53,612 nt of DNA, from assembly GCA_903873715.1 (NCBI GenBank), contig CAIQPS010000060.1, positions 1 through 53,612 of the forward strand, in the 5' to 3' direction. Numbering within the stretch: position 1 is the first letter of the stretch; each line of letters begins with the position of its first letter. The DNA comes from an uncultured Actinomycetes bacterium (lineage in GTDB: Bacteria; Actinomycetota; Thermoleophilia; RBG-16-64-13). The notes beneath the pieces were generated by a model that saw only the letters and a program-made list of their open reading frames with translations, ran no database searches and was not told where the DNA came from. Made by a program: the position numbers and the translations under genes. Positions 1 through 53,612 of the stretch are shown piece by piece.

Positions 1-1
1 C

Positions 2-361
2 ATCGGCTACGACGCCGAGCGTTCGGCCAAGGTGGTGGAGATCGCGCTTCAGTACATCGGCGTACCGTACGTCTGGGGCGGCAGCAGTCCCTCAGGCTTC
101 GACTGCTCCGGCCTGGTCAAGTACGCCTACGGCAAGATCGGCGTCTACCTGCCTCACTCCAGCGCCATGATGTGGAACTACGGGGTGCAGGTCACGCGCA
201 GCCAGATGAAGCCCGGGGACATCGTCTTCTTCTACTCGCCCATCCACCATGTCGGCCTCTACATCGGCAACGGCAACATGGTCAACGCCACCGGGGATCA
301 CGTCCAGATAGGGACGGTCTGGAAGAGCAGCTTCGTCGGCGCGAGGCGCGTCCTCAGATAG
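2..361 (+). CDS. NlpC/P60 peptidoglycan endopeptidase, C-terminal part (5' end outside window)
   Basis: The reading frame is open from the first bases of the window, so this is the 3' end of a larger gene. It holds a nearly complete NlpC/P60 domain, a papain-like peptidase that cuts stem peptides in the cell wall. The catalytic Cys lies in FDCSGLV (codon 104-106), the His in IHHVGLYIG (codon 248-250), and a third polar residue in GDHVQIG. A GTG at 32 could be read as a start, but it would remove the beginning of the domain. The domain is about 70% identical by eye to the C-terminus of the CwlO-like protein at 22396-23430, so the missing N-terminus may also be a signal peptide plus coiled coil. 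Confidence 0.9.
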   Translation: MGYDAERSAKVVEIALQYIGVPYVWGGSSPSGFDCSGLVKYAYGKIGVYLPHSSAMMWNYGVQVTRSQMKPGDIVFFYSPIHHVGLYIGNGNMVNATGDHVQIGTVWKSSFVGARRVLR

Positions 362-418
362 CTACACGGCCTCCGCGGGTAGTTATCGGCAGGTTTCGGT
401 TTTTCTTTAGCGAAAAAC

Positions 419-448
419 TTGCGCAATTTGGACAAATCATGGTAAAGT
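419..448 (+). promoter_or_regulatory. Candidate promoter of the small secreted protein gene
   Basis: TTGCGC at 419-424 and TAAAGT at 443-448 are separated by 18 bases. The stretch is locally AT-rich in a GC-rich genome and lies about 35 bases upstream of the coding start. It was read by eye and is untested. Confidence 0.45.
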
Positions 449-484
449 GAGTCCAGTGTTCCGCGTCGTTCGATCCAAAGAGGG

Positions 485-862
485 ATGATGAAGCGCTCGA
501 TCGTGACTTTGATAGTCCTGGTGGCGGTTCTGGTGCTCGCTTTCAGCGGCACCGCTCTCGCGTACCGGTCGAACGCCGCGCCCGATCTGCAGACCACCCA
601 CTTCATGTGTTCCGCCGAGCCCGGCTTCTGGAACATCAGCGTCACCTGGAACAAGAGCGGCGGCCGTCCTGCCTACTTCGCCGTCAGCGAGGAGTTCAAG
701 AGCGGGGGCATGGCCGCCGACTGGCACGAGCTGAGCTGCCGGCAGCAGTTGGGCGGACGCCTCGTGATCACCCATGTGTCCACGGCGGACGTGCTCACCT
801 TCCAGGTGGGCCTGTCCAACGACTACGGCACCGACTGGGGGACGGTCGTCTTCGTCCCGTAG
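485..862 (+). CDS. Small secreted protein of unknown function
   Basis: This is a 125-residue protein with a clear Sec signal peptide: a basic start, a hydrophobic run at about residues 5-22, and a cleavage site near SGTALA. The mature part is about 100 residues, has two cysteines (in HFMCSAEP and LSCRQQ) that could form a disulfide, and is rich in beta-prone and aromatic residues. Two ATG codons stand in tandem (485 and 488). The purine-rich AAAGAGGG just before them fits 488 slightly better. A good terminator follows directly, so the gene looks monocistronic. I recognise no family. The export signal is visible, but any function would be a guess. Confidence 0.7.
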   Translation: MMKRSIVTLIVLVAVLVLAFSGTALAYRSNAAPDLQTTHFMCSAEPGFWNISVTWNKSGGRPAYFAVSEEFKSGGMAADWHELSCRQQLGGRLVITHVSTADVLTFQVGLSNDYGTDWGTVVFVP

Positions 863-891
863 GCCGGAAGGGTCTTCCCCGCAGACAGCAA

Positions 892-918
892 GGGCGCCCG
901 TGAGGCGCCCTTTTCTTT
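892..918 (+). terminator. Rho-independent terminator
   Basis: GGGCGCC (892-898) and GGCGCCC (904-910) form a perfect 7-bp stem with a 5-base loop, followed by TTTTCTTT. It ends the small secreted protein gene and separates it from the leftward uspA-type gene. Confidence 0.85.
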
Positions 919-961
919 CGAAGTCGGCCGGCGCGCTTGGGTCGCCGGCGGAAGCCCGGTA

Positions 962-1369
962 CTAGTTCGGGGCCTTGACGGAGACCACTGGGCAGGGTGC
1001 GCTGAGGATGATGTCGCGGCCGTCGCTGCCCAGCAGCAGTTTGCCGGCGCGGGAACGCTGCCGCAGGCCGATGACGACGAGGTCCGCCTCTTCCTCCTCG
1101 ACCACTTTCAGGAGGTCCTCGGCCGGAGTGAGGCCGCGGATCAACCTGCGCGTGGTGTGTGGGATGTTCTTCTCGGTCAGCTCGTGCTCGACGGCGTCCA
1201 TCTCTTTGCGGTAAGCGATGATCTCGGCCTGCTCCTCATCCATGCTGCCCCCACCACGGATGGAATGCATCACAACGATGTGGGCGTCGCCCCGCTGCGC
1301 CTGAGCTATCGCCCAGTCCAGGGCCGCCCGGCTCTCTGGGGTCTTCACGTATCCTACGACGATCTTCAT
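962..1369 (-). CDS. Universal stress protein (UspA family)
   Basis: This is a 135-residue single Usp domain. It starts MKIVVGYVKTP and ends with GLRQRSRAGKLLLGS and CPVVSV, the place of the ATP-binding G-2x-G-9x-G(S/T) motif of UspA proteins. The second Gly of that motif is Gln here, so nucleotide binding may be altered. The start at 1369 is favoured over upstream codons because AAGGAG lies 6 bases before it and a promoter lies 50 bases upstream. Usp proteins bind ATP or other ligands and support survival in starvation, hypoxia or stress. This one has its own promoter although three leftward genes precede it. Confidence 0.9.
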   Translation of the reverse strand: MKIVVGYVKTPESRAALDWAIAQAQRGDAHIVVMHSIRGGGSMDEEQAEIIAYRKEMDAVEHELTEKNIPHTTRRLIRGLTPAEDLLKVVEEEEADLVVIGLRQRSRAGKLLLGSDGRDIILSAPCPVVSVKAPN

Positions 1370-1415
1370 GGCCCGCTCCTTGAGTCTACGAACTGGCCCC
1401 CCGATTGGTGCAGCA

Positions 1416-1444
1416 ACTATACCTTTTGGGAGGGCCGCACGCAA
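1416..1444 (-). promoter_or_regulatory. Strong promoter-like sequence for the uspA-type gene
   Basis: Read on the minus strand: TTGCGT (1444-1439), a 17-base spacer, and TATAGT (1421-1416). This is close to the housekeeping sigma consensus, with a leader of about 40 bases before the start at 1369. Confidence 0.65.
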
Positions 1445-1462
1445 TGGCCCCGGGGGCGGCCT

Positions 1463-2164
1463 CTAGCCGGTGGCGATGTTGATCGCCCGGGCCACCAGCA
1501 TGGCGATGGTCGCCAGGGAGATGACCGCCTCGAAGCCCATGACGAGCTTGGCCCAGCGGGAGTACGGCATGGCCTCGGTGGGCGAGAACGCGGTCGCGGT
1601 GTTGAGCGACGTGAACAGGTAGTCGGCGAACATGGGCTTCCAATCGGGAGGCGCCAGGCCGTCCCTGCCTCCCTGTTGCTGGGGATAGACGAGGTCGGGA
1701 TACTCCCAGTCCCCTTTGGCGCGGGCTTCGGGGCCGCGCCCGTCCATCTCCCAGAAGAGCAGGGCGAACACGGCGATGTTGACGATCCAGAAGATGATCC
1801 CGGTGAGGAACAGGCGGCCCGGCGTAAGGCCGGACCCCGCGAACACGCCGTGGATGAGCAGGACCAAGACGGCGATGCTGTTGGCCACGAGGATCCCGGT
1901 GAGGCCGAGCGAGAGGTAGCGCAGGGCTCGCCGGGGCTCGGTGCGGGACGGCAGATAGACGGCCAGCGAGGCCAGCAGGAGGATCCCGGTGACCAGCGGA
2001 TAGATCCACGCCGGGCGGATGGAAAGGGCGGAACTCACCCAGCTCTGCCCGGCGATGACCACCGCGGCGGCGACGTACGCCGGCCAGCGGTGCTCGGGCG
2101 TGGTGGGCCGCTGCCAGCTCGGCAGGTCCTCGGTCTCGACGTCCGTGTCCCGGGTCTCAGCCAT
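1463..2164 (-). CDS. Membrane protein with ion-channel-like pore segment (DUF1345-like)
   Basis: This is a 233-residue protein with a hydrophilic N-terminus of about 28 residues and about five membrane segments. The last part reads like the pore loop and final helix of a two-helix potassium channel: hydrophobic, then TATAFSPTEAMPYSRWAK, then a long helix. The TVGYG filter is absent and SPTEAMP stands in its place, as I recall for DUF1345-like proteins. The ATG overlaps the stop of the gene at 2164-2703 (ATGA), so the two are translationally coupled. An ion or small-solute channel role is an inference from shape only. The membrane location is well supported. Confidence 0.75.
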   Translation of the reverse strand: MAETRDTDVETEDLPSWQRPTTPEHRWPAYVAAAVVIAGQSWVSSALSIRPAWIYPLVTGILLLASLAVYLPSRTEPRRALRYLSLGLTGILVANSIAVLVLLIHGVFAGSGLTPGRLFLTGIIFWIVNIAVFALLFWEMDGRGPEARAKGDWEYPDLVYPQQQGGRDGLAPPDWKPMFADYLFTSLNTATAFSPTEAMPYSRWAKLVMGFEAVISLATIAMLVARAINIATG

Positions 2165-2703
2165 CAGGCCTCTTCCTCCAGTCCGAACAGTGCTTGCGCG
2201 CTTCTCCGGTCGGTGAGACCCAGGGGGATCTCGGCGCAGGCCAGCTTGCGAAGGTCGAATACCGCCTCCTCACCCTCGGCGTCCACCACCGAGCACCACG
2301 GGAAAGCCTCCGTCTCCATGGCGAGGAGGAGGTCGAAGACCTCCTCGGGATCGTCCACTTCCAGCTCGACGGGCGCTTCCCGGCCGCAGAAGTAGAGGGA
2401 GACCGCGCCGGTGCGCTCATCCAGCTCGTCGTCGGCATCGGCCTCGCCGGGCAGGTCGAGCTCGGAGTCGGTGACCGGGTCCCACTGGAACTGCAACAGC
2501 TGGATCAGACGGGAGTTGACGACCACCTGCTCCGCCGGGCGGAACGCCTCGAAGATGAGATTGCCCGTGGTCTCTTCCTCGAGGGACTCGCGGATGCGCT
2601 CGGAGGCTTCCTTGCTCACCTGGTACACGAACCGGCGGTGGATGCCTTCCAAGTAGAAGACGGCGGAGTAGTCGCACGGGCTGCTATCGGGGATGTTCGT
2701 CAT
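2164..2703 (-). CDS. Acidic protein of unknown function, coupled to the channel-like gene
   Basis: This is a 179-residue soluble, strongly acidic protein beginning MTNIPDSSPCDYSAVFYLEG. A GGAGA lies about 6 bases before this start. The frame stays open upstream, but the extra residues look like read-through of non-coding DNA (Arg/Ser-rich, out of character). There is no signal peptide or membrane helix. It shares an ATGA overlap with the membrane protein downstream, which suggests the two products work together or need matched amounts. I do not recognise the family. Confidence 0.75.
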   Translation of the reverse strand: MTNIPDSSPCDYSAVFYLEGIHRRFVYQVSKEASERIRESLEEETTGNLIFEAFRPAEQVVVNSRLIQLLQFQWDPVTDSELDLPGEADADDELDERTGAVSLYFCGREAPVELEVDDPEEVFDLLLAMETEAFPWCSVVDAEGEEAVFDLRKLACAEIPLGLTDRRSAQALFGLEEEA

Positions 2704-2746
2704 GACGCTCTCCGGATGTCGGTGACCGCTCTTACATCCTACCGCT

Positions 2747-3013
2747 CTACATGCCCTCGAACAGCCCGCCCATCTCGTCGAGGTAGCGTTGGGCCGCGTC
2801 GAGCTCTTGCTGCTCCTGGAAGCCCTCGAGCGACAACCCGGCCACGAGCCCGTCGAGCCCGCGGAAGAGCTGGGTGGAGCCGGCCAGGCCGAGAGAAGAG
2901 CTGAGAATCTGCACGACGAGGTCCTCGAGGGACGACCCTCGCCGGTCCGCCTCGGCTTGGAGGGCGGCGCGCAGGACCGGGTCGATGTCTCTGATGGTGA
3001 TGCTCTCGTCCAT
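2747..3013 (-). CDS. Ribbon-helix-helix (FitA/Arc-like) protein without a neighbouring toxin
   Basis: This is an 88-residue protein starting MDESITIRDIDPVLRAALQ. The first 40 residues match the ribbon-helix-helix antitoxin pattern: a beta strand with ITIRDID, a helix, then RRGSSLEDLVVQIL. Such proteins dimerise, bind operator DNA and usually neutralise a VapC or PIN toxin. No PIN-domain gene follows. Instead the acidic protein gene starts 43 bases downstream. The C-terminal half (about residues 45-88) is helical and acidic. There is no Shine-Dalgarno, but TATCAT ends 6 bases before the ATG, so the mRNA may be leaderless. It could be an orphan antitoxin or a plain autorepressor. Confidence 0.75.
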   Translation of the reverse strand: MDESITIRDIDPVLRAALQAEADRRGSSLEDLVVQILSSSLGLAGSTQLFRGLDGLVAGLSLEGFQEQQELDAAQRYLDEMGGLFEGM

Positions 3014-3019
3014 GACGCA

Positions 3020-3025
3020 ATGATA
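3020..3025 (-). promoter_or_regulatory. -10 box 6 bases before a start codon (candidate leaderless promoter)
   Basis: TATCAT on the minus strand, 6 bases upstream of the ATG at 3013. No convincing -35 is visible. Confidence 0.45.
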
Positions 3026-3087
3026 GCCGTGCGGTCCTGTGTCTGCCTCAGCCGGTCGAGCGGGGAGGACACCGGGCAGGCCAAGGC

Positions 3088-3095
3088 TATACAAT
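3088..3095 (+). promoter_or_regulatory. -10 region of the qorB-like gene
   Basis: Overlapping TATACA and TACAAT lie about 31 bases before the ATG at 3126, which has its own AAGGGGG ribosome site. The -35 is unclear. Confidence 0.4.
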
Positions 3096-3125
3096 ATGAA
3101 CCGGCAATCACGACAAGGGGGATCC

Positions 3126-3980
3126 ATGAAGCTAGGAGTGACCGGAGCCAGCGGACAACTCGGCCGGCTCGTCGTGCAGGACCTGCTGAAGACCTGCAGG
3201 CCCGAGGACATCGTCGCCATCGTCCGCGATCCCGCCAAAGCCGCGGACCTGGCATCCGCAGGAGTGGAAGTCCGCAAGGGCGACTACGAGGACCGCGCCG
3301 GTCTGGACGTGGTGCTCGGCGGGATCGACAAGTTGCTGCTCGTCTCCTCCAACGAGTTGGGCAAGCGTTTCGCGCAGCACAAGAACGTAATCGACGCGGC
3401 CAAGGCCGCGGGCGTCAAGCACGTCATCTACACCAGCGCGCCGAAGGCGACCACCTCGGCTCTCATCCTGGCGCCGGAGCACAAGGCCACCGAGGAGTAC
3501 CTCGCCGGGTCGGGCCTTGCCTACACGGTGCTCCGCAACAACTGGTACACCGAGAACTACGCGAACTCCATCAAGCAGGCCGCCCAGAGCGGCGAACTGG
3601 TGGCGGCCACCGGCGCCGGCAAGGTGGCAAGCGCCGAGCGCGCCGACTATGCGGCTGCGGCCGCCGCCGTGCTCACGGGCGAGGGGCACGAAGGGGCCGT
3701 CTACGAACTGAGCGGCGCCGAGGCCTGGGACTTCGAGCAGCTCGCCGCGGCCATCGCCGAAGCCGCGGGGTGCGCGTGCGCGTACAAGCCGGTCTCCGCC
3801 GACCAGCTCAAGGCGAATCTGATGGCCGCCGGTCTGGACGAGGGGGTGGCCGGGTTCGTGGCCGCGCTCGACGCCAACATCGCGGACGGCACTTTGGAGG
3901 AAGCGACCGCGGACCTGCAGAAACTGATAGGGCGGCCGGGCACCCCGCTCAAGGAGACGGTCAAGAAGATCGTGAAGTAG
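3126..3980 (+). CDS. qorB: NmrA-type NAD(P)H:quinone oxidoreductase (QorB/YtfG-like)
   Basis: This is a 284-residue protein with an N-terminal Rossmann fold. GASGQLG at residues 7-13 is the NAD(P)-binding glycine motif of atypical SDR/NmrA proteins. The block LLLVSSNELGKRFAQHKN and the later TVLRNNWYTENY are typical of QorB, which reduces quinones with NADPH and protects against redox cycling. The length matches E. coli YtfG (286). The ATG at 3126 has AAGGGGG 4 bases upstream, while an in-frame upstream ATG would add a Ser/Arg-rich tail. A strong terminator follows, so the gene stands alone. Confidence 0.88.
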   Translation: MKLGVTGASGQLGRLVVQDLLKTCRPEDIVAIVRDPAKAADLASAGVEVRKGDYEDRAGLDVVLGGIDKLLLVSSNELGKRFAQHKNVIDAAKAAGVKHVIYTSAPKATTSALILAPEHKATEEYLAGSGLAYTVLRNNWYTENYANSIKQAAQSGELVAATGAGKVASAERADYAAAAAAVLTGEGHEGAVYELSGAEAWDFEQLAAAIAEAAGCACAYKPVSADQLKANLMAAGLDEGVAGFVAALDANIADGTLEEATADLQKLIGRPGTPLKETVKKIVK

Positions 3981-4004
3981 CTCGTTCCCATAGACCTCAG
4001 AGGG

Positions 4005-4042
4005 AGCCGGGACGGCTGGGGCCGCCCCGGCTCTGTTGTTTT
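4005..4042 (+). terminator. Rho-independent terminator
   Basis: AGCCGGGACGGC (4005-4016) pairs with GCCGCCCCGGCT (4021-4032) with one mismatch around a TGGG loop, followed by CTGTTGTTTT. It ends the qorB-like transcript. Confidence 0.8.
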
Positions 4043-4114
4043 GGGAACCGGGCCCGGGGGAGGCGTGGTCGGAAGGACAGTGATGAGAGAGACAAGAGGG
4101 GAGGGGTGGCACAG

Positions 4115-4816
4115 ATGAACCGCCCCCGCATAGCAGCAGTGATCTCCGGTGTAGTGGCCTCGACGGCCACTTTTGTTGTCAGCAGCCGGTACAACCTGAT
4201 CGGCACGGTCGCCGGCGCAGTCGTCGCTCCCGTGATCTACACGCTCGTGTCGCATGGCGCCAGCGTGGGCGTGGACGCGGTCGGGAAGCGGGTGCGTGGG
4301 CGTCTGGGCACGCAGTCCGCAGAGGCGCCCGACGCCGCGCCGACCGCGGGGGAGGGATCCGAGCGGACGCCATTGGTCCCCACCGTGTACGCGGTGGGCG
4401 ATCCCACCGAGGAGACGGTGCTGCCGGCCAGCGCGGCGGTAGCCCGCCCGGCGCCAGGAAGAAGCTGGACCAGCAGCCAGTGGTGGCTGGCCGGCCTGGC
4501 CTGCATGGCCGTGCTCATGAGCATCTACGCGGTGGCCTCCTCGGGAGGCACCACCGTCGTGCGGCAGACCGTCATAAAGGAGGTCCCGGTGACCACCCAG
4601 GCGGCCAAGCCGGACGGCTCCAGCAAGTCGGGCGCGTCGGCCACCACCCTCACGACCTCCGCGGTCGAGACCACCACCACGGAGAAGACGAGCGCCACCA
4701 CCGACAGTACGACCACGACCACCCAGCCCGCGGACACGACGACGACGTCGGATGCCGGTTCGGGCGGCGCGCTCTCCACCGACACGACGGGGGCATCTGA
4801 CACCTCTGCTCCGTAA
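4115..4816 (+). CDS. Membrane protein with Thr-rich low-complexity tail
   Basis: This is a 233-residue protein. Two hydrophobic segments lie at about residues 5-22 and 28-48, and a third at about 128-145. After the third, the protein runs into an extended tail very rich in Thr, Ser and Ala, with runs such as TTTTTQPADTTTTSD. Such tails usually sit outside the membrane and may be glycosylated or span the wall. A purine-rich GAGGGGAGG lies about 9 bases before the ATG. GTG at 4106 is a possible alternative. The family is unknown. It may be a small envelope anchor; no enzymatic motif is visible. Confidence 0.7.
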   Translation: MNRPRIAAVISGVVASTATFVVSSRYNLIGTVAGAVVAPVIYTLVSHGASVGVDAVGKRVRGRLGTQSAEAPDAAPTAGEGSERTPLVPTVYAVGDPTEETVLPASAAVARPAPGRSWTSSQWWLAGLACMAVLMSIYAVASSGGTTVVRQTVIKEVPVTTQAAKPDGSSKSGASATTLTTSAVETTTTEKTSATTDSTTTTTQPADTTTTSDAGSGGALSTDTTGASDTSAP

Positions 4817-4819
4817 GAC

Positions 4820-4858
4820 GGGCGCGCGGGCGCTTCGCGCGCCGCGCCCCCATCCGTT
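4820..4858 (+). terminator. Weak hairpin after the Thr-rich protein gene
   Basis: A GC-only imperfect hairpin with a TTCG loop (about 4820-4850), then ATCCGTTT. The T-run is poor, so termination is likely only partial. Confidence 0.35.
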
Positions 4859-4894
4859 TCCGGCGCTACACTTGCTTGCGGAAAGGAAGTCCGC

Positions 4895-5704
4895 ATGCGC
4901 ACCTTCGTCATATCCGACAGCCACGGCCACCCGGAGGTCTTCAAGGCCGCCCTCGAACACGGCGGCTTCGAACCCGGCCGGGACAGGCTGGTCTTCGCGG
5001 GGGACTTCCTGGACCGGGGCACCGACGCGGAAGGCTGTCTGGCCCTGGTGGAGCGATATGCGGACGAGGTGCTGGTGGGCAACCACGACCTGGCCGTGCT
5101 CCTGGACATCCCCATCTGGCCGCAGGAGGCCGACAGCCCTTCTTTCCGGCCTCTGCTCATCGACAGGGTCTTGAGGGCCGACCCCTCTCGAGCCTGGAAG
5201 GCGGCCACCTCGGTCGAGGGGGTGCTGGTGTCGCACGCCGGGATCTCCGCCCGCTACGGCCGTGTGTTCCGCGAGGTCTGCGGAGGGGATGCAGCCGAGT
5301 TCACGCGTCACCTCGACGAGGCGTTCCGGGACGTCGTGCGCTGGTGGGTCGACGGTGCGGACGAGGAGGAAGCGGCCGCCGCCGCGGATCCGCACGCGGA
5401 CGATGAGAGCGCCGCCTACGAGACCGGGGGGCCGCTGGACGTGTTCGGCGGCGACGACGGCGGACTGCTGCTGGGGGAACAAGGTCCTTTCTGGTTCAGG
5501 CCGCCGCCGTACACCGACCTCGAGCCGCTTGCAGGTGTGACACAGGTGGCCGGGCATACCCCGCCCATAGCCGGACTTGCCAGGCGGGGCTTCCACATGA
5601 TCGACCCGGGAGTGTGGGTGGCGGAGCTCGGGGAACCGCTCATCTTCCGTTACGCCGTCATCGAAGACGGCGAGGTGCGGGTGGAAGAGGGCGACGTCGA
5701 TTGA
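4895..5704 (+). CDS. Calcineurin-like metallophosphoesterase (PPP family)
   Basis: This is a 269-residue soluble protein with the full dinuclear-metal signature of PPP/ApaH phosphatases: DSHGH (D8, H10), GDFLDRG (36-42), GNHD (62-65), VSHAG (H114) and AGHTPP near residue 225. Such enzymes hydrolyse phosphoprotein, diadenosine tetraphosphate or other phosphoesters. Unusual is an acidic insert at about residues 152-175 (DEEEAAAAADPHADDE), which lies between the VSHAG and GHTPP motifs and may cover the active site. AAAGGAAG stands just before the ATG. The substrate cannot be told from sequence. Confidence 0.85.
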   Translation: MRTFVISDSHGHPEVFKAALEHGGFEPGRDRLVFAGDFLDRGTDAEGCLALVERYADEVLVGNHDLAVLLDIPIWPQEADSPSFRPLLIDRVLRADPSRAWKAATSVEGVLVSHAGISARYGRVFREVCGGDAAEFTRHLDEAFRDVVRWWVDGADEEEAAAAADPHADDESAAYETGGPLDVFGGDDGGLLLGEQGPFWFRPPPYTDLEPLAGVTQVAGHTPPIAGLARRGFHMIDPGVWVAELGEPLIFRYAVIEDGEVRVEEGDVD

Positions 5705-5765
5705 CGAGCCACGGACCATGCCTGGGTGAGGACGGGTCCGGGGTGTCCCGGCGGGCGTCCCTCAC

Positions 5766-6638
5766 GTGAGGGCAGCCGCCAAGACGCCCGTCCTGACGGG
5801 CAAGACCATCCTCGTGACCGGTGCCACCTCCGGCATCGGACGGGCGGCCGCGGTCAAGCTCTCCGGCGCCGGCGCGACGGTGTTCGCCCATGGACGTTCC
5901 CCTGAGAAGACGGATGCTCTGGCCGCCGCCATCGGGGCCGTGCCGGTAGTGGCCGACTTCGCCCGGTTGGACGATGTCCGCCGTCTGGCCGGAGACGTGC
6001 TGCGGCGCGCGGGCCGGCTCGACGCGGTGCTTCACAACGCGGGGAGCTTCCACGCCAGGCGCACCATCACCGGCGACGGGTTCGAGGCTACCTTTCAGAC
6101 CAACTATCTGGCGCCCTTCCTGTTGCAGTCGCTGCTCCAAGGGCTGGTGGCCGGCACAGCCGGATCGCGGATCGTGGTGACTTCCAGCATCGCCAGCCAT
6201 CTGGGCAGGGTGGACCTCGAGGACCTGCAGCGGTCGAGGTCGCCGTACCGCGGCTTGTCCGCCTACGCCTACACCAAGCTGCTGGACGTGCTTTTCGTGG
6301 CGGAGTTGCGGCGGCGCCTGGCCGGCACCACGACGACCGCGGTAGCGGTGCACCCGGGGTTCGTGGGCAGCCACTTCGGCTCAGGCACGCTCCTGCCGTC
6401 CTTCTTCTACCGTATCCCCGTCAAGAAGCGCTACCTGCTGGGACTGTTCATCAACACCGTGGATGAGGGCGCCGAACCGCTCGTGTGGCTGGCGACTCAC
6501 GCGGACCGGGAAGATGTGGATCACCCCTACTTCAGCCGCTTCCGGGCGGTGGATGGTCCCGCCGTGGCAGGTGACGAGGCGCTTGCGCGGGAGCTGTGGC
6601 GGCGGACGGAGACCCTCCTGGAGCCCTGGCTTGGCTGA
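5766..6638 (+). CDS. Short-chain dehydrogenase/reductase (retinol-dehydrogenase-like)
   Basis: This is a 290-residue classical SDR: TGATSGIG at 18-25 binds NAD(P), NAG at 91-93, catalytic Ser near 140-141 in VVTSSIASH, and Y167-A-Y-T-K171 as the active pair. The substrate region after residue 200 (SHFGSGTLLPSFFYRIPVKK) is like retinol dehydrogenase/WW-oxidoreductase relatives that act on hydrophobic alcohols or ketones. The start is a GTG with no obvious Shine-Dalgarno. Other in-frame starts would cut into the Rossmann strand. The gene lies 61 bases after the phosphoesterase and may share its transcript. The substrate is unknown. Confidence 0.85.
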   Translation: MRAAAKTPVLTGKTILVTGATSGIGRAAAVKLSGAGATVFAHGRSPEKTDALAAAIGAVPVVADFARLDDVRRLAGDVLRRAGRLDAVLHNAGSFHARRTITGDGFEATFQTNYLAPFLLQSLLQGLVAGTAGSRIVVTSSIASHLGRVDLEDLQRSRSPYRGLSAYAYTKLLDVLFVAELRRRLAGTTTTAVAVHPGFVGSHFGSGTLLPSFFYRIPVKKRYLLGLFINTVDEGAEPLVWLATHADREDVDHPYFSRFRAVDGPAVAGDEALARELWRRTETLLEPWLG

Positions 6639-6664
6639 TGTTTCGCCGGGTCGTCCTCGGCGAG

Positions 6665-6681
6665 CGAACACAAAGTGTTCG
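6665..6681. promoter_or_regulatory. Perfect 7-3-7 inverted repeat, candidate operator
   Basis: CGAACAC (6665-6671) AAA GTGTTCG (6675-6681) is a perfect palindrome, 49 bases before the ATG of the PEP-utilising enzyme. It has no T-run and so is not a terminator. Its size fits a dimeric repressor of the TetR or GntR type. No regulator gene lies next to it, so the regulator would be encoded elsewhere. Confidence 0.6.
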
Positions 6682-6729
6682 TGATAGGTTTGTCTCCTTG
6701 ACGGGGAGCGAGCGAACGGGCGGAGGGGA

Positions 6730-9198
6730 ATGCAGGAGGAGGAACTCGGGGCACCTCGATGTGTGGCCCTGGGCGACATCGGCGAAGCGGAGGCCGGTGG
6801 GAAGGCCCGGGGTCTTGCCCGGCTCATAGCATTCGGATTGCGGGTCCCGCCCGGCTTCGTCATCCTCGGCGCGTCGCCTGGCCGTCCACCGGAAGATCTC
6901 GTCGACCGCTACCTGCAGTTGGGCTGCGCCCGGGTGGCGGTGCGTTCCTCCGCGACCGGCGAGGACGCGGCCGACGCGTCATTCGCGGGGCAGTACAACA
7001 CGGTGCTCGACGTGGAGGGGCCCGAGCGGCTCCGAGAGGCCGTGGACCACTGTCTCTCGTCCCTGGACAACGTCCGGGCCGTCTCCTACCGGCACGACCA
7101 GACCCATCTCTCCCAGGTGCGGATGTCGGTGGTCGTGCAATGCATGGTGGATGCGGCCGCGGCCGGGGTGCTGTTCACCGCCGACCCGGTGTCGGGGAGG
7201 CGCGACTGCCTCATCGTCGAGACCGTGGCGGGCAAGGGCGAGAAACTGGTGAGCGGGGAGGTCACTCCCGACCACTACACCCTGTCCAAGTTGGGCGACG
7301 TGCTGGCCGTGCAGCGGCAGACCAAGAAGGATCTGCTCACGTCCGAGCATCTGCGCGAACTGGCCGCCGGCGCCCGGTTGGTGGAGGCAGCCGAAGGCAT
7401 CCCCATGGACCTGGAATGGGCGGTCGGCAAGGACGGGGTCCTGTACTGGCTGCAGGCGCGCCCGATCACCCGGCTGGGGGCCGATCCGAACGAACTCGAC
7501 ACCATGCAGGATGCCGGCGACATCTACACGAGCTGCAACATCGGCGAGTGCATGCCGGGCGCCATCACCCCGCTGACGTTCTCCACCGTCTGGCACGCGG
7601 ACGACCAGGCGCTGCAGTTGCTGCAGGTCCGAAGCGGCGCCGCTACCGGGCTGGTGGAAGGCTTCCATCTCTCGCGGCTGTACTACGGGCGGATGTTCAT
7701 CAACCTCACGAAACTCGGGCGTGTCGCCACGCGGGTCATCGGGGCGAGCGGCGAGCAGATGACCCTGGCTCTGTGCGGGCGGGTGATCCCGGAACTGGAC
7801 CCGGGACCGCTCGCACCATTGCCCGTGCGCCTCTGGAACGGGGTGCGATACACCGTCAACCTGCTTTCCGGCCAGCGGCACAAGCGCAGGCTGGAGAAGC
7901 TGGCGGCGGAGCTCGACTTCCCGCGGGCGACGACCGCCACGGCAATGTATGACGGCATCTGCGCCCGCATGGGCGCGATGTACGAGGGGTTCGACCACCA
8001 CATGGTCTCGTCGGCGGGCGCCGGGTCTCTGGAGCCGGCCTTGATGCAGATCATGGCCCAAGGCGGCGAGGTCACCGAGGGGCATCACGCCCAGGTGGCC
8101 GCGCTGCTCGCCGGGGCCAGCGACCTGACCACGGAGAGCGCCGACATCGTCATGGGCATCCACAGGATCGTCGAGCGGCTGGCGTATCAGCCCGATGGGG
8201 AGGCGGCCTTCGTCTCCGCATCCCCGGCCGAGGCCCTCACCTGGATCACGAGCCCGGCGGCCGGCGATGCCGGCGCCGAGTACGCGGACTACATGCGACG
8301 CCACGGGCATCGTTCCGTGAGGGAGCTCGAACTCCGCCAGCGCGAGTGGCAGGCCGACCCGCTGCCGGTGATCTCGTCCATACAGGCGTCCGCGAGGGCG
8401 GGGCTGCGCGCCGAGCCCGCCGGTGAGGGCGCCCGGTCGCTGGAGGAGGGCAGGGCGGCGCTCGAAGCCCGAAAGCGTCCCATGCGGGTGTTCGTGGGGA
8501 TGACCCAGCGAGCCGTGGAGCGCCGCGAGCGGACCAAGTCCCTGCTGGTGGGAGTGGTGGCGCAGTTCAAAGGGGCCTACCGGCACCTTGGCGACCTGCT
8601 GGCGGCCGAAGGGCTGCTATCCGACGCCGATGCCGTCTTCTTCCTCACCCACGACGAGCTGGGCCGCCTGATCCGGGGAGAGGATGCCGGCCTGGCCCGC
8701 AAGGCTGTGGAGCGGCGGACAGTGCTCGATTACCAGATGGACCTCACGTTCCCGGACGTGTTCACCGGCAGCCCCGAGCCCCTGGGGGATGGGTGGGACG
8801 GGACGTCCGGCGACACGGCCGACACCGACCACACCCTGCGCGGCAAGCCGGTGAGCCGGGGCCGCGTCACGGGCCGCGCACGCGTGGTGAAGACGCTCGA
8901 CCAGGCACACACCATCCAGCCGGGGGAGATCCTCATCACCCCGGTGACCGACGTGGGCTGGAGCCCGTACTTCAGCCTGGTGGCGGGCCTGGCCACCGAC
9001 GTGGGCAGTTCGGTCTCACATGGAGCGGTGGTGGCGCGGGAATACGGGTTGCCGGCGGTGGTGGACCTGCGCCGTGCGACCAAGGTGTTCAAGACAGGCG
9101 ATCTGGTGGTCCTCGACGGCGACCACGGCATCCTGCGACTCGATGGGCAAAGCGACGGGCGCCCCGACGGGCGCCCCGGTGAAGGAGAGGCTTCATGA
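6730..9198 (+). CDS. PEP-utilising enzyme of the rifampin-phosphotransferase / PEP-synthase type
   Basis: This is an 822-residue protein with three parts. An N-terminal ATP-grasp domain carries GGKARGLARL, VAVRSSATGEDAADASFAGQ and LQARPIT (about residues 20-255). A long, poorly conserved middle section runs to about 620. The C-terminal swivelling phosphohistidine domain has VSHGAVVAREYGLPAVV with the catalytic His at 764. There is no C-terminal PEP/pyruvate TIM barrel, so it is not a true PEP synthase. The order matches rifampin phosphotransferases (Rph, about 865 residues), which move the beta-phosphate of ATP through the His to a small molecule. A GGAGGGG sits very close to the ATG. The stop overlaps the next ATG (ATGA). 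The last coding bases contain a 12-bp tandem repeat (GACGGGCGCCCC twice). Substrate unknown. Confidence 0.82.
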   Translation: MQEEELGAPRCVALGDIGEAEAGGKARGLARLIAFGLRVPPGFVILGASPGRPPEDLVDRYLQLGCARVAVRSSATGEDAADASFAGQYNTVLDVEGPERLREAVDHCLSSLDNVRAVSYRHDQTHLSQVRMSVVVQCMVDAAAAGVLFTADPVSGRRDCLIVETVAGKGEKLVSGEVTPDHYTLSKLGDVLAVQRQTKKDLLTSEHLRELAAGARLVEAAEGIPMDLEWAVGKDGVLYWLQARPITRLGADPNELDTMQDAGDIYTSCNIGECMPGAITPLTFSTVWHADDQALQLLQVRSGAATGLVEGFHLSRLYYGRMFINLTKLGRVATRVIGASGEQMTLALCGRVIPELDPGPLAPLPVRLWNGVRYTVNLLSGQRHKRRLEKLAAELDFPRATTATAMYDGICARMGAMYEGFDHHMVSSAGAGSLEPALMQIMAQGGEVTEGHHAQVAALLAGASDLTTESADIVMGIHRIVERLAYQPDGEAAFVSASPAEALTWITSPAAGDAGAEYADYMRRHGHRSVRELELRQREWQADPLPVISSIQASARAGLRAEPAGEGARSLEEGRAALEARKRPMRVFVGMTQRAVERRERTKSLLVGVVAQFKGAYRHLGDLLAAEGLLSDADAVFFLTHDELGRLIRGEDAGLARKAVERRTVLDYQMDLTFPDVFTGSPEPLGDGWDGTSGDTADTDHTLRGKPVSRGRVTGRARVVKTLDQAHTIQPGEILITPVTDVGWSPYFSLVAGLATDVGSSVSHGAVVAREYGLPAVVDLRRATKVFKTGDLVVLDGDHGILRLDGQSDGRPDGRPGEGEAS

Positions 9199-10319
9199 TC
9201 ACGAAGTTCGACGACTACCCCGTCCATCAGACCCCTTCGCCGGTGAGCGAACCGGAGAGCGCGTCGCTCAACGTGTACGACCGGTACTGGTTCAACGGGT
9301 TCGACCGGGACGGCACGTTCTACTTCGGCGCTGCGCTGGGCCTCTATCCCAACAGGCACATCATGGACGGCGCCTTCAGCGTTCTCGTGGACGGGGTCCA
9401 GCACTCGTTCTTCGCGTCCCGCAGAGCCGGGGCCGAACGATCGGACACGTCCGTGGGCCCGCTCAGTGTCGAGGTGGTCAAGCCGATGCGGGTCATCCGG
9501 GTGCGGCTCGCGCCCAACGACACCGGCATCGAGTGCGACCTGACGTTCACGGCCCGCACCATCGGCTACGAGGAGCCCCGCTCGACCCTGCGGGACGATG
9601 GACGCATCATGCTGGACACCACGCGGTTCACCCAGTTCGGAACCTGGGAGGGGTATTTCAGCGTGGCCGGCGCGCGCACCGAGGTGAAGTCCGCCACCGT
9701 GCTTGGTGTCCGCGACCGTTCGTGGGGCATCCGGCCCATCGGCGAGCGGGAGGGCGGCGCGCCGCCGCAGCGGGAGCCCGGTATCTTCTGGACCTGGTCG
9801 GTGAACCACTTCGACGACGTGTGCGTGCACTATGCCACCTTCGAAGACCACCACGGACACCCGGTGCAACTGAGCGGCGCGGTTCTGCCCGCCTTCGCCG
9901 ACGTCGAGCAGATCCCGGCAGAGGGCGAACCGTGGGCCTACGCGATCCCCGGCCGCCCGGCCATGAAGATCGCCTGGAAGAAGGGCACCCGCAAAGCATA
10001 CGCCGCCACGCTCGAGTTCCCCACGCGCACCGGCGAGAAGCAGTCGATCACCATCGAACCGCTGCTCACCTTCTTCATGAAGGGCCTGGGATACCAGCAT
10101 CCCACCTGGGGGCACGCCATCTGGAAGGGCGAACTGGTGACCGCCTCGGAGTCCTGGAGGCCTGAGGACCTCGACCCCCTCGCGTACGAGAACATCCACG
10201 TGCACCAGGTGTGCCGCGTCACGATGGGCGACAAGGTCGGCACCGGCGTGCTCGAGCAGATCGTCTTCGGGTCGCACCTGCCGTCCGGGTTCAAGGGCTG
10301 GAACGACGGGGCGGAGTAG
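9195..10319 (+). CDS. Protein of unknown function coupled to the PEP-utilising enzyme (possible AttH/CrtC-like beta fold)
   Basis: This is a 374-residue soluble protein with no signal peptide or membrane helix. It is rich in Trp, Tyr and Asp and in beta-prone stretches (YDRYWFNGFDRDGTFYFG, RDRSWGIRPIG, FWTWSVNHF). The motif DRSWGIR and the general pattern recall AttH/CrtC-like lipocalin-type proteins that act on hydrophobic substrates, but I hold this only loosely. Its ATG overlaps the stop of the Rph-like gene (ATGA at 9195-9198), so both are made from one mRNA in linked amounts. The simplest inference is that this protein binds or modifies the same substrate. No terminator is visible after it. 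Confidence 0.7.
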   Translation: MITKFDDYPVHQTPSPVSEPESASLNVYDRYWFNGFDRDGTFYFGAALGLYPNRHIMDGAFSVLVDGVQHSFFASRRAGAERSDTSVGPLSVEVVKPMRVIRVRLAPNDTGIECDLTFTARTIGYEEPRSTLRDDGRIMLDTTRFTQFGTWEGYFSVAGARTEVKSATVLGVRDRSWGIRPIGEREGGAPPQREPGIFWTWSVNHFDDVCVHYATFEDHHGHPVQLSGAVLPAFADVEQIPAEGEPWAYAIPGRPAMKIAWKKGTRKAYAATLEFPTRTGEKQSITIEPLLTFFMKGLGYQHPTWGHAIWKGELVTASESWRPEDLDPLAYENIHVHQVCRVTMGDKVGTGVLEQIVFGSHLPSGFKGWNDGAE

Positions 10320-10457
10320 GGCACAGGTCCCGCCCTCTCGGCCCTAGGCCACGGCGGGGTCGGGCAGGTCGCAGACCCGCCGGCGCACAGGGCTGCGGCC
10401 GGCGCGGCCGCGTGCCCGGGCTGCCTGGCCGGTCGTCCGGACGAGCCGCCGCCCGAC

Positions 10458-11063
10458 TCAGAGCAGGATCTGCTCCAGTTCAGCCACCCGCGCCTGGAAC
10501 TCCCGCATCATGAAGCCCGAGCAGCCCCGGTCGGTGAACGTGCGGCGCAGTTCCTGGTAGAGCCACAACTGCTGCTCCCTCGGGGCGTTGAACCGGTCCC
10601 AGAACCTGTCCGCTCCGGCGGGGTCGTCCCGCGGCAGATCGGCCAGCATGGAGCGGATGTTGTCCAGCTTGTCGGCCAACGAGATGCGCAGAGTCCGCGT
10701 GCCGGCTCTTTCGAGGTGCTCCAGGTAGCCGTTCTTCCTCGTCTCCCAGGCAGGCTTCGTCCCGGCGTACCCGGGAGGCGTGTCCGACAGACTCTGGACG
10801 AGGCCCGCGACTTCACCGCCGAAGCGCATGGACAGCTCGTCGAAAGAGGTCTCGAGGGGGTGGTCCTCGAGCGAGTCGTGGAGAAGAGCGGCGATGCGCT
10901 CGACCTCGCCGCCGCCGTCCTGGGTGACGAGCGCGCATACACCGAGCAGGTGGGTGACGTAGGGGATGGACGTGCCTTTGCGGACGTCGCAGCCGTGCAG
11001 CGTCACGGCGTAGGTGAGGGCCTGCAGGAACCGGGGTGTCGCCACGGTCGAGGGTTCTATCAT
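10458..11063 (-). CDS. HD-domain phosphohydrolase (SpoT/MESH1-like)
   Basis: This is a 201-residue single-domain protein. Metal ligands of the RelA/SpoT-type HD fold are visible: H38 in PYVTHLLGV, H62-D63 and E66-D67 in LLHDSLEDH, and a late Asp in LADKLDNIRSM. RKGTSIPY matches the start of this family, whose small members hydrolyse (p)ppGpp or other nucleotides. No synthetase domain is present. The start at 11063 is chosen because GGAGGAG lies directly upstream. The C-terminal quarter (after residue 150) is helical and unlike MESH1. Whether (p)ppGpp is the substrate is inference. Confidence 0.82.
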   Translation of the reverse strand: MIEPSTVATPRFLQALTYAVTLHGCDVRKGTSIPYVTHLLGVCALVTQDGGGEVERIAALLHDSLEDHPLETSFDELSMRFGGEVAGLVQSLSDTPPGYAGTKPAWETRKNGYLEHLERAGTRTLRISLADKLDNIRSMLADLPRDDPAGADRFWDRFNAPREQQLWLYQELRRTFTDRGCSGFMMREFQARVAELEQILL

Positions 11064-11161
11064 CGCTCCTCCGTTCCGATGGCCGGTCGTGCCTTCAGGA
11101 TACCTTCGTGCCCGGACGGCCGCCATGCGTCCGGCGCGCAGGGGCGGCGCGCCTTGGCGGA

Positions 11162-13144
11162 CTACCCCTGCAGCGAGTCCAGTCCCTCCCAGCGGAGGTA
11201 GGCGGCGTCCAGTTCCGCCTGCAACTCCTCGAGGCGGTCGTGGGCGGCCATGACGCGGGTGGTGTCGCCGCCGGCATAGAACTCGGGTGAGGACATCTCC
11301 GCGGCTATCTTCGCGCGCTCGGCTTCGAGCGCCTCGATCCTGGCGGGCAGACTCTCGAGTTCCTTGTTCTCCTTGTAGGTGAGCTTGCGCTTGGCGCCCT
11401 GGGGCTTGAGCGGCGCCGGCTTGTCGGCGGGGGGCGCCGCCGGCGCGGCCTTGGCCGGCGCCTGCGGCGCGGCCGGTCTCTGTCGCAACCAGTCGTCATA
11501 GCCGCCGGCGTACTCCCGCAGCCTGCCGTCGCCCTCGAAGACCATGGTGGAGGTCACCACGTTGTTCAGGAACGCGCGGTCGTGGCTCACGAGCAGGATG
11601 GTCCCCGTGTACGCGAGCAACCGCTCTTCGAGGAGACCGAGCGTCTCCATGTCGAGGTCGTTGGTGGGTTCGTCGAGCACCAGGACGTTGGAGGGCGCGG
11701 CGAACAACCGCGCCAGGAGCAGGCGGTTCCGCTCGCCGCCGGAGAGCAGGCGGACCGGCGCGTTGATCTGGTCCGGGGTGAACAGGAAGTCCTCCAGGTA
11801 GCCCACCACGTGACGGCTTCCCTTGCCCACCGGGATCATCTGCCCGCCGTCGGCGATGTTGTCGCGCAGGCTGCGCTCCTCGTCGAGGGTGGCGCGAAGC
11901 TGGTCGAAGTAAGCGATCTCCAGGTTGGCCCCGAGACGTACCCGGCCCTTCTGGGGCTCGAGCTCGCCCAGAAGGAGCCTGAGGAGAGTGGTCTTCCCGA
12001 CCCCGTTGGGTCCGAAGATGCCCACCCGGTCGCCGCGGATGACGGTGGTGGAGAAGTCCTTGACGATCGGACGGCCGTGGGCCTCGCTGGGGTAAGCGAA
12101 CGTGATCTTCTCGGCTTCCACGACCAGCCGGCCGCTGCGCGTGGCCTCCTGGATGGCCATCTTCGGGTCGCCCATGCGCTCCCGTCGCGCCTGGCGGTCC
12201 AGCCGCAACTGCTCCAGCGCGCGCACCCTACCTTCGTTGCGGGTACGGCGTGCCTTGATGCCCTGCCGTATCCAGACCTCTTCCTTGGCCAGCTTCTTGT
12301 CGAACTCGGACCAAGTCTTCTCCTCCGCGTCCCACATGGCCTGGCGGCGCTCCAGATAGGCGTCGTAGCCGCAGTCGAAGGAGAGCAGGCGCCCGCGGTC
12401 GATCTCGACGATGCGGGTGGACATCCTTTGGAGGAAGGCCCGGTCGTGGGTGACGAAGACGAGGGTCTTGGTGAACCGCAGCAGGAAGTCCTCCAGCCAG
12501 AGGATCGAATCGATGTCGAGATGGTTGGTCGGCTCGTCGAGTAGAAGCACGTCGGGGTCGTCCACCAGGGCCTTGGCCAGGAAGACCCGGCGCTTGGTGC
12601 CGGCGGACAGGGAGCGGAACTCGGCGTCCTCGTCGAGGTTGGTCCAGCCGATGACGGTCTCCACCCGCTGGTGGAAGTCCCAGGCCCCCACAGCCTCCAG
12701 GCGGTGCTGGACGTCTTCGAGCCGCTTGAGCAGGGCGGCGCCGTCAGGCTCGGAGCGACCACCCGCGCCTGCGGCGGCCGGGGCGGCTCCGCCACCTGAT
12801 GTGTCCGCTCCGCCGTGGGCCAACTTCATTGTCAGCGAGTGGTACTCGCGCAGCAGTCCCAGATGCCGCTCACCACCTGAGGCGACGATGTCGAACACGG
12901 TGCCCGGCAGCGCATCGGGGACGTCCTGGGGAAGGAGACCCACACGGGCGCCTGGGCTCCGCACGATATCTCCCTTGTCGGGCGCTATCTCGCCGTCCAG
13001 CATCCTCAGAAGGGTGGACTTGCCCGCCCCGTTGCGTCCCACCAACCCTATCCGTTCGCCGGTCTCGATGGCCAGGCTGGCGCCGTCCAGGAGGAGCGGT
13101 CCTCCCAGACTGACAGAGACCTCGTTTATCCAGATATGAGCCAT
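11162..13144 (-). CDS. uup: ABC-F ATPase, Uup type
   Basis: This is a 660-residue protein with two nucleotide-binding domains and no membrane segment, as in ABC-F translation factors. NBD1 has GRNGAGKST, LSAGTKRR and DEPTNHLD. NBD2 has GPNGVGKTT, LSGGERNR and DEPTNDLD. Between them is a charged helical linker (GIKARRTRNEGRVRALEQLR) of the P-site tRNA interaction type. After a Pro/Ala-rich hinge, the last 80 residues form the coiled-coil C-terminal domain that defines Uup. NBD1 carries a Gly/Ala insert of about 27 residues. There is no Shine-Dalgarno, but TATCCT ends 7 bases before the ATG, suggesting a leaderless mRNA. Uup proteins act on ribosomes or on branched DNA structures. Confidence 0.9.
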   Translation of the reverse strand: MAHIWINEVSVSLGGPLLLDGASLAIETGERIGLVGRNGAGKSTLLRMLDGEIAPDKGDIVRSPGARVGLLPQDVPDALPGTVFDIVASGGERHLGLLREYHSLTMKLAHGGADTSGGGAAPAAAGAGGRSEPDGAALLKRLEDVQHRLEAVGAWDFHQRVETVIGWTNLDEDAEFRSLSAGTKRRVFLAKALVDDPDVLLLDEPTNHLDIDSILWLEDFLLRFTKTLVFVTHDRAFLQRMSTRIVEIDRGRLLSFDCGYDAYLERRQAMWDAEEKTWSEFDKKLAKEEVWIRQGIKARRTRNEGRVRALEQLRLDRQARRERMGDPKMAIQEATRSGRLVVEAEKITFAYPSEAHGRPIVKDFSTTVIRGDRVGIFGPNGVGKTTLLRLLLGELEPQKGRVRLGANLEIAYFDQLRATLDEERSLRDNIADGGQMIPVGKGSRHVVGYLEDFLFTPDQINAPVRLLSGGERNRLLLARLFAAPSNVLVLDEPTNDLDMETLGLLEERLLAYTGTILLVSHDRAFLNNVVTSTMVFEGDGRLREYAGGYDDWLRQRPAAPQAPAKAAPAAPPADKPAPLKPQGAKRKLTYKENKELESLPARIEALEAERAKIAAEMSSPEFYAGGDTTRVMAAHDRLEELQAELDAAYLRWEGLDSLQG

Positions 13145-13151
13145 CCGGGGG

Positions 13152-13157
13152 AGGATA
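13152..13157 (-). promoter_or_regulatory. -10 box 7 bases before the uup start (candidate leaderless promoter)
   Basis: TATCCT on the minus strand, 7 bases upstream of the ATG at 13144. No ribosome site is present between them. Confidence 0.5.
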
Positions 13158-13250
13158 CCTGAACAGACGCCCGGCAATGGCCCGGGGCTCGTACGATCGG
13201 GGAGCGTGGCGCCCGTGTGCTTGTGTCCCACACATGGCATGATGGCCGGC

Positions 13251-13982
13251 ATGGATCCGAAGCCATCAGACATCGTGGTCGCGGGCGCGGACGGTTGCCG
13301 GGCGGGCTGGTTCGTCGTGATGCGTCATCTGGCCACCGGCACCGTCGAACATCACACCGTGCCCACGTTCGCCGCCCTTCTCGACCTGTGCGCGGAGGTG
13401 AGCGCCGTGGGCCTCGACATGCCCATAGGCCTCATGGACATGGTCGAAAGAGGGGGGAGGCCGCCGGACAGACTGGCCAGGGAGCGCCTCAAGCCTCACC
13501 GGTCGAGCAGCATCTTCTCCCCGCCATGCCGGGCCGCGCTCGCCTGCGCCACCTACGAGGAGGCCGCGGCGGCCACCAGGGCACGATCGTCCACGGGGGG
13601 TTCGCTCACCCTGCAATCGTTCGGGCTCTTCCCGAAGCTGCGCGAGGTCGACGCCCTCATGACTGCCGATTGGCAGCGTCTGGTCCATGAGGTCCATCCC
13701 GAGCTGTCCTTTGCGACGATGAACGGCGACCGCCCGCTGGAGGTCAGCAAGCAGAAGCCGGGAGGTCAGGCACTTCGCATCGAGGTGCTGCTGGCTGCGG
13801 GATTCGACATATCGGCCAAGTCCGTGAAACGCCTGGCCAGGGCCGGCGTGGGGAGGTCCGACGTCCTGGATGCTTACGCTGTCTGCTGGACGGCCGGACG
13901 CATCGCGAGCGGGGTCGCCGAGCGCCTGTCGGGGCACCCGGCCGTGGACTCGCGGGGGCTGAAGATGGAGCTCTGGGTCTAG
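13251..13982 (+). CDS. DUF429 protein (predicted RNase H-like fold)
   Basis: This is a 243-residue protein of the DUF429 family. It has VAGADGCRAGWF at the start, VGLDMPIGL in the middle and DVLDAYAVCW near the end, and these acidic positions match an RNase H-like nuclease core. SSSIFSPPCRAAL is also typical. Function is not established for the family. The start is uncertain: ATG at 13251 has CATGAT 7 bases upstream and no Shine-Dalgarno. ATG at 13239 or 13242 and GTG at 13206 are in frame. The gene is divergent from uup, with about 100 bases between them. Confidence 0.82.
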   Translation: MDPKPSDIVVAGADGCRAGWFVVMRHLATGTVEHHTVPTFAALLDLCAEVSAVGLDMPIGLMDMVERGGRPPDRLARERLKPHRSSSIFSPPCRAALACATYEEAAAATRARSSTGGSLTLQSFGLFPKLREVDALMTADWQRLVHEVHPELSFATMNGDRPLEVSKQKPGGQALRIEVLLAAGFDISAKSVKRLARAGVGRSDVLDAYAVCWTAGRIASGVAERLSGHPAVDSRGLKMELWV

Positions 13983-14034
13983 GGAGCAGGACCAGGCTCC
14001 CGGGTTGGACCTTCGGTGCATCGCGGCCGGTGCC

Positions 14035-14040
14035 TAGGAT
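14035..14040 (+). promoter_or_regulatory. -10 box 8 bases before the first kinase start
   Basis: TAGGAT, preceded by TGCC, ends 8 bases before the ATG at 14049. It may instead serve partly as a weak AGGA ribosome site. Confidence 0.4.
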
Positions 14041-14048
14041 GCGTTACG

Positions 14049-17000
14049 ATGGGGCGGAGCGTCTTTGCTGGGTTACCGACTCGGGAGGACATCCGAAGCT
14101 TGAGCGTGTATTCCCCGTTCCAGCCTTGGGCAGCCTCGTCGCCTTACGGGCTCGCCCTGGGGCTGGCGGCGCTGCTCTGCGTCATCCTCGCCGCGCTCGC
14201 GCTGCGCCATCGCAGCCTTCCCGGAGCACTCGAGTTCGTCGCCCTCATGGCCGGTCTCGCCTTCTGGGCCCTCTTCTATTCGTGGGAACTGACCACGCCT
14301 TCGCTCGAGGGCAAGCTCGTGTGGCTGAGGTTGGAGTTCATCGGCTCCGCCGTGGCTCCCGTCGGATGGTTCCTCTTCGCACGGGCCTACTCGGGCCGAT
14401 CTGGGAAGATGGGCTGGCGGTATCTCTCGCTGGTCTGTCTCGTGCCGCTGATCACGGTGCTCATGGTCGCGACCAACGGGTTGCACGGACTGGTGTGGAG
14501 TCAGGCGTCGGTCGTCAATCCGGGCAAGGTCGCCGGGCTCTTCCTGCAGGCCGGCCCCTGGTACTGGGTCAACGTGGCCAACTCGTATGCGCTCCTGATC
14601 GCAGGGAGCGCCTTCCTCCTGGCCGTCGCCTTCCGCCAGCCGCAGCTCTATAGGAGCCAGATGTGGCTGCTGGTGATCGGCACCGCCACTCCGTGGGCGA
14701 GCAACATCGTGACGGTCATATGGCTGCGCGGGGGATGGTTGGACATCACGCCTTTCGCGTTCATCATCACGGGTGTCCTGCTGTTTCTGGCCATCACTCG
14801 CGCTCATTTGTTCACGAGGCTTCCGGCGCTCCTTCCCCTCGCGGGGCGGAGGATGCTGGAGTCCATGGTGGACGCGGTCCTGGTGCTCGACGCCGGATCG
14901 GTGGTGGTGACGGCCAACCCCGTCGCGGCTGCCATTCTCGACCAGGATGGGAAGGGGCTCGTGGGTATGCCGGTGGCCGCGCTCTTGGCGGGTTGGGTGC
15001 CGGATGCCCGGGCTATCGCCGACGGGCGGGAGCACCGCTTCGAGATACGCCTGAACGGGGCTGAGGGACCACGGGTCTTCGACGTGAGCACCTCGCCGCT
15101 CAAGCTCGGCCGGGCAGGGGCGGGCTCGCTGCTCGTGCTCAGGGACATGACCGAGCGTGACCGGACGGAGGCGGCACTGAGGGAAAGCGAGGAGCGGTTC
15201 CGGGCCGTGTTCGACCAGGGGTCGTTCGGCATCGCGCTGACGGACGACGAGCAGGTGTTCGTACGGGCCAACCCTGTCTTCTGCGCCATGCTCGGCTATG
15301 AGGAGAGCGAACTGCTGGGCCTGAGCGTCCTCGACGTCACCGCCCCGGCCGACGCGGTGAGATCCAGAGAGGTCTTCGGTCGGCTCCGGGCCGGTGGGGC
15401 TCCCGTCGTCCAACTGGAGAAGCAGTACGTCCGCAAGGACGGCAGCACGTTGTGGGCTCAGACCTCTGTGGGATCCCTGCGCTGGGCCGAAGGACGACCG
15501 GCGGGTACCGTCGCCGTGATCCAGGACATCACCGAGCGCAGGCGGCAGGCTGAGGCGCTGGGGATGAGCCAGGCGCAACTGGAGGCGGCCACCGATCTCG
15601 CAGACCTTGCGTACTGGGAACTGGATCTCGATACGGGGATGTTCACGTTCAACGATCGGTTCTACGCGCTCTATGGGACCACCGCCGAGGCGGAAGGCGG
15701 CTACCACATGCCCGCGGATGTGTACGCGCAGAAGTTCGTGTCCCCCGAGGATGCGCACCTCGTGGCCGCCGAGGTGCGGCGCGCGGTCGACTCGGACGAC
15801 CCTGGGATGCGTGCCTACGTGGAACACGACATCATCCGGGCCGACGGAGAGGTGCGCAACATAGTGGTCCGCTACGGCATCACGAAGGACGAGCACGGAC
15901 GCACCATCAGGACCCAGGGAGCGAACCAGGACGTCACCGTCCGCAAGCGGACCGAGCAGGCGCTCTCCCGAGCGGAAGAACATCTCAAGCAGGCCCAGAA
16001 GATGGAGGCTGTGGGGCAGTTGGCCGGGGGGATCGCCCACGACTTCAACAACCTGCTCACCGCGATCATGGGCAACAGCGACCTGGCCCTCGAGGCCATG
16101 GAGCCGGAAGATCCCAACCGGCCGTTCGTGGAAGACATCAGGGAGGTCACCGAGCGGGCCGCCGGGCTGACCAAACAGATCCTCGCCTTCTCGCGCCGGC
16201 AGATGCTCAAGCCCGAGGTGGTGAGGCTCAACGACATCGTCATCAGCATGGAGCCCCTGCTCCACCGGACCATCACCGAGAAGATAGTGGTTGAGACCAT
16301 GCTCGACCCGGATCTGAAGCTCATCGAGGTGGACCCGCACCAGATGGAGCAGGTGATTATGAACCTGGCAGTGAACGCGCGCGACGCGATGCCCGACGGC
16401 GGGCGCCTGACGGTCGCGACGGCCAACGTCTCTCTCGACCGCGTCGTGTCACGCGAAGACGCCGATCTCGAGCCCGGGGACTACGTCCTGCTCTCTGCGC
16501 GAGACACAGGCGAGGGCATGGACCAGGCCACCATCTCCCGCATCTTCGAGCCGTTCTTCACCACCAAGGAACTCGGCAAGGGAACCGGCTTGGGGCTGTC
16601 CACCGTCTTCGGCATCGTGCGGCAGAGCGGCGGCATCATCGACGTGGAGAGTACGGTGGGCGCCGGCAGCACGTTCAAGGTGTACTTGCCTCTATGCAAG
16701 GAGCAGAAGATGACCGGGGCCGAACGGTCCAGCAAGCGCGAAGCTCTCACGGGCACCGAGACGATCCTCGTGGTCGAGGACGAACGGCCCGTCCGCGAAC
16801 TGGTTGTGCGGGTCCTTGCAAGGGCCGGGTATGCGACCTTTGCTGCGGGCTCCGCCGACGAGGTGGACGTCCTCATGGCGGCGGAGCACCCCGCGATCGA
16901 CCTGCTGCTCACAGACGTGGTGCTCCCCGGGGGGCGGGGCGGGCCGGATGTGGCCGCCTCCATCCGGGCGCGGCACGACCGGCTCCCTGTGGTGTTCATG

Positions 17001-17177
17001 CCGGGGTACACGCAGGACGCGTCTGTCTTCGCCGGTGGCAACGAGAACGCCGAGTTCCTCGAGAAGCCGTTCGAGACCGAGGGGCTTCTCGCCGTCGTGC
17101 GGGCACTTCTGGATGCCCGGGCTGCGGAGAAGCTCCGAGTGACGGTCTTGCCGCCGCAGGATCCCGCCCTGAACTAG
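14049..17177 (+). CDS. Hybrid sensor histidine kinase: 7TM N-terminus, PAS domains, transmitter, receiver
   Basis: This is a 1,042-residue membrane kinase. About seven membrane helices fill residues 30-265, resembling the HisKA_7TM sensor unit. Three PAS-like domains follow (about 270-380, 390-510, 520-640), with linkers such as RDMTERDRTEAALRESEERF. The transmitter has the H-box GGIAHDFNNLL with His664, then NARDAMPDGG, DTGEGMD, and FFTTKELGKGTGLGLS of the ATPase domain. The receiver is C-terminal (ILVVEDERPVREL) with Asp956 in LLLTDVVLPGG. No separate response regulator or output domain is nearby, so phosphate must pass to a distant partner. A TTG at 14100 after GGGAGGA is an alternative start. 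Ligand unknown. Confidence 0.88.
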   Translation: MGRSVFAGLPTREDIRSLSVYSPFQPWAASSPYGLALGLAALLCVILAALALRHRSLPGALEFVALMAGLAFWALFYSWELTTPSLEGKLVWLRLEFIGSAVAPVGWFLFARAYSGRSGKMGWRYLSLVCLVPLITVLMVATNGLHGLVWSQASVVNPGKVAGLFLQAGPWYWVNVANSYALLIAGSAFLLAVAFRQPQLYRSQMWLLVIGTATPWASNIVTVIWLRGGWLDITPFAFIITGVLLFLAITRAHLFTRLPALLPLAGRRMLESMVDAVLVLDAGSVVVTANPVAAAILDQDGKGLVGMPVAALLAGWVPDARAIADGREHRFEIRLNGAEGPRVFDVSTSPLKLGRAGAGSLLVLRDMTERDRTEAALRESEERFRAVFDQGSFGIALTDDEQVFVRANPVFCAMLGYEESELLGLSVLDVTAPADAVRSREVFGRLRAGGAPVVQLEKQYVRKDGSTLWAQTSVGSLRWAEGRPAGTVAVIQDITERRRQAEALGMSQAQLEAATDLADLAYWELDLDTGMFTFNDRFYALYGTTAEAEGGYHMPADVYAQKFVSPEDAHLVAAEVRRAVDSDDPGMRAYVEHDIIRADGEVRNIVVRYGITKDEHGRTIRTQGANQDVTVRKRTEQALSRAEEHLKQAQKMEAVGQLAGGIAHDFNNLLTAIMGNSDLALEAMEPEDPNRPFVEDIREVTERAAGLTKQILAFSRRQMLKPEVVRLNDIVISMEPLLHRTITEKIVVETMLDPDLKLIEVDPHQMEQVIMNLAVNARDAMPDGGRLTVATANVSLDRVVSREDADLEPGDYVLLSARDTGEGMDQATISRIFEPFFTTKELGKGTGLGLSTVFGIVRQSGGIIDVESTVGAGSTFKVYLPLCKEQKMTGAERSSKREALTGTETILVVEDERPVRELVVRVLARAGYATFAAGSADEVDVLMAAEHPAIDLLLTDVVLPGGRGGPDVAASIRARHDRLPVVFMPGYTQDASVFAGGNENAEFLEKPFETEGLLAVVRALLDARAAEKLRVTVLPPQDPALN

Positions 17178-17362
17178 CTCGCCCGCACGCCGGACGGGGC
17201 CGCCCGCGTATCCATGCCCGCCTCTCTTCGTTCCAACAAGCAGAAGGGGTGGGCGTGTCCGGAGGGCCGCTCGAAACGGGTAGGCAGGGCTTGAGGGGCC
17301 TGGCTCGGACGCGTACCCACCCCGCGTGACGAATCCTGCCGGGCTGCCCCGGAGGACAGAAG

Positions 17363-17716
17363 GTGTGGGCCATGAACCTGGTGGATGCTCTGCGTAGGAC
17401 CTTCACCGTCACTCCCGCGGCGGGCTCCGGCAGGCCGCACCGGCCGGCGCCGCAGCCCGCGGCCCGCCCCACCCTGAGCGGCACCGTCACCGATGACGAC
17501 GGCGAGCCGCTCAAAGGTCTCTACGTCAAGGTATCGCACAGAGGCACCATGGTCGCCTGGGCCGAGACCGATCACGCCGGCCACTACGAGATCGGCCTGC
17601 CTGCGGGCGTGTACGAGGTGAGGTTCAGTTCTCGGGCCTATCACGAACTCGTGGATCCCGACGTCCCGGTGACCGGGCCTACCACCATCGACGCGACTCT
17701 CGTCCCGGTGATCTGA
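17363..17716 (+). CDS. Small protein with carboxypeptidase-regulatory-like beta-sandwich domain
   Basis: This is a 117-residue protein. After about 35 Pro/Ala-rich residues it holds one domain of the CarboxypepD_reg type: LSGTVTDDDGEPLKGLYVKV, TDHAGHYEIGLPAGVYEVRF, and a final strand TTIDATLVPVI. Such domains are transthyretin-like beta sandwiches and usually mediate binding. No signal peptide is visible. The GTG at 17363 has GGAGG 7 bases upstream, and ATG at 17372 is an alternative. The 185 bases before it contain distant complementary GGGGTGGG and CCCACCCC stretches, but no recognisable riboswitch. Role unknown. Confidence 0.75.
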   Translation: MWAMNLVDALRRTFTVTPAAGSGRPHRPAPQPAARPTLSGTVTDDDGEPLKGLYVKVSHRGTMVAWAETDHAGHYEIGLPAGVYEVRFSSRAYHELVDPDVPVTGPTTIDATLVPVI

Positions 17717-17720
17717 CCTC

Positions 17721-17729
17721 TGGTACGCT
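17721..17729 (+). promoter_or_regulatory. Extended -10 promoter element
   Basis: TGGTACGCT (TGn plus TANNNT) lies in the short gap before the acetyltransferase gene. The GTG start at 17756 follows a GGAGG copy. The motif CCGGAGGTGACC is present twice in tandem (17734-17745 and 17750-17761). Confidence 0.4.
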
Positions 17730-17755
17730 GGGGCCGGAGGTGACCGACCCCGGAG

Positions 17756-18658
17756 GTGACCCAGATCGGGAACGCGTTGACCATCCGGCCGTGCCGGCGA
17801 GAGGAATCGCATCATGTCGCGGGACTGGCCGCCGCCGAGGGCTGGGACCCGGGTGAGCAGGACCTGGCCTGCTACCGCCAGGCCGATCCGGGCGGGCTGC
17901 TCCTGGGGGAACTCGACGGCGAGCCGGTGGGTTGCGTCTCCGCGGTGCGTCACGGCTCTGACTTCGGGTTCCTGGGGCTCTTCATCGTGCGTGCCGACCG
18001 GCGCGGCAAGGGATACGGCTCGCAGTTGTGGAACGCCGCCATGCAGCGCCTGGGCGGCCGTTGCGTCGGGCTCGAAGCAGTCGAAGAGGAGGTGGAGCGG
18101 TACGCGCGCTCCGGTTTCCGCCAGGCTTTCGAGACGGTGCGGTACTCGTGGTCGGTGGGGGAGGGGTCTCGGCTGGGTGACGTGACGCAACAGGCGGTCG
18201 TCGGCGAGTCGGACCGTCCCGGGCTTCGCATCCGTCCGGTCTCGGAGATCCCGTGGGAGACCCTGGAAACCTACGACCGGCGCTGCTTCCCGGCCTGGCG
18301 TGGGCGTTTCCTCTCCTGCTGGACGGCGGCCCCGGGCGGGCGGGCGCTGGCGGCGTGGGACGACGGGAGGCTGCGCGGATACGGCGTGATGAGGCGCACT
18401 CGCGACGGTAACAGGATCGCTCCGCTGTCGGCGGATGACGGGGATATCGCGGCCGCGTTGTGCTGCGGGTTGATACAGGGTGTCCCGTCCGGCGAGACGG
18501 CATACCTGAACGCGCCCGAGACCGGGCCGGCCGCTCGCGTCCTGGTGCCGTTGTTCGGGATGCGGGAGGAGTTCCGCACCGTGAGGATGTATCGTGGCGG
18601 AGTACCGGAAGTCACCATGGAGAACGTGTACGGGACCGCCAGCCTCGAACTGGGCTGA
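17756..18658 (+). CDS. GNAT acetyltransferase with extra C-terminal GNAT-like domain
   Basis: This is a 300-residue protein. The N-terminal half is a GNAT fold with the acetyl-CoA loop RADRRGKGYGSQLW (about residues 78-91), preceded by the beta strand FGFLGLFIV. The C-terminal half (about 150-290) looks like the second domain of YitH-type acetyltransferases, with RCFPAWRGRFLSCW and a GYGVMRR strand. Such two-domain enzymes acetylate small amines or proteins. The gene starts with GTG only 40 bases after the previous gene and ends shortly before the next one, so it may be co-transcribed. The substrate cannot be deduced. Confidence 0.85.
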   Translation: MTQIGNALTIRPCRREESHHVAGLAAAEGWDPGEQDLACYRQADPGGLLLGELDGEPVGCVSAVRHGSDFGFLGLFIVRADRRGKGYGSQLWNAAMQRLGGRCVGLEAVEEEVERYARSGFRQAFETVRYSWSVGEGSRLGDVTQQAVVGESDRPGLRIRPVSEIPWETLETYDRRCFPAWRGRFLSCWTAAPGGRALAAWDDGRLRGYGVMRRTRDGNRIAPLSADDGDIAAALCCGLIQGVPSGETAYLNAPETGPAARVLVPLFGMREEFRTVRMYRGGVPEVTMENVYGTASLELG

Positions 18659-18722
18659 GACGGGTCCACGGAGTCGCCCGCCGGAGCGGCACGGGCCGTG
18701 CGCGGCGGGGAGGAGGTAACAG

Positions 18723-19394
18723 ATGCCGTTCTGGGCGGTAGCCTTGATCGTGGTCGTGTTGATGGTGGGCTACTACCTGCTCACGCAGCAGGCAAGAGAG
18801 CGCCGCAGGGACAAGATCGGCACCGACTTCGCCAAGTTGCCCGGTTTCTACGCCAACCAGACGTACACCGACTCGCGCGGTGAAGCCGCCATCGGGATCG
18901 ACGATCGGGGGCGGCGCATCGCCGTCGCGAGAAAGAACGGGCAGCCGCGGACCCTGATGTATTCCTTCGCCCATATCCTCAAGGGAGAGGTGCTCCAGAA
19001 CGGCGAGGTGATCGCCACGGTGGCGCCGGCCGCAGAGTCGGGAGCGGCCGTGCCCGGGGCCGGGATGCAGGTCTCGGAGGGCGCGGTTGACCGGGACCCC
19101 GCCGGCCTCTTCGGTTCCACGCGGCCTTCCGTGAGGGACATCTTCGCCGGGACGCCGGTGGTCAAGCCCGTGCTGGGGCAGCTCACCACGGCAGCCGTCC
19201 GGCTCTCGTTCCGTAACGGCGACGCCACCGAGGAGGTCGTCATCCGTCTCTACGACGGGAAGCCGGTGAACGTCGACGGGGTGGAAGGGGAGCGGGCGTT
19301 CGCCGAGGCTCAGGTCATCCTGAGCTCGCTCGACATCGCCATCAGGAGGGCAGGCGCCCCACACAGGGTGGCCACGAAGACTCCTGTGGTCTAG
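18723..19394 (+). CDS. Membrane-anchored protein of unknown function
   Basis: This is a 223-residue protein with one N-terminal membrane helix (residues 4-20) followed by the basic stretch RERRRDK, so the bulk of the protein is probably cytoplasmic. The soluble part is rich in beta strands (AAIGIDDRGRRIAVARKNG) and has a Pro/Ala-rich section near residues 100-130. A strong GGAGGAGGT lies 6 bases before the ATG. No family was recognised. It resembles, in outline only, short proteins annotated as hypothetical next to GNAT genes. Confidence 0.7.
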   Translation: MPFWAVALIVVVLMVGYYLLTQQARERRRDKIGTDFAKLPGFYANQTYTDSRGEAAIGIDDRGRRIAVARKNGQPRTLMYSFAHILKGEVLQNGEVIATVAPAAESGAAVPGAGMQVSEGAVDRDPAGLFGSTRPSVRDIFAGTPVVKPVLGQLTTAAVRLSFRNGDATEEVVIRLYDGKPVNVDGVEGERAFAEAQVILSSLDIAIRRAGAPHRVATKTPVV

Positions 19395-19459
19395 CGATTC
19401 CCGTCCGCCCGGGTTGCTAGTCTTTTGGTAGACGTATGAGCTGAGCAGCGAGGTGTGCC

Positions 19460-20950
19460 GTGGCGGCATGGGCTCCGAGACTTTCCAAATCCCGTTTCCA
19501 GGCGGGCCTGCAGTGTCCCAAGAACCTGTGGTTGCAGTGCAGGGCGCCCGGACTCGCCGACCCCGTGGACGAAACCAGACAGGCCATATTCGACCAGGGC
19601 CATTCGGTCGGTGAGTTGGCGCGCACGCTGTTCCCCGGGGGCACCCTGGTGGAGGAGGACTTCACCCAGGCCGACCAAGCCCTGGAGACCACCCGGTGTC
19701 TCATGCGGGACGGTGTGTCGTGCATGTACGAGGGGGCGTTCCGGTACGACGGGGTCTTCGTGCGGCCCGATGCGCTGTTCAAGGAGGACGATGCGGGTTG
19801 GACGTTGGTGGAGGTGAAGTCGTCCCTGTCGGTCAAGCCGGAGCATGTCACGGACCTCGCCATCCAGACCTACGTTCTTCGTGGCGCCGGAATGCCGGTC
19901 ACCAGCGTGCGCCTGCTGCACCTCGACGGAGATTACGTCTACCCAGGCGGCCCCTACGATCTGGGGCGGCTCTTCACACTCGAGGACGTCACCGCGCAGG
20001 TGGAGCCGTTCGTCGAGAAGATCCCCGGGTTGCTCAGGCAGTTCCGGTCCATGCTCGCCGGTCCTGTGCCCGATGTCCGCATCGGCCGGCAATGCAAGAG
20101 CCCGTATCCATGCGCGTTCTACGGCCATTGTCACGAATCCCTGCCGGAGTTCCCGGTCACGGAGATACCGCGCATCGCCGCCGACGTGCTCGATTCCCTG
20201 CTGTGCGACGGCCACTGCTCGATACGCGAGGTGCCTCTCGACTACCCGGGGCTCACCCCGGCGCAGCGCGAAGTGTGCGATGTCGTCCAGACCGGGGAGG
20301 CCCGGTTCGCGCCGCGGTTGCGGGAGGATCTCTCCGGTTTGGGCTCCCGCATACACTTCCTGGACTTCGAGACCTGGGCCCCGGCGCTGCCGGTCTTCCC
20401 GGCCACGCGGCCCTACCAGAGCCTACCGGTGCAATGGTCGCTCCACACCCTGGACGGGGGGCTGCGCCACCAGGACTTCATCCACTCCGACCGCACCGAT
20501 CCGCGGCGGTCCTTCGTCTCCAGCCTTCTTGGCGCACTCGGCGCGGCCGACGGCGAAGCGGATGACGCTCCCATCGTGGTCTACACCGATTACGAGAGCC
20601 GCATCCTCGGGGACATCGCTCGGGATCTTCCCGAGTTCGCCGGTCCCATCGCGGCCGTGCAGGCCCGGCTGTTCGACCTTCACAAGACCATAAGCGATCA
20701 CGTGCAGCATCCCGGCTTCCATGGCAGCTACTCGCTCAAGTACGTGCTGCCGGCACTTGTCAGCGACGTCTCGTACGAGGGCCTTGCGGTGCAGTCCGGA
20801 AGCATCGCCAGTCTGCGTTGGCAACAGGCGGTCTATGGCGGCGCTCCGGCAGCCGTCTCCGAGGGCATCCTCGCCGACCTGCGCGCCTACTGCGCAACCG
20901 ATACACTGGCCATGGTGAAGTTGTACGAGGAGTTGCTGCGCGTCGCCTGA
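19460..20950 (+). CDS. Cas4-like Fe-S nuclease fused to DEDDy exonuclease (DUF2779 / TM0106 family)
   Basis: This is a 496-residue protein with two nuclease halves. The N-terminal half has a RecB-type PD-(D/E)xK site: H48 in DQGHSVGELA, D104 in VRPDAL, and E118-V-K120. One early Cys (C19) and three late Cys (C212, C218, C224 in QCKSPYPCAFYGHC) are placed like the Fe-S ligands of Cas4/AddB. The C-terminal half has Exo I D302-F-E304, Exo II D377 in YTDYES, and Exo III Y477-C-A-T-D481, a complete DEDDy set. The family is known as DUF2779 or TM0106-like. Its function is, to my knowledge, not established. The GTG at 19460 follows a GAGGTG. No cas genes are nearby. DNA end processing or repair is the likely field. 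Confidence 0.85.
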   Translation: MAAWAPRLSKSRFQAGLQCPKNLWLQCRAPGLADPVDETRQAIFDQGHSVGELARTLFPGGTLVEEDFTQADQALETTRCLMRDGVSCMYEGAFRYDGVFVRPDALFKEDDAGWTLVEVKSSLSVKPEHVTDLAIQTYVLRGAGMPVTSVRLLHLDGDYVYPGGPYDLGRLFTLEDVTAQVEPFVEKIPGLLRQFRSMLAGPVPDVRIGRQCKSPYPCAFYGHCHESLPEFPVTEIPRIAADVLDSLLCDGHCSIREVPLDYPGLTPAQREVCDVVQTGEARFAPRLREDLSGLGSRIHFLDFETWAPALPVFPATRPYQSLPVQWSLHTLDGGLRHQDFIHSDRTDPRRSFVSSLLGALGAADGEADDAPIVVYTDYESRILGDIARDLPEFAGPIAAVQARLFDLHKTISDHVQHPGFHGSYSLKYVLPALVSDVSYEGLAVQSGSIASLRWQQAVYGGAPAAVSEGILADLRAYCATDTLAMVKLYEELLRVA

Positions 20951-21012
20951 TCCCGGCTGCGCGCCGCGCCTAACGCATCCGTCAGGGGCATGCAGCGCGA
21001 GGAGGGTGAGTC

Positions 21013-21420
21013 ATGAGGGTGGATCAGGCTCTGCTGGCCGACTACGCAGAAGTCACGCAACGCGGCGGCAAGCTCATCGTGTGCGGCATCTTCGACCGCA
21101 TCACGCTGGCCGACCCGGAGGCCGTCCATCCTCACATGGCCCTTGCCCTAAGGCTGGTCCACGAACCCGGGGAAGGTGCCGGCCACCACCTGTCCGTGCG
21201 GCTGGTCGACCCTGATGGCAAGGATGTCGTCCCGCCTATGCACGGCGATGTGGAAGTCAAGGGCGAGATGGAGGCCGATGCTTCTGTCAACCTCATCCTG
21301 GACCTGAATCTCGTGAAGTTCGGGGCTGCCGGGCCGCATTCGTTCGACATCTACCTGGACGGCGAGTTGCAGCGGCAGGTCTCGCTCACCGTGGACCGGA
21401 TGGTCCGTATAGACACGTAG
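21013..21420 (+). CDS. DUF6941-like small protein
   Basis: This is a 135-residue soluble protein with no membrane or export signal. It reads as a compact beta-sandwich: KLIVCGIFDRITLADPE, ALALRLVHEP, HHLSVRLVDPDGKDV, and a final HSFDIYLDGELQ. I recall this layout from DUF6941, whose members are annotated only by name. GAGGAGGG lies a few bases before the ATG. It follows the nuclease gene by 62 bases on the same strand and may be co-transcribed, but a functional tie is not shown. Confidence in the gene is high; in the family name, moderate. Confidence 0.72.
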   Translation: MRVDQALLADYAEVTQRGGKLIVCGIFDRITLADPEAVHPHMALALRLVHEPGEGAGHHLSVRLVDPDGKDVVPPMHGDVEVKGEMEADASVNLILDLNLVKFGAAGPHSFDIYLDGELQRQVSLTVDRMVRIDT

Positions 21421-21486
21421 TAAAGCGGCCGGTGACCACCGGCACGCACCCAGACGGCCGGAGCCAGCGCCGTTCCGGGCGCCCGG

Positions 21487-21840
21487 CTAGTCGGTCACCG
21501 GTGTCTTGTGCCGGTCGAGCAGGTGGCGGACGGCCAGGTACGGATGGCTGGAGATCATCCTGGGGCCGGAATACCTCATGACGGCTCGTATCTGTTCGCG
21601 CATGGTCGGGCGGTAGCAATGGACCGTGCAGCGCGCGCAGGTGGGCTTGCTGTCGGCGAACCGGCACGCCTCGATGCGGTCCATCGCGTACTCGAGCAGG
21701 GCGGCGCAGTCGTCACAGGGCACTGCGCCGGGGCCATGCATCGCGCGGCAGTGCATGTGGACCATCACCTCGACGGTCCGGGCTTCCCGACGGAGACGGC
21801 GGGACGAGAAGCGGCGCGTGGTGGCTGGAGTCGCGGTCAC
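21487..21840 (-). CDS. ygbA: YgbA-like protein (nitrous-oxide-stimulated promoter family)
   Basis: This is a 117-residue Cys/His-rich protein matching the YgbA family (E. coli YgbA is also about 117 residues). The Cys are paired as CDDC and CARCTVHC, and the strongly conserved tail CYRPTMREQIRAVMRYSG is present. In enterobacteria ygbA belongs to the NsrR regulon and supports growth under nitric oxide stress. The exact reaction is unsettled, and the Cys may bind metal. It is the third gene after the CwlO-like hydrolase and the nitroreductase, 15 bases behind the latter. The GTG start lacks a ribosome site of its own, so translation may depend on the upstream gene. Confidence 0.82.
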   Translation of the reverse strand: MTATPATTRRFSSRRLRREARTVEVMVHMHCRAMHGPGAVPCDDCAALLEYAMDRIEACRFADSKPTCARCTVHCYRPTMREQIRAVMRYSGPRMISSHPYLAVRHLLDRHKTPVTD

Positions 21841-21855
21841 TGAGGAGGCCCGAAG

Positions 21856-22368
21856 CTACTGCCAGCGATCGACTACGACGATCTCGGAGAGCGGTTTGCG
21901 GGTCTTGGGCCTGGGCAGGTCGGCGGGGTATCCGAGAGTCATCAGCTCTATGACCTTGGCCGTCGGGGGTATGTCGAGCGCCGCGCGCACCTCGTCCTGG
22001 GAGAACGATCCGATCCAGCAACTCGCGAGCCCTTCGGCGGTCGCCGCAAGGGAGAGGTGCTCCATTGCGATCGCAAGGTCCACCGGGTCCCCGGGCACGC
22101 CGCAACTCATCATCCGGTCGGGCATCAGGCCACATCCCGCGATCACCAACGGAGCCGACGCGATGAAGCGCTGGTTGGCGCAGGCATGCACGAGGGCGCG
22201 CTTGACCTGCGGGTCTCGCACGAGGACGAACTTCCAGGGCTGACGGTTGGAGCCGGAGGGAGCGAGGCGGACGGCCTCCAGCACTCGGGCGAGCTTCTCC
22301 TCCTCGATGGGCTGGGGAAGGTAGGAGCGGCAGGCGTAGCGGGATCTGACGAGTCCAAGGAAGTCCAC
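21856..22368 (-). CDS. Nitroreductase family FMN oxidoreductase
   Basis: This is a 170-residue nitroreductase-fold protein. RSRYACRSYL at the N-terminus and LAPSGSNRQPWKFVLVRD at about 36-53 are the FMN-binding signatures, and EGLASCWIGSF at about 112-122 and LGYPAD near the end complete the pattern. Short members of this family reduce nitro groups, flavins or enones, and some have ferredoxin-like or dehalogenase roles. The GTG start has GGAGG 5 bases upstream. It lies 27 bases after the cell-wall hydrolase and 15 bases before the YgbA-like gene, so it probably shares their promoter. The link with YgbA suggests nitrosative or oxidative stress. Confidence 0.9.
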   Translation of the reverse strand: MDFLGLVRSRYACRSYLPQPIEEEKLARVLEAVRLAPSGSNRQPWKFVLVRDPQVKRALVHACANQRFIASAPLVIAGCGLMPDRMMSCGVPGDPVDLAIAMEHLSLAATAEGLASCWIGSFSQDEVRAALDIPPTAKVIELMTLGYPADLPRPKTRKPLSEIVVVDRWQ

Positions 22369-22395
22369 CGGGGCCTCCAGTCGATGGCTGAGCCG

Positions 22396-23430
22396 CTAGA
22401 GCAGGCGGGTGGCTCCGTAGTAACTGCTTTTCCAGACGGTCCCTATCTGCACGTGGGTACCGGTGGCGTTGATCATGTTGCCGCCGCCGATGTACATGCC
22501 CACGTGGTGGATGGGGTTGTAGAAGAAGACGAGGTCGCCAGGCTTGAGCTGGCTCCGGGAGACATGCGTGCCGTAGTGGTACTGCATGGCGCTGGAGTGG
22601 GGCAGAGAGATGCCCACCTTGGCGTAGCAGTATTTGACCAGGCCCGAGCAGTCGAAGCCGCGGGGGCTCGACCCGCCCCAGACATAGGGGACGCCGAGAT
22701 ACTTCATGGCGGTGCTGACGACGATGCCGGCGCGGGACTTGAGGAACTTGGCCCGGGCCTTGGCGGCGGCGGCCAACTTGGCTTGGCGCGCGGCCTCGGC
22801 CTTCTTGAGGGCCGCGATCTCTTTTTCCTTGCCCTTGAGCGCCTGCTTCTGTTTCTCGAGTTGGGCCTCGACCTTCTGTTTGGCGGCGTCGGCTTTGGCC
22901 GCGTCGAGCTCCTGCTGCTTCAGATCGATGTCGAGTTGGGCCTTGCGGGTCGCGAGGTCCGTCTCGTAGCCTTTCACCTGGTCGATGAGTTGGGAGTCCT
23001 GATGGCCGAGCCGCTGCCACTGGTCCGCGCGGTTGATGAGGTCGGGGAAGCTGGTGGCGCCGAGGAGGACGTTCAGGATGTTGAGCTGACCGGCCTTGTA
23101 GATATTGACGAGCCGCTGGTTGAGCTGGCCCTGGGCGGTCTTGAGATCGGCTTCCGCCTTCGCGATGTTCTGCTGGGCCTTGGTCACCTTGGCCTGCGTA
23201 TCTTCGAGTTGCTGGGCGGCGTAGTCGTAATCCTCGGCGGCGGCGCTCAGCTCCTCGTCCAGTTGCTCGATGAGCGCGAGCAGGGACTGGGCGTCGGATT
23301 GGGCCTTCTTGATGGCCGGGGTAGTGGCCTGGGCAAGGCTGGACATCGAGACCGTGAGAACGGAGGCGATGACGAGGAAGACGAGGATGCGTGCAGGTAG
23401 CCTGCGTGAACTGCGTCTGCTGCGAGGCAC
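22396..23430 (-). CDS. CwlO-like NlpC/P60 peptidoglycan hydrolase with coiled-coil N-terminus
   Basis: This is a 344-residue secreted protein. Signal peptide: RRSSRRLPAR, then a hydrophobic run to about residue 34 (SSLAQA). A long coiled coil covers about residues 38-235, with an internal loop containing NVLLGATSFPDL, as in CwlO and RipA-type enzymes. The NlpC/P60 domain is C-terminal with Cys261 (FDCSGLV), His309 (IHHVGMYIG) and His326 (THVQIG). The GTG at 23430 is chosen because AGGAGGG lies 4 bases upstream and because a promoter lies between it and the next in-frame ATG at 23529. It cuts peptides in peptidoglycan, probably at the septum or during growth. A close paralogue begins the window. 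Confidence 0.92.
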   Translation of the reverse strand: MPRSRRSSRRLPARILVFLVIASVLTVSMSSLAQATTPAIKKAQSDAQSLLALIEQLDEELSAAAEDYDYAAQQLEDTQAKVTKAQQNIAKAEADLKTAQGQLNQRLVNIYKAGQLNILNVLLGATSFPDLINRADQWQRLGHQDSQLIDQVKGYETDLATRKAQLDIDLKQQELDAAKADAAKQKVEAQLEKQKQALKGKEKEIAALKKAEAARQAKLAAAAKARAKFLKSRAGIVVSTAMKYLGVPYVWGGSSPRGFDCSGLVKYCYAKVGISLPHSSAMQYHYGTHVSRSQLKPGDLVFFYNPIHHVGMYIGGGNMINATGTHVQIGTVWKSSYYGATRLL

Positions 23431-23500
23431 CGATCCCTCCTGGTCCGCCCGCTTGCCTTCGTTACCGGGTCGCATCGCGATCCGTGCCGGTTGGCGCCCG

Positions 23501-23529
23501 ATTATACCGGGGGCCTCTCGTTCTGTCAT
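23501..23529 (-). promoter_or_regulatory. Strong promoter of the cwlO-like operon
   Basis: On the minus strand ATGACA (23529-23524), 17 bases, TATAAT (23506-23501): a perfect -10 and a near-consensus -35. The mRNA would have a leader of about 64 bases with an AGGAGGG ribosome site. It places the translation start downstream, at 23430. Confidence 0.75.
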
Positions 23530-23689
23530 TTCGTCCTGCCCGGCCGCATCCCTTCAGACGGCCGTTTGGCCTGCAAACATACAGGGGATGCTCCAAGCGG
23601 ATGCCTGCGGTCGCGCCCGACGCGATACGATTATGCAAAGCCTGCGGATCCGTTCAACTGCGTGTGCTCGACATCACCGGAGTGAGCCC

Positions 23690-24943
23690 ATGAGGATCGG
23701 TCTGGTCTCTCCATATTCGTGGACTGTGCTGGGAGGCGTGAACAATCACGTCACGAGCTTGATGCACCACCTCGAGGGCTTGGGCAACGAGGTCTACGTG
23801 ATCGCTCCCGCCGGAGATCTGAGCCGCTCGCAGACCCCTGTTCCGCCGAACTTCGTCGCGGCGGGCCAGTCCATCCCCGTGCCGTCGAACGGTTCCATCG
23901 CTCATGTCAGCGCCGACTTCTTCATGCTGGGCAAGATGAGCCGCATCCTCGATCGTCTCGGCTTGGACGTGGTCCACGTCCACGAGCCCACCATCCCGGC
24001 CGTGGGCGCGGCCGCGACGATGATGGCGAAGGTCCCGGTGGTCGCGACGTTCCACGCCGCTGGTGCCGCCTCGGCCTTCTACGAGCGTTGGCGTCCGCTG
24101 GCCGAGCGCATCCTGGCGAGCATCACCTTGAACATCGTCGTGTCGGAAAGCGCCAGACAGACGGTGATCCCGCACTTCCCGGGCGAATACAGGGTCATCC
24201 CGAACGGGATCGACATCGATCGGTATGCCGCAGCCCGAGACGGCCGGAAGATCCCCGGCCGGGTGATGTTCATCGGGCGCGCGGAGCCCCGCAAGGGACT
24301 GCCGGCGCTGCTCGAAGCCTTCCAGGGTCTTCGCCGGCGCATGCCCTCCGCCACCCTGGTTCTTGCAGGCACCACGCCGGAGGAGCTTCGGGACCACGCT
24401 GCCAGGGGCCGTGGGGCGCCGGATCGAGTGCTTGACGGGGTGACGGCCTTGGGCCGGGTGCCCCACGACGTGAAGGTGCGGGAGATGGCGAGTGCCGAGG
24501 TGCTGTGCGCGCCCTCGAATGGTGGCGAGAGCTTCGGGATGATCCTGGTGGAGGCCATGTCGGCCGGGCTGCCGGTGATAGCCTCGGACATCCCCGGCTA
24601 CAGGGCGGTGTTGGCCGAGGGATCAGCCGGGGTGCTCGTACCGCCGGACGACCCCGCCGCTCTGGAAAGCGCCTTGTTCACCGTCCTGAGCGATCCTGGA
24701 CTGCGCCGGGATCTGATTCTCTCCGGCATCGAGAGGGCGGAGCGGTATTCCTGGGATCGCATCGTCGGCCAGATCGTAGAGGCGTATGAAGACGCTCTGG
24801 CGATGGGGCCCCGGATCGTGCCGGAGCGTCCGGTGCCGGCCTTTGCGCAATCAGTCCACTTCGCCAAGACGTGGGCCCGGGCGCTGGTGCGCCCGGGCGG
24901 CCAGGGTCAAGCGGGAGAGGCCCGAGGGTCCGCTCGAAGCTAG
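23690..24943 (+). CDS. GT4 glycosyltransferase, PimA-like
   Basis: This is a 417-residue GT-B glycosyltransferase. The start MRIGLVSPYSWTVLGGVNNH is typical of PimA, the GDP-mannose:phosphatidyl-inositol mannosyltransferase of actinobacteria. GRAEPRKGLPALLEAF (residues about 198-213) and the EX7E motif in ESFGMILVEAMSAGLP bind the sugar nucleotide. There is no membrane helix; members bind the inner leaflet through basic and hydrophobic patches. GGAG lies 7 bases before the ATG. It is divergent from the cwlO-like operon and converges on the cupredoxin gene with only 3 bases between the stops. Exact PimA activity is not proven; another lipid acceptor is possible. Confidence 0.85.
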   Translation: MRIGLVSPYSWTVLGGVNNHVTSLMHHLEGLGNEVYVIAPAGDLSRSQTPVPPNFVAAGQSIPVPSNGSIAHVSADFFMLGKMSRILDRLGLDVVHVHEPTIPAVGAAATMMAKVPVVATFHAAGAASAFYERWRPLAERILASITLNIVVSESARQTVIPHFPGEYRVIPNGIDIDRYAAARDGRKIPGRVMFIGRAEPRKGLPALLEAFQGLRRRMPSATLVLAGTTPEELRDHAARGRGAPDRVLDGVTALGRVPHDVKVREMASAEVLCAPSNGGESFGMILVEAMSAGLPVIASDIPGYRAVLAEGSAGVLVPPDDPAALESALFTVLSDPGLRRDLILSGIERAERYSWDRIVGQIVEAYEDALAMGPRIVPERPVPAFAQSVHFAKTWARALVRPGGQGQAGEARGSARS

Positions 24944-24946
24944 CTG

Positions 24947-25360
24947 CTACTGCACGATCACGGTGCCGGTCATCCCGGCGTGGATGCTGCAGTGGTAAGG
25001 ATACGTACCGGCCTTGGTGAACGTGAAGCTGAACGTGTTGCCGTTCGTGAACAGGCCGCTCTTGAACTCCCCGTTGTCGGCGACCACATCGTGCTGCGGG
25101 TTGTCCTGGTTGACCCAGGTGACCGTGTCACCCACTTTGATGGTGACTTCCTTCGGCTGGTAGCTGCGGTCGGTCATGATGACCTGGACTGTCTGTCCTC
25201 CGGCGGCAGGGTTGGTGACATGCGTGACCAAGGGCCCGCTGGCAGTGGTGGTGGGGGCGGCGGAGCCGCCGCACCCGGCAACGACGGCGCCCGCAAGGAC
25301 CAGGATCGCGGCTGCGGCCAACAGGCGGATGGTGTAGCGAGCGGACCGGCGAACTCTCAT
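24947..25360 (-). CDS. Cupredoxin-domain lipoprotein (plastocyanin/azurin type)
   Basis: This is a 137-residue protein with a lipoprotein signal (hydrophobic residues 11-28, VVAGC, Cys30 lipidated). After a Thr-rich linker comes a blue-copper domain: His90 in NPQHDVV, then Cys124, His127 and Met130 in YHCSIHAGM, the complete type 1 site. Such proteins shuttle electrons at the outer face of the membrane or bind copper. GGGAGG lies 7 bases before the ATG. No oxidase, nitrite reductase or copper export gene is in the window, so the partner is unknown. Confidence 0.92.
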   Translation of the reverse strand: MRVRRSARYTIRLLAAAAILVLAGAVVAGCGGSAAPTTTASGPLVTHVTNPAAGGQTVQVIMTDRSYQPKEVTIKVGDTVTWVNQDNPQHDVVADNGEFKSGLFTNGNTFSFTFTKAGTYPYHCSIHAGMTGTVIVQ

Positions 25361-25427
25361 CACGAGCCTCCCTCTGGGAACGTGCATTGGACGGATGGTG
25401 CCTCCGTGCTGCAAGAAGCTTCAATAG

Positions 25428-25440
25428 GTAACGATGTTAC
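25428..25440. promoter_or_regulatory. 5-3-5 inverted repeat in the cupredoxin/carboxyltransferase divergent region
   Basis: GTAAC GAT GTTAC is a perfect palindrome in a locally AT-rich patch, about 70 bases upstream of the cupredoxin start and about 200 before the carboxyltransferase operon. It may be a metal- or redox-responsive operator for the cupredoxin gene. A TTGCAG-17-TCCAAT promoter candidate lies between it and the gene. The rest of the 275-base gap shows no ORF I trust. Confidence 0.4.
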
Positions 25441-25635
25441 TACACTTTTCTGGGAGCGTTGGCTGAAAGCGGGTGCGGCCGCACCGGTCTTGGGTCACAT
25501 GCAGGTCTGCGAGGGTACCTTGATACGTGCTGATGTTTCCTCCGGGCGCGTTTACGTGTAGCATGGCACCCACCAAAAGCGGACCGAGATCGGGAGATGC
25601 GTGGTCATGTCCACTAGTAAGAGGATTTCGCGGCT

Positions 25636-27075
25636 GTGACAGGCGAAGAAAGACTGGAGCGGCTGCGTCTGCTCAAGAAGGAAGCCCTCCTCGAGGGAGG
25701 CCCGGAGCAGGCGGCGGCTCGCCGCAAGAACGAACTCCTGAGCGCACGTGAACGGGCGCTCGCGGTGCTCGACCCCGGCACGTTCGTCGAACTCGACGTG
25801 TTGGTCGACGGCGTGGTGACCGGCCACGGGAAGGTCAACGGGCGGGACGTGTACCTGTTCTCCCAGGACGGGGACGAGACCGACGGGTACTCGCGCGAGC
25901 GCTTCGCGCAGAAGACGCTCAAAGTCGTCGATCTGGCGATGAAGAACGGCGCCCCCATCGTGGGCATCCACGACGCAGGCGAGCGCTGGCACCACGACGG
26001 CGGACTGGGCGCGCTGGGCGCCTACGCCGACATCTTCTTCCGCAACGTCATGGCGAGCGGGGTCGTGCCCCAGATCGCGGCCATCATGGGCCAATGCGGC
26101 GGGGCTGCGGCGTATTCGCCGGCGCTGGCCGACTTCACCCTCATGGTCAAGGGCTCCGGGCAGCTCTATCTGGCCGGGCCGGAAGCGGCGCGCACGGTCG
26201 GGGGCGAGGAAGCCACCATGGAGGAACTGGGTGGCGGCCGCACACATAGCGAGAAGACCGGGATGGCCCACCTGGCGGCCGGCGACGAGGGCGCGTGCCT
26301 CTCGTCGGTGCGCGAGTTGTTGTCGTACCTGCCGCAGAACAACCTCGAGGACGTCCCGCGCGTGGCCTGCACCGATCCGGTCGACCGTAAGGATGCGACG
26401 CTCGAGAAGCTGATGGTCGACGGGGCGGAAGACGGTCCCGGGTACGACATGCGCGATGTGGTCGGCGCGGTGGTGGACGAAGGCCGCTTCCTGGAGATTC
26501 AGGGCGGATGGGCCAAGAACCTCGTCGTCGGCTTCGCCAGGCTGAACGGCCGGGCGGTGGGCGTGGTAGCGAACCAGCCGGCCGAGCAGGAGGGCAGGGT
26601 CGACATCGACGCGGCGGCCAAGGGCGCCCGTTTCGTGCGCACGTGCGATGCGTTCAACATCCCGGTCGTCACCTTCGTGGACACTCCGGGCTTCGTGCCC
26701 GGCAAAGCCCAGGAGCGCGGCGGTCTGCTGCGTGAGGCCACCAAACTCCTATACGCCTACTGCGAAGCCTCGGTCCCCAAGCTCACGGTGGTGACGGGCC
26801 GGGCGTACGGCGAGGCTTACGAGGTGATGGCCTCCAAGCATATCCGGGCGGATTTCAACCTGGCCTGGCCCTCGGCGGAGATCGCCGCGTCGGCCCTCGG
26901 CGGCGCGGTGCGGCGCTGGGAGGCTCATTCGCCGGTCACCGCCGCCAAGCGCGGCTACCTGGACGACGTGATCGAGCCGGGGGAGACCCGCCCGCGGCTG
27001 GTCTCGGCGCTGGAAGCCTGCGCGTCGAAGCGTGAAGGGCGGCCACCCAAGAAGCACGGGAACATCCCACTGTGA
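25636..27075 (+). CDS. Acyl-CoA carboxyltransferase subunit (12S / MmdA / PccB-like)
   Basis: This is a 479-residue biotin-dependent carboxyltransferase with the double crotonase fold. The N-half has ERALAVLDPGTFVE, AIMGQCGGAAAYSPALADF and the oxyanion-hole glycines. The C-half has VVANQPAEQ, FVDTPGFVPGKAQE, GRAYGEAYEVMASK and ends in GNIPL, all as in methylmalonyl-CoA carboxyltransferase 12S and propionyl-CoA carboxylase beta. It is somewhat shorter than the usual 510-520. The start GTG follows an AGAGGA about 11 bases away. The stop overlaps the GTG of the next gene (GTGA). With the 5S- and 1.3S-like genes behind it, it probably forms a transcarboxylase that moves carboxyl groups between methylmalonyl-CoA and pyruvate/oxaloacetate. 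Confidence 0.9.
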   Translation: MTGEERLERLRLLKKEALLEGGPEQAAARRKNELLSARERALAVLDPGTFVELDVLVDGVVTGHGKVNGRDVYLFSQDGDETDGYSRERFAQKTLKVVDLAMKNGAPIVGIHDAGERWHHDGGLGALGAYADIFFRNVMASGVVPQIAAIMGQCGGAAAYSPALADFTLMVKGSGQLYLAGPEAARTVGGEEATMEELGGGRTHSEKTGMAHLAAGDEGACLSSVRELLSYLPQNNLEDVPRVACTDPVDRKDATLEKLMVDGAEDGPGYDMRDVVGAVVDEGRFLEIQGGWAKNLVVGFARLNGRAVGVVANQPAEQEGRVDIDAAAKGARFVRTCDAFNIPVVTFVDTPGFVPGKAQERGGLLREATKLLYAYCEASVPKLTVVTGRAYGEAYEVMASKHIRADFNLAWPSAEIAASALGGAVRRWEAHSPVTAAKRGYLDDVIEPGETRPRLVSALEACASKREGRPPKKHGNIPL

Positions 27076-28673
27076 GTGCCGCCACCAAGAAGGGCGCTGT
27101 CTCGGCGGGTGCCGGGGCCGCGAAACCCGTCCACATCACGGACCTCGTCCTGAGGGACGCGCACCAGTCGCTGCTCGCGACCCGTATGCGCACCGAGGAC
27201 ATGCTGCCGATCGCGGCCAAGATCAATCAGGCAGGCTACTGGTCCATCGAGATGTGGGGCGGAGCGACCTTCGACTCCATGATGCGCTTCCTCAACGAGG
27301 ATCCATGGGAGCGCGTGCGCGCCCTCAAGACCACCATGCCGGACACCCGCCTGCAGATGCTGCTGCGGGGCCAGAACGCCGTCGGCTACCGTAACTACGC
27401 GGACGACGTCGTCGAGGAGTTCGTGCGGCTGGCGTGCCAGGCGGGCATCAACGTGTTCCGGGTGTTCGACGCCCTCAACGACCCGCGCAACCTCCAGACG
27501 GCCTGCAAGGCGGTCCGGGAGAACGGGCAGTGGGTGGAGGGCACCATCAGCTACACCAAGAGCCCGGTCCATTCGGTCAAGACGTTCGTCGACTTCGCCG
27601 CCCGCCTCGCGGAACTGGGCGCCCGGTCGTTCGCCATCAAGGATATGGCCGGACTGCTCGATCCGCAGGACGCCTACGAACTGGTCTCCGCTCTCAAACA
27701 TGCCCATCCGGAGATCCTGGTGCACATGCACTGCCACTACACCTCGGGCATGGCCTCCATGGCCTACCTGAAAGCGGTGGAGGCCGGCGCCGACATCCTC
27801 GACTGCGCTATCTCGTCGATGTCGATGGGGACGTCCCATCCGCCGACGGAATCCATGGTGGCCGCCCTCAACGGCACCGACCGGGCTACCGGCATGGATA
27901 TCGGGCTTCTGGAGGAGATCTCCGAGTACTTCCGCAACGTGCGCAAGAAGTACAAGGCCTACGAGAGCGCTTTCACGGCGGTCGACCCGGCCGTGCTCAT
28001 GTGGCAGATCCCCGGCGGGATGATCTCCAACCTCTCGAACCAGCTCAAGGAGCAGGGTGCCCTCGACCGCATGCCCGAAGTGATGGAGGAGGTGCCGCGG
28101 GTCCGCAAGGAACTCGGGTACCCGCCGCTGGTGACGCCGACCTCGCAGATCGTGGGGACGCAGGCGACGCTCAACGTGTTGATGGGCCGCTACAAGATGG
28201 TCACCAAGGAGACCCGGGGTCTCGTGCAGGGCTACTACGGCCGGACGCCGGCCGCGATCGACCCGGACGTCCAGAAGCTGGTCATAGGCGACGAGGAGCC
28301 CATCACGGCCCGTCCCGCGGACCTTCTCGAGCCCGAACTGCCCAAGCGCCGGGCCGAACTGGATGAACTGGGGATCAAGTACACCGAAGAGGACCTGATC
28401 TCCTATGCCATGTTCCCGCAGGTGGCCTTGGAGTTCTTCGCCAGGCGCGACCGTTCGGAACGGCCCAAGGAAGAGCTGGCCGCTCTGGTGGCGGCCGTCG
28501 CCGGTCTCCTCGGTGTCGACAAGGAAGTGACCTGCGCGCCGCAGCCGGCCGAAGCCGCGGCGGCGACAACAGCAGATGTGTGCGCCGGTGAAGCCCCGCC
28601 CGCTACGCCCGCCTGGGCTGCGGCCGGCAGGGCCGAACTGGTGGGTGCCCGCTCCGTGTCCTGGAGGTACTGA
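27072..28673 (+). CDS. Pyruvate/oxaloacetate carboxyltransferase subunit (5S / OadA-like)
   Basis: This is a 533-residue TIM-barrel carboxyltransferase. Metal and substrate motifs: LRDAHQSLLATRM (Asp29), AIKDMAGLL with Lys190 (the carbamylated Lys of the 5S subunit), and HMHCHYTSG with His220 and His222 as metal ligands. The C-terminal conserved carboxylase domain follows to about residue 470, and then a short Ala-rich tail that lacks a biotin site. It interconverts pyruvate and oxaloacetate using carboxybiotin. Its GTG overlaps the stop of the 12S-like gene. The biotin carrier is on the next gene, 2 bases downstream, so the complex is split over three proteins. Confidence 0.92.
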   Translation: MSAATKKGAVSAGAGAAKPVHITDLVLRDAHQSLLATRMRTEDMLPIAAKINQAGYWSIEMWGGATFDSMMRFLNEDPWERVRALKTTMPDTRLQMLLRGQNAVGYRNYADDVVEEFVRLACQAGINVFRVFDALNDPRNLQTACKAVRENGQWVEGTISYTKSPVHSVKTFVDFAARLAELGARSFAIKDMAGLLDPQDAYELVSALKHAHPEILVHMHCHYTSGMASMAYLKAVEAGADILDCAISSMSMGTSHPPTESMVAALNGTDRATGMDIGLLEEISEYFRNVRKKYKAYESAFTAVDPAVLMWQIPGGMISNLSNQLKEQGALDRMPEVMEEVPRVRKELGYPPLVTPTSQIVGTQATLNVLMGRYKMVTKETRGLVQGYYGRTPAAIDPDVQKLVIGDEEPITARPADLLEPELPKRRAELDELGIKYTEEDLISYAMFPQVALEFFARRDRSERPKEELAALVAAVAGLLGVDKEVTCAPQPAEAAAATTADVCAGEAPPATPAWAAAGRAELVGARSVSWRY

Positions 28674-28675
28674 TC

Positions 28676-29230
28676 ATGAAGTTCAAACTCCAGGTGGACG
28701 GCAAGGAATACGAGGTGTCGGCTGCGGCCGACGGCGGCATCACCATCAACGGCGAAGCGTTCGAGACGAAGACCGGCTCCGCGTCGGCCGAGAAGCGCAC
28801 CCTCCAGGTGGGCGACAAGAGCTTCGAGATCCGCGTGGTCGAGAGCACCCAGGACGTCGGCTGCTTCACTCTGGAAGTGGCGGGGGAGAGGGTGCCGCTG
28901 ACGGTCTCGGACCTGGTGCGGGAGTCGGGTCCCGCCGCGGACGCCCCCGGCGGCTCGGCAGGCGGTGCCGCCGCTGCCTCAGGCGCAGGGGCTCAGCCCG
29001 CAGCCGAGGTGGATGCCAAGGACGGCCTGTTCGCACCGGTGCCCGGCAAGATCGTGGACGTGTTCGTCAAGGTGGGCGACGCCGTCGACGAAGGTACTCC
29101 GCTCGTGGTCCTCGAGGCCATGAAGATGGAGAACGAGCTGCGGGCGCCTAAGAAAGGCACGGTCGTGGTCGTGGCCGTGCAGAAAGGCGACACAGCCCAG
29201 CGCGGGCAGTTGCTGGTGGGCATCGAGTAA
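28676..29230 (+). CDS. Biotin carboxyl carrier protein (1.3S / OadA biotin domain)
   Basis: This is a 184-residue protein. The C-terminal biotinyl domain (about 117-184) has EAMKMEN with Lys150 as the biotinylated residue, plus the usual APVPGKIV start. The linker at about 85-112 is Ala/Gly-rich and flexible. The N-terminal 80 residues form a beta-rich domain (VDGKEYEVSAAADG, GDKSFEIRVVE) that may bind the carboxyltransferase core. It is two bases behind the 5S-like gene, and a strong terminator follows, so it closes the operon. No biotin carboxylase subunit is present, which favours transcarboxylation over ATP-driven carboxylation. Confidence 0.93.
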   Translation: MKFKLQVDGKEYEVSAAADGGITINGEAFETKTGSASAEKRTLQVGDKSFEIRVVESTQDVGCFTLEVAGERVPLTVSDLVRESGPAADAPGGSAGGAAAASGAGAQPAAEVDAKDGLFAPVPGKIVDVFVKVGDAVDEGTPLVVLEAMKMENELRAPKKGTVVVVAVQKGDTAQRGQLLVGIE

Positions 29231-29296
29231 CACCTGCCGGGCGGCGCGCCCACGGAGCGCCGCCCCGGATCCCCGGATATCCTCCCCATGAGCACC

Positions 29297-29324
29297 GGCG
29301 CCCCTGACGGGGCGCCGTTCTTTC
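29297..29324 (+). terminator. Rho-independent terminator of the carboxyltransferase operon
   Basis: GGCGCCCC (29297-29304), loop TGAC, GGGGCGCC (29309-29316), then GTTCTTTC. The 8-bp stem is perfect. It lies upstream of the second kinase and argues against translation starting before it. Confidence 0.85.
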
Positions 29325-29332
29325 GTGTCCGG

Positions 29333-29361
29333 TTGTATGGGCGGGCGTCGGGTGATAGGGT
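29333..29361 (+). promoter_or_regulatory. Promoter candidate of the second histidine kinase
   Basis: TTGTAT (29333-29338), a 17-base spacer, TAGGGT (29356-29361). The predicted leader of about 58 bases contains GAGGAGA before the ATG at 29426. Confidence 0.5.
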
Positions 29362-29425
29362 CGAACGGAGCCCAAGCCGGCCCCCGATGTGCCTGCACCG
29401 GGGTCTCGTCGGTGAGGAGACCGAC

Positions 29426-31852
29426 ATGAGCGACGTGTCCCAGCAGCTCGAACCGCGAATCCCGGACGACATCGGACCGCCGGTAGACTTGTGGCCGGGC
29501 AGGCGGCCTACACGGTGGGCGTCGCTCGTTGTGGCGACGGTGCCTCTTGCGGTGGCGTGCATAGGTATCCTGGTCGCGACGAGGCCGGCAGGGGCCTTCA
29601 ACCCCGGCTACAGTTTCGCCTTGTTCAACACCCTGCTGTTGGGCGTCCCTTCCTTCGCAGTGGCGATCCTTGCGCTGCGCAGCCACCTGGAGAGGGCGTC
29701 GTGCATCGTCTACCTGATGGGACTCGGAACGCTCTCACTGGGGCTCGGCGCGATTTTCGCCGGATTCCGTCTTGGGGGGTCGGTGCCGGGAGCCATCCCC
29801 GCCTTGTACAACAGTTTGGCGTTGCTTTCCGGCCTTCTGCATCTGTCGTCGGTCGCGATGTGCGCGTCGGCGTCGGGCGCAGGGCGACGTGGCGGCCGGT
29901 TGGCGGTGGCTCTTGGCGGGTACGCCGGCGTCGTGCTGGCGGCGGTCGTCCTGTTGGTGCTCGTGCGCAACGACCTGTGGCCGCGCTATTTCCTGCAAGG
30001 GGTCGGAGCGACGCCGCTGGGCAAGGGTGTCGCTTGGTCGGCGGCCGGTGTGTTCGGAGTCTCTGCGATCCTTCTCGCTCTCAGGCCTGCGGTGGGATGG
30101 ACGTACTTTCGCTTGTTCTACAGCGTCGGTCTGGGTCTCATATGCGTGGGATTGGCGGGGGTGGCGTTCCAGCATTCGCTCGGCGACGCTGTCAACTGGG
30201 CGAGCCGTGCAGCGCAGTACCTGGGCGGGGTGTCTCTCGTCGTCGCCGTGGTGCCCGCGGCGAGAGGTTGGATGCAGTGGCTGGTCTCGGTCAGGCACAG
30301 GCTCGATGAGTCCGAGCACCGCTATAAGAAGCTTGTCGATCTGAACCCCGAAGGCATCGTCGTCATCGCGAAAGGTCGTATCGTTGCCGCGAACCCCGCG
30401 GCGGCCGCCCTGTTCGGGGCGAGTTCCGAGAGGGTCTTGAAATCGACCCCCCTCGACCGACTGCTGGACGGAGACGCCCTGTCGGCTATGGACCCTGAGC
30501 CTGAGCAGGCGAGAAAGTCTCACGCCACTGCGTTCCAGACCTTCGAGATCCGCGGCCTCGACGGGGTCTTGCGTTCAGCGGAGATGACCAGCGCCCGGGT
30601 CAACTACGGTGGCAGGCCGTCGCTGTTGCTGGTCTTTCGAGACGTCACGGGGCGCCAGCGCTCCGAGAGAGAACTCAGACAGGCGGAGGAGCAGCTGCGG
30701 CAGAGTCAGAAGATGGAGGCCGTCGGGCAACTGGCCGGCGGTATCGCCCACGACTTCAACAACCTCCTCGGGGTGATTCTGGGGTATGCGGAAGTGTTGA
30801 GCGAAAGCGCCGACCTGCAGACATCGGAGAGCAGGAAGGACCTCGAAGAGATCAGACGTGCGGGCGAGAGGGCTGCGACACTCACCAAGCAGATCCTGGC
30901 GTTCTCTCGTCGGCAGCCGATGCGACCCGAGAAGGTGCGTTTGAACGACTTGCTCGAGGAATTGGCGCCCATGCTGCGTCGCATCCTCGGCGAAGATCTT
31001 CAGCTGGTCACCAGGTTGGACCCCGGCCTGGGGTATGTTCGGGCCGACCGGCACCAGTTGGAGCAGGTGGTGACGAACCTCGTTCTCAACGCCCGAGACG
31101 CCATGCCAGGCGGCGGGGTCCTCACGTTGGGGTCTGGCAGCGTCTCGTGGGCGATGAACGAGCTTGGCGATGGGCCCGGATCGGACGAGCACTTCGCGGT
31201 GCTCTCGGTGTCCGACACCGGCGTGGGCATGGACCGGGACACGGCATCGCGGGCGTTCGAACCGTTCTTCACCACGAAGGAGCCCGGCAAGGGCACCGGC
31301 CTGGGTCTCTCCGTGGTCTACGGCATCGTGCAGCAGAGCGGGGGCCACGTCGAGCTGTCCAGCGAGCCGGGCGAAGGGACGCGGGTAGACGTGTACCTTC
31401 CGCTGGTGGAAGCGGAGGATGCTCGAGGCGCGGGGCCGCTCGAGACCTCGCAAGTGACGGGCCAGGGACAGACGATCATCCTGGCCGAAGATGAAGCGCA
31501 ATTGAGGGTGCTCATGGTGCGCTATCTGTCCGGCCTGGGCTATCGGGTTCTGGCTGCGGCCGACGCGGACGAAGCGCAGGCCATCGCACGCTCCTGCGAA
31601 GTGCCGCCGGACCTGCTGGTCACGGACGTGATCTTGCCGGGTTCGCTGCGGGGCGACGGGTTGGCTCGTAAGATCCTGGAACAGTTCCCGGGTATCCCGG
31701 TGCTCTTCATATCCGGCTATCCGAGCGACTTCATCGGGCGCTCCGGGGCGCTCGACGAGGGAACGACGCTCCTGCAGAAGCCTTTCCGCCCAGAAGTCCT
31801 GGGTATGGCGGTCCGTCAAGCTCTCGCCGACCGGCCTGTCGCGGGGAGCTGA
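29426..31852 (+). CDS. Hybrid sensor histidine kinase: multi-TM, PAS, transmitter, receiver
   Basis: This is an 808-residue protein. A membrane unit of about eight helices lies at residues 25-285. One PAS domain follows (about 300-405, LDESEHRYKKLVDLNPEGIV), then a short coiled link and the transmitter with H-box GGIAHDFNNLL (His442), NARDAMPGGG, SDTGVGMD and FFTTKEPGKGTGLGLS. The receiver is C-terminal, with Asp734 in TDVILPGS. The start at 29426 is set by GAGGAGA 6 bases upstream. The same transmitter type as the kinase at 14049-17177 but with a different membrane part and fewer PAS domains. There is no cognate regulator beside it. Signal unknown. Confidence 0.87.
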   Translation: MSDVSQQLEPRIPDDIGPPVDLWPGRRPTRWASLVVATVPLAVACIGILVATRPAGAFNPGYSFALFNTLLLGVPSFAVAILALRSHLERASCIVYLMGLGTLSLGLGAIFAGFRLGGSVPGAIPALYNSLALLSGLLHLSSVAMCASASGAGRRGGRLAVALGGYAGVVLAAVVLLVLVRNDLWPRYFLQGVGATPLGKGVAWSAAGVFGVSAILLALRPAVGWTYFRLFYSVGLGLICVGLAGVAFQHSLGDAVNWASRAAQYLGGVSLVVAVVPAARGWMQWLVSVRHRLDESEHRYKKLVDLNPEGIVVIAKGRIVAANPAAAALFGASSERVLKSTPLDRLLDGDALSAMDPEPEQARKSHATAFQTFEIRGLDGVLRSAEMTSARVNYGGRPSLLLVFRDVTGRQRSERELRQAEEQLRQSQKMEAVGQLAGGIAHDFNNLLGVILGYAEVLSESADLQTSESRKDLEEIRRAGERAATLTKQILAFSRRQPMRPEKVRLNDLLEELAPMLRRILGEDLQLVTRLDPGLGYVRADRHQLEQVVTNLVLNARDAMPGGGVLTLGSGSVSWAMNELGDGPGSDEHFAVLSVSDTGVGMDRDTASRAFEPFFTTKEPGKGTGLGLSVVYGIVQQSGGHVELSSEPGEGTRVDVYLPLVEAEDARGAGPLETSQVTGQGQTIILAEDEAQLRVLMVRYLSGLGYRVLAAADADEAQAIARSCEVPPDLLVTDVILPGSLRGDGLARKILEQFPGIPVLFISGYPSDFIGRSGALDEGTTLLQKPFRPEVLGMAVRQALADRPVAGS

Positions 31853-31940
31853 GAAGGGCGCACCCGGCAGACGCGTGTCCGCAACCGCCGCCGGCCCTGA
31901 TCGAGGCGCGAGATCGTTGGCGCCCACACGGGTTGCTCGA

Positions 31941-31968
31941 CAAAAGAGAAGGACCCCCGAAGGGGTCC
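31941..31968 (-). terminator. Rho-independent terminator with UUCG loop (leftward)
   Basis: On the minus strand GGACCCC, TTCG, GGGGTCC, then TTCTCTTTTG. The stem is 31951-31957 with 31962-31968. It ends the TPR gene. On the plus strand no T-run follows, so the kinase gene has no clear terminator in the 183-base gap. Confidence 0.85.
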
Positions 31969-32035
31969 CTGAGAAAGCCCATACGTGCATACCGGATCGG
32001 CGATCACGCGTCGCCGCACCCGTGAAGCGGAGAGT

Positions 32036-33931
32036 CTAGCGCTCGATGGCCCGGATCGCTCCCGCTCGCTCTTTGAGTCCCGCTGCTTCGGCCGTGCGGC
32101 CGGTCTGCTCGTAGAGCGCGGCCATGCCCGCAAGGATCATGCCCACGTCAGGATGCTCCAAGCCCAGGGCGGCTTCGGCGACACCGAGCGCCCGCGAATA
32201 CAAAGGCTCCGCCTCGTCGAACCGGCCCTGCGCCCGATACAACTCGGCCAGGTTGTGCAGGCTGACCGCGACCTCGGGGTGCTCCCCGCCCAGGCTCTTC
32301 TCGAGGACCTCGAGCGCCCGGGTGTAGAGAGGCTCAGCCTCGTCGAACCGGCCCTGCGCCCGATACAACTCGGCCAGGTTCTCCAGGGTGGTGCCGACGT
32401 GCTCGTGCTCGGCGCCGAGAGCCTTCTCCCGGATGGAGAGCGCGCGCTTGGTGAGTTCTTCGGCCTCGGCGAAGCGGCCTTGCTCCTGGTAGATAACCGC
32501 CAGGTTGCCGAGGCTGGTGGCGACGTCAGGATGGTCGGGGCCGAGGCTCTTCTCCCATATCGCCAGGGACTGCTTGAAGAGGGGCTCCGCCGCGTCGTAG
32601 CGCTCCTGCACCGACGACAGCACGGCAAGACCGTTGAGAGAGAGGGCAAGGCTGGGATCGTCCGGCCCGAGGACGGCCTTCTTGATGGCGATGGCCCGCT
32701 CGTAGAGGGGCTCGGCGGCCGCGTAGCGGCCCCGGACGTAGTAGAGCTCGGCCAGGTCGGCGAGGCTCTTGGCCAGGTCCACGTCGTCGTCGGCGAGAAG
32801 GTGGTCGCGGGTGGCGAGGGCCTTCTCGAACAGAGGCTCGGCCAGGGCATACTGTCCGCGGGCCCGGTAGAGCTCGGCCACCTGGGCCTGGCTCGCGGCG
32901 ACCAGCAGATGATCCGGTCCGAAGGAATCCTGCCGGATGTGGAGCGCGCGTTCGCAGCTCCAGAGAGCGTCGGTGCCACGGCCTCGGGAGTCGAGGAGGG
33001 CGCCGAGGGCCACGAGGGTGACGGCCAGGTCGGGATGGACCAGGCCGAGGTGTTTCTCCTTGATGGCGAGCGCACGCTCGAGGAGCGGCTGCGCGTCGGC
33101 GGGCTTGTCGGCGGCACGAAGGCAGCCGGCAAGGGACTCCAGACTGGCGGCGAGGCCCAGGTCGTCAGGGTCGGCCGCGTCGAGCAGCGCGACCGCCTGC
33201 TCGTGGAGCGCGCACGCCTTGTCGGCTTCACCTTTGGCTGCGGCCAGACCGGCCAGGTTCTGCAGCGAGAGCGCCACCGAGGCGTCACGGTCGCCGTAGG
33301 CGGCCATGCGCAGGGCGGACGCCTGGTCGAACGCAGCCTGGGCGGCGGCGAAGTCACCCCTGGCCTGTTCGGCCGAGCCCACTCTGTCGAAGGCGGGGGC
33401 CAGGCGCGGGCTCTCAGCCCCGAACGCATCTTGCCGGATGGCCAAGGCTTTGCGGTAGAGGGCGGCGGCATCGTCGATGCGACCGGTGGCCAGCAGCACG
33501 TCGCCGAGTTCGTCGATGGTCACCGCCACCTTGGGGTGGTCGGCTCCCAAGGTCGCTTCCCTGGTGGAGAGGGCGGCCTGGTAGAGGGGGATCGCCTCTG
33601 CGTCCTTGCCCAGCACGTGGTACAGGTGGCCGAGGTTCTCCTGCGCGAGGGCGACGGCGGGGTCGGCGTCGCCGAAGGCCTTGCGCCGGATGGCGAGGGC
33701 CCTCTCGTAGAAGGGAGCGGCATGGAGGTAGGCCCCGGCCCTCTCGTGCATCACGGCCAGGTCGGCGACGATGGCGGCCACGGCCGCGTGGTCGGCGCCG
33801 AGTTCGGCCTCCGCGGCGGCCAGTGCGTCCTCGCCCGCCTCTATCGCGTCGCCGAGTTCACCCTTGGCGGCGAGCGCTTGGGCCTCGACCGCGAGGGTCT
33901 TCCATTCAAGATGTGATGTGCGCTCATTCAT
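32036..33931 (-). CDS. Tetratricopeptide repeat protein (kinesin-light-chain-like TPR_10/12)
   Basis: This is a 631-residue protein made almost entirely of about fourteen 42-residue TPR units of the kinesin-light-chain type, each with a consensus like ENLAELYRAQGRFDEAEPLY followed by RAL..KSLG.DHP. There is no signal peptide, NB-ARC, kinase or membrane domain, so it is a soluble scaffold. The last two repeats are almost identical, and 40 coding bases are exactly duplicated 126 bp apart. The start ATG lies 8 bases after a TACAGT box, so the mRNA is probably leaderless. It is divergent from the MarR gene. Such proteins often bind partner proteins; the partner is not visible here. Confidence 0.88.
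   Translation of the reverse strand: MNERTSHLEWKTLAVEAQALAAKGELGDAIEAGEDALAAAEAELGADHAAVAAIVADLAVMHERAGAYLHAAPFYERALAIRRKAFGDADPAVALAQENLGHLYHVLGKDAEAIPLYQAALSTREATLGADHPKVAVTIDELGDVLLATGRIDDAAALYRKALAIRQDAFGAESPRLAPAFDRVGSAEQARGDFAAAQAAFDQASALRMAAYGDRDASVALSLQNLAGLAAAKGEADKACALHEQAVALLDAADPDDLGLAASLESLAGCLRAADKPADAQPLLERALAIKEKHLGLVHPDLAVTLVALGALLDSRGRGTDALWSCERALHIRQDSFGPDHLLVAASQAQVAELYRARGQYALAEPLFEKALATRDHLLADDDVDLAKSLADLAELYYVRGRYAAAEPLYERAIAIKKAVLGPDDPSLALSLNGLAVLSSVQERYDAAEPLFKQSLAIWEKSLGPDHPDVATSLGNLAVIYQEQGRFAEAEELTKRALSIREKALGAEHEHVGTTLENLAELYRAQGRFDEAEPLYTRALEVLEKSLGGEHPEVAVSLHNLAELYRAQGRFDEAEPLYSRALGVAEAALGLEHPDVGMILAGMAALYEQTGRTAEAAGLKERAGAIRAIER
32215..32380 (-). repeat. Exact 40-bp duplication in neighbouring TPR units
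   Basis: The block beginning CGTCGAACCGG at 32215-32254 recurs unchanged at 32341-32380, exactly 126 bp (42 codons, one TPR unit) away. The identity at third codon positions indicates a recent duplication or gene conversion. Confidence 0.85.
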
Positions 33932-33939
33932 GACAGTGG

Positions 33940-33968
33940 ACTGTATAGGTTGACCCCTTGCTCGTCAA
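33940..33968 (-). promoter_or_regulatory. Leaderless promoter of the TPR gene
   Basis: On the minus strand TTGACG (33968-33963), 17 bases, TACAGT (33945-33940), then 8 bases to the ATG at 33931. An 8-bp perfect inverted repeat, AGGTTGAC (33947-33954) and GTCAACCT (33964-33971) with a 9-base spacer, covers the -35 and spacer and is a likely operator. Confidence 0.6.
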
Positions 33969-34026
33969 CCTTCCGGCCCCGAAGTGGGCGACGAGAAGCC
34001 GATCCGACGCCGGTGGCGACCGCCGT

Positions 34027-34062
34027 TTGACTGCGGAATGATTCTGTGCAAAACTGTTTTGC
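34027..34062 (+). promoter_or_regulatory. marR promoter with overlapping palindromic operator
   Basis: TTGACT (34027-34032), 17 bases, AAAACT (34050-34055). The perfect palindrome GCAAAAC-T-GTTTTGC (34048-34062) covers the -10 and start point, just before the ATG at 34064. A further TGTGCAAA copy (34073-34080; the first is 34045-34052) lies in the early coding region. The layout is classical for MarR autorepression. Confidence 0.6.
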
Positions 34063-34063
34063 G

Positions 34064-34582
34064 ATGAACCATTGTGCAAACCTTTCCGGTCCGCCGCCGC
34101 TCCCGCCCGATGCCACCGACCCTGTCGCCGCTCGGGCGTTTCAGGCCCTGGGCCGCATCTTCCATCTGCACCGCCAGGCGATGCAGAAGCTGTTCACCAC
34201 GGAAGAAGCCCATCACGGCGAAGTCTTCTGCCTGCGGCTGCTGTCGAGGAACGACGGCATGAGCCAGCGGGACCTGGCCGATACCCTGCATCTTTCGCGA
34301 CCGCGGGTCACGAGCATCCTGCAGGGGCTTGAGAAGGCGGGTGCGGTGCGGCGGGAGGCCGACTCGGCCGACCAGCGGATCACCCGGGTGTTCCTCACGG
34401 ACGAGGGGCGCCGCCAGGAGATGCAGCATCGGGAGGAGTTCGAGAGCTATCTGGAGACCACCTTCGGGACGCTCAGCGACAAGGACAAGGAAGATCTCAC
34501 CCGGATCCTCGACCAGGTTTCCGGGCGTATCGCGGAACTGCTGTGCGCAGGGACGAAAGACCATGAGGGGCGAGGGATGTAA
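34064..34582 (+). CDS. MarR-family transcriptional regulator of the ABC exporter operon
   Basis: This is a 172-residue protein with a winged helix-turn-helix: LLSRNDGMSQRDLADTLHLS and RPRVTSILQGLEKAG, then the wing READSADQRITRVFLTDEG, and a long C-terminal dimerisation helix. It heads an operon with two ABC exporter half-transporters, the nearest starting directly after its TAA. MarR proteins usually repress their own promoter and release it when a drug or phenolic binds. The ATG at 34064 is preferred to the GTG at 34046 because the latter would lie inside the operator and upstream of the likely +1. Inducer unknown; a toxic substrate of the exporter is the natural guess. Confidence 0.88.
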   Translation: MNHCANLSGPPPLPPDATDPVAARAFQALGRIFHLHRQAMQKLFTTEEAHHGEVFCLRLLSRNDGMSQRDLADTLHLSRPRVTSILQGLEKAGAVRREADSADQRITRVFLTDEGRRQEMQHREEFESYLETTFGTLSDKDKEDLTRILDQVSGRIAELLCAGTKDHEGRGM

Positions 34583-36325
34583 GTGAAGAGACTGCTGCTG
34601 ACCTATCTGAGGCCGTACAAGTGGCGCATCAGCGCGATCTTCGTGATCGTGCTGCTGCAGTGCATCGGCAACCTGTATCTGCCCACCCTCAACGCCGACA
34701 TCATCAACAACGGCGTGGTGAAGGGTGACACCAACTACATCCTGCGCGTCGGCGCGATCATGCTCGCGGTGGCCATCGGCACGGCGATCTGCTCCATCCT
34801 CTCCAACTTCAACGCCGCCAAGACCGCCATGGGCGCGGGCCGCGACATCCGCGGAGACCTCTATCGCAAGGTGCAGAGCCTCTCGCAGAGCGAGATGGGC
34901 CGGTTCGGAGCCCCGTCTCTCATCACCCGCAACACCAACGACGTGCAACAGGTGCAGATGGTGACGGCTATCGGCCTCACCATGATGCTGTTCGCCCCGA
35001 TGTCGGCCATCGGCGGCATCATCATGGCCCTTCGCCAGGACAGACTACTGTCCATATCGCTGGCGGTGATCCTCCCGGTGATGTTCGTCTTCCTGTTCCT
35101 CGTGCTCCGCACGGCCATCCCGCTGTTCCGCACGGTGCAGTCGCGGACGGACCGCATCAACCAGTTGATGCGCGAGAACCTGGGCGGCATCCGCGTGATC
35201 CGGGCCTTCTCCCGGGTGCAGTACGAAGAGAAGCGGTTCGCCGAGGTCAACACCGACCTCACCGGGCTCTGGTCGAAGGTGTTCAAGCTGTTCTCCCTGG
35301 TCTTCCCGATCCTCTTCCTGATCATGAACCTGTCCATGGCCGGCATCATGTGGGTGGGCAGTTACCGCGTCGACAGCGAGGGCATGCAGGCCGCGAACCT
35401 GATGGCGTTCATCCAGTACGTCATGCAGATCCTGTTCTCGGTCCTCATGGCCACCATGCTGGCCGCCATGATCCCGCGCGCCGTAGCCTCCGGGAACCGG
35501 GTGCAGGACGTGCTAGATGTGGAGCCGGCCATCAAGGACCCCGCGACGCCCGTCGTCCTGCCGTCCCGTGATGGGGGGCCGCGCGGCCTGGTGGAGTTCA
35601 AGGACGTGGAGTTCCGCTATCCCGGGGCCCAGGACGCCATCATCAGCCATATATCGTTCACGGCCAGACCGGGGGAGACCACGGCCATCGTGGGGAGTAC
35701 CGGCAGCGGGAAGTCGACCCTCATAGGGCTGGTGCCGAGGCTGAACGACGTTTCGGCGGGGAGCATCAGCATCGACGGCAACGACATCCGCGACATGGCC
35801 CGCGCCGACCTCTGGCAACATATCGGGTTCGTGCCGCAGAAGGCCTTCCTGTTCTCCGGGACCGTGGCCAGCAACCTGCGCTACGGCAACCCGGACGCCA
35901 CGGACGAGGAGTTGTGGCATGCCCTGCGCATCGCGCAGGCGGAGGAGTTCGTCAGGGCCATGCCCGAAGGGCTGTATGAGCCCATCACCCAGGGTGGCAC
36001 GAACGTCTCCGGGGGCCAGCGCCAGCGCCTGGCCATCGCGCGGGCCATCGTAAAGAGACCCGATATCTACGTGTTCGACGACAGCTTCTCGGCCCTCGAC
36101 TTGAAGACCGACGCCATGTTGCGCGCGGCTCTCAAGCAGGAGACCAAGGACGCCACGGTCATCGTGGTGGCGCAGCGCGTCAGCACCATCCTGCACGCCG
36201 ATCAGATCGTCGTCCTCGAGCAGGGCGGCATGTGCGGCCTCGGCGATCACGCAGAGCTCCTGAAGGGGTGCGGCACCTACCAGGAGATCGTCTACTCGCA
36301 GTTGAGCGCGGAGGAAGTGGCATGA
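34583..36325 (+). CDS. Heterodimeric ABC exporter, subunit with degenerate ATP site
   Basis: This is a 580-residue half-transporter with six membrane helices (about 15-300) and a C-terminal nucleotide-binding domain. Walker A: GSTGSGKST with Lys377. Signature: VSGGQRQRL, intact. In Walker B the catalytic Glu is Asp (VFDDSFSALD, D499-D500), and the switch His is Gln (VVAQRVSTI, Q531). Both changes are the known mark of the degenerate-site subunit in TM287/288, LmrCD and BmrCD-type exporters. The GTG starts immediately after the marR stop, and the end overlaps the next ATG (ATGA). Its partner is the following gene. It likely exports drugs or lipids. Confidence 0.92.
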   Translation: MKRLLLTYLRPYKWRISAIFVIVLLQCIGNLYLPTLNADIINNGVVKGDTNYILRVGAIMLAVAIGTAICSILSNFNAAKTAMGAGRDIRGDLYRKVQSLSQSEMGRFGAPSLITRNTNDVQQVQMVTAIGLTMMLFAPMSAIGGIIMALRQDRLLSISLAVILPVMFVFLFLVLRTAIPLFRTVQSRTDRINQLMRENLGGIRVIRAFSRVQYEEKRFAEVNTDLTGLWSKVFKLFSLVFPILFLIMNLSMAGIMWVGSYRVDSEGMQAANLMAFIQYVMQILFSVLMATMLAAMIPRAVASGNRVQDVLDVEPAIKDPATPVVLPSRDGGPRGLVEFKDVEFRYPGAQDAIISHISFTARPGETTAIVGSTGSGKSTLIGLVPRLNDVSAGSISIDGNDIRDMARADLWQHIGFVPQKAFLFSGTVASNLRYGNPDATDEELWHALRIAQAEEFVRAMPEGLYEPITQGGTNVSGGQRQRLAIARAIVKRPDIYVFDDSFSALDLKTDAMLRAALKQETKDATVIVVAQRVSTILHADQIVVLEQGGMCGLGDHAELLKGCGTYQEIVYSQLSAEEVA

Positions 36326-38421
36326 GCGCCGAAGAGCGGAAAGACCAGACGACCCCGGCCGAGAACGCCGCGCACATGACCACCCCCGACGGGGACGGCA
36401 AGCCGCAGGTCGGCGCCGGCGGCGTGCGCCAGCGCGGCGCGCGGGGCCGCCGCCAGCAGCAGCATGGGCCGGGATTCGGTCCGCCCGGACTCATCGGTAC
36501 CGGCGAGAAGGCCAAGAACTTCAAGGGCTCCTTCAAGCGCTTGGTGGGCACGCTCCGTCCGGAGCGGGCGAGGATCGCGATCATCATCGTGCTCACCACG
36601 TTCAGCGTCGCAGCCACCATCTCGGGGCCGAAGATCCTGGGCCGGGTGTTCAACCTGGTCCTGTCCGGCGGGACCGGCCGGCAGCTCGGCAAGGCGGCCG
36701 GCATGATCCCCGGGCTGGAGACGGGCATGGACGCCACCCAGACGTCCGGCATCCTCAGCCATATCCCGGGCATGGAGAAAGTCGCCAGCTTCATCCAGAG
36801 GCTGCCCGACTTCGCCGTGGGCAAGGGCGTGGACTTCGGCGCGGTCGTCAAGATCCTCGTGATACTCATCGCCATCTACCTGATCAGCTCCCTGTTCGGA
36901 TGGCTCTCGGGCTACGTCATGGCCGGCGTGGTCGCGCGGACCATCTTCCGGCTCCGCCGGGACATCGACGAGAAGCTGGCGCGGCTGCCGCTGAAGTATT
37001 TCGACGGGCATGCCCGCGGCGACATCCTCAGCCGCGTGACCAACGACATCGACAACATCCAGCAGACCATGCAGCAGACGCTGACGCAGATCATCAGCTC
37101 GATACTCACGCTCATCGGCGTGCTTGCGATGATGTTCTACACCAGTTGGTTGCTTGCCCTCATAGCCGTCGTGACCGTGCCGATCTCGGTGGCCATCACC
37201 ATGATCATCGCCAAGCAGTCGCAGAAGCAGTTCACCCTGCAGTGGCAAAGCACGGGGTCGCTCACCGGCCACGTGGAGGAGACGTTCACCGGCCACACCA
37301 TCGTGAAGGTGTTCGGCCGCCAGAAGGAGAGCATCGAGGAGTTCGACGAACAGAACGAAGAGCTCTTCCAGTCGAGCTTCAAGGCTCAGTTCATCTCCGG
37401 GATCATCATGCCCATGATGATGTTCGTGGGCAACCTGCAGTATGTGGCGGTCGCCATCGTCGGCGGCTTGCGGATGGCTTCGGGCGCACTCGACTTCGGG
37501 AGCGTCACCGCGTTCATCCAGTACTCGCAGATGTTCACCCAGCCCATCACCCAGACCGCCAGCGTGGCCAACGTGCTGCAATCCGCGGTGGCGTCCGCCG
37601 AGCGGGTGTTCGAGATCCTGGACGAGCCCGAGCAGTCCGCAGAACCGGAGAAGCCGGTGGTGCTCGAGCACGCCGAGGGCCACGTGGAGTTCAAGGACGT
37701 GTCCTTCCGCTACCTGCCAGACGTCCCGCTCATCGACGACCTGAGCATCGAGGTGAAGCCCGGCCAGACCGTGGCCATCGTCGGTCCCACCGGCGCCGGC
37801 AAGACCACGCTGGTCAACCTGCTCATGCGCTTCTACGAGATCGACAAAGGACAGATCCTAGTCGACGGCGTCGACACCCAGAAGATGGTGCGCGACGACC
37901 TCCGCCGGCTGTTCGGCATGGTGCTCCAGGACGCGTGGCTGTTCAGCGGCACGATCCGCGACAACATCGCCTACGGAAAAGAAGGGGCCACCGAGGAGCA
38001 GATACGGGCGGCGGCGGAGGCGGCCCACGTGGACCACTTCGTCCGCACCCTCCCCGACGGGTACGGCACCAAGCTGGACGACGACTCGGCGAACGTCTCT
38101 CAGGGAGAACGGCAGCTGCTCACCATCGCCCGGGCGTTCCTGGCCGATCCGGACGTGCTCATCCTGGACGAAGCCACCAGTTCCGTCGACACCAGGACCG
38201 AGGTACTTATCCAGCGGGCCATGGCCCGGCTGCTGAAAGGCCGTACGAGCTTCGTGATCGCCCACCGGCTGTCCACCATCCGCGATGCCGACCTCATCCT
38301 GGTGATGAACCAGGGCGCCATCGTGGAGCAGGGCACCCACCAGGAACTGCTGGCCGCGGGGGGATTCTACTACGACCTGTACAACAGCCAGTTCGTGGAG
38401 GCGCTGGCCGAGGCTTCATAG
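36322..38421 (+). CDS. Heterodimeric ABC exporter, subunit with catalytic ATP site
   Basis: This is a 699-residue half-transporter. A Gln/Arg/Gly-rich cytoplasmic tail of about 75 residues precedes the first helix. An unusual loop of about 65 residues (roughly 115-180, GLETGMDATQTSGILSHIPG) lies between helices 1 and 2 and would face outside. The NBD has Walker A GPTGAGKTT (Lys494), Walker B LDEATSSVD (D616, E617) and switch His648, all canonical, but the signature is VSQGERQ instead of LSGGQ. This complements the neighbour subunit, as expected in a heterodimer with one active and one degenerate site. It is followed by a strong terminator. Confidence 0.92.
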   Translation: MSAEERKDQTTPAENAAHMTTPDGDGKPQVGAGGVRQRGARGRRQQQHGPGFGPPGLIGTGEKAKNFKGSFKRLVGTLRPERARIAIIIVLTTFSVAATISGPKILGRVFNLVLSGGTGRQLGKAAGMIPGLETGMDATQTSGILSHIPGMEKVASFIQRLPDFAVGKGVDFGAVVKILVILIAIYLISSLFGWLSGYVMAGVVARTIFRLRRDIDEKLARLPLKYFDGHARGDILSRVTNDIDNIQQTMQQTLTQIISSILTLIGVLAMMFYTSWLLALIAVVTVPISVAITMIIAKQSQKQFTLQWQSTGSLTGHVEETFTGHTIVKVFGRQKESIEEFDEQNEELFQSSFKAQFISGIIMPMMMFVGNLQYVAVAIVGGLRMASGALDFGSVTAFIQYSQMFTQPITQTASVANVLQSAVASAERVFEILDEPEQSAEPEKPVVLEHAEGHVEFKDVSFRYLPDVPLIDDLSIEVKPGQTVAIVGPTGAGKTTLVNLLMRFYEIDKGQILVDGVDTQKMVRDDLRRLFGMVLQDAWLFSGTIRDNIAYGKEGATEEQIRAAAEAAHVDHFVRTLPDGYGTKLDDDSANVSQGERQLLTIARAFLADPDVLILDEATSSVDTRTEVLIQRAMARLLKGRTSFVIAHRLSTIRDADLILVMNQGAIVEQGTHQELLAAGGFYYDLYNSQFVEALAEAS

Positions 38422-38466
38422 GAACGGCGGCGCCTTGACAGGCCGCACCGACTCGACCGAGATGAC

Positions 38467-38509
38467 GCGGGCCGCCCCGGAGCACCGGGGCGGCCCGCTC
38501 TGTTTCTTG
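38467..38509 (+). terminator. Strong rho-independent terminator of the ABC exporter operon
   Basis: A perfect 14-bp stem, GCGGGCCGCCCCGG (38467-38480) with CCGGGGCGGCCCGC (38485-38498), AGCA loop, then TCTGTTTCTTG. Confidence 0.88.
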
Positions 38510-38573
38510 ACGGGGCCGCGGTGGCGCGGAGAATGGAAGGGTGTACGAGGAACGTCCGTAGAGGAGGCAGCAT

Positions 38574-38855
38574 ATGGGCAAATACCTCGTCGTCCATCCG
38601 GTGGGGCCCGATATGAGCATGGACGCGGCCACCCCGCTGGGTCAGATCGTCAAAGCCCACTGCAGCAGGGACGCGTACTGGCTTCGCAGCTGGTACACGC
38701 CGGAGGACGGCAAGTTCTACTGCGAGTGGGACGCCAAGGACGCCGGCGCAGTGCGGGAGGTAATGGAGCGCGCTGCTGCCGCGGGCGCGCAGCTCCCTAT
38801 CGAGGGCATCTATCAGATCGCCGCAGCCATGAACGGGGAGGACTTCAGGCAGTAG
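38574..38855 (+). CDS. DUF4242 small protein (SCO4226-like, nickel-binding relatives)
   Basis: This is a 93-residue protein of the DUF4242 type: KYLVVHPVGP at the start, a helical centre, then FYCEWDAKDAGAVREVMERA and a final IEGIYQI. This is a ferredoxin-like alpha/beta fold. The Streptomyces member SCO4226 binds nickel as a dimer, but I cannot confirm the ligands here; His8, Cys30 and Cys50 are candidates. GAGGAGG lies 7 bases before the ATG. The gene sits alone between two strong terminators. The physiological role is not known in the family. Confidence 0.82.
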   Translation: MGKYLVVHPVGPDMSMDAATPLGQIVKAHCSRDAYWLRSWYTPEDGKFYCEWDAKDAGAVREVMERAAAAGAQLPIEGIYQIAAAMNGEDFRQ

Positions 38856-38919
38856 GGGGCACCGTGCCGCCCGCCGCGCCCCGAGCGCGGGCCGGGTGGG
38901 CATCGGTGAAGAGGCAATG

Positions 38920-38960
38920 AAGAAGCCCCGGTGGCACACGCCACCGGGGCTTCTTGGTGT
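38920..38960. terminator. Bidirectional terminator between convergent genes
   Basis: A perfect 15-bp stem, AAGAAGCCCCGGTGG (38920-38934) with CCACCGGGGCTTCTT (38941-38955), and loop CACACG. TTCTT ends the stem on both strands, so it can stop the DUF4242 transcript and the leftward surface-protein transcript. Confidence 0.85.
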
Positions 38961-38983
38961 AGCGGTCGGCGGGGTTTGCGCGG

Positions 38984-41900
38984 CTACTTCAGGTATACCC
39001 TCACCGGATGGGTGGAGCCGTCTCCGAGAGTCACCGTGAAGGTGTAGAAGCCCGACGGCCAGCCCGCCGTCTTGAGGTTGTAGAGGTAGAGGTCGCCCTT
39101 CTTGTCGTAGGCGAACCGGTAGGGACCGTAGGACCTGTTCGGGCCGATGCAGGTCAAGGTCGCGCTCATGTTCACGATGGGCTTGCCCTTGGGATGCATC
39201 AGGACGAACTTCACCGGGATGGTGCTGCCGCGGTTGAACACCCTGCTGTCGGTGAGGGCCAGCGGGGTCAGGAAGCCGCCCCAGATGTTGGTGGAGTTCT
39301 GGGTGAAGGTGGCGGAGATGGTGTGGGTGGCGGTCACGTGGCTGAAGGTGTAGCTGGTGATGGCGCCCTGGGACACGTTGTCCACCGTGACGTTGGATAT
39401 GGTCCAGCCGGGGTCGGCCGCGACGGAGAAGGTCTGCGAGCCGTCGTATTCCACCGAGGCGGCAGAGGGGCTGATGCTGCCACCCGTGCCGGCGTTCACC
39501 GTGATGTCGTAGGTGTTCTTGGCGAAGGTCACGTCGATGGTGTGGTTCACATCGACGCTGGTGAAGTCGTAGCTGGTCACCGCGCCGGCGTCCCAGGCCC
39601 CGTCGATCATCACCGAGGCGACGTGGTAGCCGGTGCCGGGGGTGATGGTGAAGCTCCGCGAGCCGCCGAAGTCCACGATCTGCGTTGTGTTCGGGCTGAT
39701 GCTGCCGCCCGCGCCGGCGCTGGGGGTGATGGTGAAGGTCTTCTTCTTGAACGTGGCCGAGATTTTGTGAGCGGCCTTCACGTTCGTGAATTCGTAGCTG
39801 GTTATGGCGCCCTGGGACACGTCGTCGACCTTCACATCGTCGATCTGGTACCCGAAGTCGGGGTACACGTAATAGGTCTGCGAGCCGTCATAGGTGACGT
39901 TCGTGGTGCCCGCCGGCGAGACCCGACCGTTGCCTCCGGCCGATGCCGTGATACCGAAGGTGCGGTCGGCTGTGAGCACCTGGATGGTGTGGTCGGTGGA
40001 GACGCTGTTGAAGGTGTAGCTCGTGGGCGTGGGATCCTGCAGGACGTCATCGATCTTGACGCCGCTGATGTACTTGCCCGGGTAGGAGGCGCTCATGCCG
40101 AAGGTGTAGGTGGGGCTGTCGCCCTTGGTCACCGTGTCGGAGGTGGAACTGATGTCCGGGCTGATGGTGGCTCCTGTGCCCAAGGTGCAACTGATGGTGT
40201 AGGTGGGCAGCGGGGTGTAGCGGAAGCCCAGGAAGAACGGACCCGAAGGATCGGCCCAGACGTCTACGGTGCCCTTGCAGTCGGTGATGCCCGAGCCGTC
40301 GACAACCAGGTCCCCGGCGTCGTAGCCAGAGACGTTACTGGCGAGGAAGGCGGCGTAGTCGTGCTTCGAGGACCGACGGACCGTGGAGTCAAAGGTAGGC
40401 TTGATGGTGAAGGGGGAGGAGCTGTCAGACTTGACGATCAAGCTGTTCGTTACGCCTACGAACCTCCAGTCGCTCAAGTTGTTGACACCCACAAAGCCGG
40501 ACGCTTCGCCTCCGTAATATGAGCAGGCGAGTTCCACACAGCCACCCGGCAGCAGAGTGACATCGTCGTGACACCAGATCGCGTTGTTGTCGGTACCGAG
40601 TGTGACGGTGCCGGCGACGGAGAACGGTCCCTTTACAGTGGCGGCTCCGCCCGTCACATGGCCGCCCGCCTGGAGGTCGACGGCGCCTATCACCGCGTAT
40701 TGGCCGTCGGTCGGGAAGGAAAGCGTGCCCCCGTCCTCGACCGTGGTGGTGCTTCCGTAGCCGCCTCCAGAGCACCAGTACGTGGTGCCGGCCTTGACCA
40801 CGAAATCGGTGGTCCCGGCCGTGTCTTCGATGAACGCTGTGTTCATAGTGAACGTGCCGTCCCCGTCCGCGGTCAGCGTAGCCCCCTTCGGCATGTAGAC
40901 ATAGCAGTTCTCTAGCTTGGTGGTGGCTGAGGCGTTCGCGGTCTTGATCGTAGCGCCGCCTGCCGGGATGCGCACCCACACTTGCCACGATGAGTCGCCG
41001 CTGTCGCAGGTGTTGTAGATGCCCTTCGTGAGGGTCAGGACGGGCCCCCCGACGGAGGTGACCGTGAATCCGGGCGAGGCGAAGGTCACGCTGCCCAGAG
41101 TCATGCCGTCGAACGAGGCGTCGCACACCGGCGACGTCCGGGTGCTGCCCGAGAAGACCACGTCGTCGCCGTCGGCCGGGCAGACGTCGCCCACCCAGTT
41201 GGCAGCGGTGCTCCACTTGTTGTCGCCGCCGCCGCCGTCCCAGACGACGGGAGTCCGCGGGGTGTACTTCACGTAGATCGAGTCAGTGGTGACGTTGAGG
41301 CTGAACGTGCCATTGGGCGACCCCTTGAACCCGGTGGTGTCTAGGACGATGTCGCCCGCGTCGTAGCCGTCGAAACCCCAGTATGAATAGGCTACCAACC
41401 ACGTATACGACTGGGCCGGGTTGAAGTCGGCCGGCCCGGAGTCAGGCGTCATCAGTTTGATGGTGAAGGGGGAGGCCGCCGAGGAGTCGATGGCTATGTA
41501 GCGCGGAGAGTCGACGAACGTGAGCATGGCCTCGTCGTTGAGGTTCCTCCCGGCCGAGGAGACGTCAACCTCGTAGGACCCGCCCGGCTCGAAGCCCAGG
41601 GTGTTGCAGAACTGCGCGTAGTGCAGGCCGGTGGCGTCGGAAGGCGCCAGGATGCCGGCGATGCTCACCGGCTTTATGACATACGGCGCGCCGGAAAAGC
41701 GGCCCCCCGCCTCGACTACCACGGTGCTGCCGATGGTCGGCCTACTACCCGATACCAGCGGGGTATCGAGCGTCGCACCGCTCTTGACGGTGATAGTGCC
41801 GGCATAGTTGCCGGCATCAAGGGACTGGACGCTCAGGGTGCCGGCTGCGACGGTCAGATTGCTCGTAGCCCTAGTGTCCCAGAGGTTGTAATCGCCCACA

Positions 41901-42454
41901 GGGTTGTTCGGGAGCACGGTGGTGCCGGCGCCGTCGAACGTGATGCCGGTGTTGTTTATGTAGGCCTTGAGTAGTCCGTTGAGAACGGTAGTGCCGCCCG
42001 AGGCTGTGCTGACGACGAAAGACGGGATGTTCATGAGATCGAACTCCACGTTCAACGTGACAGTGCCGGAGGTCGACTGATTGTCGATGCCTCCGCAATA
42101 CAACATCCGATCCCATTCGTAGGCGACCAGGGTGTAGCCGGAACCCGTGAACTTGAGCTTGCCGAACTGCGGATATCCCGTGACGTCGTAAGTCATTGCC
42201 TTGTTGCTCGCCACGTCCGGGAACACCAAGGTGTCCGCGGCCTTGGGAACCGCCGCGGGAGTCCAGTTTGCAGCGTCGCTCCAGTTGCCGCTCGTAGCTC
42301 CGGTCCATGTCAGCGTGTTGGTCACCGCCGAGGCGTTCCCACTCGTGGCCACGATGAGGCCCACCATGAGTAGCACGACCAAACCCACTTGGATCAGGGG
42401 CCTGCGCGCGTTCGCGGGGTGCTCTGCTCTGCGCCGAGAGCGGGAAAGAAACAT
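38984..42454 (-). CDS. Large secreted repeat protein with beta-helix, InlB-like repeats and PxKF domain
   Basis: This is a 1,156-residue protein. The signal peptide is at about residues 18-43 (hydrophobic run, SGNASA). Two successive modules begin with related motifs, SGNWSDAANWTP and DNKWSTAANWVG, and continue into Gly/Thr-rich beta-helix-like sequence (about 45-370 and 405-750). Then come four bacterial repeats of 73-78 residues with the pattern GGSISP..YDGSQTF..G..I..V.VD and HTISATF. The last 104 residues are a PxKF domain (NRGSTIPVKFVL). No LPXTG, SLH or C-terminal helix is present, so it is either released or held by other means. AAGGAG stands 8-9 bases before the ATG. A surface or adhesive role is inferred. 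Confidence 0.87.
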   Translation of the reverse strand: MFLSRSRRRAEHPANARRPLIQVGLVVLLMVGLIVATSGNASAVTNTLTWTGATSGNWSDAANWTPAAVPKAADTLVFPDVASNKAMTYDVTGYPQFGKLKFTGSGYTLVAYEWDRMLYCGGIDNQSTSGTVTLNVEFDLMNIPSFVVSTASGGTTVLNGLLKAYINNTGITFDGAGTTVLPNNPVGDYNLWDTRATSNLTVAAGTLSVQSLDAGNYAGTITVKSGATLDTPLVSGSRPTIGSTVVVEAGGRFSGAPYVIKPVSIAGILAPSDATGLHYAQFCNTLGFEPGGSYEVDVSSAGRNLNDEAMLTFVDSPRYIAIDSSAASPFTIKLMTPDSGPADFNPAQSYTWLVAYSYWGFDGYDAGDIVLDTTGFKGSPNGTFSLNVTTDSIYVKYTPRTPVVWDGGGGDNKWSTAANWVGDVCPADGDDVVFSGSTRTSPVCDASFDGMTLGSVTFASPGFTVTSVGGPVLTLTKGIYNTCDSGDSSWQVWVRIPAGGATIKTANASATTKLENCYVYMPKGATLTADGDGTFTMNTAFIEDTAGTTDFVVKAGTTYWCSGGGYGSTTTVEDGGTLSFPTDGQYAVIGAVDLQAGGHVTGGAATVKGPFSVAGTVTLGTDNNAIWCHDDVTLLPGGCVELACSYYGGEASGFVGVNNLSDWRFVGVTNSLIVKSDSSSPFTIKPTFDSTVRRSSKHDYAAFLASNVSGYDAGDLVVDGSGITDCKGTVDVWADPSGPFFLGFRYTPLPTYTISCTLGTGATISPDISSTSDTVTKGDSPTYTFGMSASYPGKYISGVKIDDVLQDPTPTSYTFNSVSTDHTIQVLTADRTFGITASAGGNGRVSPAGTTNVTYDGSQTYYVYPDFGYQIDDVKVDDVSQGAITSYEFTNVKAAHKISATFKKKTFTITPSAGAGGSISPNTTQIVDFGGSRSFTITPGTGYHVASVMIDGAWDAGAVTSYDFTSVDVNHTIDVTFAKNTYDITVNAGTGGSISPSAASVEYDGSQTFSVAADPGWTISNVTVDNVSQGAITSYTFSHVTATHTISATFTQNSTNIWGGFLTPLALTDSRVFNRGSTIPVKFVLMHPKGKPIVNMSATLTCIGPNRSYGPYRFAYDKKGDLYLYNLKTAGWPSGFYTFTVTLGDGSTHPVRVYLK
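39299..40201 (-). repeat. Four tandem 73-78-residue InlB/Flg_new-like repeats
   Basis: Four in-frame coding repeats, each with the sequence pattern aromatic-I/F-T..AG.GG.(I/V)SP, then Y(D)GSQTF, then a valine-rich strand with a VDDV-type turn, then SY.F..V...H.I. The second and fourth share VSQGAITSY.F exactly at protein level. Confidence 0.85.
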
Positions 42455-42518
42455 CTTCTCTTCTCCTTCATTGCTGTGCGGCCGGACCGGCCCAGCCCAG
42501 GAAGACCGGGGGGCACAC

Positions 42519-42524
42519 GATATA
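42519..42524 (-). promoter_or_regulatory. -10 candidate of the surface-protein gene
   Basis: TATATC on the minus strand, about 65 bases upstream of the ATG at 42454. The -35 region (GTGAGT at 17 bases) is weak, as in activator-dependent promoters. Confidence 0.4.
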
Positions 42525-42558
42525 CAGCCAGCGTAGCAAGCACTCACTTACACGAACA

Positions 42559-42574
42559 TTGGACTTTCGTCCCA
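42559..42574. promoter_or_regulatory. DosR/NarL-like inverted repeat upstream of the surface-protein gene
   Basis: GGAC TTTC GTCC (42561-42572), within TTGGACTTTCGTCCCA, resembles the GGGACT-N-AGTCCC core of DosR/DevR-type response-regulator sites. It is centred about 54 bases upstream of the predicted start point of the leftward gene. The remainder of the 259-base gap holds the rubrerythrin terminator and no ORF I trust. Confidence 0.45.
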
Positions 42575-42621
42575 GTAGTGGACTTGCGCAGGAGTGCAAT
42601 CAGCGGAGAGCGGGGGGCCAA

Positions 42622-42658
42622 GAGACAAAAGACCCCGGTAGCTAAGGCCACCGGGGTC
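42622..42658 (-). terminator. Rho-independent terminator of the rubrerythrin gene
   Basis: On the minus strand GACCCCGGT (42658-42650), a 10-base loop, ACCGGGGTC (42639-42631), then TTTTGTCTCTT. Confidence 0.85.
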
Positions 42659-42713
42659 GTCATTGCTAGCTCGGTCCGGCCCGCCGATGCGCCGGCGGAC
42701 GGATGGTGATCGT

Positions 42714-43256
42714 CTAGGCGAAGTAGCGGTCGAGCAGGCCTTTGAAGGCTTTGCCGTGACGGGCTTCGTCGCGAGCCATCTCGTGGACGGTGTCGTGGAT
42801 GGCGTCGTAGCCGAGTTCTTTGGCCAGTTTGGCGAGTTCGAACTTGCCGGAGGTCGCGCCGTTCTCAGCCTCGACGCGGGCCTTGAGGTTCTCTTTGCTG
42901 GAGGCGGAGAGGACTTCGCCCAGCAGCTCGGCGAAACGGGAAGCGTGGTCGGCTTCCTCGAACGCGGCGCGGCGCCAGTATTCGCCCACCTCGGGATAGC
43001 CCTCGCGGTAGGCCACGCGAGACATCGCGAGGTACATACCGACCTCGGTGCACTCGCCGTTGAAGTTCATGCGGAGACCTTCGAGCACGCGGGGATCCAC
43101 GTCTTTGGCGATACCGACGACATGTTCGGCCGCCCAGCTCATCTCGCCGCCGCCGGCCGCTTTGAAGCCTGCGCCGGGGGCCTTGCACTGCGGGCATTCG
43201 GCCGGGGGAGCATCACCTTCGAAGACGTAACCGCAAACGGGGCAAGTCCATTTCAT
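42714..43256 (-). CDS. Reverse rubrerythrin (N-terminal rubredoxin, C-terminal diiron domain)
   Basis: This is a 180-residue protein. Rubredoxin-like iron site at the start: C5-x2-C8 and C21-x2-C24 (CPVC, CPQC). The ferritin-like diiron domain follows, with Glu/His ligands in [29 protein letters not shown] and [12 protein letters not shown]. With the rubredoxin in front of the diiron domain it is a reverse rubrerythrin, an NAD(P)H-linked peroxidase of anaerobes. GGGAGGA lies 7 bases before the ATG at 43256. It has its own -10 box and terminator, so it is monocistronic. Confidence 0.93.
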
Positions 43257-43278
43257 GTTCGTATCCTCCCTCAATGGT

Positions 43279-43284
43279 CTTATA
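43279..43284 (-). promoter_or_regulatory. -10 box of the rubrerythrin promoter
   Basis: TATAAG on the minus strand, about 22 bases before the ATG. Upstream is CTAAGGTACTAACC with the small palindrome AGGTACT-like core. This may be a redox-responsive operator, but it is too short to name. Confidence 0.45.
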
Positions 43285-43328
43285 GGTTAGTACCTTAGTG
43301 CACAATCAATGAGCCCATTATACATACT

Positions 43329-44240
43329 CTAGGGGGTTTGTCTATTCCTTACTTCAATAAAAATATGAGTGACCTGCGGATAGGGTATCTGGATGCGCTG
43401 TTCGATCCTGCGGACGGCCGAATCGACGTCCTCTACAGTGATCCCGGGGCGGAAAGTGACCTCGATGTTGAGCAGTATCTGATCCGGCCCGAGGTGCATT
43501 GTGAGGACCTCGCCGAGGTCCATGACCGCCGGATCGCCGAGGGCGGCGCCCCGCAGGGCTTCCACGATCTCCGGGTCGGCGACCTCTCCGACGAGCAGGC
43601 TGCGGCTCTCTGCCGCGAGCCACACCGCTGCGCTCACCAGGATAAGCCCGATGACGACTGAAGCTGCGCCGTCGAGTTCAGGCATGTCGAGGACGTCGCT
43701 CAGCAGCACGCCGATGAACGCGACGGCCAGGCCGAGCAACGCGGCCGAGTCCTCGAACACGACGGTGAACAGGCTCGGGTCCTTCCCCCGGCGGATGGCG
43801 GCGACTACGCTGCGTGAGCCGCGGTTCTGCTTGAACGCCCTCCAGGCCACGGTGAAGGACATCCCTTCAAAGACGGCCGAGAGCCCCAGCACGATGTAGT
43901 TGATGTAGGCGGTACCGATGTGGGTCGGGTGGATGATGTGGGTGATGCCCTCGTAGACGGACATCCCGCCCCCGACTGCGAAGATGCTGATGGCCACGAT
44001 GAGGCTCCAGAAATAGACCTCCATGCCGTGGCCGAAGACGTGCTCTTCGTCCGCCGGCCGGGCGCCGCGGCGCAGGCCGTAGAACAGAAGGACGCCGTTC
44101 CCCGTGTCCACCAGGGAGTGGATGCCCTCTGAGATCATGGCGGAGCTGCCGGTGAACCCAGCTGCCACGAACTTGATGGTGGCGATCGCGAGGTTGCCGG
44201 CGATCGCGGCGACGATAGCTCTCTTGGATTCGGCTGCCAT
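43329..44240 (-). CDS. Cation diffusion facilitator (CDF) metal transporter
   Basis: This is a 303-residue membrane protein with six helices (about 8-215) and a cytoplasmic ferredoxin-like C-terminal domain (about 220-303, ILLNIEVTFRPGITVEDVD). Metal-site residues are H41-x3-D45 in HSLVDTGNG of helix 2 and E163-D164 in FEDSAALLG of helix 5. CDF proteins export Zn, Fe, Mn or Co in exchange for protons. The His in helix 2 suggests zinc, iron or manganese, but I cannot choose. The start at 44240 has no Shine-Dalgarno; TAGACT ends 7 bases upstream. It is divergent from the beta-helix gene. Confidence 0.9.
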   Translation of the reverse strand: MAAESKRAIVAAIAGNLAIATIKFVAAGFTGSSAMISEGIHSLVDTGNGVLLFYGLRRGARPADEEHVFGHGMEVYFWSLIVAISIFAVGGGMSVYEGITHIIHPTHIGTAYINYIVLGLSAVFEGMSFTVAWRAFKQNRGSRSVVAAIRRGKDPSLFTVVFEDSAALLGLAVAFIGVLLSDVLDMPELDGAASVVIGLILVSAAVWLAAESRSLLVGEVADPEIVEALRGAALGDPAVMDLGEVLTMHLGPDQILLNIEVTFRPGITVEDVDSAVRRIEQRIQIPYPQVTHIFIEVRNRQTP

Positions 44241-44247
44241 GCGGACC

Positions 44248-44253
44248 AGTCTA
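44248..44253 (-). promoter_or_regulatory. -10 box 7 bases before the CDF start (candidate leaderless promoter)
   Basis: TAGACT on the minus strand, 7 bases upstream of the ATG at 44240, with no ribosome site between. Confidence 0.45.
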
Positions 44254-44353
44254 CACGGTGGCCGGGCGGCGACGCGAGGTCCGGGGGCGACGCGGGGCCC
44301 GGCGTCGAGCGGGGCGGCGCCCGGCGCGAAGCTCCGGGCGCGGCTGCGGTCGC

Positions 44354-44382
44354 TTGACATTGAGGGCGGGCTGGGCGACTCT
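44354..44382 (+). promoter_or_regulatory. Promoter candidate of the beta-helix/glmM operon
   Basis: A consensus TTGACA (44354-44359), 17 bases, then GACTCT (44377-44382), 7 bases before the ATG at 44390. The -10 is weak but the spacing and lack of Shine-Dalgarno fit a leaderless start. Confidence 0.45.
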
Positions 44383-44389
44383 TGCCTGC

Positions 44390-45634
44390 ATGGACCTGAA
44401 CCAGAGAGGACTCGAAAAAGCCGCCCGTCTCATCGAGAAGGGCGTCAGCATCCCGGCTCCGTACAGCATCGACATCGGCGACGAGGTCGACCTGTCCCGC
44501 ATCTCCGGCAGCGACGTGGTGATCTACCCAGGGTGCCGCATCTACGGGGCCAAGACCGTCATATCCGCCGGATCGAAGCTGGGCGCCGAAGGGCCGGTCA
44601 CCGTCGAGGATTGCCACCTGGGCCCCAAGGTTGAGTTGAAGGGTGGCTACGTGCGGCGGTCGGTCTTCCTGGAGAAGGCTGCCATGGGTTCCGGGGCGCA
44701 CGTGCGCGAGGGCTGCCTGCTCGAAGAGGAGGCCAGCGGCGCGCATTGCGTGGGTATCAAGCAGACCATCCTGCTTGCCTACGTCACCCTCGGGAGTCTC
44801 ATCAACTTCTGCGACTGCCTCATGACGGGAGGCACCGACCGCGTCAACCACAGCGAGGTCGGCAGTTCGTACATCCATTTCAACTACACTCCCGATGGGG
44901 ACAAGTGCACGCCCTCGCTCTTCGGCGACGTCGCCCGCGGGGTGATGCTGAACCAGGCGCCCATCTTCCTCGGGGGCCAGGGTGGCGCCGCGGGGCCGGT
45001 GCGCACCGGGTTCGGCACGGTCGTAGTGGCCGGCTGCATCCTCCGCGAGGACATCCTGGAAGACCAGCGCCTCGTGGTCGTCGGTCCGCACAGGGAGGCG
45101 AAGCGGCGTTACATCCCGCGCACGTACGGCAACCTCAATCGGGTGGTGCGCAACAACGTGGTGTACCTGGCCAACCTGGTGGCGCTCGAGACCTGGTACC
45201 GGCACGTGCGCCGGCCGTTCTTCTCGGGGCAGGAGTTCGGCGATCTCGTTTACCAAGGGGCCGTCGAACTGCTGGCGGGAGCCAAGGACGAGCGCATCAA
45301 GCGGCTCAAGGCCATGGCGGCCAAGGTACCGGCGTCCAATCGCTGCATCGGCGAGGTGAGCGCCAACCTGGACGCCCTGGGGGAGTCGTTCGCCGGCGAG
45401 GCCGCGCGGTCGGCCGGGGAGACAGGCGAGACCGGCGCACTCGGCGAGAAGTTCCTGGCAGGGTTCGGGCAGGCCGCCGCGGGGGAGACCTCCTTCGTGA
45501 ACGCTATCAAGAGTCTTGACGGCGCGCTGACAGAGGCCGGCGTAGAGTGGTTGCAACGTACTGTAGACGACCTTTGCGCGCGGGCCGACGCGCTCATGCC
45601 CTCCCTGGGCATCTGCTCCCCGGGCAAGAGATAG
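44390..45634 (+). CDS. Left-handed beta-helix protein (GlmU C-terminal-like; UDP-GlcNAc pyrophosphorylase-related)
   Basis: This is a 414-residue soluble protein. Residues about 30-240 follow the hexapeptide pattern of left-handed beta helices (SDVVIYPGCRIYGAKTVI, GPVTVEDCHLGPKVELKG, GSSYIHFNYTPDGDKCTPS), like the acetyltransferase half of GlmU. The uridylyltransferase Rossmann half (LAAGxGTRM) is absent. The rest is helical. Proteins like this are often annotated as UDP-N-acetylglucosamine pyrophosphorylase, which the missing motif does not support. It lies 12 bases before glmM, so a role in amino-sugar or nucleotide-sugar supply is likely. Upstream in-frame codons exist (to 44258), but that part is Arg/Ala-rich and lies before the promoter. 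Confidence 0.8.
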   Translation: MDLNQRGLEKAARLIEKGVSIPAPYSIDIGDEVDLSRISGSDVVIYPGCRIYGAKTVISAGSKLGAEGPVTVEDCHLGPKVELKGGYVRRSVFLEKAAMGSGAHVREGCLLEEEASGAHCVGIKQTILLAYVTLGSLINFCDCLMTGGTDRVNHSEVGSSYIHFNYTPDGDKCTPSLFGDVARGVMLNQAPIFLGGQGGAAGPVRTGFGTVVVAGCILREDILEDQRLVVVGPHREAKRRYIPRTYGNLNRVVRNNVVYLANLVALETWYRHVRRPFFSGQEFGDLVYQGAVELLAGAKDERIKRLKAMAAKVPASNRCIGEVSANLDALGESFAGEAARSAGETGETGALGEKFLAGFGQAAAGETSFVNAIKSLDGALTEAGVEWLQRTVDDLCARADALMPSLGICSPGKR

Positions 45635-45646
45635 GAGAACCACCAT

Positions 45647-47002
45647 ATGGGCAGGTTGTTCGGTACCGACGGCATCCGGGGTGAGGCCAACCGCTATCCG
45701 ATGGATGCCGCTACGGCCTTCGCGGTCGGCCAGGCCATGACCCGGGCGCTCAAGCGCGAGGGGCACATCCCGCGGGTGATCATCGGCAAGGACACGCGTA
45801 TCTCCGGCTACATGCTGGAGAGCTCGCTCGAGTCGGGGGTCACCTCCATGGGCGGATACGCCTATCTCGTGGGAGTGGCGCCCACGCCGGCCATCGCGTA
45901 TCTCACCGAGAGCATGCGCGCCGACGCCGGCTTCGTGATCTCGGCGTCGCACAACCCGTATCACGACAACGGCATCAAAGCCTTCGCCGGCAACGGCTGC
46001 AAGCTCTCCGACGAGCAGGAAGCCGAGATCGAGGACCTGGTGCTGGGCGGCGAGCTTCCCGAGATGGTCCCGGCCCCCAAGGGCATGGGGCGGGCGAAAC
46101 GACTCGATGACGCGCTCGGGCGGTACGTAGTGTTCCTCAAGAACACCTTCCCTCGCGGCCTGACCATGGAGAACCTCAAAGTCGCCATGGACGTCGCCAA
46201 CGGCGCCACCTACAAGGTCGCCCCGATGGCGTTCACGGAACTGGGCGCCGAGGTGACCGTCATCCACGACGAGCCCAACGGGTTCAACATCAACGACGGG
46301 TGCGGCTCGCAGCACACCCAGGATCTGAGCAAGACCGTGGTCGAGACCGGTTCGGCCATCGGACTGGCGTTCGACGGTGATGGGGACCGGCTGATCGCCG
46401 TGGACGAGAAGGGCAACACCATCACCGGCGACCAGATCCTCATGATCTGCGCCAAGATGCTCAAAGACGAAGGGCGCCTCACCAACGACCTGCTGGTCAC
46501 CACCGTGATGAGCAACCTGGGGCTGCGCGTCGCCGCCGCGAACGCGGGGATCCGCCATCACGCGTCCAAGGTGGGAGACCGCAACGTCCTCGAGGACATG
46601 AAGGCCATGGGTGCCGTCCTCGGCGGCGAGGACTCCGGCCACGTCATCTTCCTCGAGCACCACACCACCGGTGACGGCATACTCACAGCTCTGCAGCTTG
46701 TGGCGGCCATGCTCAAAGAGGGCAAGCCGCTGTCGCAGATGGCCGCCGAAGCCATGGACGTGTTCCCTCAGCGTCTCGTCAACATCAGGGTGGCCCGCAA
46801 GCCGGAGATCGACACCGTGCCGGAGATCATGGCGGCCATCGCCGAGGCGGAGGCCGAACTGGACGGCAACGGCCGGGTGCTGGTGCGCTACTCCGGCACC
46901 GAGTCACTTTGCCGGGTCATGGTGGAGGGGCCGACGGCGCAGGTCACCGATTGCTGGGCGGACAGAGTCGCGGACGTCGTGCGGGTGGTCCTCGGGGAGT
47001 AA
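45647..47002 (+). CDS. glmM: Phosphoglucosamine mutase
   Basis: This is a 451-residue protein matching GlmM over its full length. It starts GRLFGTDGIRGEAN; phosphoserine loop ISASHNPYHDNGIK with Ser101; metal loop FDGDGDR (D243, D245, D247); sugar loop GGEDSGHVIF; and the C-terminal phosphate loop RYSGTESLCRVM. It converts glucosamine-6-phosphate to glucosamine-1-phosphate for UDP-GlcNAc, peptidoglycan and envelope glycans. TAGGAGAACC lies upstream of the ATG. It is co-transcribed with the beta-helix protein. Confidence 0.96.
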   Translation: MGRLFGTDGIRGEANRYPMDAATAFAVGQAMTRALKREGHIPRVIIGKDTRISGYMLESSLESGVTSMGGYAYLVGVAPTPAIAYLTESMRADAGFVISASHNPYHDNGIKAFAGNGCKLSDEQEAEIEDLVLGGELPEMVPAPKGMGRAKRLDDALGRYVVFLKNTFPRGLTMENLKVAMDVANGATYKVAPMAFTELGAEVTVIHDEPNGFNINDGCGSQHTQDLSKTVVETGSAIGLAFDGDGDRLIAVDEKGNTITGDQILMICAKMLKDEGRLTNDLLVTTVMSNLGLRVAAANAGIRHHASKVGDRNVLEDMKAMGAVLGGEDSGHVIFLEHHTTGDGILTALQLVAAMLKEGKPLSQMAAEAMDVFPQRLVNIRVARKPEIDTVPEIMAAIAEAEAELDGNGRVLVRYSGTESLCRVMVEGPTAQVTDCWADRVADVVRVVLGE

Positions 47003-47096
47003 GTGCCTGAAGGCGACCGGCGCCGTACCGGCGCCCCGAGCCGCGGCTTCGCGCGCGGCCCCGCTGCCGCTCGCAGCCTCGTACATACGCCGGGCA

Positions 47097-47125
47097 TTTA
47101 CAACCCGGTCGCTCGGCGATATGCT
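47097..47125 (+). promoter_or_regulatory. Leaderless promoter of the mazEF-like pair
   Basis: TTTACA (47097-47102), 17 bases, TATGCT (47120-47125), then 6 bases to the ATG at 47132. The predicted +1 is the A of the start codon or one base before. The preceding GC-rich gap after glmM has hairpins without a T-run. Confidence 0.65.
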
Positions 47126-47131
47126 GCGGTC

Positions 47132-47338
47132 ATGAGCACCACTCCCTTCAACGTCCGGCTGCCCGACTGGGCCCTCCAGTACATCAACAGCCGTGCTGCC
47201 GATACCGGCACCACGAAGACCGACGTCCTCCTCGAGGCGCTCCACGCACTCCAGGTCCAGGACCGGCAGGCGCTGATGCGCAAGGGCTACGCGGAGATGC
47301 GGGAGATCGACAAGCTGATAGCCGAGGAGAGCCTGTGA
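47132..47338 (+). CDS. Ribbon-helix-helix antitoxin of the MazEF-like pair
   Basis: This is a 68-residue protein starting MSTTPFNVRLPDWALQYINS. The beta strand FNVRLPD followed by two helices (RAADTGTTKTDVLLEALHAL) is the ribbon-helix-helix DNA-binding fold. The charged C-terminal helix (KGYAEMREIDKLIAEESL) would bind and block the toxin. Its stop overlaps the toxin start. Antitoxins of this kind repress their own operon with the toxin as co-repressor. The start at 47132 is supported by a good promoter whose +1 coincides with it; a longer reading from 47003 would be Arg/Ala-rich and upstream of that promoter. Confidence 0.85.
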   Translation: MSTTPFNVRLPDWALQYINSRAADTGTTKTDVLLEALHALQVQDRQALMRKGYAEMREIDKLIAEESL

Positions 47339-47673
47339 TGGCCATCAAGCGCGGCGGGATCTATCTCTTCGACTTGGGGCCCGACATGACGGGGCAGCCG
47401 CGCAAGCGGCCGGTCCTCGTGGTCCAGAACGACCAGGGCAACGAGGTGGGGGCGACCACCGTCGTCGTGTCGCTCACTTCGGTGGTCCCGTCGGAGTTGT
47501 TCCCGTTCCAGGTGCACCTGCCTACGGCCGTGCTCGGCAAACCGGGCGTCATCCACTGCGAGCAGATCAAGACGGTGCCCATGGACCGCATCGAGCCCGA
47601 CCTGGTAGCCGAGTGCTCGGCTGAGGTCATGGCCGCCGTCGACGACGCTTTGAGGGCTTCGCTGGCGCTCTGA
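47335..47673 (+). CDS. mazF: MazF/PemK-type mRNA endoribonuclease toxin
   Basis: This is a 112-residue protein with the MazF fold: KRGGIYLFDLGPD, GQPRKRPVLVVQND (the conserved Arg and Pro of the active region), VVSLTSVVPS and VIHCEQIKTV. MazF toxins cut single-stranded mRNA at short sequence-specific sites. The GTG at 47335 overlaps the antitoxin stop (GTGATGG), and ATG at 47338 is an alternative start. This is a standard antitoxin-first, overlapping toxin-antitoxin unit. The cleavage site cannot be predicted. Confidence 0.9.
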   Translation: MMAIKRGGIYLFDLGPDMTGQPRKRPVLVVQNDQGNEVGATTVVVSLTSVVPSELFPFQVHLPTAVLGKPGVIHCEQIKTVPMDRIEPDLVAECSAEVMAAVDDALRASLAL

Positions 47674-47749
47674 CCCGGGCCGCCCGCGGACTCGCCGACG
47701 AGCGCCGCTCGCGGCCGCGCCGGTGTCGTACCCCTCTAGGGCGGCGCCA

Positions 47750-48283
47750 CTAGAGCAGCGCCAGGCCTATGGACTCGGCGGCCAAGGGCTGCCAAAGCAC
47801 GAAGCGGAACAGCAGGACTATCGCCAGAAGCACCAGCGCGAGCACGCCCAGCGCTACCCAGTGATAGCGGGCGCTCCTGGCCCTCATGTCGGTGGTGTCC
47901 CGCTCCCGCCCCGGGGGATGCTCCAGCTCCAACGGCTCGGTGTGCGGGGCCAGCGTACTGGACCATCCGTCGCCCGCGGGCTTCTCATGATCGGCTGAAG
48001 CGGGCCGCCTCGAGCCTTCGCCTGTGGCCCACCGGTTCGCGATCCAGGTGCCCGCTGCGGGCACGGCGGTCGCGAAGCCAACGGCCGCAAGAAAGATGGC
48101 GACGAAGAACCAGCTGTCCGACGCCGCCTGTCGGAACACGATGATCATCCAAGCGGCGATCCAGAAGGCGATGGAAGCGGCCGACCACGCGAGCCCCACG
48201 TACCACGCCGCAGGGCCGAAGATGCGGGACCTTTTGCTCTGCTCGTTCTCGGCGCGCCAATCATCGGACACTCGAGCGCTCAT
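47750..48283 (-). CDS. Small membrane protein of unknown function
   Basis: This is a 177-residue protein with about four membrane helices: two in residues 22-52, one at about 58-82, and one at about 145-170. The loop between the third and fourth (about 85-140) is hydrophilic, rich in Pro, Glu and Arg (EKPAGDGWSST, EHPPGRERDT), and probably cytoplasmic. GGGAGG lies 6 bases before the ATG. There are no conserved motifs I know. It stands alone between the mazF-like and GNAT genes. Confidence 0.7.
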   Translation of the reverse strand: MSARVSDDWRAENEQSKRSRIFGPAAWYVGLAWSAASIAFWIAAWMIIVFRQAASDSWFFVAIFLAAVGFATAVPAAGTWIANRWATGEGSRRPASADHEKPAGDGWSSTLAPHTEPLELEHPPGRERDTTDMRARSARYHWVALGVLALVLLAIVLLFRFVLWQPLAAESIGLALL

Positions 48284-48353
48284 CCCAGCCTCCCGGCTCT
48301 TTGTCAAGCGAGTCGCGTGACCATCCTACTCCCGATCATGTCCGGCCGGTGCC

Positions 48354-48382
48354 TGTTTATGACAGAGGGCCGCTGCTACCAT
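48354..48382 (+). promoter_or_regulatory. Leaderless promoter candidate of the GNAT gene
   Basis: TGTTTA (48354-48359), 17 bases, TACCAT (48377-48382), then 7 bases to the GTG at 48390. No ribosome site is present. Confidence 0.5.
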
Positions 48383-48389
48383 CCGGGGC

Positions 48390-48920
48390 GTGACCGACCG
48401 CGTCGACATCCGCCCCTACGGCTCCGACGACCTGTGGCTGCTCGAGCGCCTGCTGGCCGACCCCGCGCAGACGGCGTTCGTCGGCGGTCCGGAATCTCCC
48501 GAGGCCTTGCGCCATCGGCATGCACGCTATCTGGGATCGGACCCGGCGCAGGGCGGCCTCTTCACCGTCCTTGTCGACGGGATTTCTCCTGCCGGGTGGC
48601 CCGGCTACTGGGAAAGGGTCTGGCGGGATCGCGACATCTGGGAGTGCGGGTGGAACGTGCTCCCCGAGTTCCAGCGCCGAGGCGTGGCGACCGCGGCCAT
48701 GCGCCTCATGATCGCGGACGCGCGGACGAAAGACCCACACCGACCGTTGCACGCGTTCCCGTCGGTGGAGAACGCCGCCTCCAATGCGCTCTGCCGCAGG
48801 CTCGGGCTCCGTCTCCTGGGAGAGGAGGAGTTCGAGTACCCGAAGGGGCGTTCCATGAGGAGCAACGACTGGTGCCTCGAGGCGCCGGCGCGGGGTGGGG
48901 CGGGTGCTACTCCGGGATGA
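48390..48920 (+). CDS. GNAT family N-acetyltransferase
   Basis: This is a 176-residue GNAT protein. The acetyl-CoA loop is FQRRGVATAAMRLMI (about residues 93-107), preceded by the strand ECGWNVLPE and followed by HAFPSVENAASNALCRRLGL, the asparagine region of RimJ/RimL-type enzymes. It therefore resembles acetyltransferases acting on N-termini or small amines. The start is GTG with no ribosome site and with TACCAT 7 bases upstream. Its end overlaps the end of the convergent lipoprotein gene by 14 bases. Substrate unknown. Confidence 0.87.
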   Translation: MTDRVDIRPYGSDDLWLLERLLADPAQTAFVGGPESPEALRHRHARYLGSDPAQGGLFTVLVDGISPAGWPGYWERVWRDRDIWECGWNVLPEFQRRGVATAAMRLMIADARTKDPHRPLHAFPSVENAASNALCRRLGLRLLGEEEFEYPKGRSMRSNDWCLEAPARGGAGATPG

Positions 48921-50136
48921 TCGCGTCGATGTGATACCAGTCGAGATGGACCGGGAGGCTGTCCTTGGCCAGCCACTCTTTCCATTCCCCGGTGCGGAAG
49001 TCGTGAGAGAGCACCACCAGCTCGCCGTTGGCTCTCTGCAGCGTGGCCCACGCGACGGTGCCGTCGGCGCTGAGTGCGGCAGGTTCCGTGCGCATCCAGG
49101 TGTTCTCGGCGAGCGCGCCGGAGGTCTGCCACCGGCCGTCCACCAGCCGGTAGAGCTGCCAGCCGAGGCCGTCGGCGTGGATCCCGGACATCAGCACCAC
49201 CAGGGCGTCGCCAGTGGCGTTGAAGGCCCCACCCGAGGGAGACCCTGTCAGAGGATCGGACTTCAGGAGTTGGGCCGTGCCGGACTTCCATATCTGGGTC
49301 TGAGATGAGGCCGAGGGCGTGGCCGGCCTGAAGCCGTACACGGTGCCCGCCGGGCTGACGGCCCTCACGAATTGCATCCCTGGGATGGGCTGCATGTCGC
49401 CCGTGGCCGGGTCGTAGCTGAAGGTCTCGTGGGTCGGGCCGCCGTTTATCAGAAGCCTGCCGCCCGGTAGCCATTCGAGCGGGATCACCGCGAACTGCGC
49501 GTCGGCGCCCGCAGGATGTTGCGCGGACAGGTCCTGCACGGGATGCTTGACGGTAGCCTGCCCTGTGCGCAGATCGACTATCGTGAGCTGCCACGGCGGG
49601 CCGTCGCCGGCCGCTCCCGACGCGGCTCCCGGGGGGATCGAGGTCAGTGCCGCCAGGCCCCCGTCGAGGGAGATGGAGCTGAGGTAGGTCTCTCCGTCGG
49701 GCTTGTAGGGGATGCGGTTGATCACGGATCCATCGCGGAACGAGCGCAGCACTATCTCCTTGCGGTGTTCAACGTAGGCGATGAAGCGCCCGTCGGTGCT
49801 CGTCGCCACGCCGCTGAACGGGACGGAGTTGTTCGATTCCTTCTTGGTCTGCACCTCCTGGCTCCAGCGGACGCCGTCGCGGTCGATCGCGTAGATGGTG
49901 TAGCCGTTGCTCACCAGGATCATGGCGATGCCGGGGGGCCAGCCCTCCTGGGGCGGGTACGCCGGCTCGGGTGTGCCGGCCGGGAGGTTCACGCCGACCG
50001 AGGTGGTCAACGACCTGAGATCGTCGGGCGAGGAGCATCCGGCCAAGACGAGGGCGACGGCGATGACGGCGAGCGCAAGGCAGGCGGCGGCTCGCAACGC
50101 GCCGCGAACCGACTTTCTGGGAGCTCCAGCGGACAT
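48907..50136 (-). CDS. Beta-propeller-like lipoprotein
   Basis: This is a 409-residue protein with a lipoprotein signal: basic start, hydrophobic 15-31, LAGC with Cys34. The mature part shows repeating strands with dipeptides such as DGRFIAYVEHR, DGGLAALTS and GDALVVLMSG, spaced like blades of a six- or seven-bladed propeller (TolB/YncE-like). There are no catalytic motifs. GGGAGGGGC lies before the ATG. It follows the transglutaminase-like gene by 35 bases on the same strand, so it is probably the last gene of that operon. A substrate-binding or scaffolding role outside the membrane is inferred. Confidence 0.78.
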   Translation of the reverse strand: MSAGAPRKSVRGALRAAACLALAVIAVALVLAGCSSPDDLRSLTTSVGVNLPAGTPEPAYPPQEGWPPGIAMILVSNGYTIYAIDRDGVRWSQEVQTKKESNNSVPFSGVATSTDGRFIAYVEHRKEIVLRSFRDGSVINRIPYKPDGETYLSSISLDGGLAALTSIPPGAASGAAGDGPPWQLTIVDLRTGQATVKHPVQDLSAQHPAGADAQFAVIPLEWLPGGRLLINGGPTHETFSYDPATGDMQPIPGMQFVRAVSPAGTVYGFRPATPSASSQTQIWKSGTAQLLKSDPLTGSPSGGAFNATGDALVVLMSGIHADGLGWQLYRLVDGRWQTSGALAENTWMRTEPAALSADGTVAWATLQRANGELVVLSHDFRTGEWKEWLAKDSLPVHLDWYHIDAIIPE

Positions 50137-50171
50137 ATGCCCCTCCCTCCAACGACTCTACTCGATGCGGC

Positions 50172-51956
50172 TCAGCCCCCGCAGTCCCAGGACTGCTCTC
50201 GCAGACCCTTCGTGCTCGGAAGGCTCACGGTGCGGCCGGGCGCCACCAGGGTGGCCAGGTCCGCCTTCACCTCGATGCGCAGGGCTTCGCCCGGATGCCG
50301 GGCGCGCAGTACGTCGGCCAGCAGGACCGCCTTCTCCACGCCGTCCCCGCGACCGTAGTTCCACACCTCGTCCGGCTGCGCCAACCTCCCCGGCTCGTCG
50401 TAGATGGACTCGGAGGGCATCGCCTGGATCTTTGCGACCAGAGCGTCGTCGCTCAGGCGTTCCGCTCCCGCGATGGCCACCGGGCAGCGCTCGAGCGCTG
50501 CCCTGAGGTAGGGCGTCGCCTCGACCCGGTTGAGGTCCCGGTAGGCATAGAACGCCAGGTCGGCCAGTTCGTTGCCGTCCCGGATGGACTCCAAGCGGGC
50601 GATGACCTCCTCGCGCTCCATGCCCAGTTCGAGGCCGAGGGGCTCCTGGTCGCGGCGGATGGTCTTGGTGCGTGGATCGGGCAGCCGGGGCTCGGTCCAG
50701 ATGAAGGAACGCAGGCGCTCTATGGCGTTCTGCGAGTTGGGGCAGGAGTTGGCGAGGGCGTCGACCAGGATGGCGAAGCCCTTGGGAGTACGGATGTCCA
50801 CCCGCTGCTGCTTGACCAACTGCTCCAGGTCGTCGATGACGATGCGGTCGGGGATGGCGTGCGCCGCGAAATCCTCGCCGGCCACTTCCATGAACAGGCG
50901 CTCGCGGGTGTCGTCGTTGAATCGGTAGGGGAAGTCGCGCTCGTAAGTGAGGAGCTTCTCCATCTCGATGTACTTGTCCACGCCGAAGTTCCGCCAGCGG
51001 GCCTGGAAGCACTTCTGCAACTCGCTGTTGTGGCGGACGAAGTTGCCGAGCAGTTCCGGCGTGAGCGGGCTCTGAAGGAACTTGCGCAGCTTGCCGCTGA
51101 AACGGCCGAACGCTTCGGGATCCATGGTCGCTTCGGGGAAGAGGATGTGCATCCAGCCGGTCTCGTGAGCCACCACCGTCACCCGCTCGTTCTCGAGCGC
51201 GCGGCGGGCCTGGGCGGAGAGCGCGGTCCCGTTGAACCACATGTTCTTGGTCACCAGCCGCCGGTTGTTCGTGAGGATGCCTTGGCCGACGTCCACGAAG
51301 TTCTGGGAGTGGAGCGGGGTGGCCATGAGGAAGATGTCCCGCAGCGGTACCTTGCCCACGATGAAGAGGGCGGCGGCATACAGGGCGGCGAGGGAGACGC
51401 ACTCGCCCGCGCCGGTCGAGTAGTCCGGCTTGTAGCAGAAGGCGTCCATGGCCTCGACGGTCTCGGTCTTCCAGTAAGGGATGGTGTCGCCCTCGTACTT
51501 GTCCAGACCGAAGTGCGTGCGGATGTCGATGTCGAAGTAGTACTTGTCGCCCTCGTAGCCGAACAGGGCGTTCGACTGCGCCAGCGCGCCGGTGTCGATG
51601 AATCCCTTGAAACGGTCGATCTCCGTCTGCTTGGTGGTGAGGCCCCAGGTGTCGAGATCCAGGTTGAAAGCGTAGTGGTCCATGATGAACTGCTTCAACC
51701 GGGTGATGCGCCGGTAGGGGGTGAGTTGCTCGGCGCCGTCGAACCAGGGGTCTTCCCGCCACTTCCAGATGCGCGGCGACATGATGTTCGCCAGCACCAG
51801 GCTGTACATCAACTCCGGGAAGATGAAGACCTCCATGTCGGACAGGGTCACGGCCGACGACTTGCGCTCGAGGTCCTGAGCGGCGGAAAGAGCGCGGCGC
51901 GCCGGGGATGCCCCCGGCGCGCCGTTCCGTGTGTCCGAAGAAGATTGCTGCGCCAA
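50172..51956 (-). CDS. Transglutaminase-like protein of unknown function
   Basis: This is a 594-residue protein without a signal peptide. A papain-like/transglutaminase core is suggested by GECVSLAALYAAAL (Cys186), followed 30 residues on by PLHSQNFVDV (His216 and Asp222), the usual Cys-His-Asp order and spacing. The N-terminal part is aromatic-rich (YSLVLANIMSPRIWKWREDP); the C-terminal half (about 300-594) is helical with no known domain. TTG at 51956 is taken as start because GGGAGAG lies 6 bases upstream and the previous gene ends at 51968. ATG at 51836 is an alternative. It is tightly linked to the aminotransferase. It may process an amide or peptide. I am sure of the gene, less of the fold. 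Confidence 0.72.
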   Translation of the reverse strand: MAQQSSSDTRNGAPGASPARRALSAAQDLERKSSAVTLSDMEVFIFPELMYSLVLANIMSPRIWKWREDPWFDGAEQLTPYRRITRLKQFIMDHYAFNLDLDTWGLTTKQTEIDRFKGFIDTGALAQSNALFGYEGDKYYFDIDIRTHFGLDKYEGDTIPYWKTETVEAMDAFCYKPDYSTGAGECVSLAALYAAALFIVGKVPLRDIFLMATPLHSQNFVDVGQGILTNNRRLVTKNMWFNGTALSAQARRALENERVTVVAHETGWMHILFPEATMDPEAFGRFSGKLRKFLQSPLTPELLGNFVRHNSELQKCFQARWRNFGVDKYIEMEKLLTYERDFPYRFNDDTRERLFMEVAGEDFAAHAIPDRIVIDDLEQLVKQQRVDIRTPKGFAILVDALANSCPNSQNAIERLRSFIWTEPRLPDPRTKTIRRDQEPLGLELGMEREEVIARLESIRDGNELADLAFYAYRDLNRVEATPYLRAALERCPVAIAGAERLSDDALVAKIQAMPSESIYDEPGRLAQPDEVWNYGRGDGVEKAVLLADVLRARHPGEALRIEVKADLATLVAPGRTVSLPSTKGLREQSWDCGG

Positions 51957-51967
51957 CGCGTCTCTCC

Positions 51968-53281
51968 CTACGAGGCGATCACCTGAGCCAGGGTGCTCTC
52001 CATGATATCGAGGCCCTTGTCCAGCGTCTCCCAGTCGATGGTGAGCGGCACAAGGGTGCGGATGACGTTGTCGTAGGTTCCCGCTATCACGTTCACCAGA
52101 CCGTTCTCGTACAACTTGACCCTGTAGGCCTTGGTGAGCGCGGTGGCCGGCTTCTTGGTCTTCGGGTCCTCTACGAGTTCCATGGCCATCATGGCGCCCA
52201 GACCGCGGATGTCGCCGATCTGCGGGAACTTCTTCTGCATGGCGCCCCAACGGTCGCGCACGCGTGCGCCGATGTCGGCGGCACGGGCGCAGAGGTTCTC
52301 TTCCTCGATGATGTCGATGACCGTGAGGCCCACCGCGCAGGCCAGAGGGTTGCCGCCGTAAGTGCCGCCTATCCCGCCGGCGCACGGGGAATCCATGACG
52401 GCCGCTTTGCCGGTGATGCCGCCGAGCGGATAGCCGCCGCCCATCGACTTCGCGGTGGTCATGATGTCACCCTCGACACCGTAGTGCTCCATGGCGAAGA
52501 ACTTGCCGGTGCGGCCGAAGCCGGCCTGCACCTCGTCGGCGATGTAGAGGATGCCCTTGGACTCGCAGAGGTCCTTGATCATCCTGTGGTACTCGAGCGG
52601 CGGGGCGATGAAGCCGCCCTCACCCTGCACCGGCTCCGCGATGAGGCAGGCGATGCGGTCGGCCTGGAACTGGTTCTCGAACGCCTGCTCGAGCAGGCCC
52701 ACGCAGGCCATGTTGCAGGACGGGTATTCCTTGCCCACCGGGCAGCGGTAGCAGTAGGCGTAGGGGATGCGGTAGATGTCGGCCGGGAACGGGCCGAAGT
52801 CCTTCTTGTAGGGGACGATCTTGGAGGTCAGCCCCATGGTGAGGTTGGTGCGGCCGTGGAACGCGTTCTGGTAGCAGACCACTCCCGGCCGGCCGGTGGC
52901 GGCGCGGGCGATCTTGACGGCGTTCTCGACAGCCTCGGCGCCCGAGTTGACGAACATGGTCCGCTTGGGCGTGTCACCTGGGGCCTTCTCGTTGATCTTT
53001 GCGGCCAGCCGGATGTACGACTCCCAGGGGAAGACGCTGATGGAGGTGTGGGCGAACTTGTCGACCTGGGCGTGGGCCGCTGCTACGACTTTGGGATGCG
53101 AGTGGCCGACGTTCATCACGCCGATCCCGCCCGCGAAGTCTATGAACTCCTTGCCGTCCGTGTCGGTGATCGTCGCGTTCTTCGCGCTCGCGATGAACGA
53201 CGTGGTGGCGCTGACGACGCCCTTGGGCAGGGCCTCGGCACGCAGGCGGTTCAGTTCTGCGCTGACGGGTTCGGGGTTCAT
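51968..53281 (-). CDS. gabT: 4-aminobutyrate-type aminotransferase (class III, PLP)
   Basis: This is a 437-residue class III aminotransferase. PLP site: Lys278 in TTAKSMGGGYPLGG, Asp249 in IADEVQAGFGR, and GAEAVENAVKIAR (about 114-126) for the phosphate. A segment with four Cys (C177, C180, C189, C193 in YCYRCPVGKEYPSCNMAC) is found in GABA aminotransferases of archaea and anaerobes and may bind a metal or Fe-S cluster. GABA-type enzymes pass the amino group to 2-oxoglutarate; putrescine or ornithine-type donors are alternatives. Its ATG overlaps the stop of the upstream partial gene (ATGA), and the transglutaminase-like gene starts 11 bases after its stop. Confidence 0.9.
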   Translation of the reverse strand: MNPEPVSAELNRLRAEALPKGVVSATTSFIASAKNATITDTDGKEFIDFAGGIGVMNVGHSHPKVVAAAHAQVDKFAHTSISVFPWESYIRLAAKINEKAPGDTPKRTMFVNSGAEAVENAVKIARAATGRPGVVCYQNAFHGRTNLTMGLTSKIVPYKKDFGPFPADIYRIPYAYCYRCPVGKEYPSCNMACVGLLEQAFENQFQADRIACLIAEPVQGEGGFIAPPLEYHRMIKDLCESKGILYIADEVQAGFGRTGKFFAMEHYGVEGDIMTTAKSMGGGYPLGGITGKAAVMDSPCAGGIGGTYGGNPLACAVGLTVIDIIEEENLCARAADIGARVRDRWGAMQKKFPQIGDIRGLGAMMAMELVEDPKTKKPATALTKAYRVKLYENGLVNVIAGTYDNVIRTLVPLTIDWETLDKGLDIMESTLAQVIAS

Positions 53282-53612
53282 CTCACAGGCTCCTTGGCGG
53301 GGGGTGTGGTGACCGCGGGCTCTGCCGCGGGTTCATCCGTGACGACGGTCCAATCCTCGGCTGCCTCTTCCGGTTCGGACGCGTCCTCGGCGGGCGGCGG
53401 GGCCAGGCGTTCCTCGATGGGCCTGCGCATGCTGGCCACCAAGGCGGGCTGGACGTAGAAGAACTCGAACATCGGCTTGAGGAGCTCGAGGAGCCATTCG
53501 GCCTCGCCCTCGTTCACACGGGCGAGCGCGTCGCAACGGAAGCTCTTCACGTCGTGGGCCGCGAGCTTGGAAAGCTTGGCATAGGTGGACAGGGCTTCCT
53601 TCAGGTAGTCCG
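53278..53612 (-). CDS. C-terminal part of an unknown protein (5' end outside window)
   Basis: The frame is open from the right edge of the window, giving the last 110 residues of a leftward gene. The visible part is helical (KEALSTYAKLSKLAAHD, NEGEAEWLLELLKPMFEFFY), then a Pro/Glu/Ala-rich tail of about 40 residues, which looks disordered. It overlaps the gabT start by ATGA, so it is the first visible gene of a coupled leftward operon. The family cannot be told from this part. Confidence 0.7.
   Translation of the reverse strand, partial: DYLKEALSTYAKLSKLAAHDVKSFRCDALARVNEGEAEWLLELLKPMFEFFYVQPALVASMRRPIEERLAPPPAEDASEPEEAAEDWTVVTDEPAAEPAVTTPPAKEPVR

What the first reader, a model, noticed from the sequence alone, without database searches (positions are those of the whole stretch)
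19460..20950. One protein carries a Cas4-like Fe-S nuclease and a complete DEDDy exonuclease
Seen: RecB-type catalytic residues (H48, D104, E118-x-K120), four Cys placed as in Cas4/AddB (C19, C212, C218, C224), and all DEDDy motifs (D302-x-E304, D377, Y477-x3-D481) in 496 residues. Known: the family is DUF2779/TM0106-like with no settled function. Inference: one polypeptide could trim both DNA strands or polarities at an end, a self-contained end-processing machine outside CRISPR and AddAB. The adjacent DUF6941-like gene may be a partner.
Basis: partly seen in the sequence, partly recalled or inferred. Interest (0 to 1): 0.65.

Follow-up and report, generated by a model that had tools for sequence, protein, structure and literature searches.

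The report
Two-nuclease DUF2779 protein, Cas4-like plus DEDDy
A bacterial gene encodes one protein made of two different DNA-cutting enzymes joined end to end; the pairing was already described in print in 2014 and is widespread, but nobody seems to have tested what it does, and relatives sit next to motor-ATPase and regulator genes on plasmids rich in anti-virus genes.

Summary
ORF 19460-20950 is a real gene whose protein has a Cas4/RecB-type PD-(D/E)XK nuclease with four iron-sulphur cysteines (residues 1-235) and a PolB-like DEDDy exonuclease (295-496). An AlphaFold model (mean pLDDT 85.6) matches Cas4 (Z 13.8-13.9) and family-B polymerase exonuclease domains (Z 15.5). Of 49 full-length homologues, 44 keep both sets of catalytic residues, and 41 also keep all four cysteines.

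Two residues need correcting. H48 is not conserved (18/50). D377 is not the third DEDD acid (4/50); that is E379 (about 96%), as in the related TM0106/COG2251 family, so the set is D-E-E-Y-D. The suggested DUF6941 partner is not supported: of the full-copy genomes in the same taxonomic family only one other has it, on another contig.

The architecture is not new. A 2014 RNase H-fold survey states that DUF2779 and COG2251 proteins contain DUF83 (the Cas4 domain) and presumably 3'-5' exonuclease activity. I found no biochemical test.

Beyond the finding, distant relatives recur in an AAA+ ATPase - DUF2779 - WYL regulator operon spanning Betaproteobacteria and Planctomycetota, in plasmid defence neighbourhoods, and with a YfbR-like 5'-deoxynucleotidase. 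The window copy has none of these neighbours. Best reading: a stand-alone DNA end-trimming or DNA-degrading enzyme; function untested.

The parts
19460..20950 (+). DUF2779 protein, 496 aa: Fe-S RecB/Cas4-like nuclease fused to a DEDDy exonuclease
   Evidence: PF11074 E 2.6e-28; weak Cas4 profile hit over residues 17-226; AlphaFold model
19460..20164 (+). Cas4/RecB-type PD-(D/E)XK nuclease half (residues 1-235): D104, E118-x-K120, Q136
   Evidence: Conserved 94-100%; VIA Z 13.8 to Cas4 7mi5 with the half folded alone
19514..19516 (+). C19, first presumed Fe-S ligand
   Evidence: C in 48/50 homologues
20093..20131 (+). C212, C218, C224, remaining presumed Fe-S ligands
   Evidence: C in 47/50, 49/50 and 49/50; lost together with C19 in L023 and L065
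20342..20947 (+). PolB-like DEDDy 3'-5' exonuclease half (residues 295-496): D302, E304, E379, Y477, D481
   Evidence: Conserved 94-96%; VIA Z 15.5, rmsd 2.5 over 168 residues to a PolB exonuclease domain
20594..20596 (+).
   Evidence: Conserved about 96%; aligned with Glu of TM0106 proteins
21013..21420 (+). DUF6941 gene downstream (62-bp gap): neighbour, not a supported partner
   Evidence: PF22091 E 1e-28; not syntenic and rarely co-occurring

Best explanation
A stand-alone bifunctional DNA nuclease. The N-terminal half is an Fe-S-stabilised Cas4/Exo5-like PD-(D/E)XK enzyme that clips or trims single-stranded DNA or flaps. The C-terminal half is a PolB-proofreading-like DEDDy enzyme (catalytic set D302, E304, E379, D481 with Y477) that removes nucleotides 3' to 5'. 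Together they resect or degrade DNA ends from either polarity without a helicase of their own. In the window's lineage it is a single chromosomal gene, most likely used for clearing or trimming damaged or foreign DNA; in other bacteria the same protein has been taken into AAA+/WYL operons and plasmid defence neighbourhoods, where a partner ATPase would feed it substrate. Shown here: both folds are predicted and both active sites conserved. Inferred: DNA rather than RNA as substrate, polarity, cooperation of the two sites, and physiological role.
For: Two confident folds. 44/49 homologues keep both catalytic sets, 41/49 also all four Cys. Full-length profile homology with TM0106/COG2251, many of whose members in this phylum are long proteins (about 1000-1450 aa), and which is reported to carry tandem AAA domains. 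A 11/18 presence of full-length copies in the window's taxonomic family and none in the sampled rest of its class, with a supported clade, argues for retention as a chromosomal gene. No conserved neighbour among those relatives argues for stand-alone action. Elsewhere: AAA+ - DUF2779 - WYL operon across phyla, defence-gene neighbours on plasmids, and a YfbR-like deoxynucleotidase directly upstream in 8 genomes of one family, which fits an enzyme that releases deoxynucleoside monophosphates.
Against: No biochemical data. Independent loss of either active site (L058/L059, L054/L044) shows that the pair is not always needed. The closest sequenced relative (L029, 58% identical) has Gly at D302, a one-base change that may be real or an assembly error. 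The exonuclease motif II has Glu where DEDD enzymes normally have Asp, so activity cannot be taken for granted. RNA is not excluded as substrate for the DEDDy half.
Confidence: 0.55

Rival explanations
1. Anti-phage or anti-plasmid effector: the protein degrades invading DNA as the nuclease arm of a defence system, with an AAA+ ATPase as sensor or motor and a WYL protein as regulator where present.
For: Plasmid-borne, patchy distribution. The AAA+ - DUF2779 - WYL order is kept in Diaphorobacter, Rhodoferax and a genome of the phylum of L004 (Planctomycetota), rearranged in Sphingobium. Its AAA+ scores best in PADLOC to IetA and NCBIfam 'anti-phage ATPase' (119.6 bits, far below that model's cut-off of 510). 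Qat, PDC-S06, PDC-S26 and MzaB-like genes are neighbours. WYL genes are enriched in the two adjacent slots on 14 annotated plasmid loci (4/28 against 4/154, Fisher p 0.02).
Against: The window copy and its relatives in the same taxonomic family have no AAA+ or WYL neighbour found. The operon clade does not include the window clade. The Fisher sample is small, loci are not phylogenetically independent, and it was computed after seeing the pattern. No such system is in the PADLOC models scanned.
Confidence: 0.3
2. Only one half is catalytically important; the other serves as a nucleic-acid-binding or structural module.
For: Natural inactivation of either half in a few relatives, Gly at D302 in the nearest relative, unusual Glu in motif II.
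Against: 44/49 keep both catalytic sets, and the window protein has every conserved residue of both.
Confidence: 0.12
3. RNA or tRNA processing enzyme: the DEDDy half trims RNA 3' ends.
For: DEDD folds include many RNases; the AlphaFold match does not decide the substrate.
Against: Structural nearest neighbours are DNA polymerase proofreading domains and DNA-specific Cas4/Exo5/AdnA/RecE/MGME1 nucleases; 5'-deoxynucleotidase neighbours.
Confidence: 0.08

Closest known systems
DUF2779 family (PF11074; RNase H-like clade F.17)
   Same: Member by Pfam score, far above cut-off (99.2 against 23.3 bits); same two-domain layout as all homologues aligned.
   Different: Nothing structural found. The window clade lacks the AAA+/WYL or HD neighbours that other members have.
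TM0106 / COG2251 family (TIGR03491, PF13482; clade F.13)
   Same: Full-length profile homology over 444 columns (97.6%, E 4e-12) including a Fe-S RecB half, the Y-x-x-Y-E motif II and the C-terminal Y/N-x3-D motif.
   Different: Below the TIGR03491 cut-off. Many TM0106 members in this phylum are about 1000-1450 aa, reported to carry tandem AAA domains, which this protein lacks.
Cas4 (4ic1, 4r5q, 7mi5, 8d3l) and solo-Cas4
   Same: PD-(D/E)XK fold, four-Cys Fe-S arrangement, catalytic D, E-x-K and Q.
   Different: Fused to an exonuclease; no Cas1 in the genome. The His typical of Cas4 (own knowledge) is not conserved. Not mentioned in the text of the 2017 Cas4 phylogenomics paper (PMC5704561).
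PolB-family proofreading exonuclease domains
   Same: Fold and position of D-x-E and Y-x3-D (Z 15.5).
   Different: Motif II acid is Glu, not Asp; no polymerase domain.
Giant-virus two-domain proteins (e.g. CroV E3T4R0, Yasminevirus, Faunusvirus)
   Same: Predicted structures match along most of the length (query TM-score 0.63-0.72).
   Different: Only 11-12% identity, longer proteins, catalytic residues not checked here.

Membership tests
DUF2779 (PF11074) | Score above Pfam gathering cut-off over the whole model | tested here: met
   99.2 bits against 23.3, profile positions 1-126 of 126
DUF2779 (PF11074) | DUF83/Cas4-like domain N-terminal to the RNase H-like domain (PMC3985635) | tested here: met
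   Fold and residues; 14 of 33 aligned members hit PF01930 on their own, the window protein only PADLOC Cas4 at E 1.4e-4
TM0106 (TIGR03491) | Score above NCBIfam cut-off | tested here: not met
   30.3 against 97.45 bits
Cas4 | Four-Cys Fe-S plus PD-(D/E)XK catalytic residues D, E, K, Q | tested here: met
Cas4 | Association with cas1/cas2 (CAS-Cas4) | tested here: not met
   No Cas1 match in the own genome, 97% complete; no cas gene recognised near
Cas4 | Fe-S cluster actually bound | not testable with these tools
   Cys region is low-confidence in the model
DEDDy exonuclease | D-x-E, motif II acid, Y-x3-D in an RNase H fold | tested here: met
   D302-F-E304, E379 (Glu instead of the usual Asp), Y477-x3-D481
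DEDDy exonuclease | 3'-5' exonuclease activity | not testable with these tools
   Needs purified protein
AAA+ - DUF2779 - WYL candidate defence operon | AAA+ upstream and WYL downstream of the nuclease gene | tested here: not met
   Window neighbours are GNAT, an unassigned gene and DUF6941; no AAA2 or WYL profile match in the window

The most novel reading that the evidence does not exclude
DUF2779 proteins are two-polarity end-degrading enzymes that work alone in some lineages and as the nuclease of an undescribed AAA+ - DUF2779 - WYL anti-phage or anti-plasmid system in others, with a Glu-variant DEDDy site shared with COG2251 and giant-virus proteins.
Probability: 0.3. Interest if true: 0.6.

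Novelty: new member of a known kind. Interest (0 to 1): 0.35.

Why it matters
A widespread family still labelled 'unknown function' carries two co-conserved nuclease sites in one chain, and natural relatives exist in which each site or the Fe-S centre has been lost separately. That makes a clean mutant series available for testing what each half does. The AAA+/WYL operon and the 5'-deoxynucleotidase neighbour give concrete hypotheses (defence; DNA degradation to nucleosides) for a family that the Cas4 survey text and the PADLOC models searched here do not cover.

Tried and rejected
DUF6941 partner: no DUF6941 was found adjacent to DUF2779 in same-family relatives; 5/18 genomes have DUF6941, and of those with full DUF2779 only the window genome and G239 do, on different contigs in G239. 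CRISPR association: no Cas1. Sequence search of the PDB gave nothing useful, neither with the protein nor with the profile (only chance hits at E about 0.9). No phage record in the phage collection matched the window protein; the one weak phage signal, with a viral-contig homologue as query, covers 15% of it in Helicobacter prophages. Three further viral-contig scans gave no new locus. Literature: DUF2779, TM0106/COG2251, Cas4 plus DEDDy, WYL/AAA/Cas4-like and YfbR searches found no functional study; the library holds open-licence papers only. A Mycoplasma bovis transposon mutant in a DUF2779 gene is listed among mutants selected in cell culture, without mechanism. H48 and D377 rejected as catalytic by conservation. 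Absence of other folds from the VIA lists is not used as evidence.

Full report
Observation. The ORF at 19460-20950 (+) is 496 codons with a GTG start, an in-frame stop upstream and GC3 of 0.84, like its neighbours. Pfam assigns DUF2779 to residues 299-425 (E 2.6e-28); PADLOC gives a weak Cas4 match over 17-226 (E 1.4e-4); TIGR03491 (TM0106) is reached only below its cut-off. The genome (3.3 Mb, 169 contigs, about 97% complete) has one DUF2779 gene.

Conservation. Fifty homologues, taken from the window's phylum, the phylum of a Clostridia genome and that of a Planctomycetota genome, were aligned. Cys19, 212, 218 and 224 are kept in 94-98%, D104 in 100%, E118 and K120 in 96%, Q136 in 94%, D302 in 94%, E304 in 96%, Y477 and D481 in 94%. 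H48 is kept in 18/50 and D377 in 4/50. E379 is kept in 96% and D406 in 98%. The pattern Y-x-x-[FY]-E lies where DEDD enzymes carry motif II: in the model E379 starts the helix that follows the strand at 372-374. A profile comparison with TM0106 proteins of the same phylum aligns over 444 columns (97.6%, E 4e-12) and places E379 against the Glu of 'YHYAFYE'. I therefore read the exonuclease set as D302, E304, E379, Y477, D481. This assignment rests on conservation and the predicted secondary structure; atomic coordinates were not examined.

Natural variants. Excluding one truncated row, 44/49 keep both catalytic sets and 41/49 also all four Cys. L058 and L059 have lost the DEDDy residues but keep RecB and Cys; L054 and L044 have lost RecB residues but keep DEDDy. 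L023 has lost the Cys set with both active sites intact, and viral-contig L065 appears the same in a second alignment. L045's apparent Cys loss looks like an alignment shift. L029, the nearest relative (58%), has Gly at position 302 by one base. L044 and L054 are long-branch rows, so they may be decaying genes. The modules are thus separable, while most members keep both.

Structure. AlphaFold with a seven-sequence alignment gave mean pLDDT 85.6, pTM 0.81; the Cys region 207-227 is below 50. Foldseek's best PDB hits are Cas4, human EXO5, AdnA and RecE for one part and herpesvirus and archaeal PolB for the other. VIA-align gave Z 15.5 (rmsd 2.5, 168 residues) to a PolB exonuclease domain for 295-492 and Z 13.9 to Cas4 for 3-212. 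The N-terminal half folded alone gave Z 13.8 to Cas4, then MGME1, RecE, AdnA, EXO5, Dna2 and AddB. BFVD shows giant-virus proteins that match most of the length.

Neighbourhood of the window copy. Upstream are a GNAT acetyltransferase and an unassigned gene, downstream DUF6941 after 62 bp. In relatives of the same taxonomic family the DUF2779 gene has different neighbours. DUF6941 occurs in 5/18 genomes of that family and does not track DUF2779. DUF2779 is full-length in 11/18 of those genomes, with an internally deleted remnant in a twelfth, G298, and it was found in no other genome of the class in a sample of 296 genomes of the phylum. Nine of the family's copies, the window's included, form a supported clade. 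The genome has no Cas1 and one pair of adjacent PDDEXK_1 helicase-nuclease-sized proteins.

Neighbourhood elsewhere. Thirty plasmid records carry a homologue. Of 14 inspected, Diaphorobacter and Rhodoferax show double-AAA+ ATPase - DUF2779 - WYL in that order, and so does genome G665 from the Planctomycetota sample; Sphingobium has the same genes rearranged. A second layout, SpoVK-like AAA+, NERD, metallophosphoesterase and WYL, is shared by a Selenomonas plasmid and two loci of one genome, G342. Other plasmid neighbours are Qat genes, PDC-S06, PDC-S26 and a MzaB-like ATPase. On the annotated plasmid loci, WYL genes take 4 of 28 adjacent slots against 4 of 154 others (one-sided Fisher p 0.02); this test was made after the pattern was seen, on related loci, and is only suggestive. 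In one family of the window's phylum, a YfbR-like HD 5'-deoxynucleotidase lies within 54 bp upstream in 8 genomes and 674 bp upstream in a ninth. The profile-assisted WYL and AAA+ counts come from small seed profiles iterated on the same loci, so distant matches there were not taken as evidence.

Known or new. PMC3985635 (2014) places DUF2779 (F.17) and COG2251 (F.13) in the exonuclease clade, presumes 3'-5' exonuclease activity, and says both contain DUF83, which resembles PD-(D/E)XK nucleases. The finding is thus a member of a described, uncharacterised family. What I did not find described is the Glu in motif II, the separate natural losses, and the AAA+/WYL and HD operons; the literature searched is open-licence only.

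Mechanism. Most likely the two halves act on DNA ends: Cas4-like enzymes reported so far are DNA nucleases, with 5'-3' ssDNA exonuclease activity for Pcal_0546 and both directions claimed for one Sulfolobus protein (background quoted in PMC5704561), and PolB-like DEDDy domains are 3'-5' (own knowledge). That the halves cooperate, and the cellular role, are inference.

Noticed in passing
L069:5733-10467, L070:5848-10462, L106:7564-12203: Double-AAA+ ATPase, DUF2779 nuclease and WYL regulator in the same order and strand in Betaproteobacterial plasmids and a genome from the Planctomycetota sample: a candidate operon.
   Followed up: partly
L098:9971-11089, L119:9713-10852, L120:8433-9551 and short loci L006-L014, L024: YfbR-like HD 5'-deoxynucleotidase directly upstream of DUF2779 in 8 genomes of one family (f11), 674 bp upstream in a ninth (L101).
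   Followed up: partly
L076:2462-14211, L102, L103: Second recurrent layout around DUF2779: SpoVK-like AAA+, NERD helicase-like protein, metallophosphoesterase and WYL protein.
   Followed up: partly
BFVD entries E3T4R0, A0A5K0U8I2, A0A3G4ZWN9, A0A3G5AGZ9: Giant-virus proteins of unknown function match the two-nuclease model along most of its length.
   Followed up: no
L039 / L041 (G298:C1:5902-6362): Remnant of the gene with residues about 59-398 missing and the ends in different frames: a decayed copy in a close relative.
   Followed up: no
L029, residue equivalent to D302: The closest relative has Gly in place of the first DEDDy Asp (GGC against GAC), real loss or assembly error.
   Followed up: partly
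L073:11466-12662: Sphingobium plasmid carries a TM0106-type protein matching only profile positions 3-354 (exonuclease half apparently missing) beside a second WYL gene, 2 kb from its DUF2779 gene.
   Followed up: partly
window 14016-17177 and 29288-31852: Two hybrid histidine kinases with receiver domains, the first with a 7TM sensor and PAS domains.
   Followed up: no
window 21487-21840 (-): ORF 60% identical to a YgbA_NO (nitrous oxide-stimulated promoter family) protein of relative L082.
   Followed up: no
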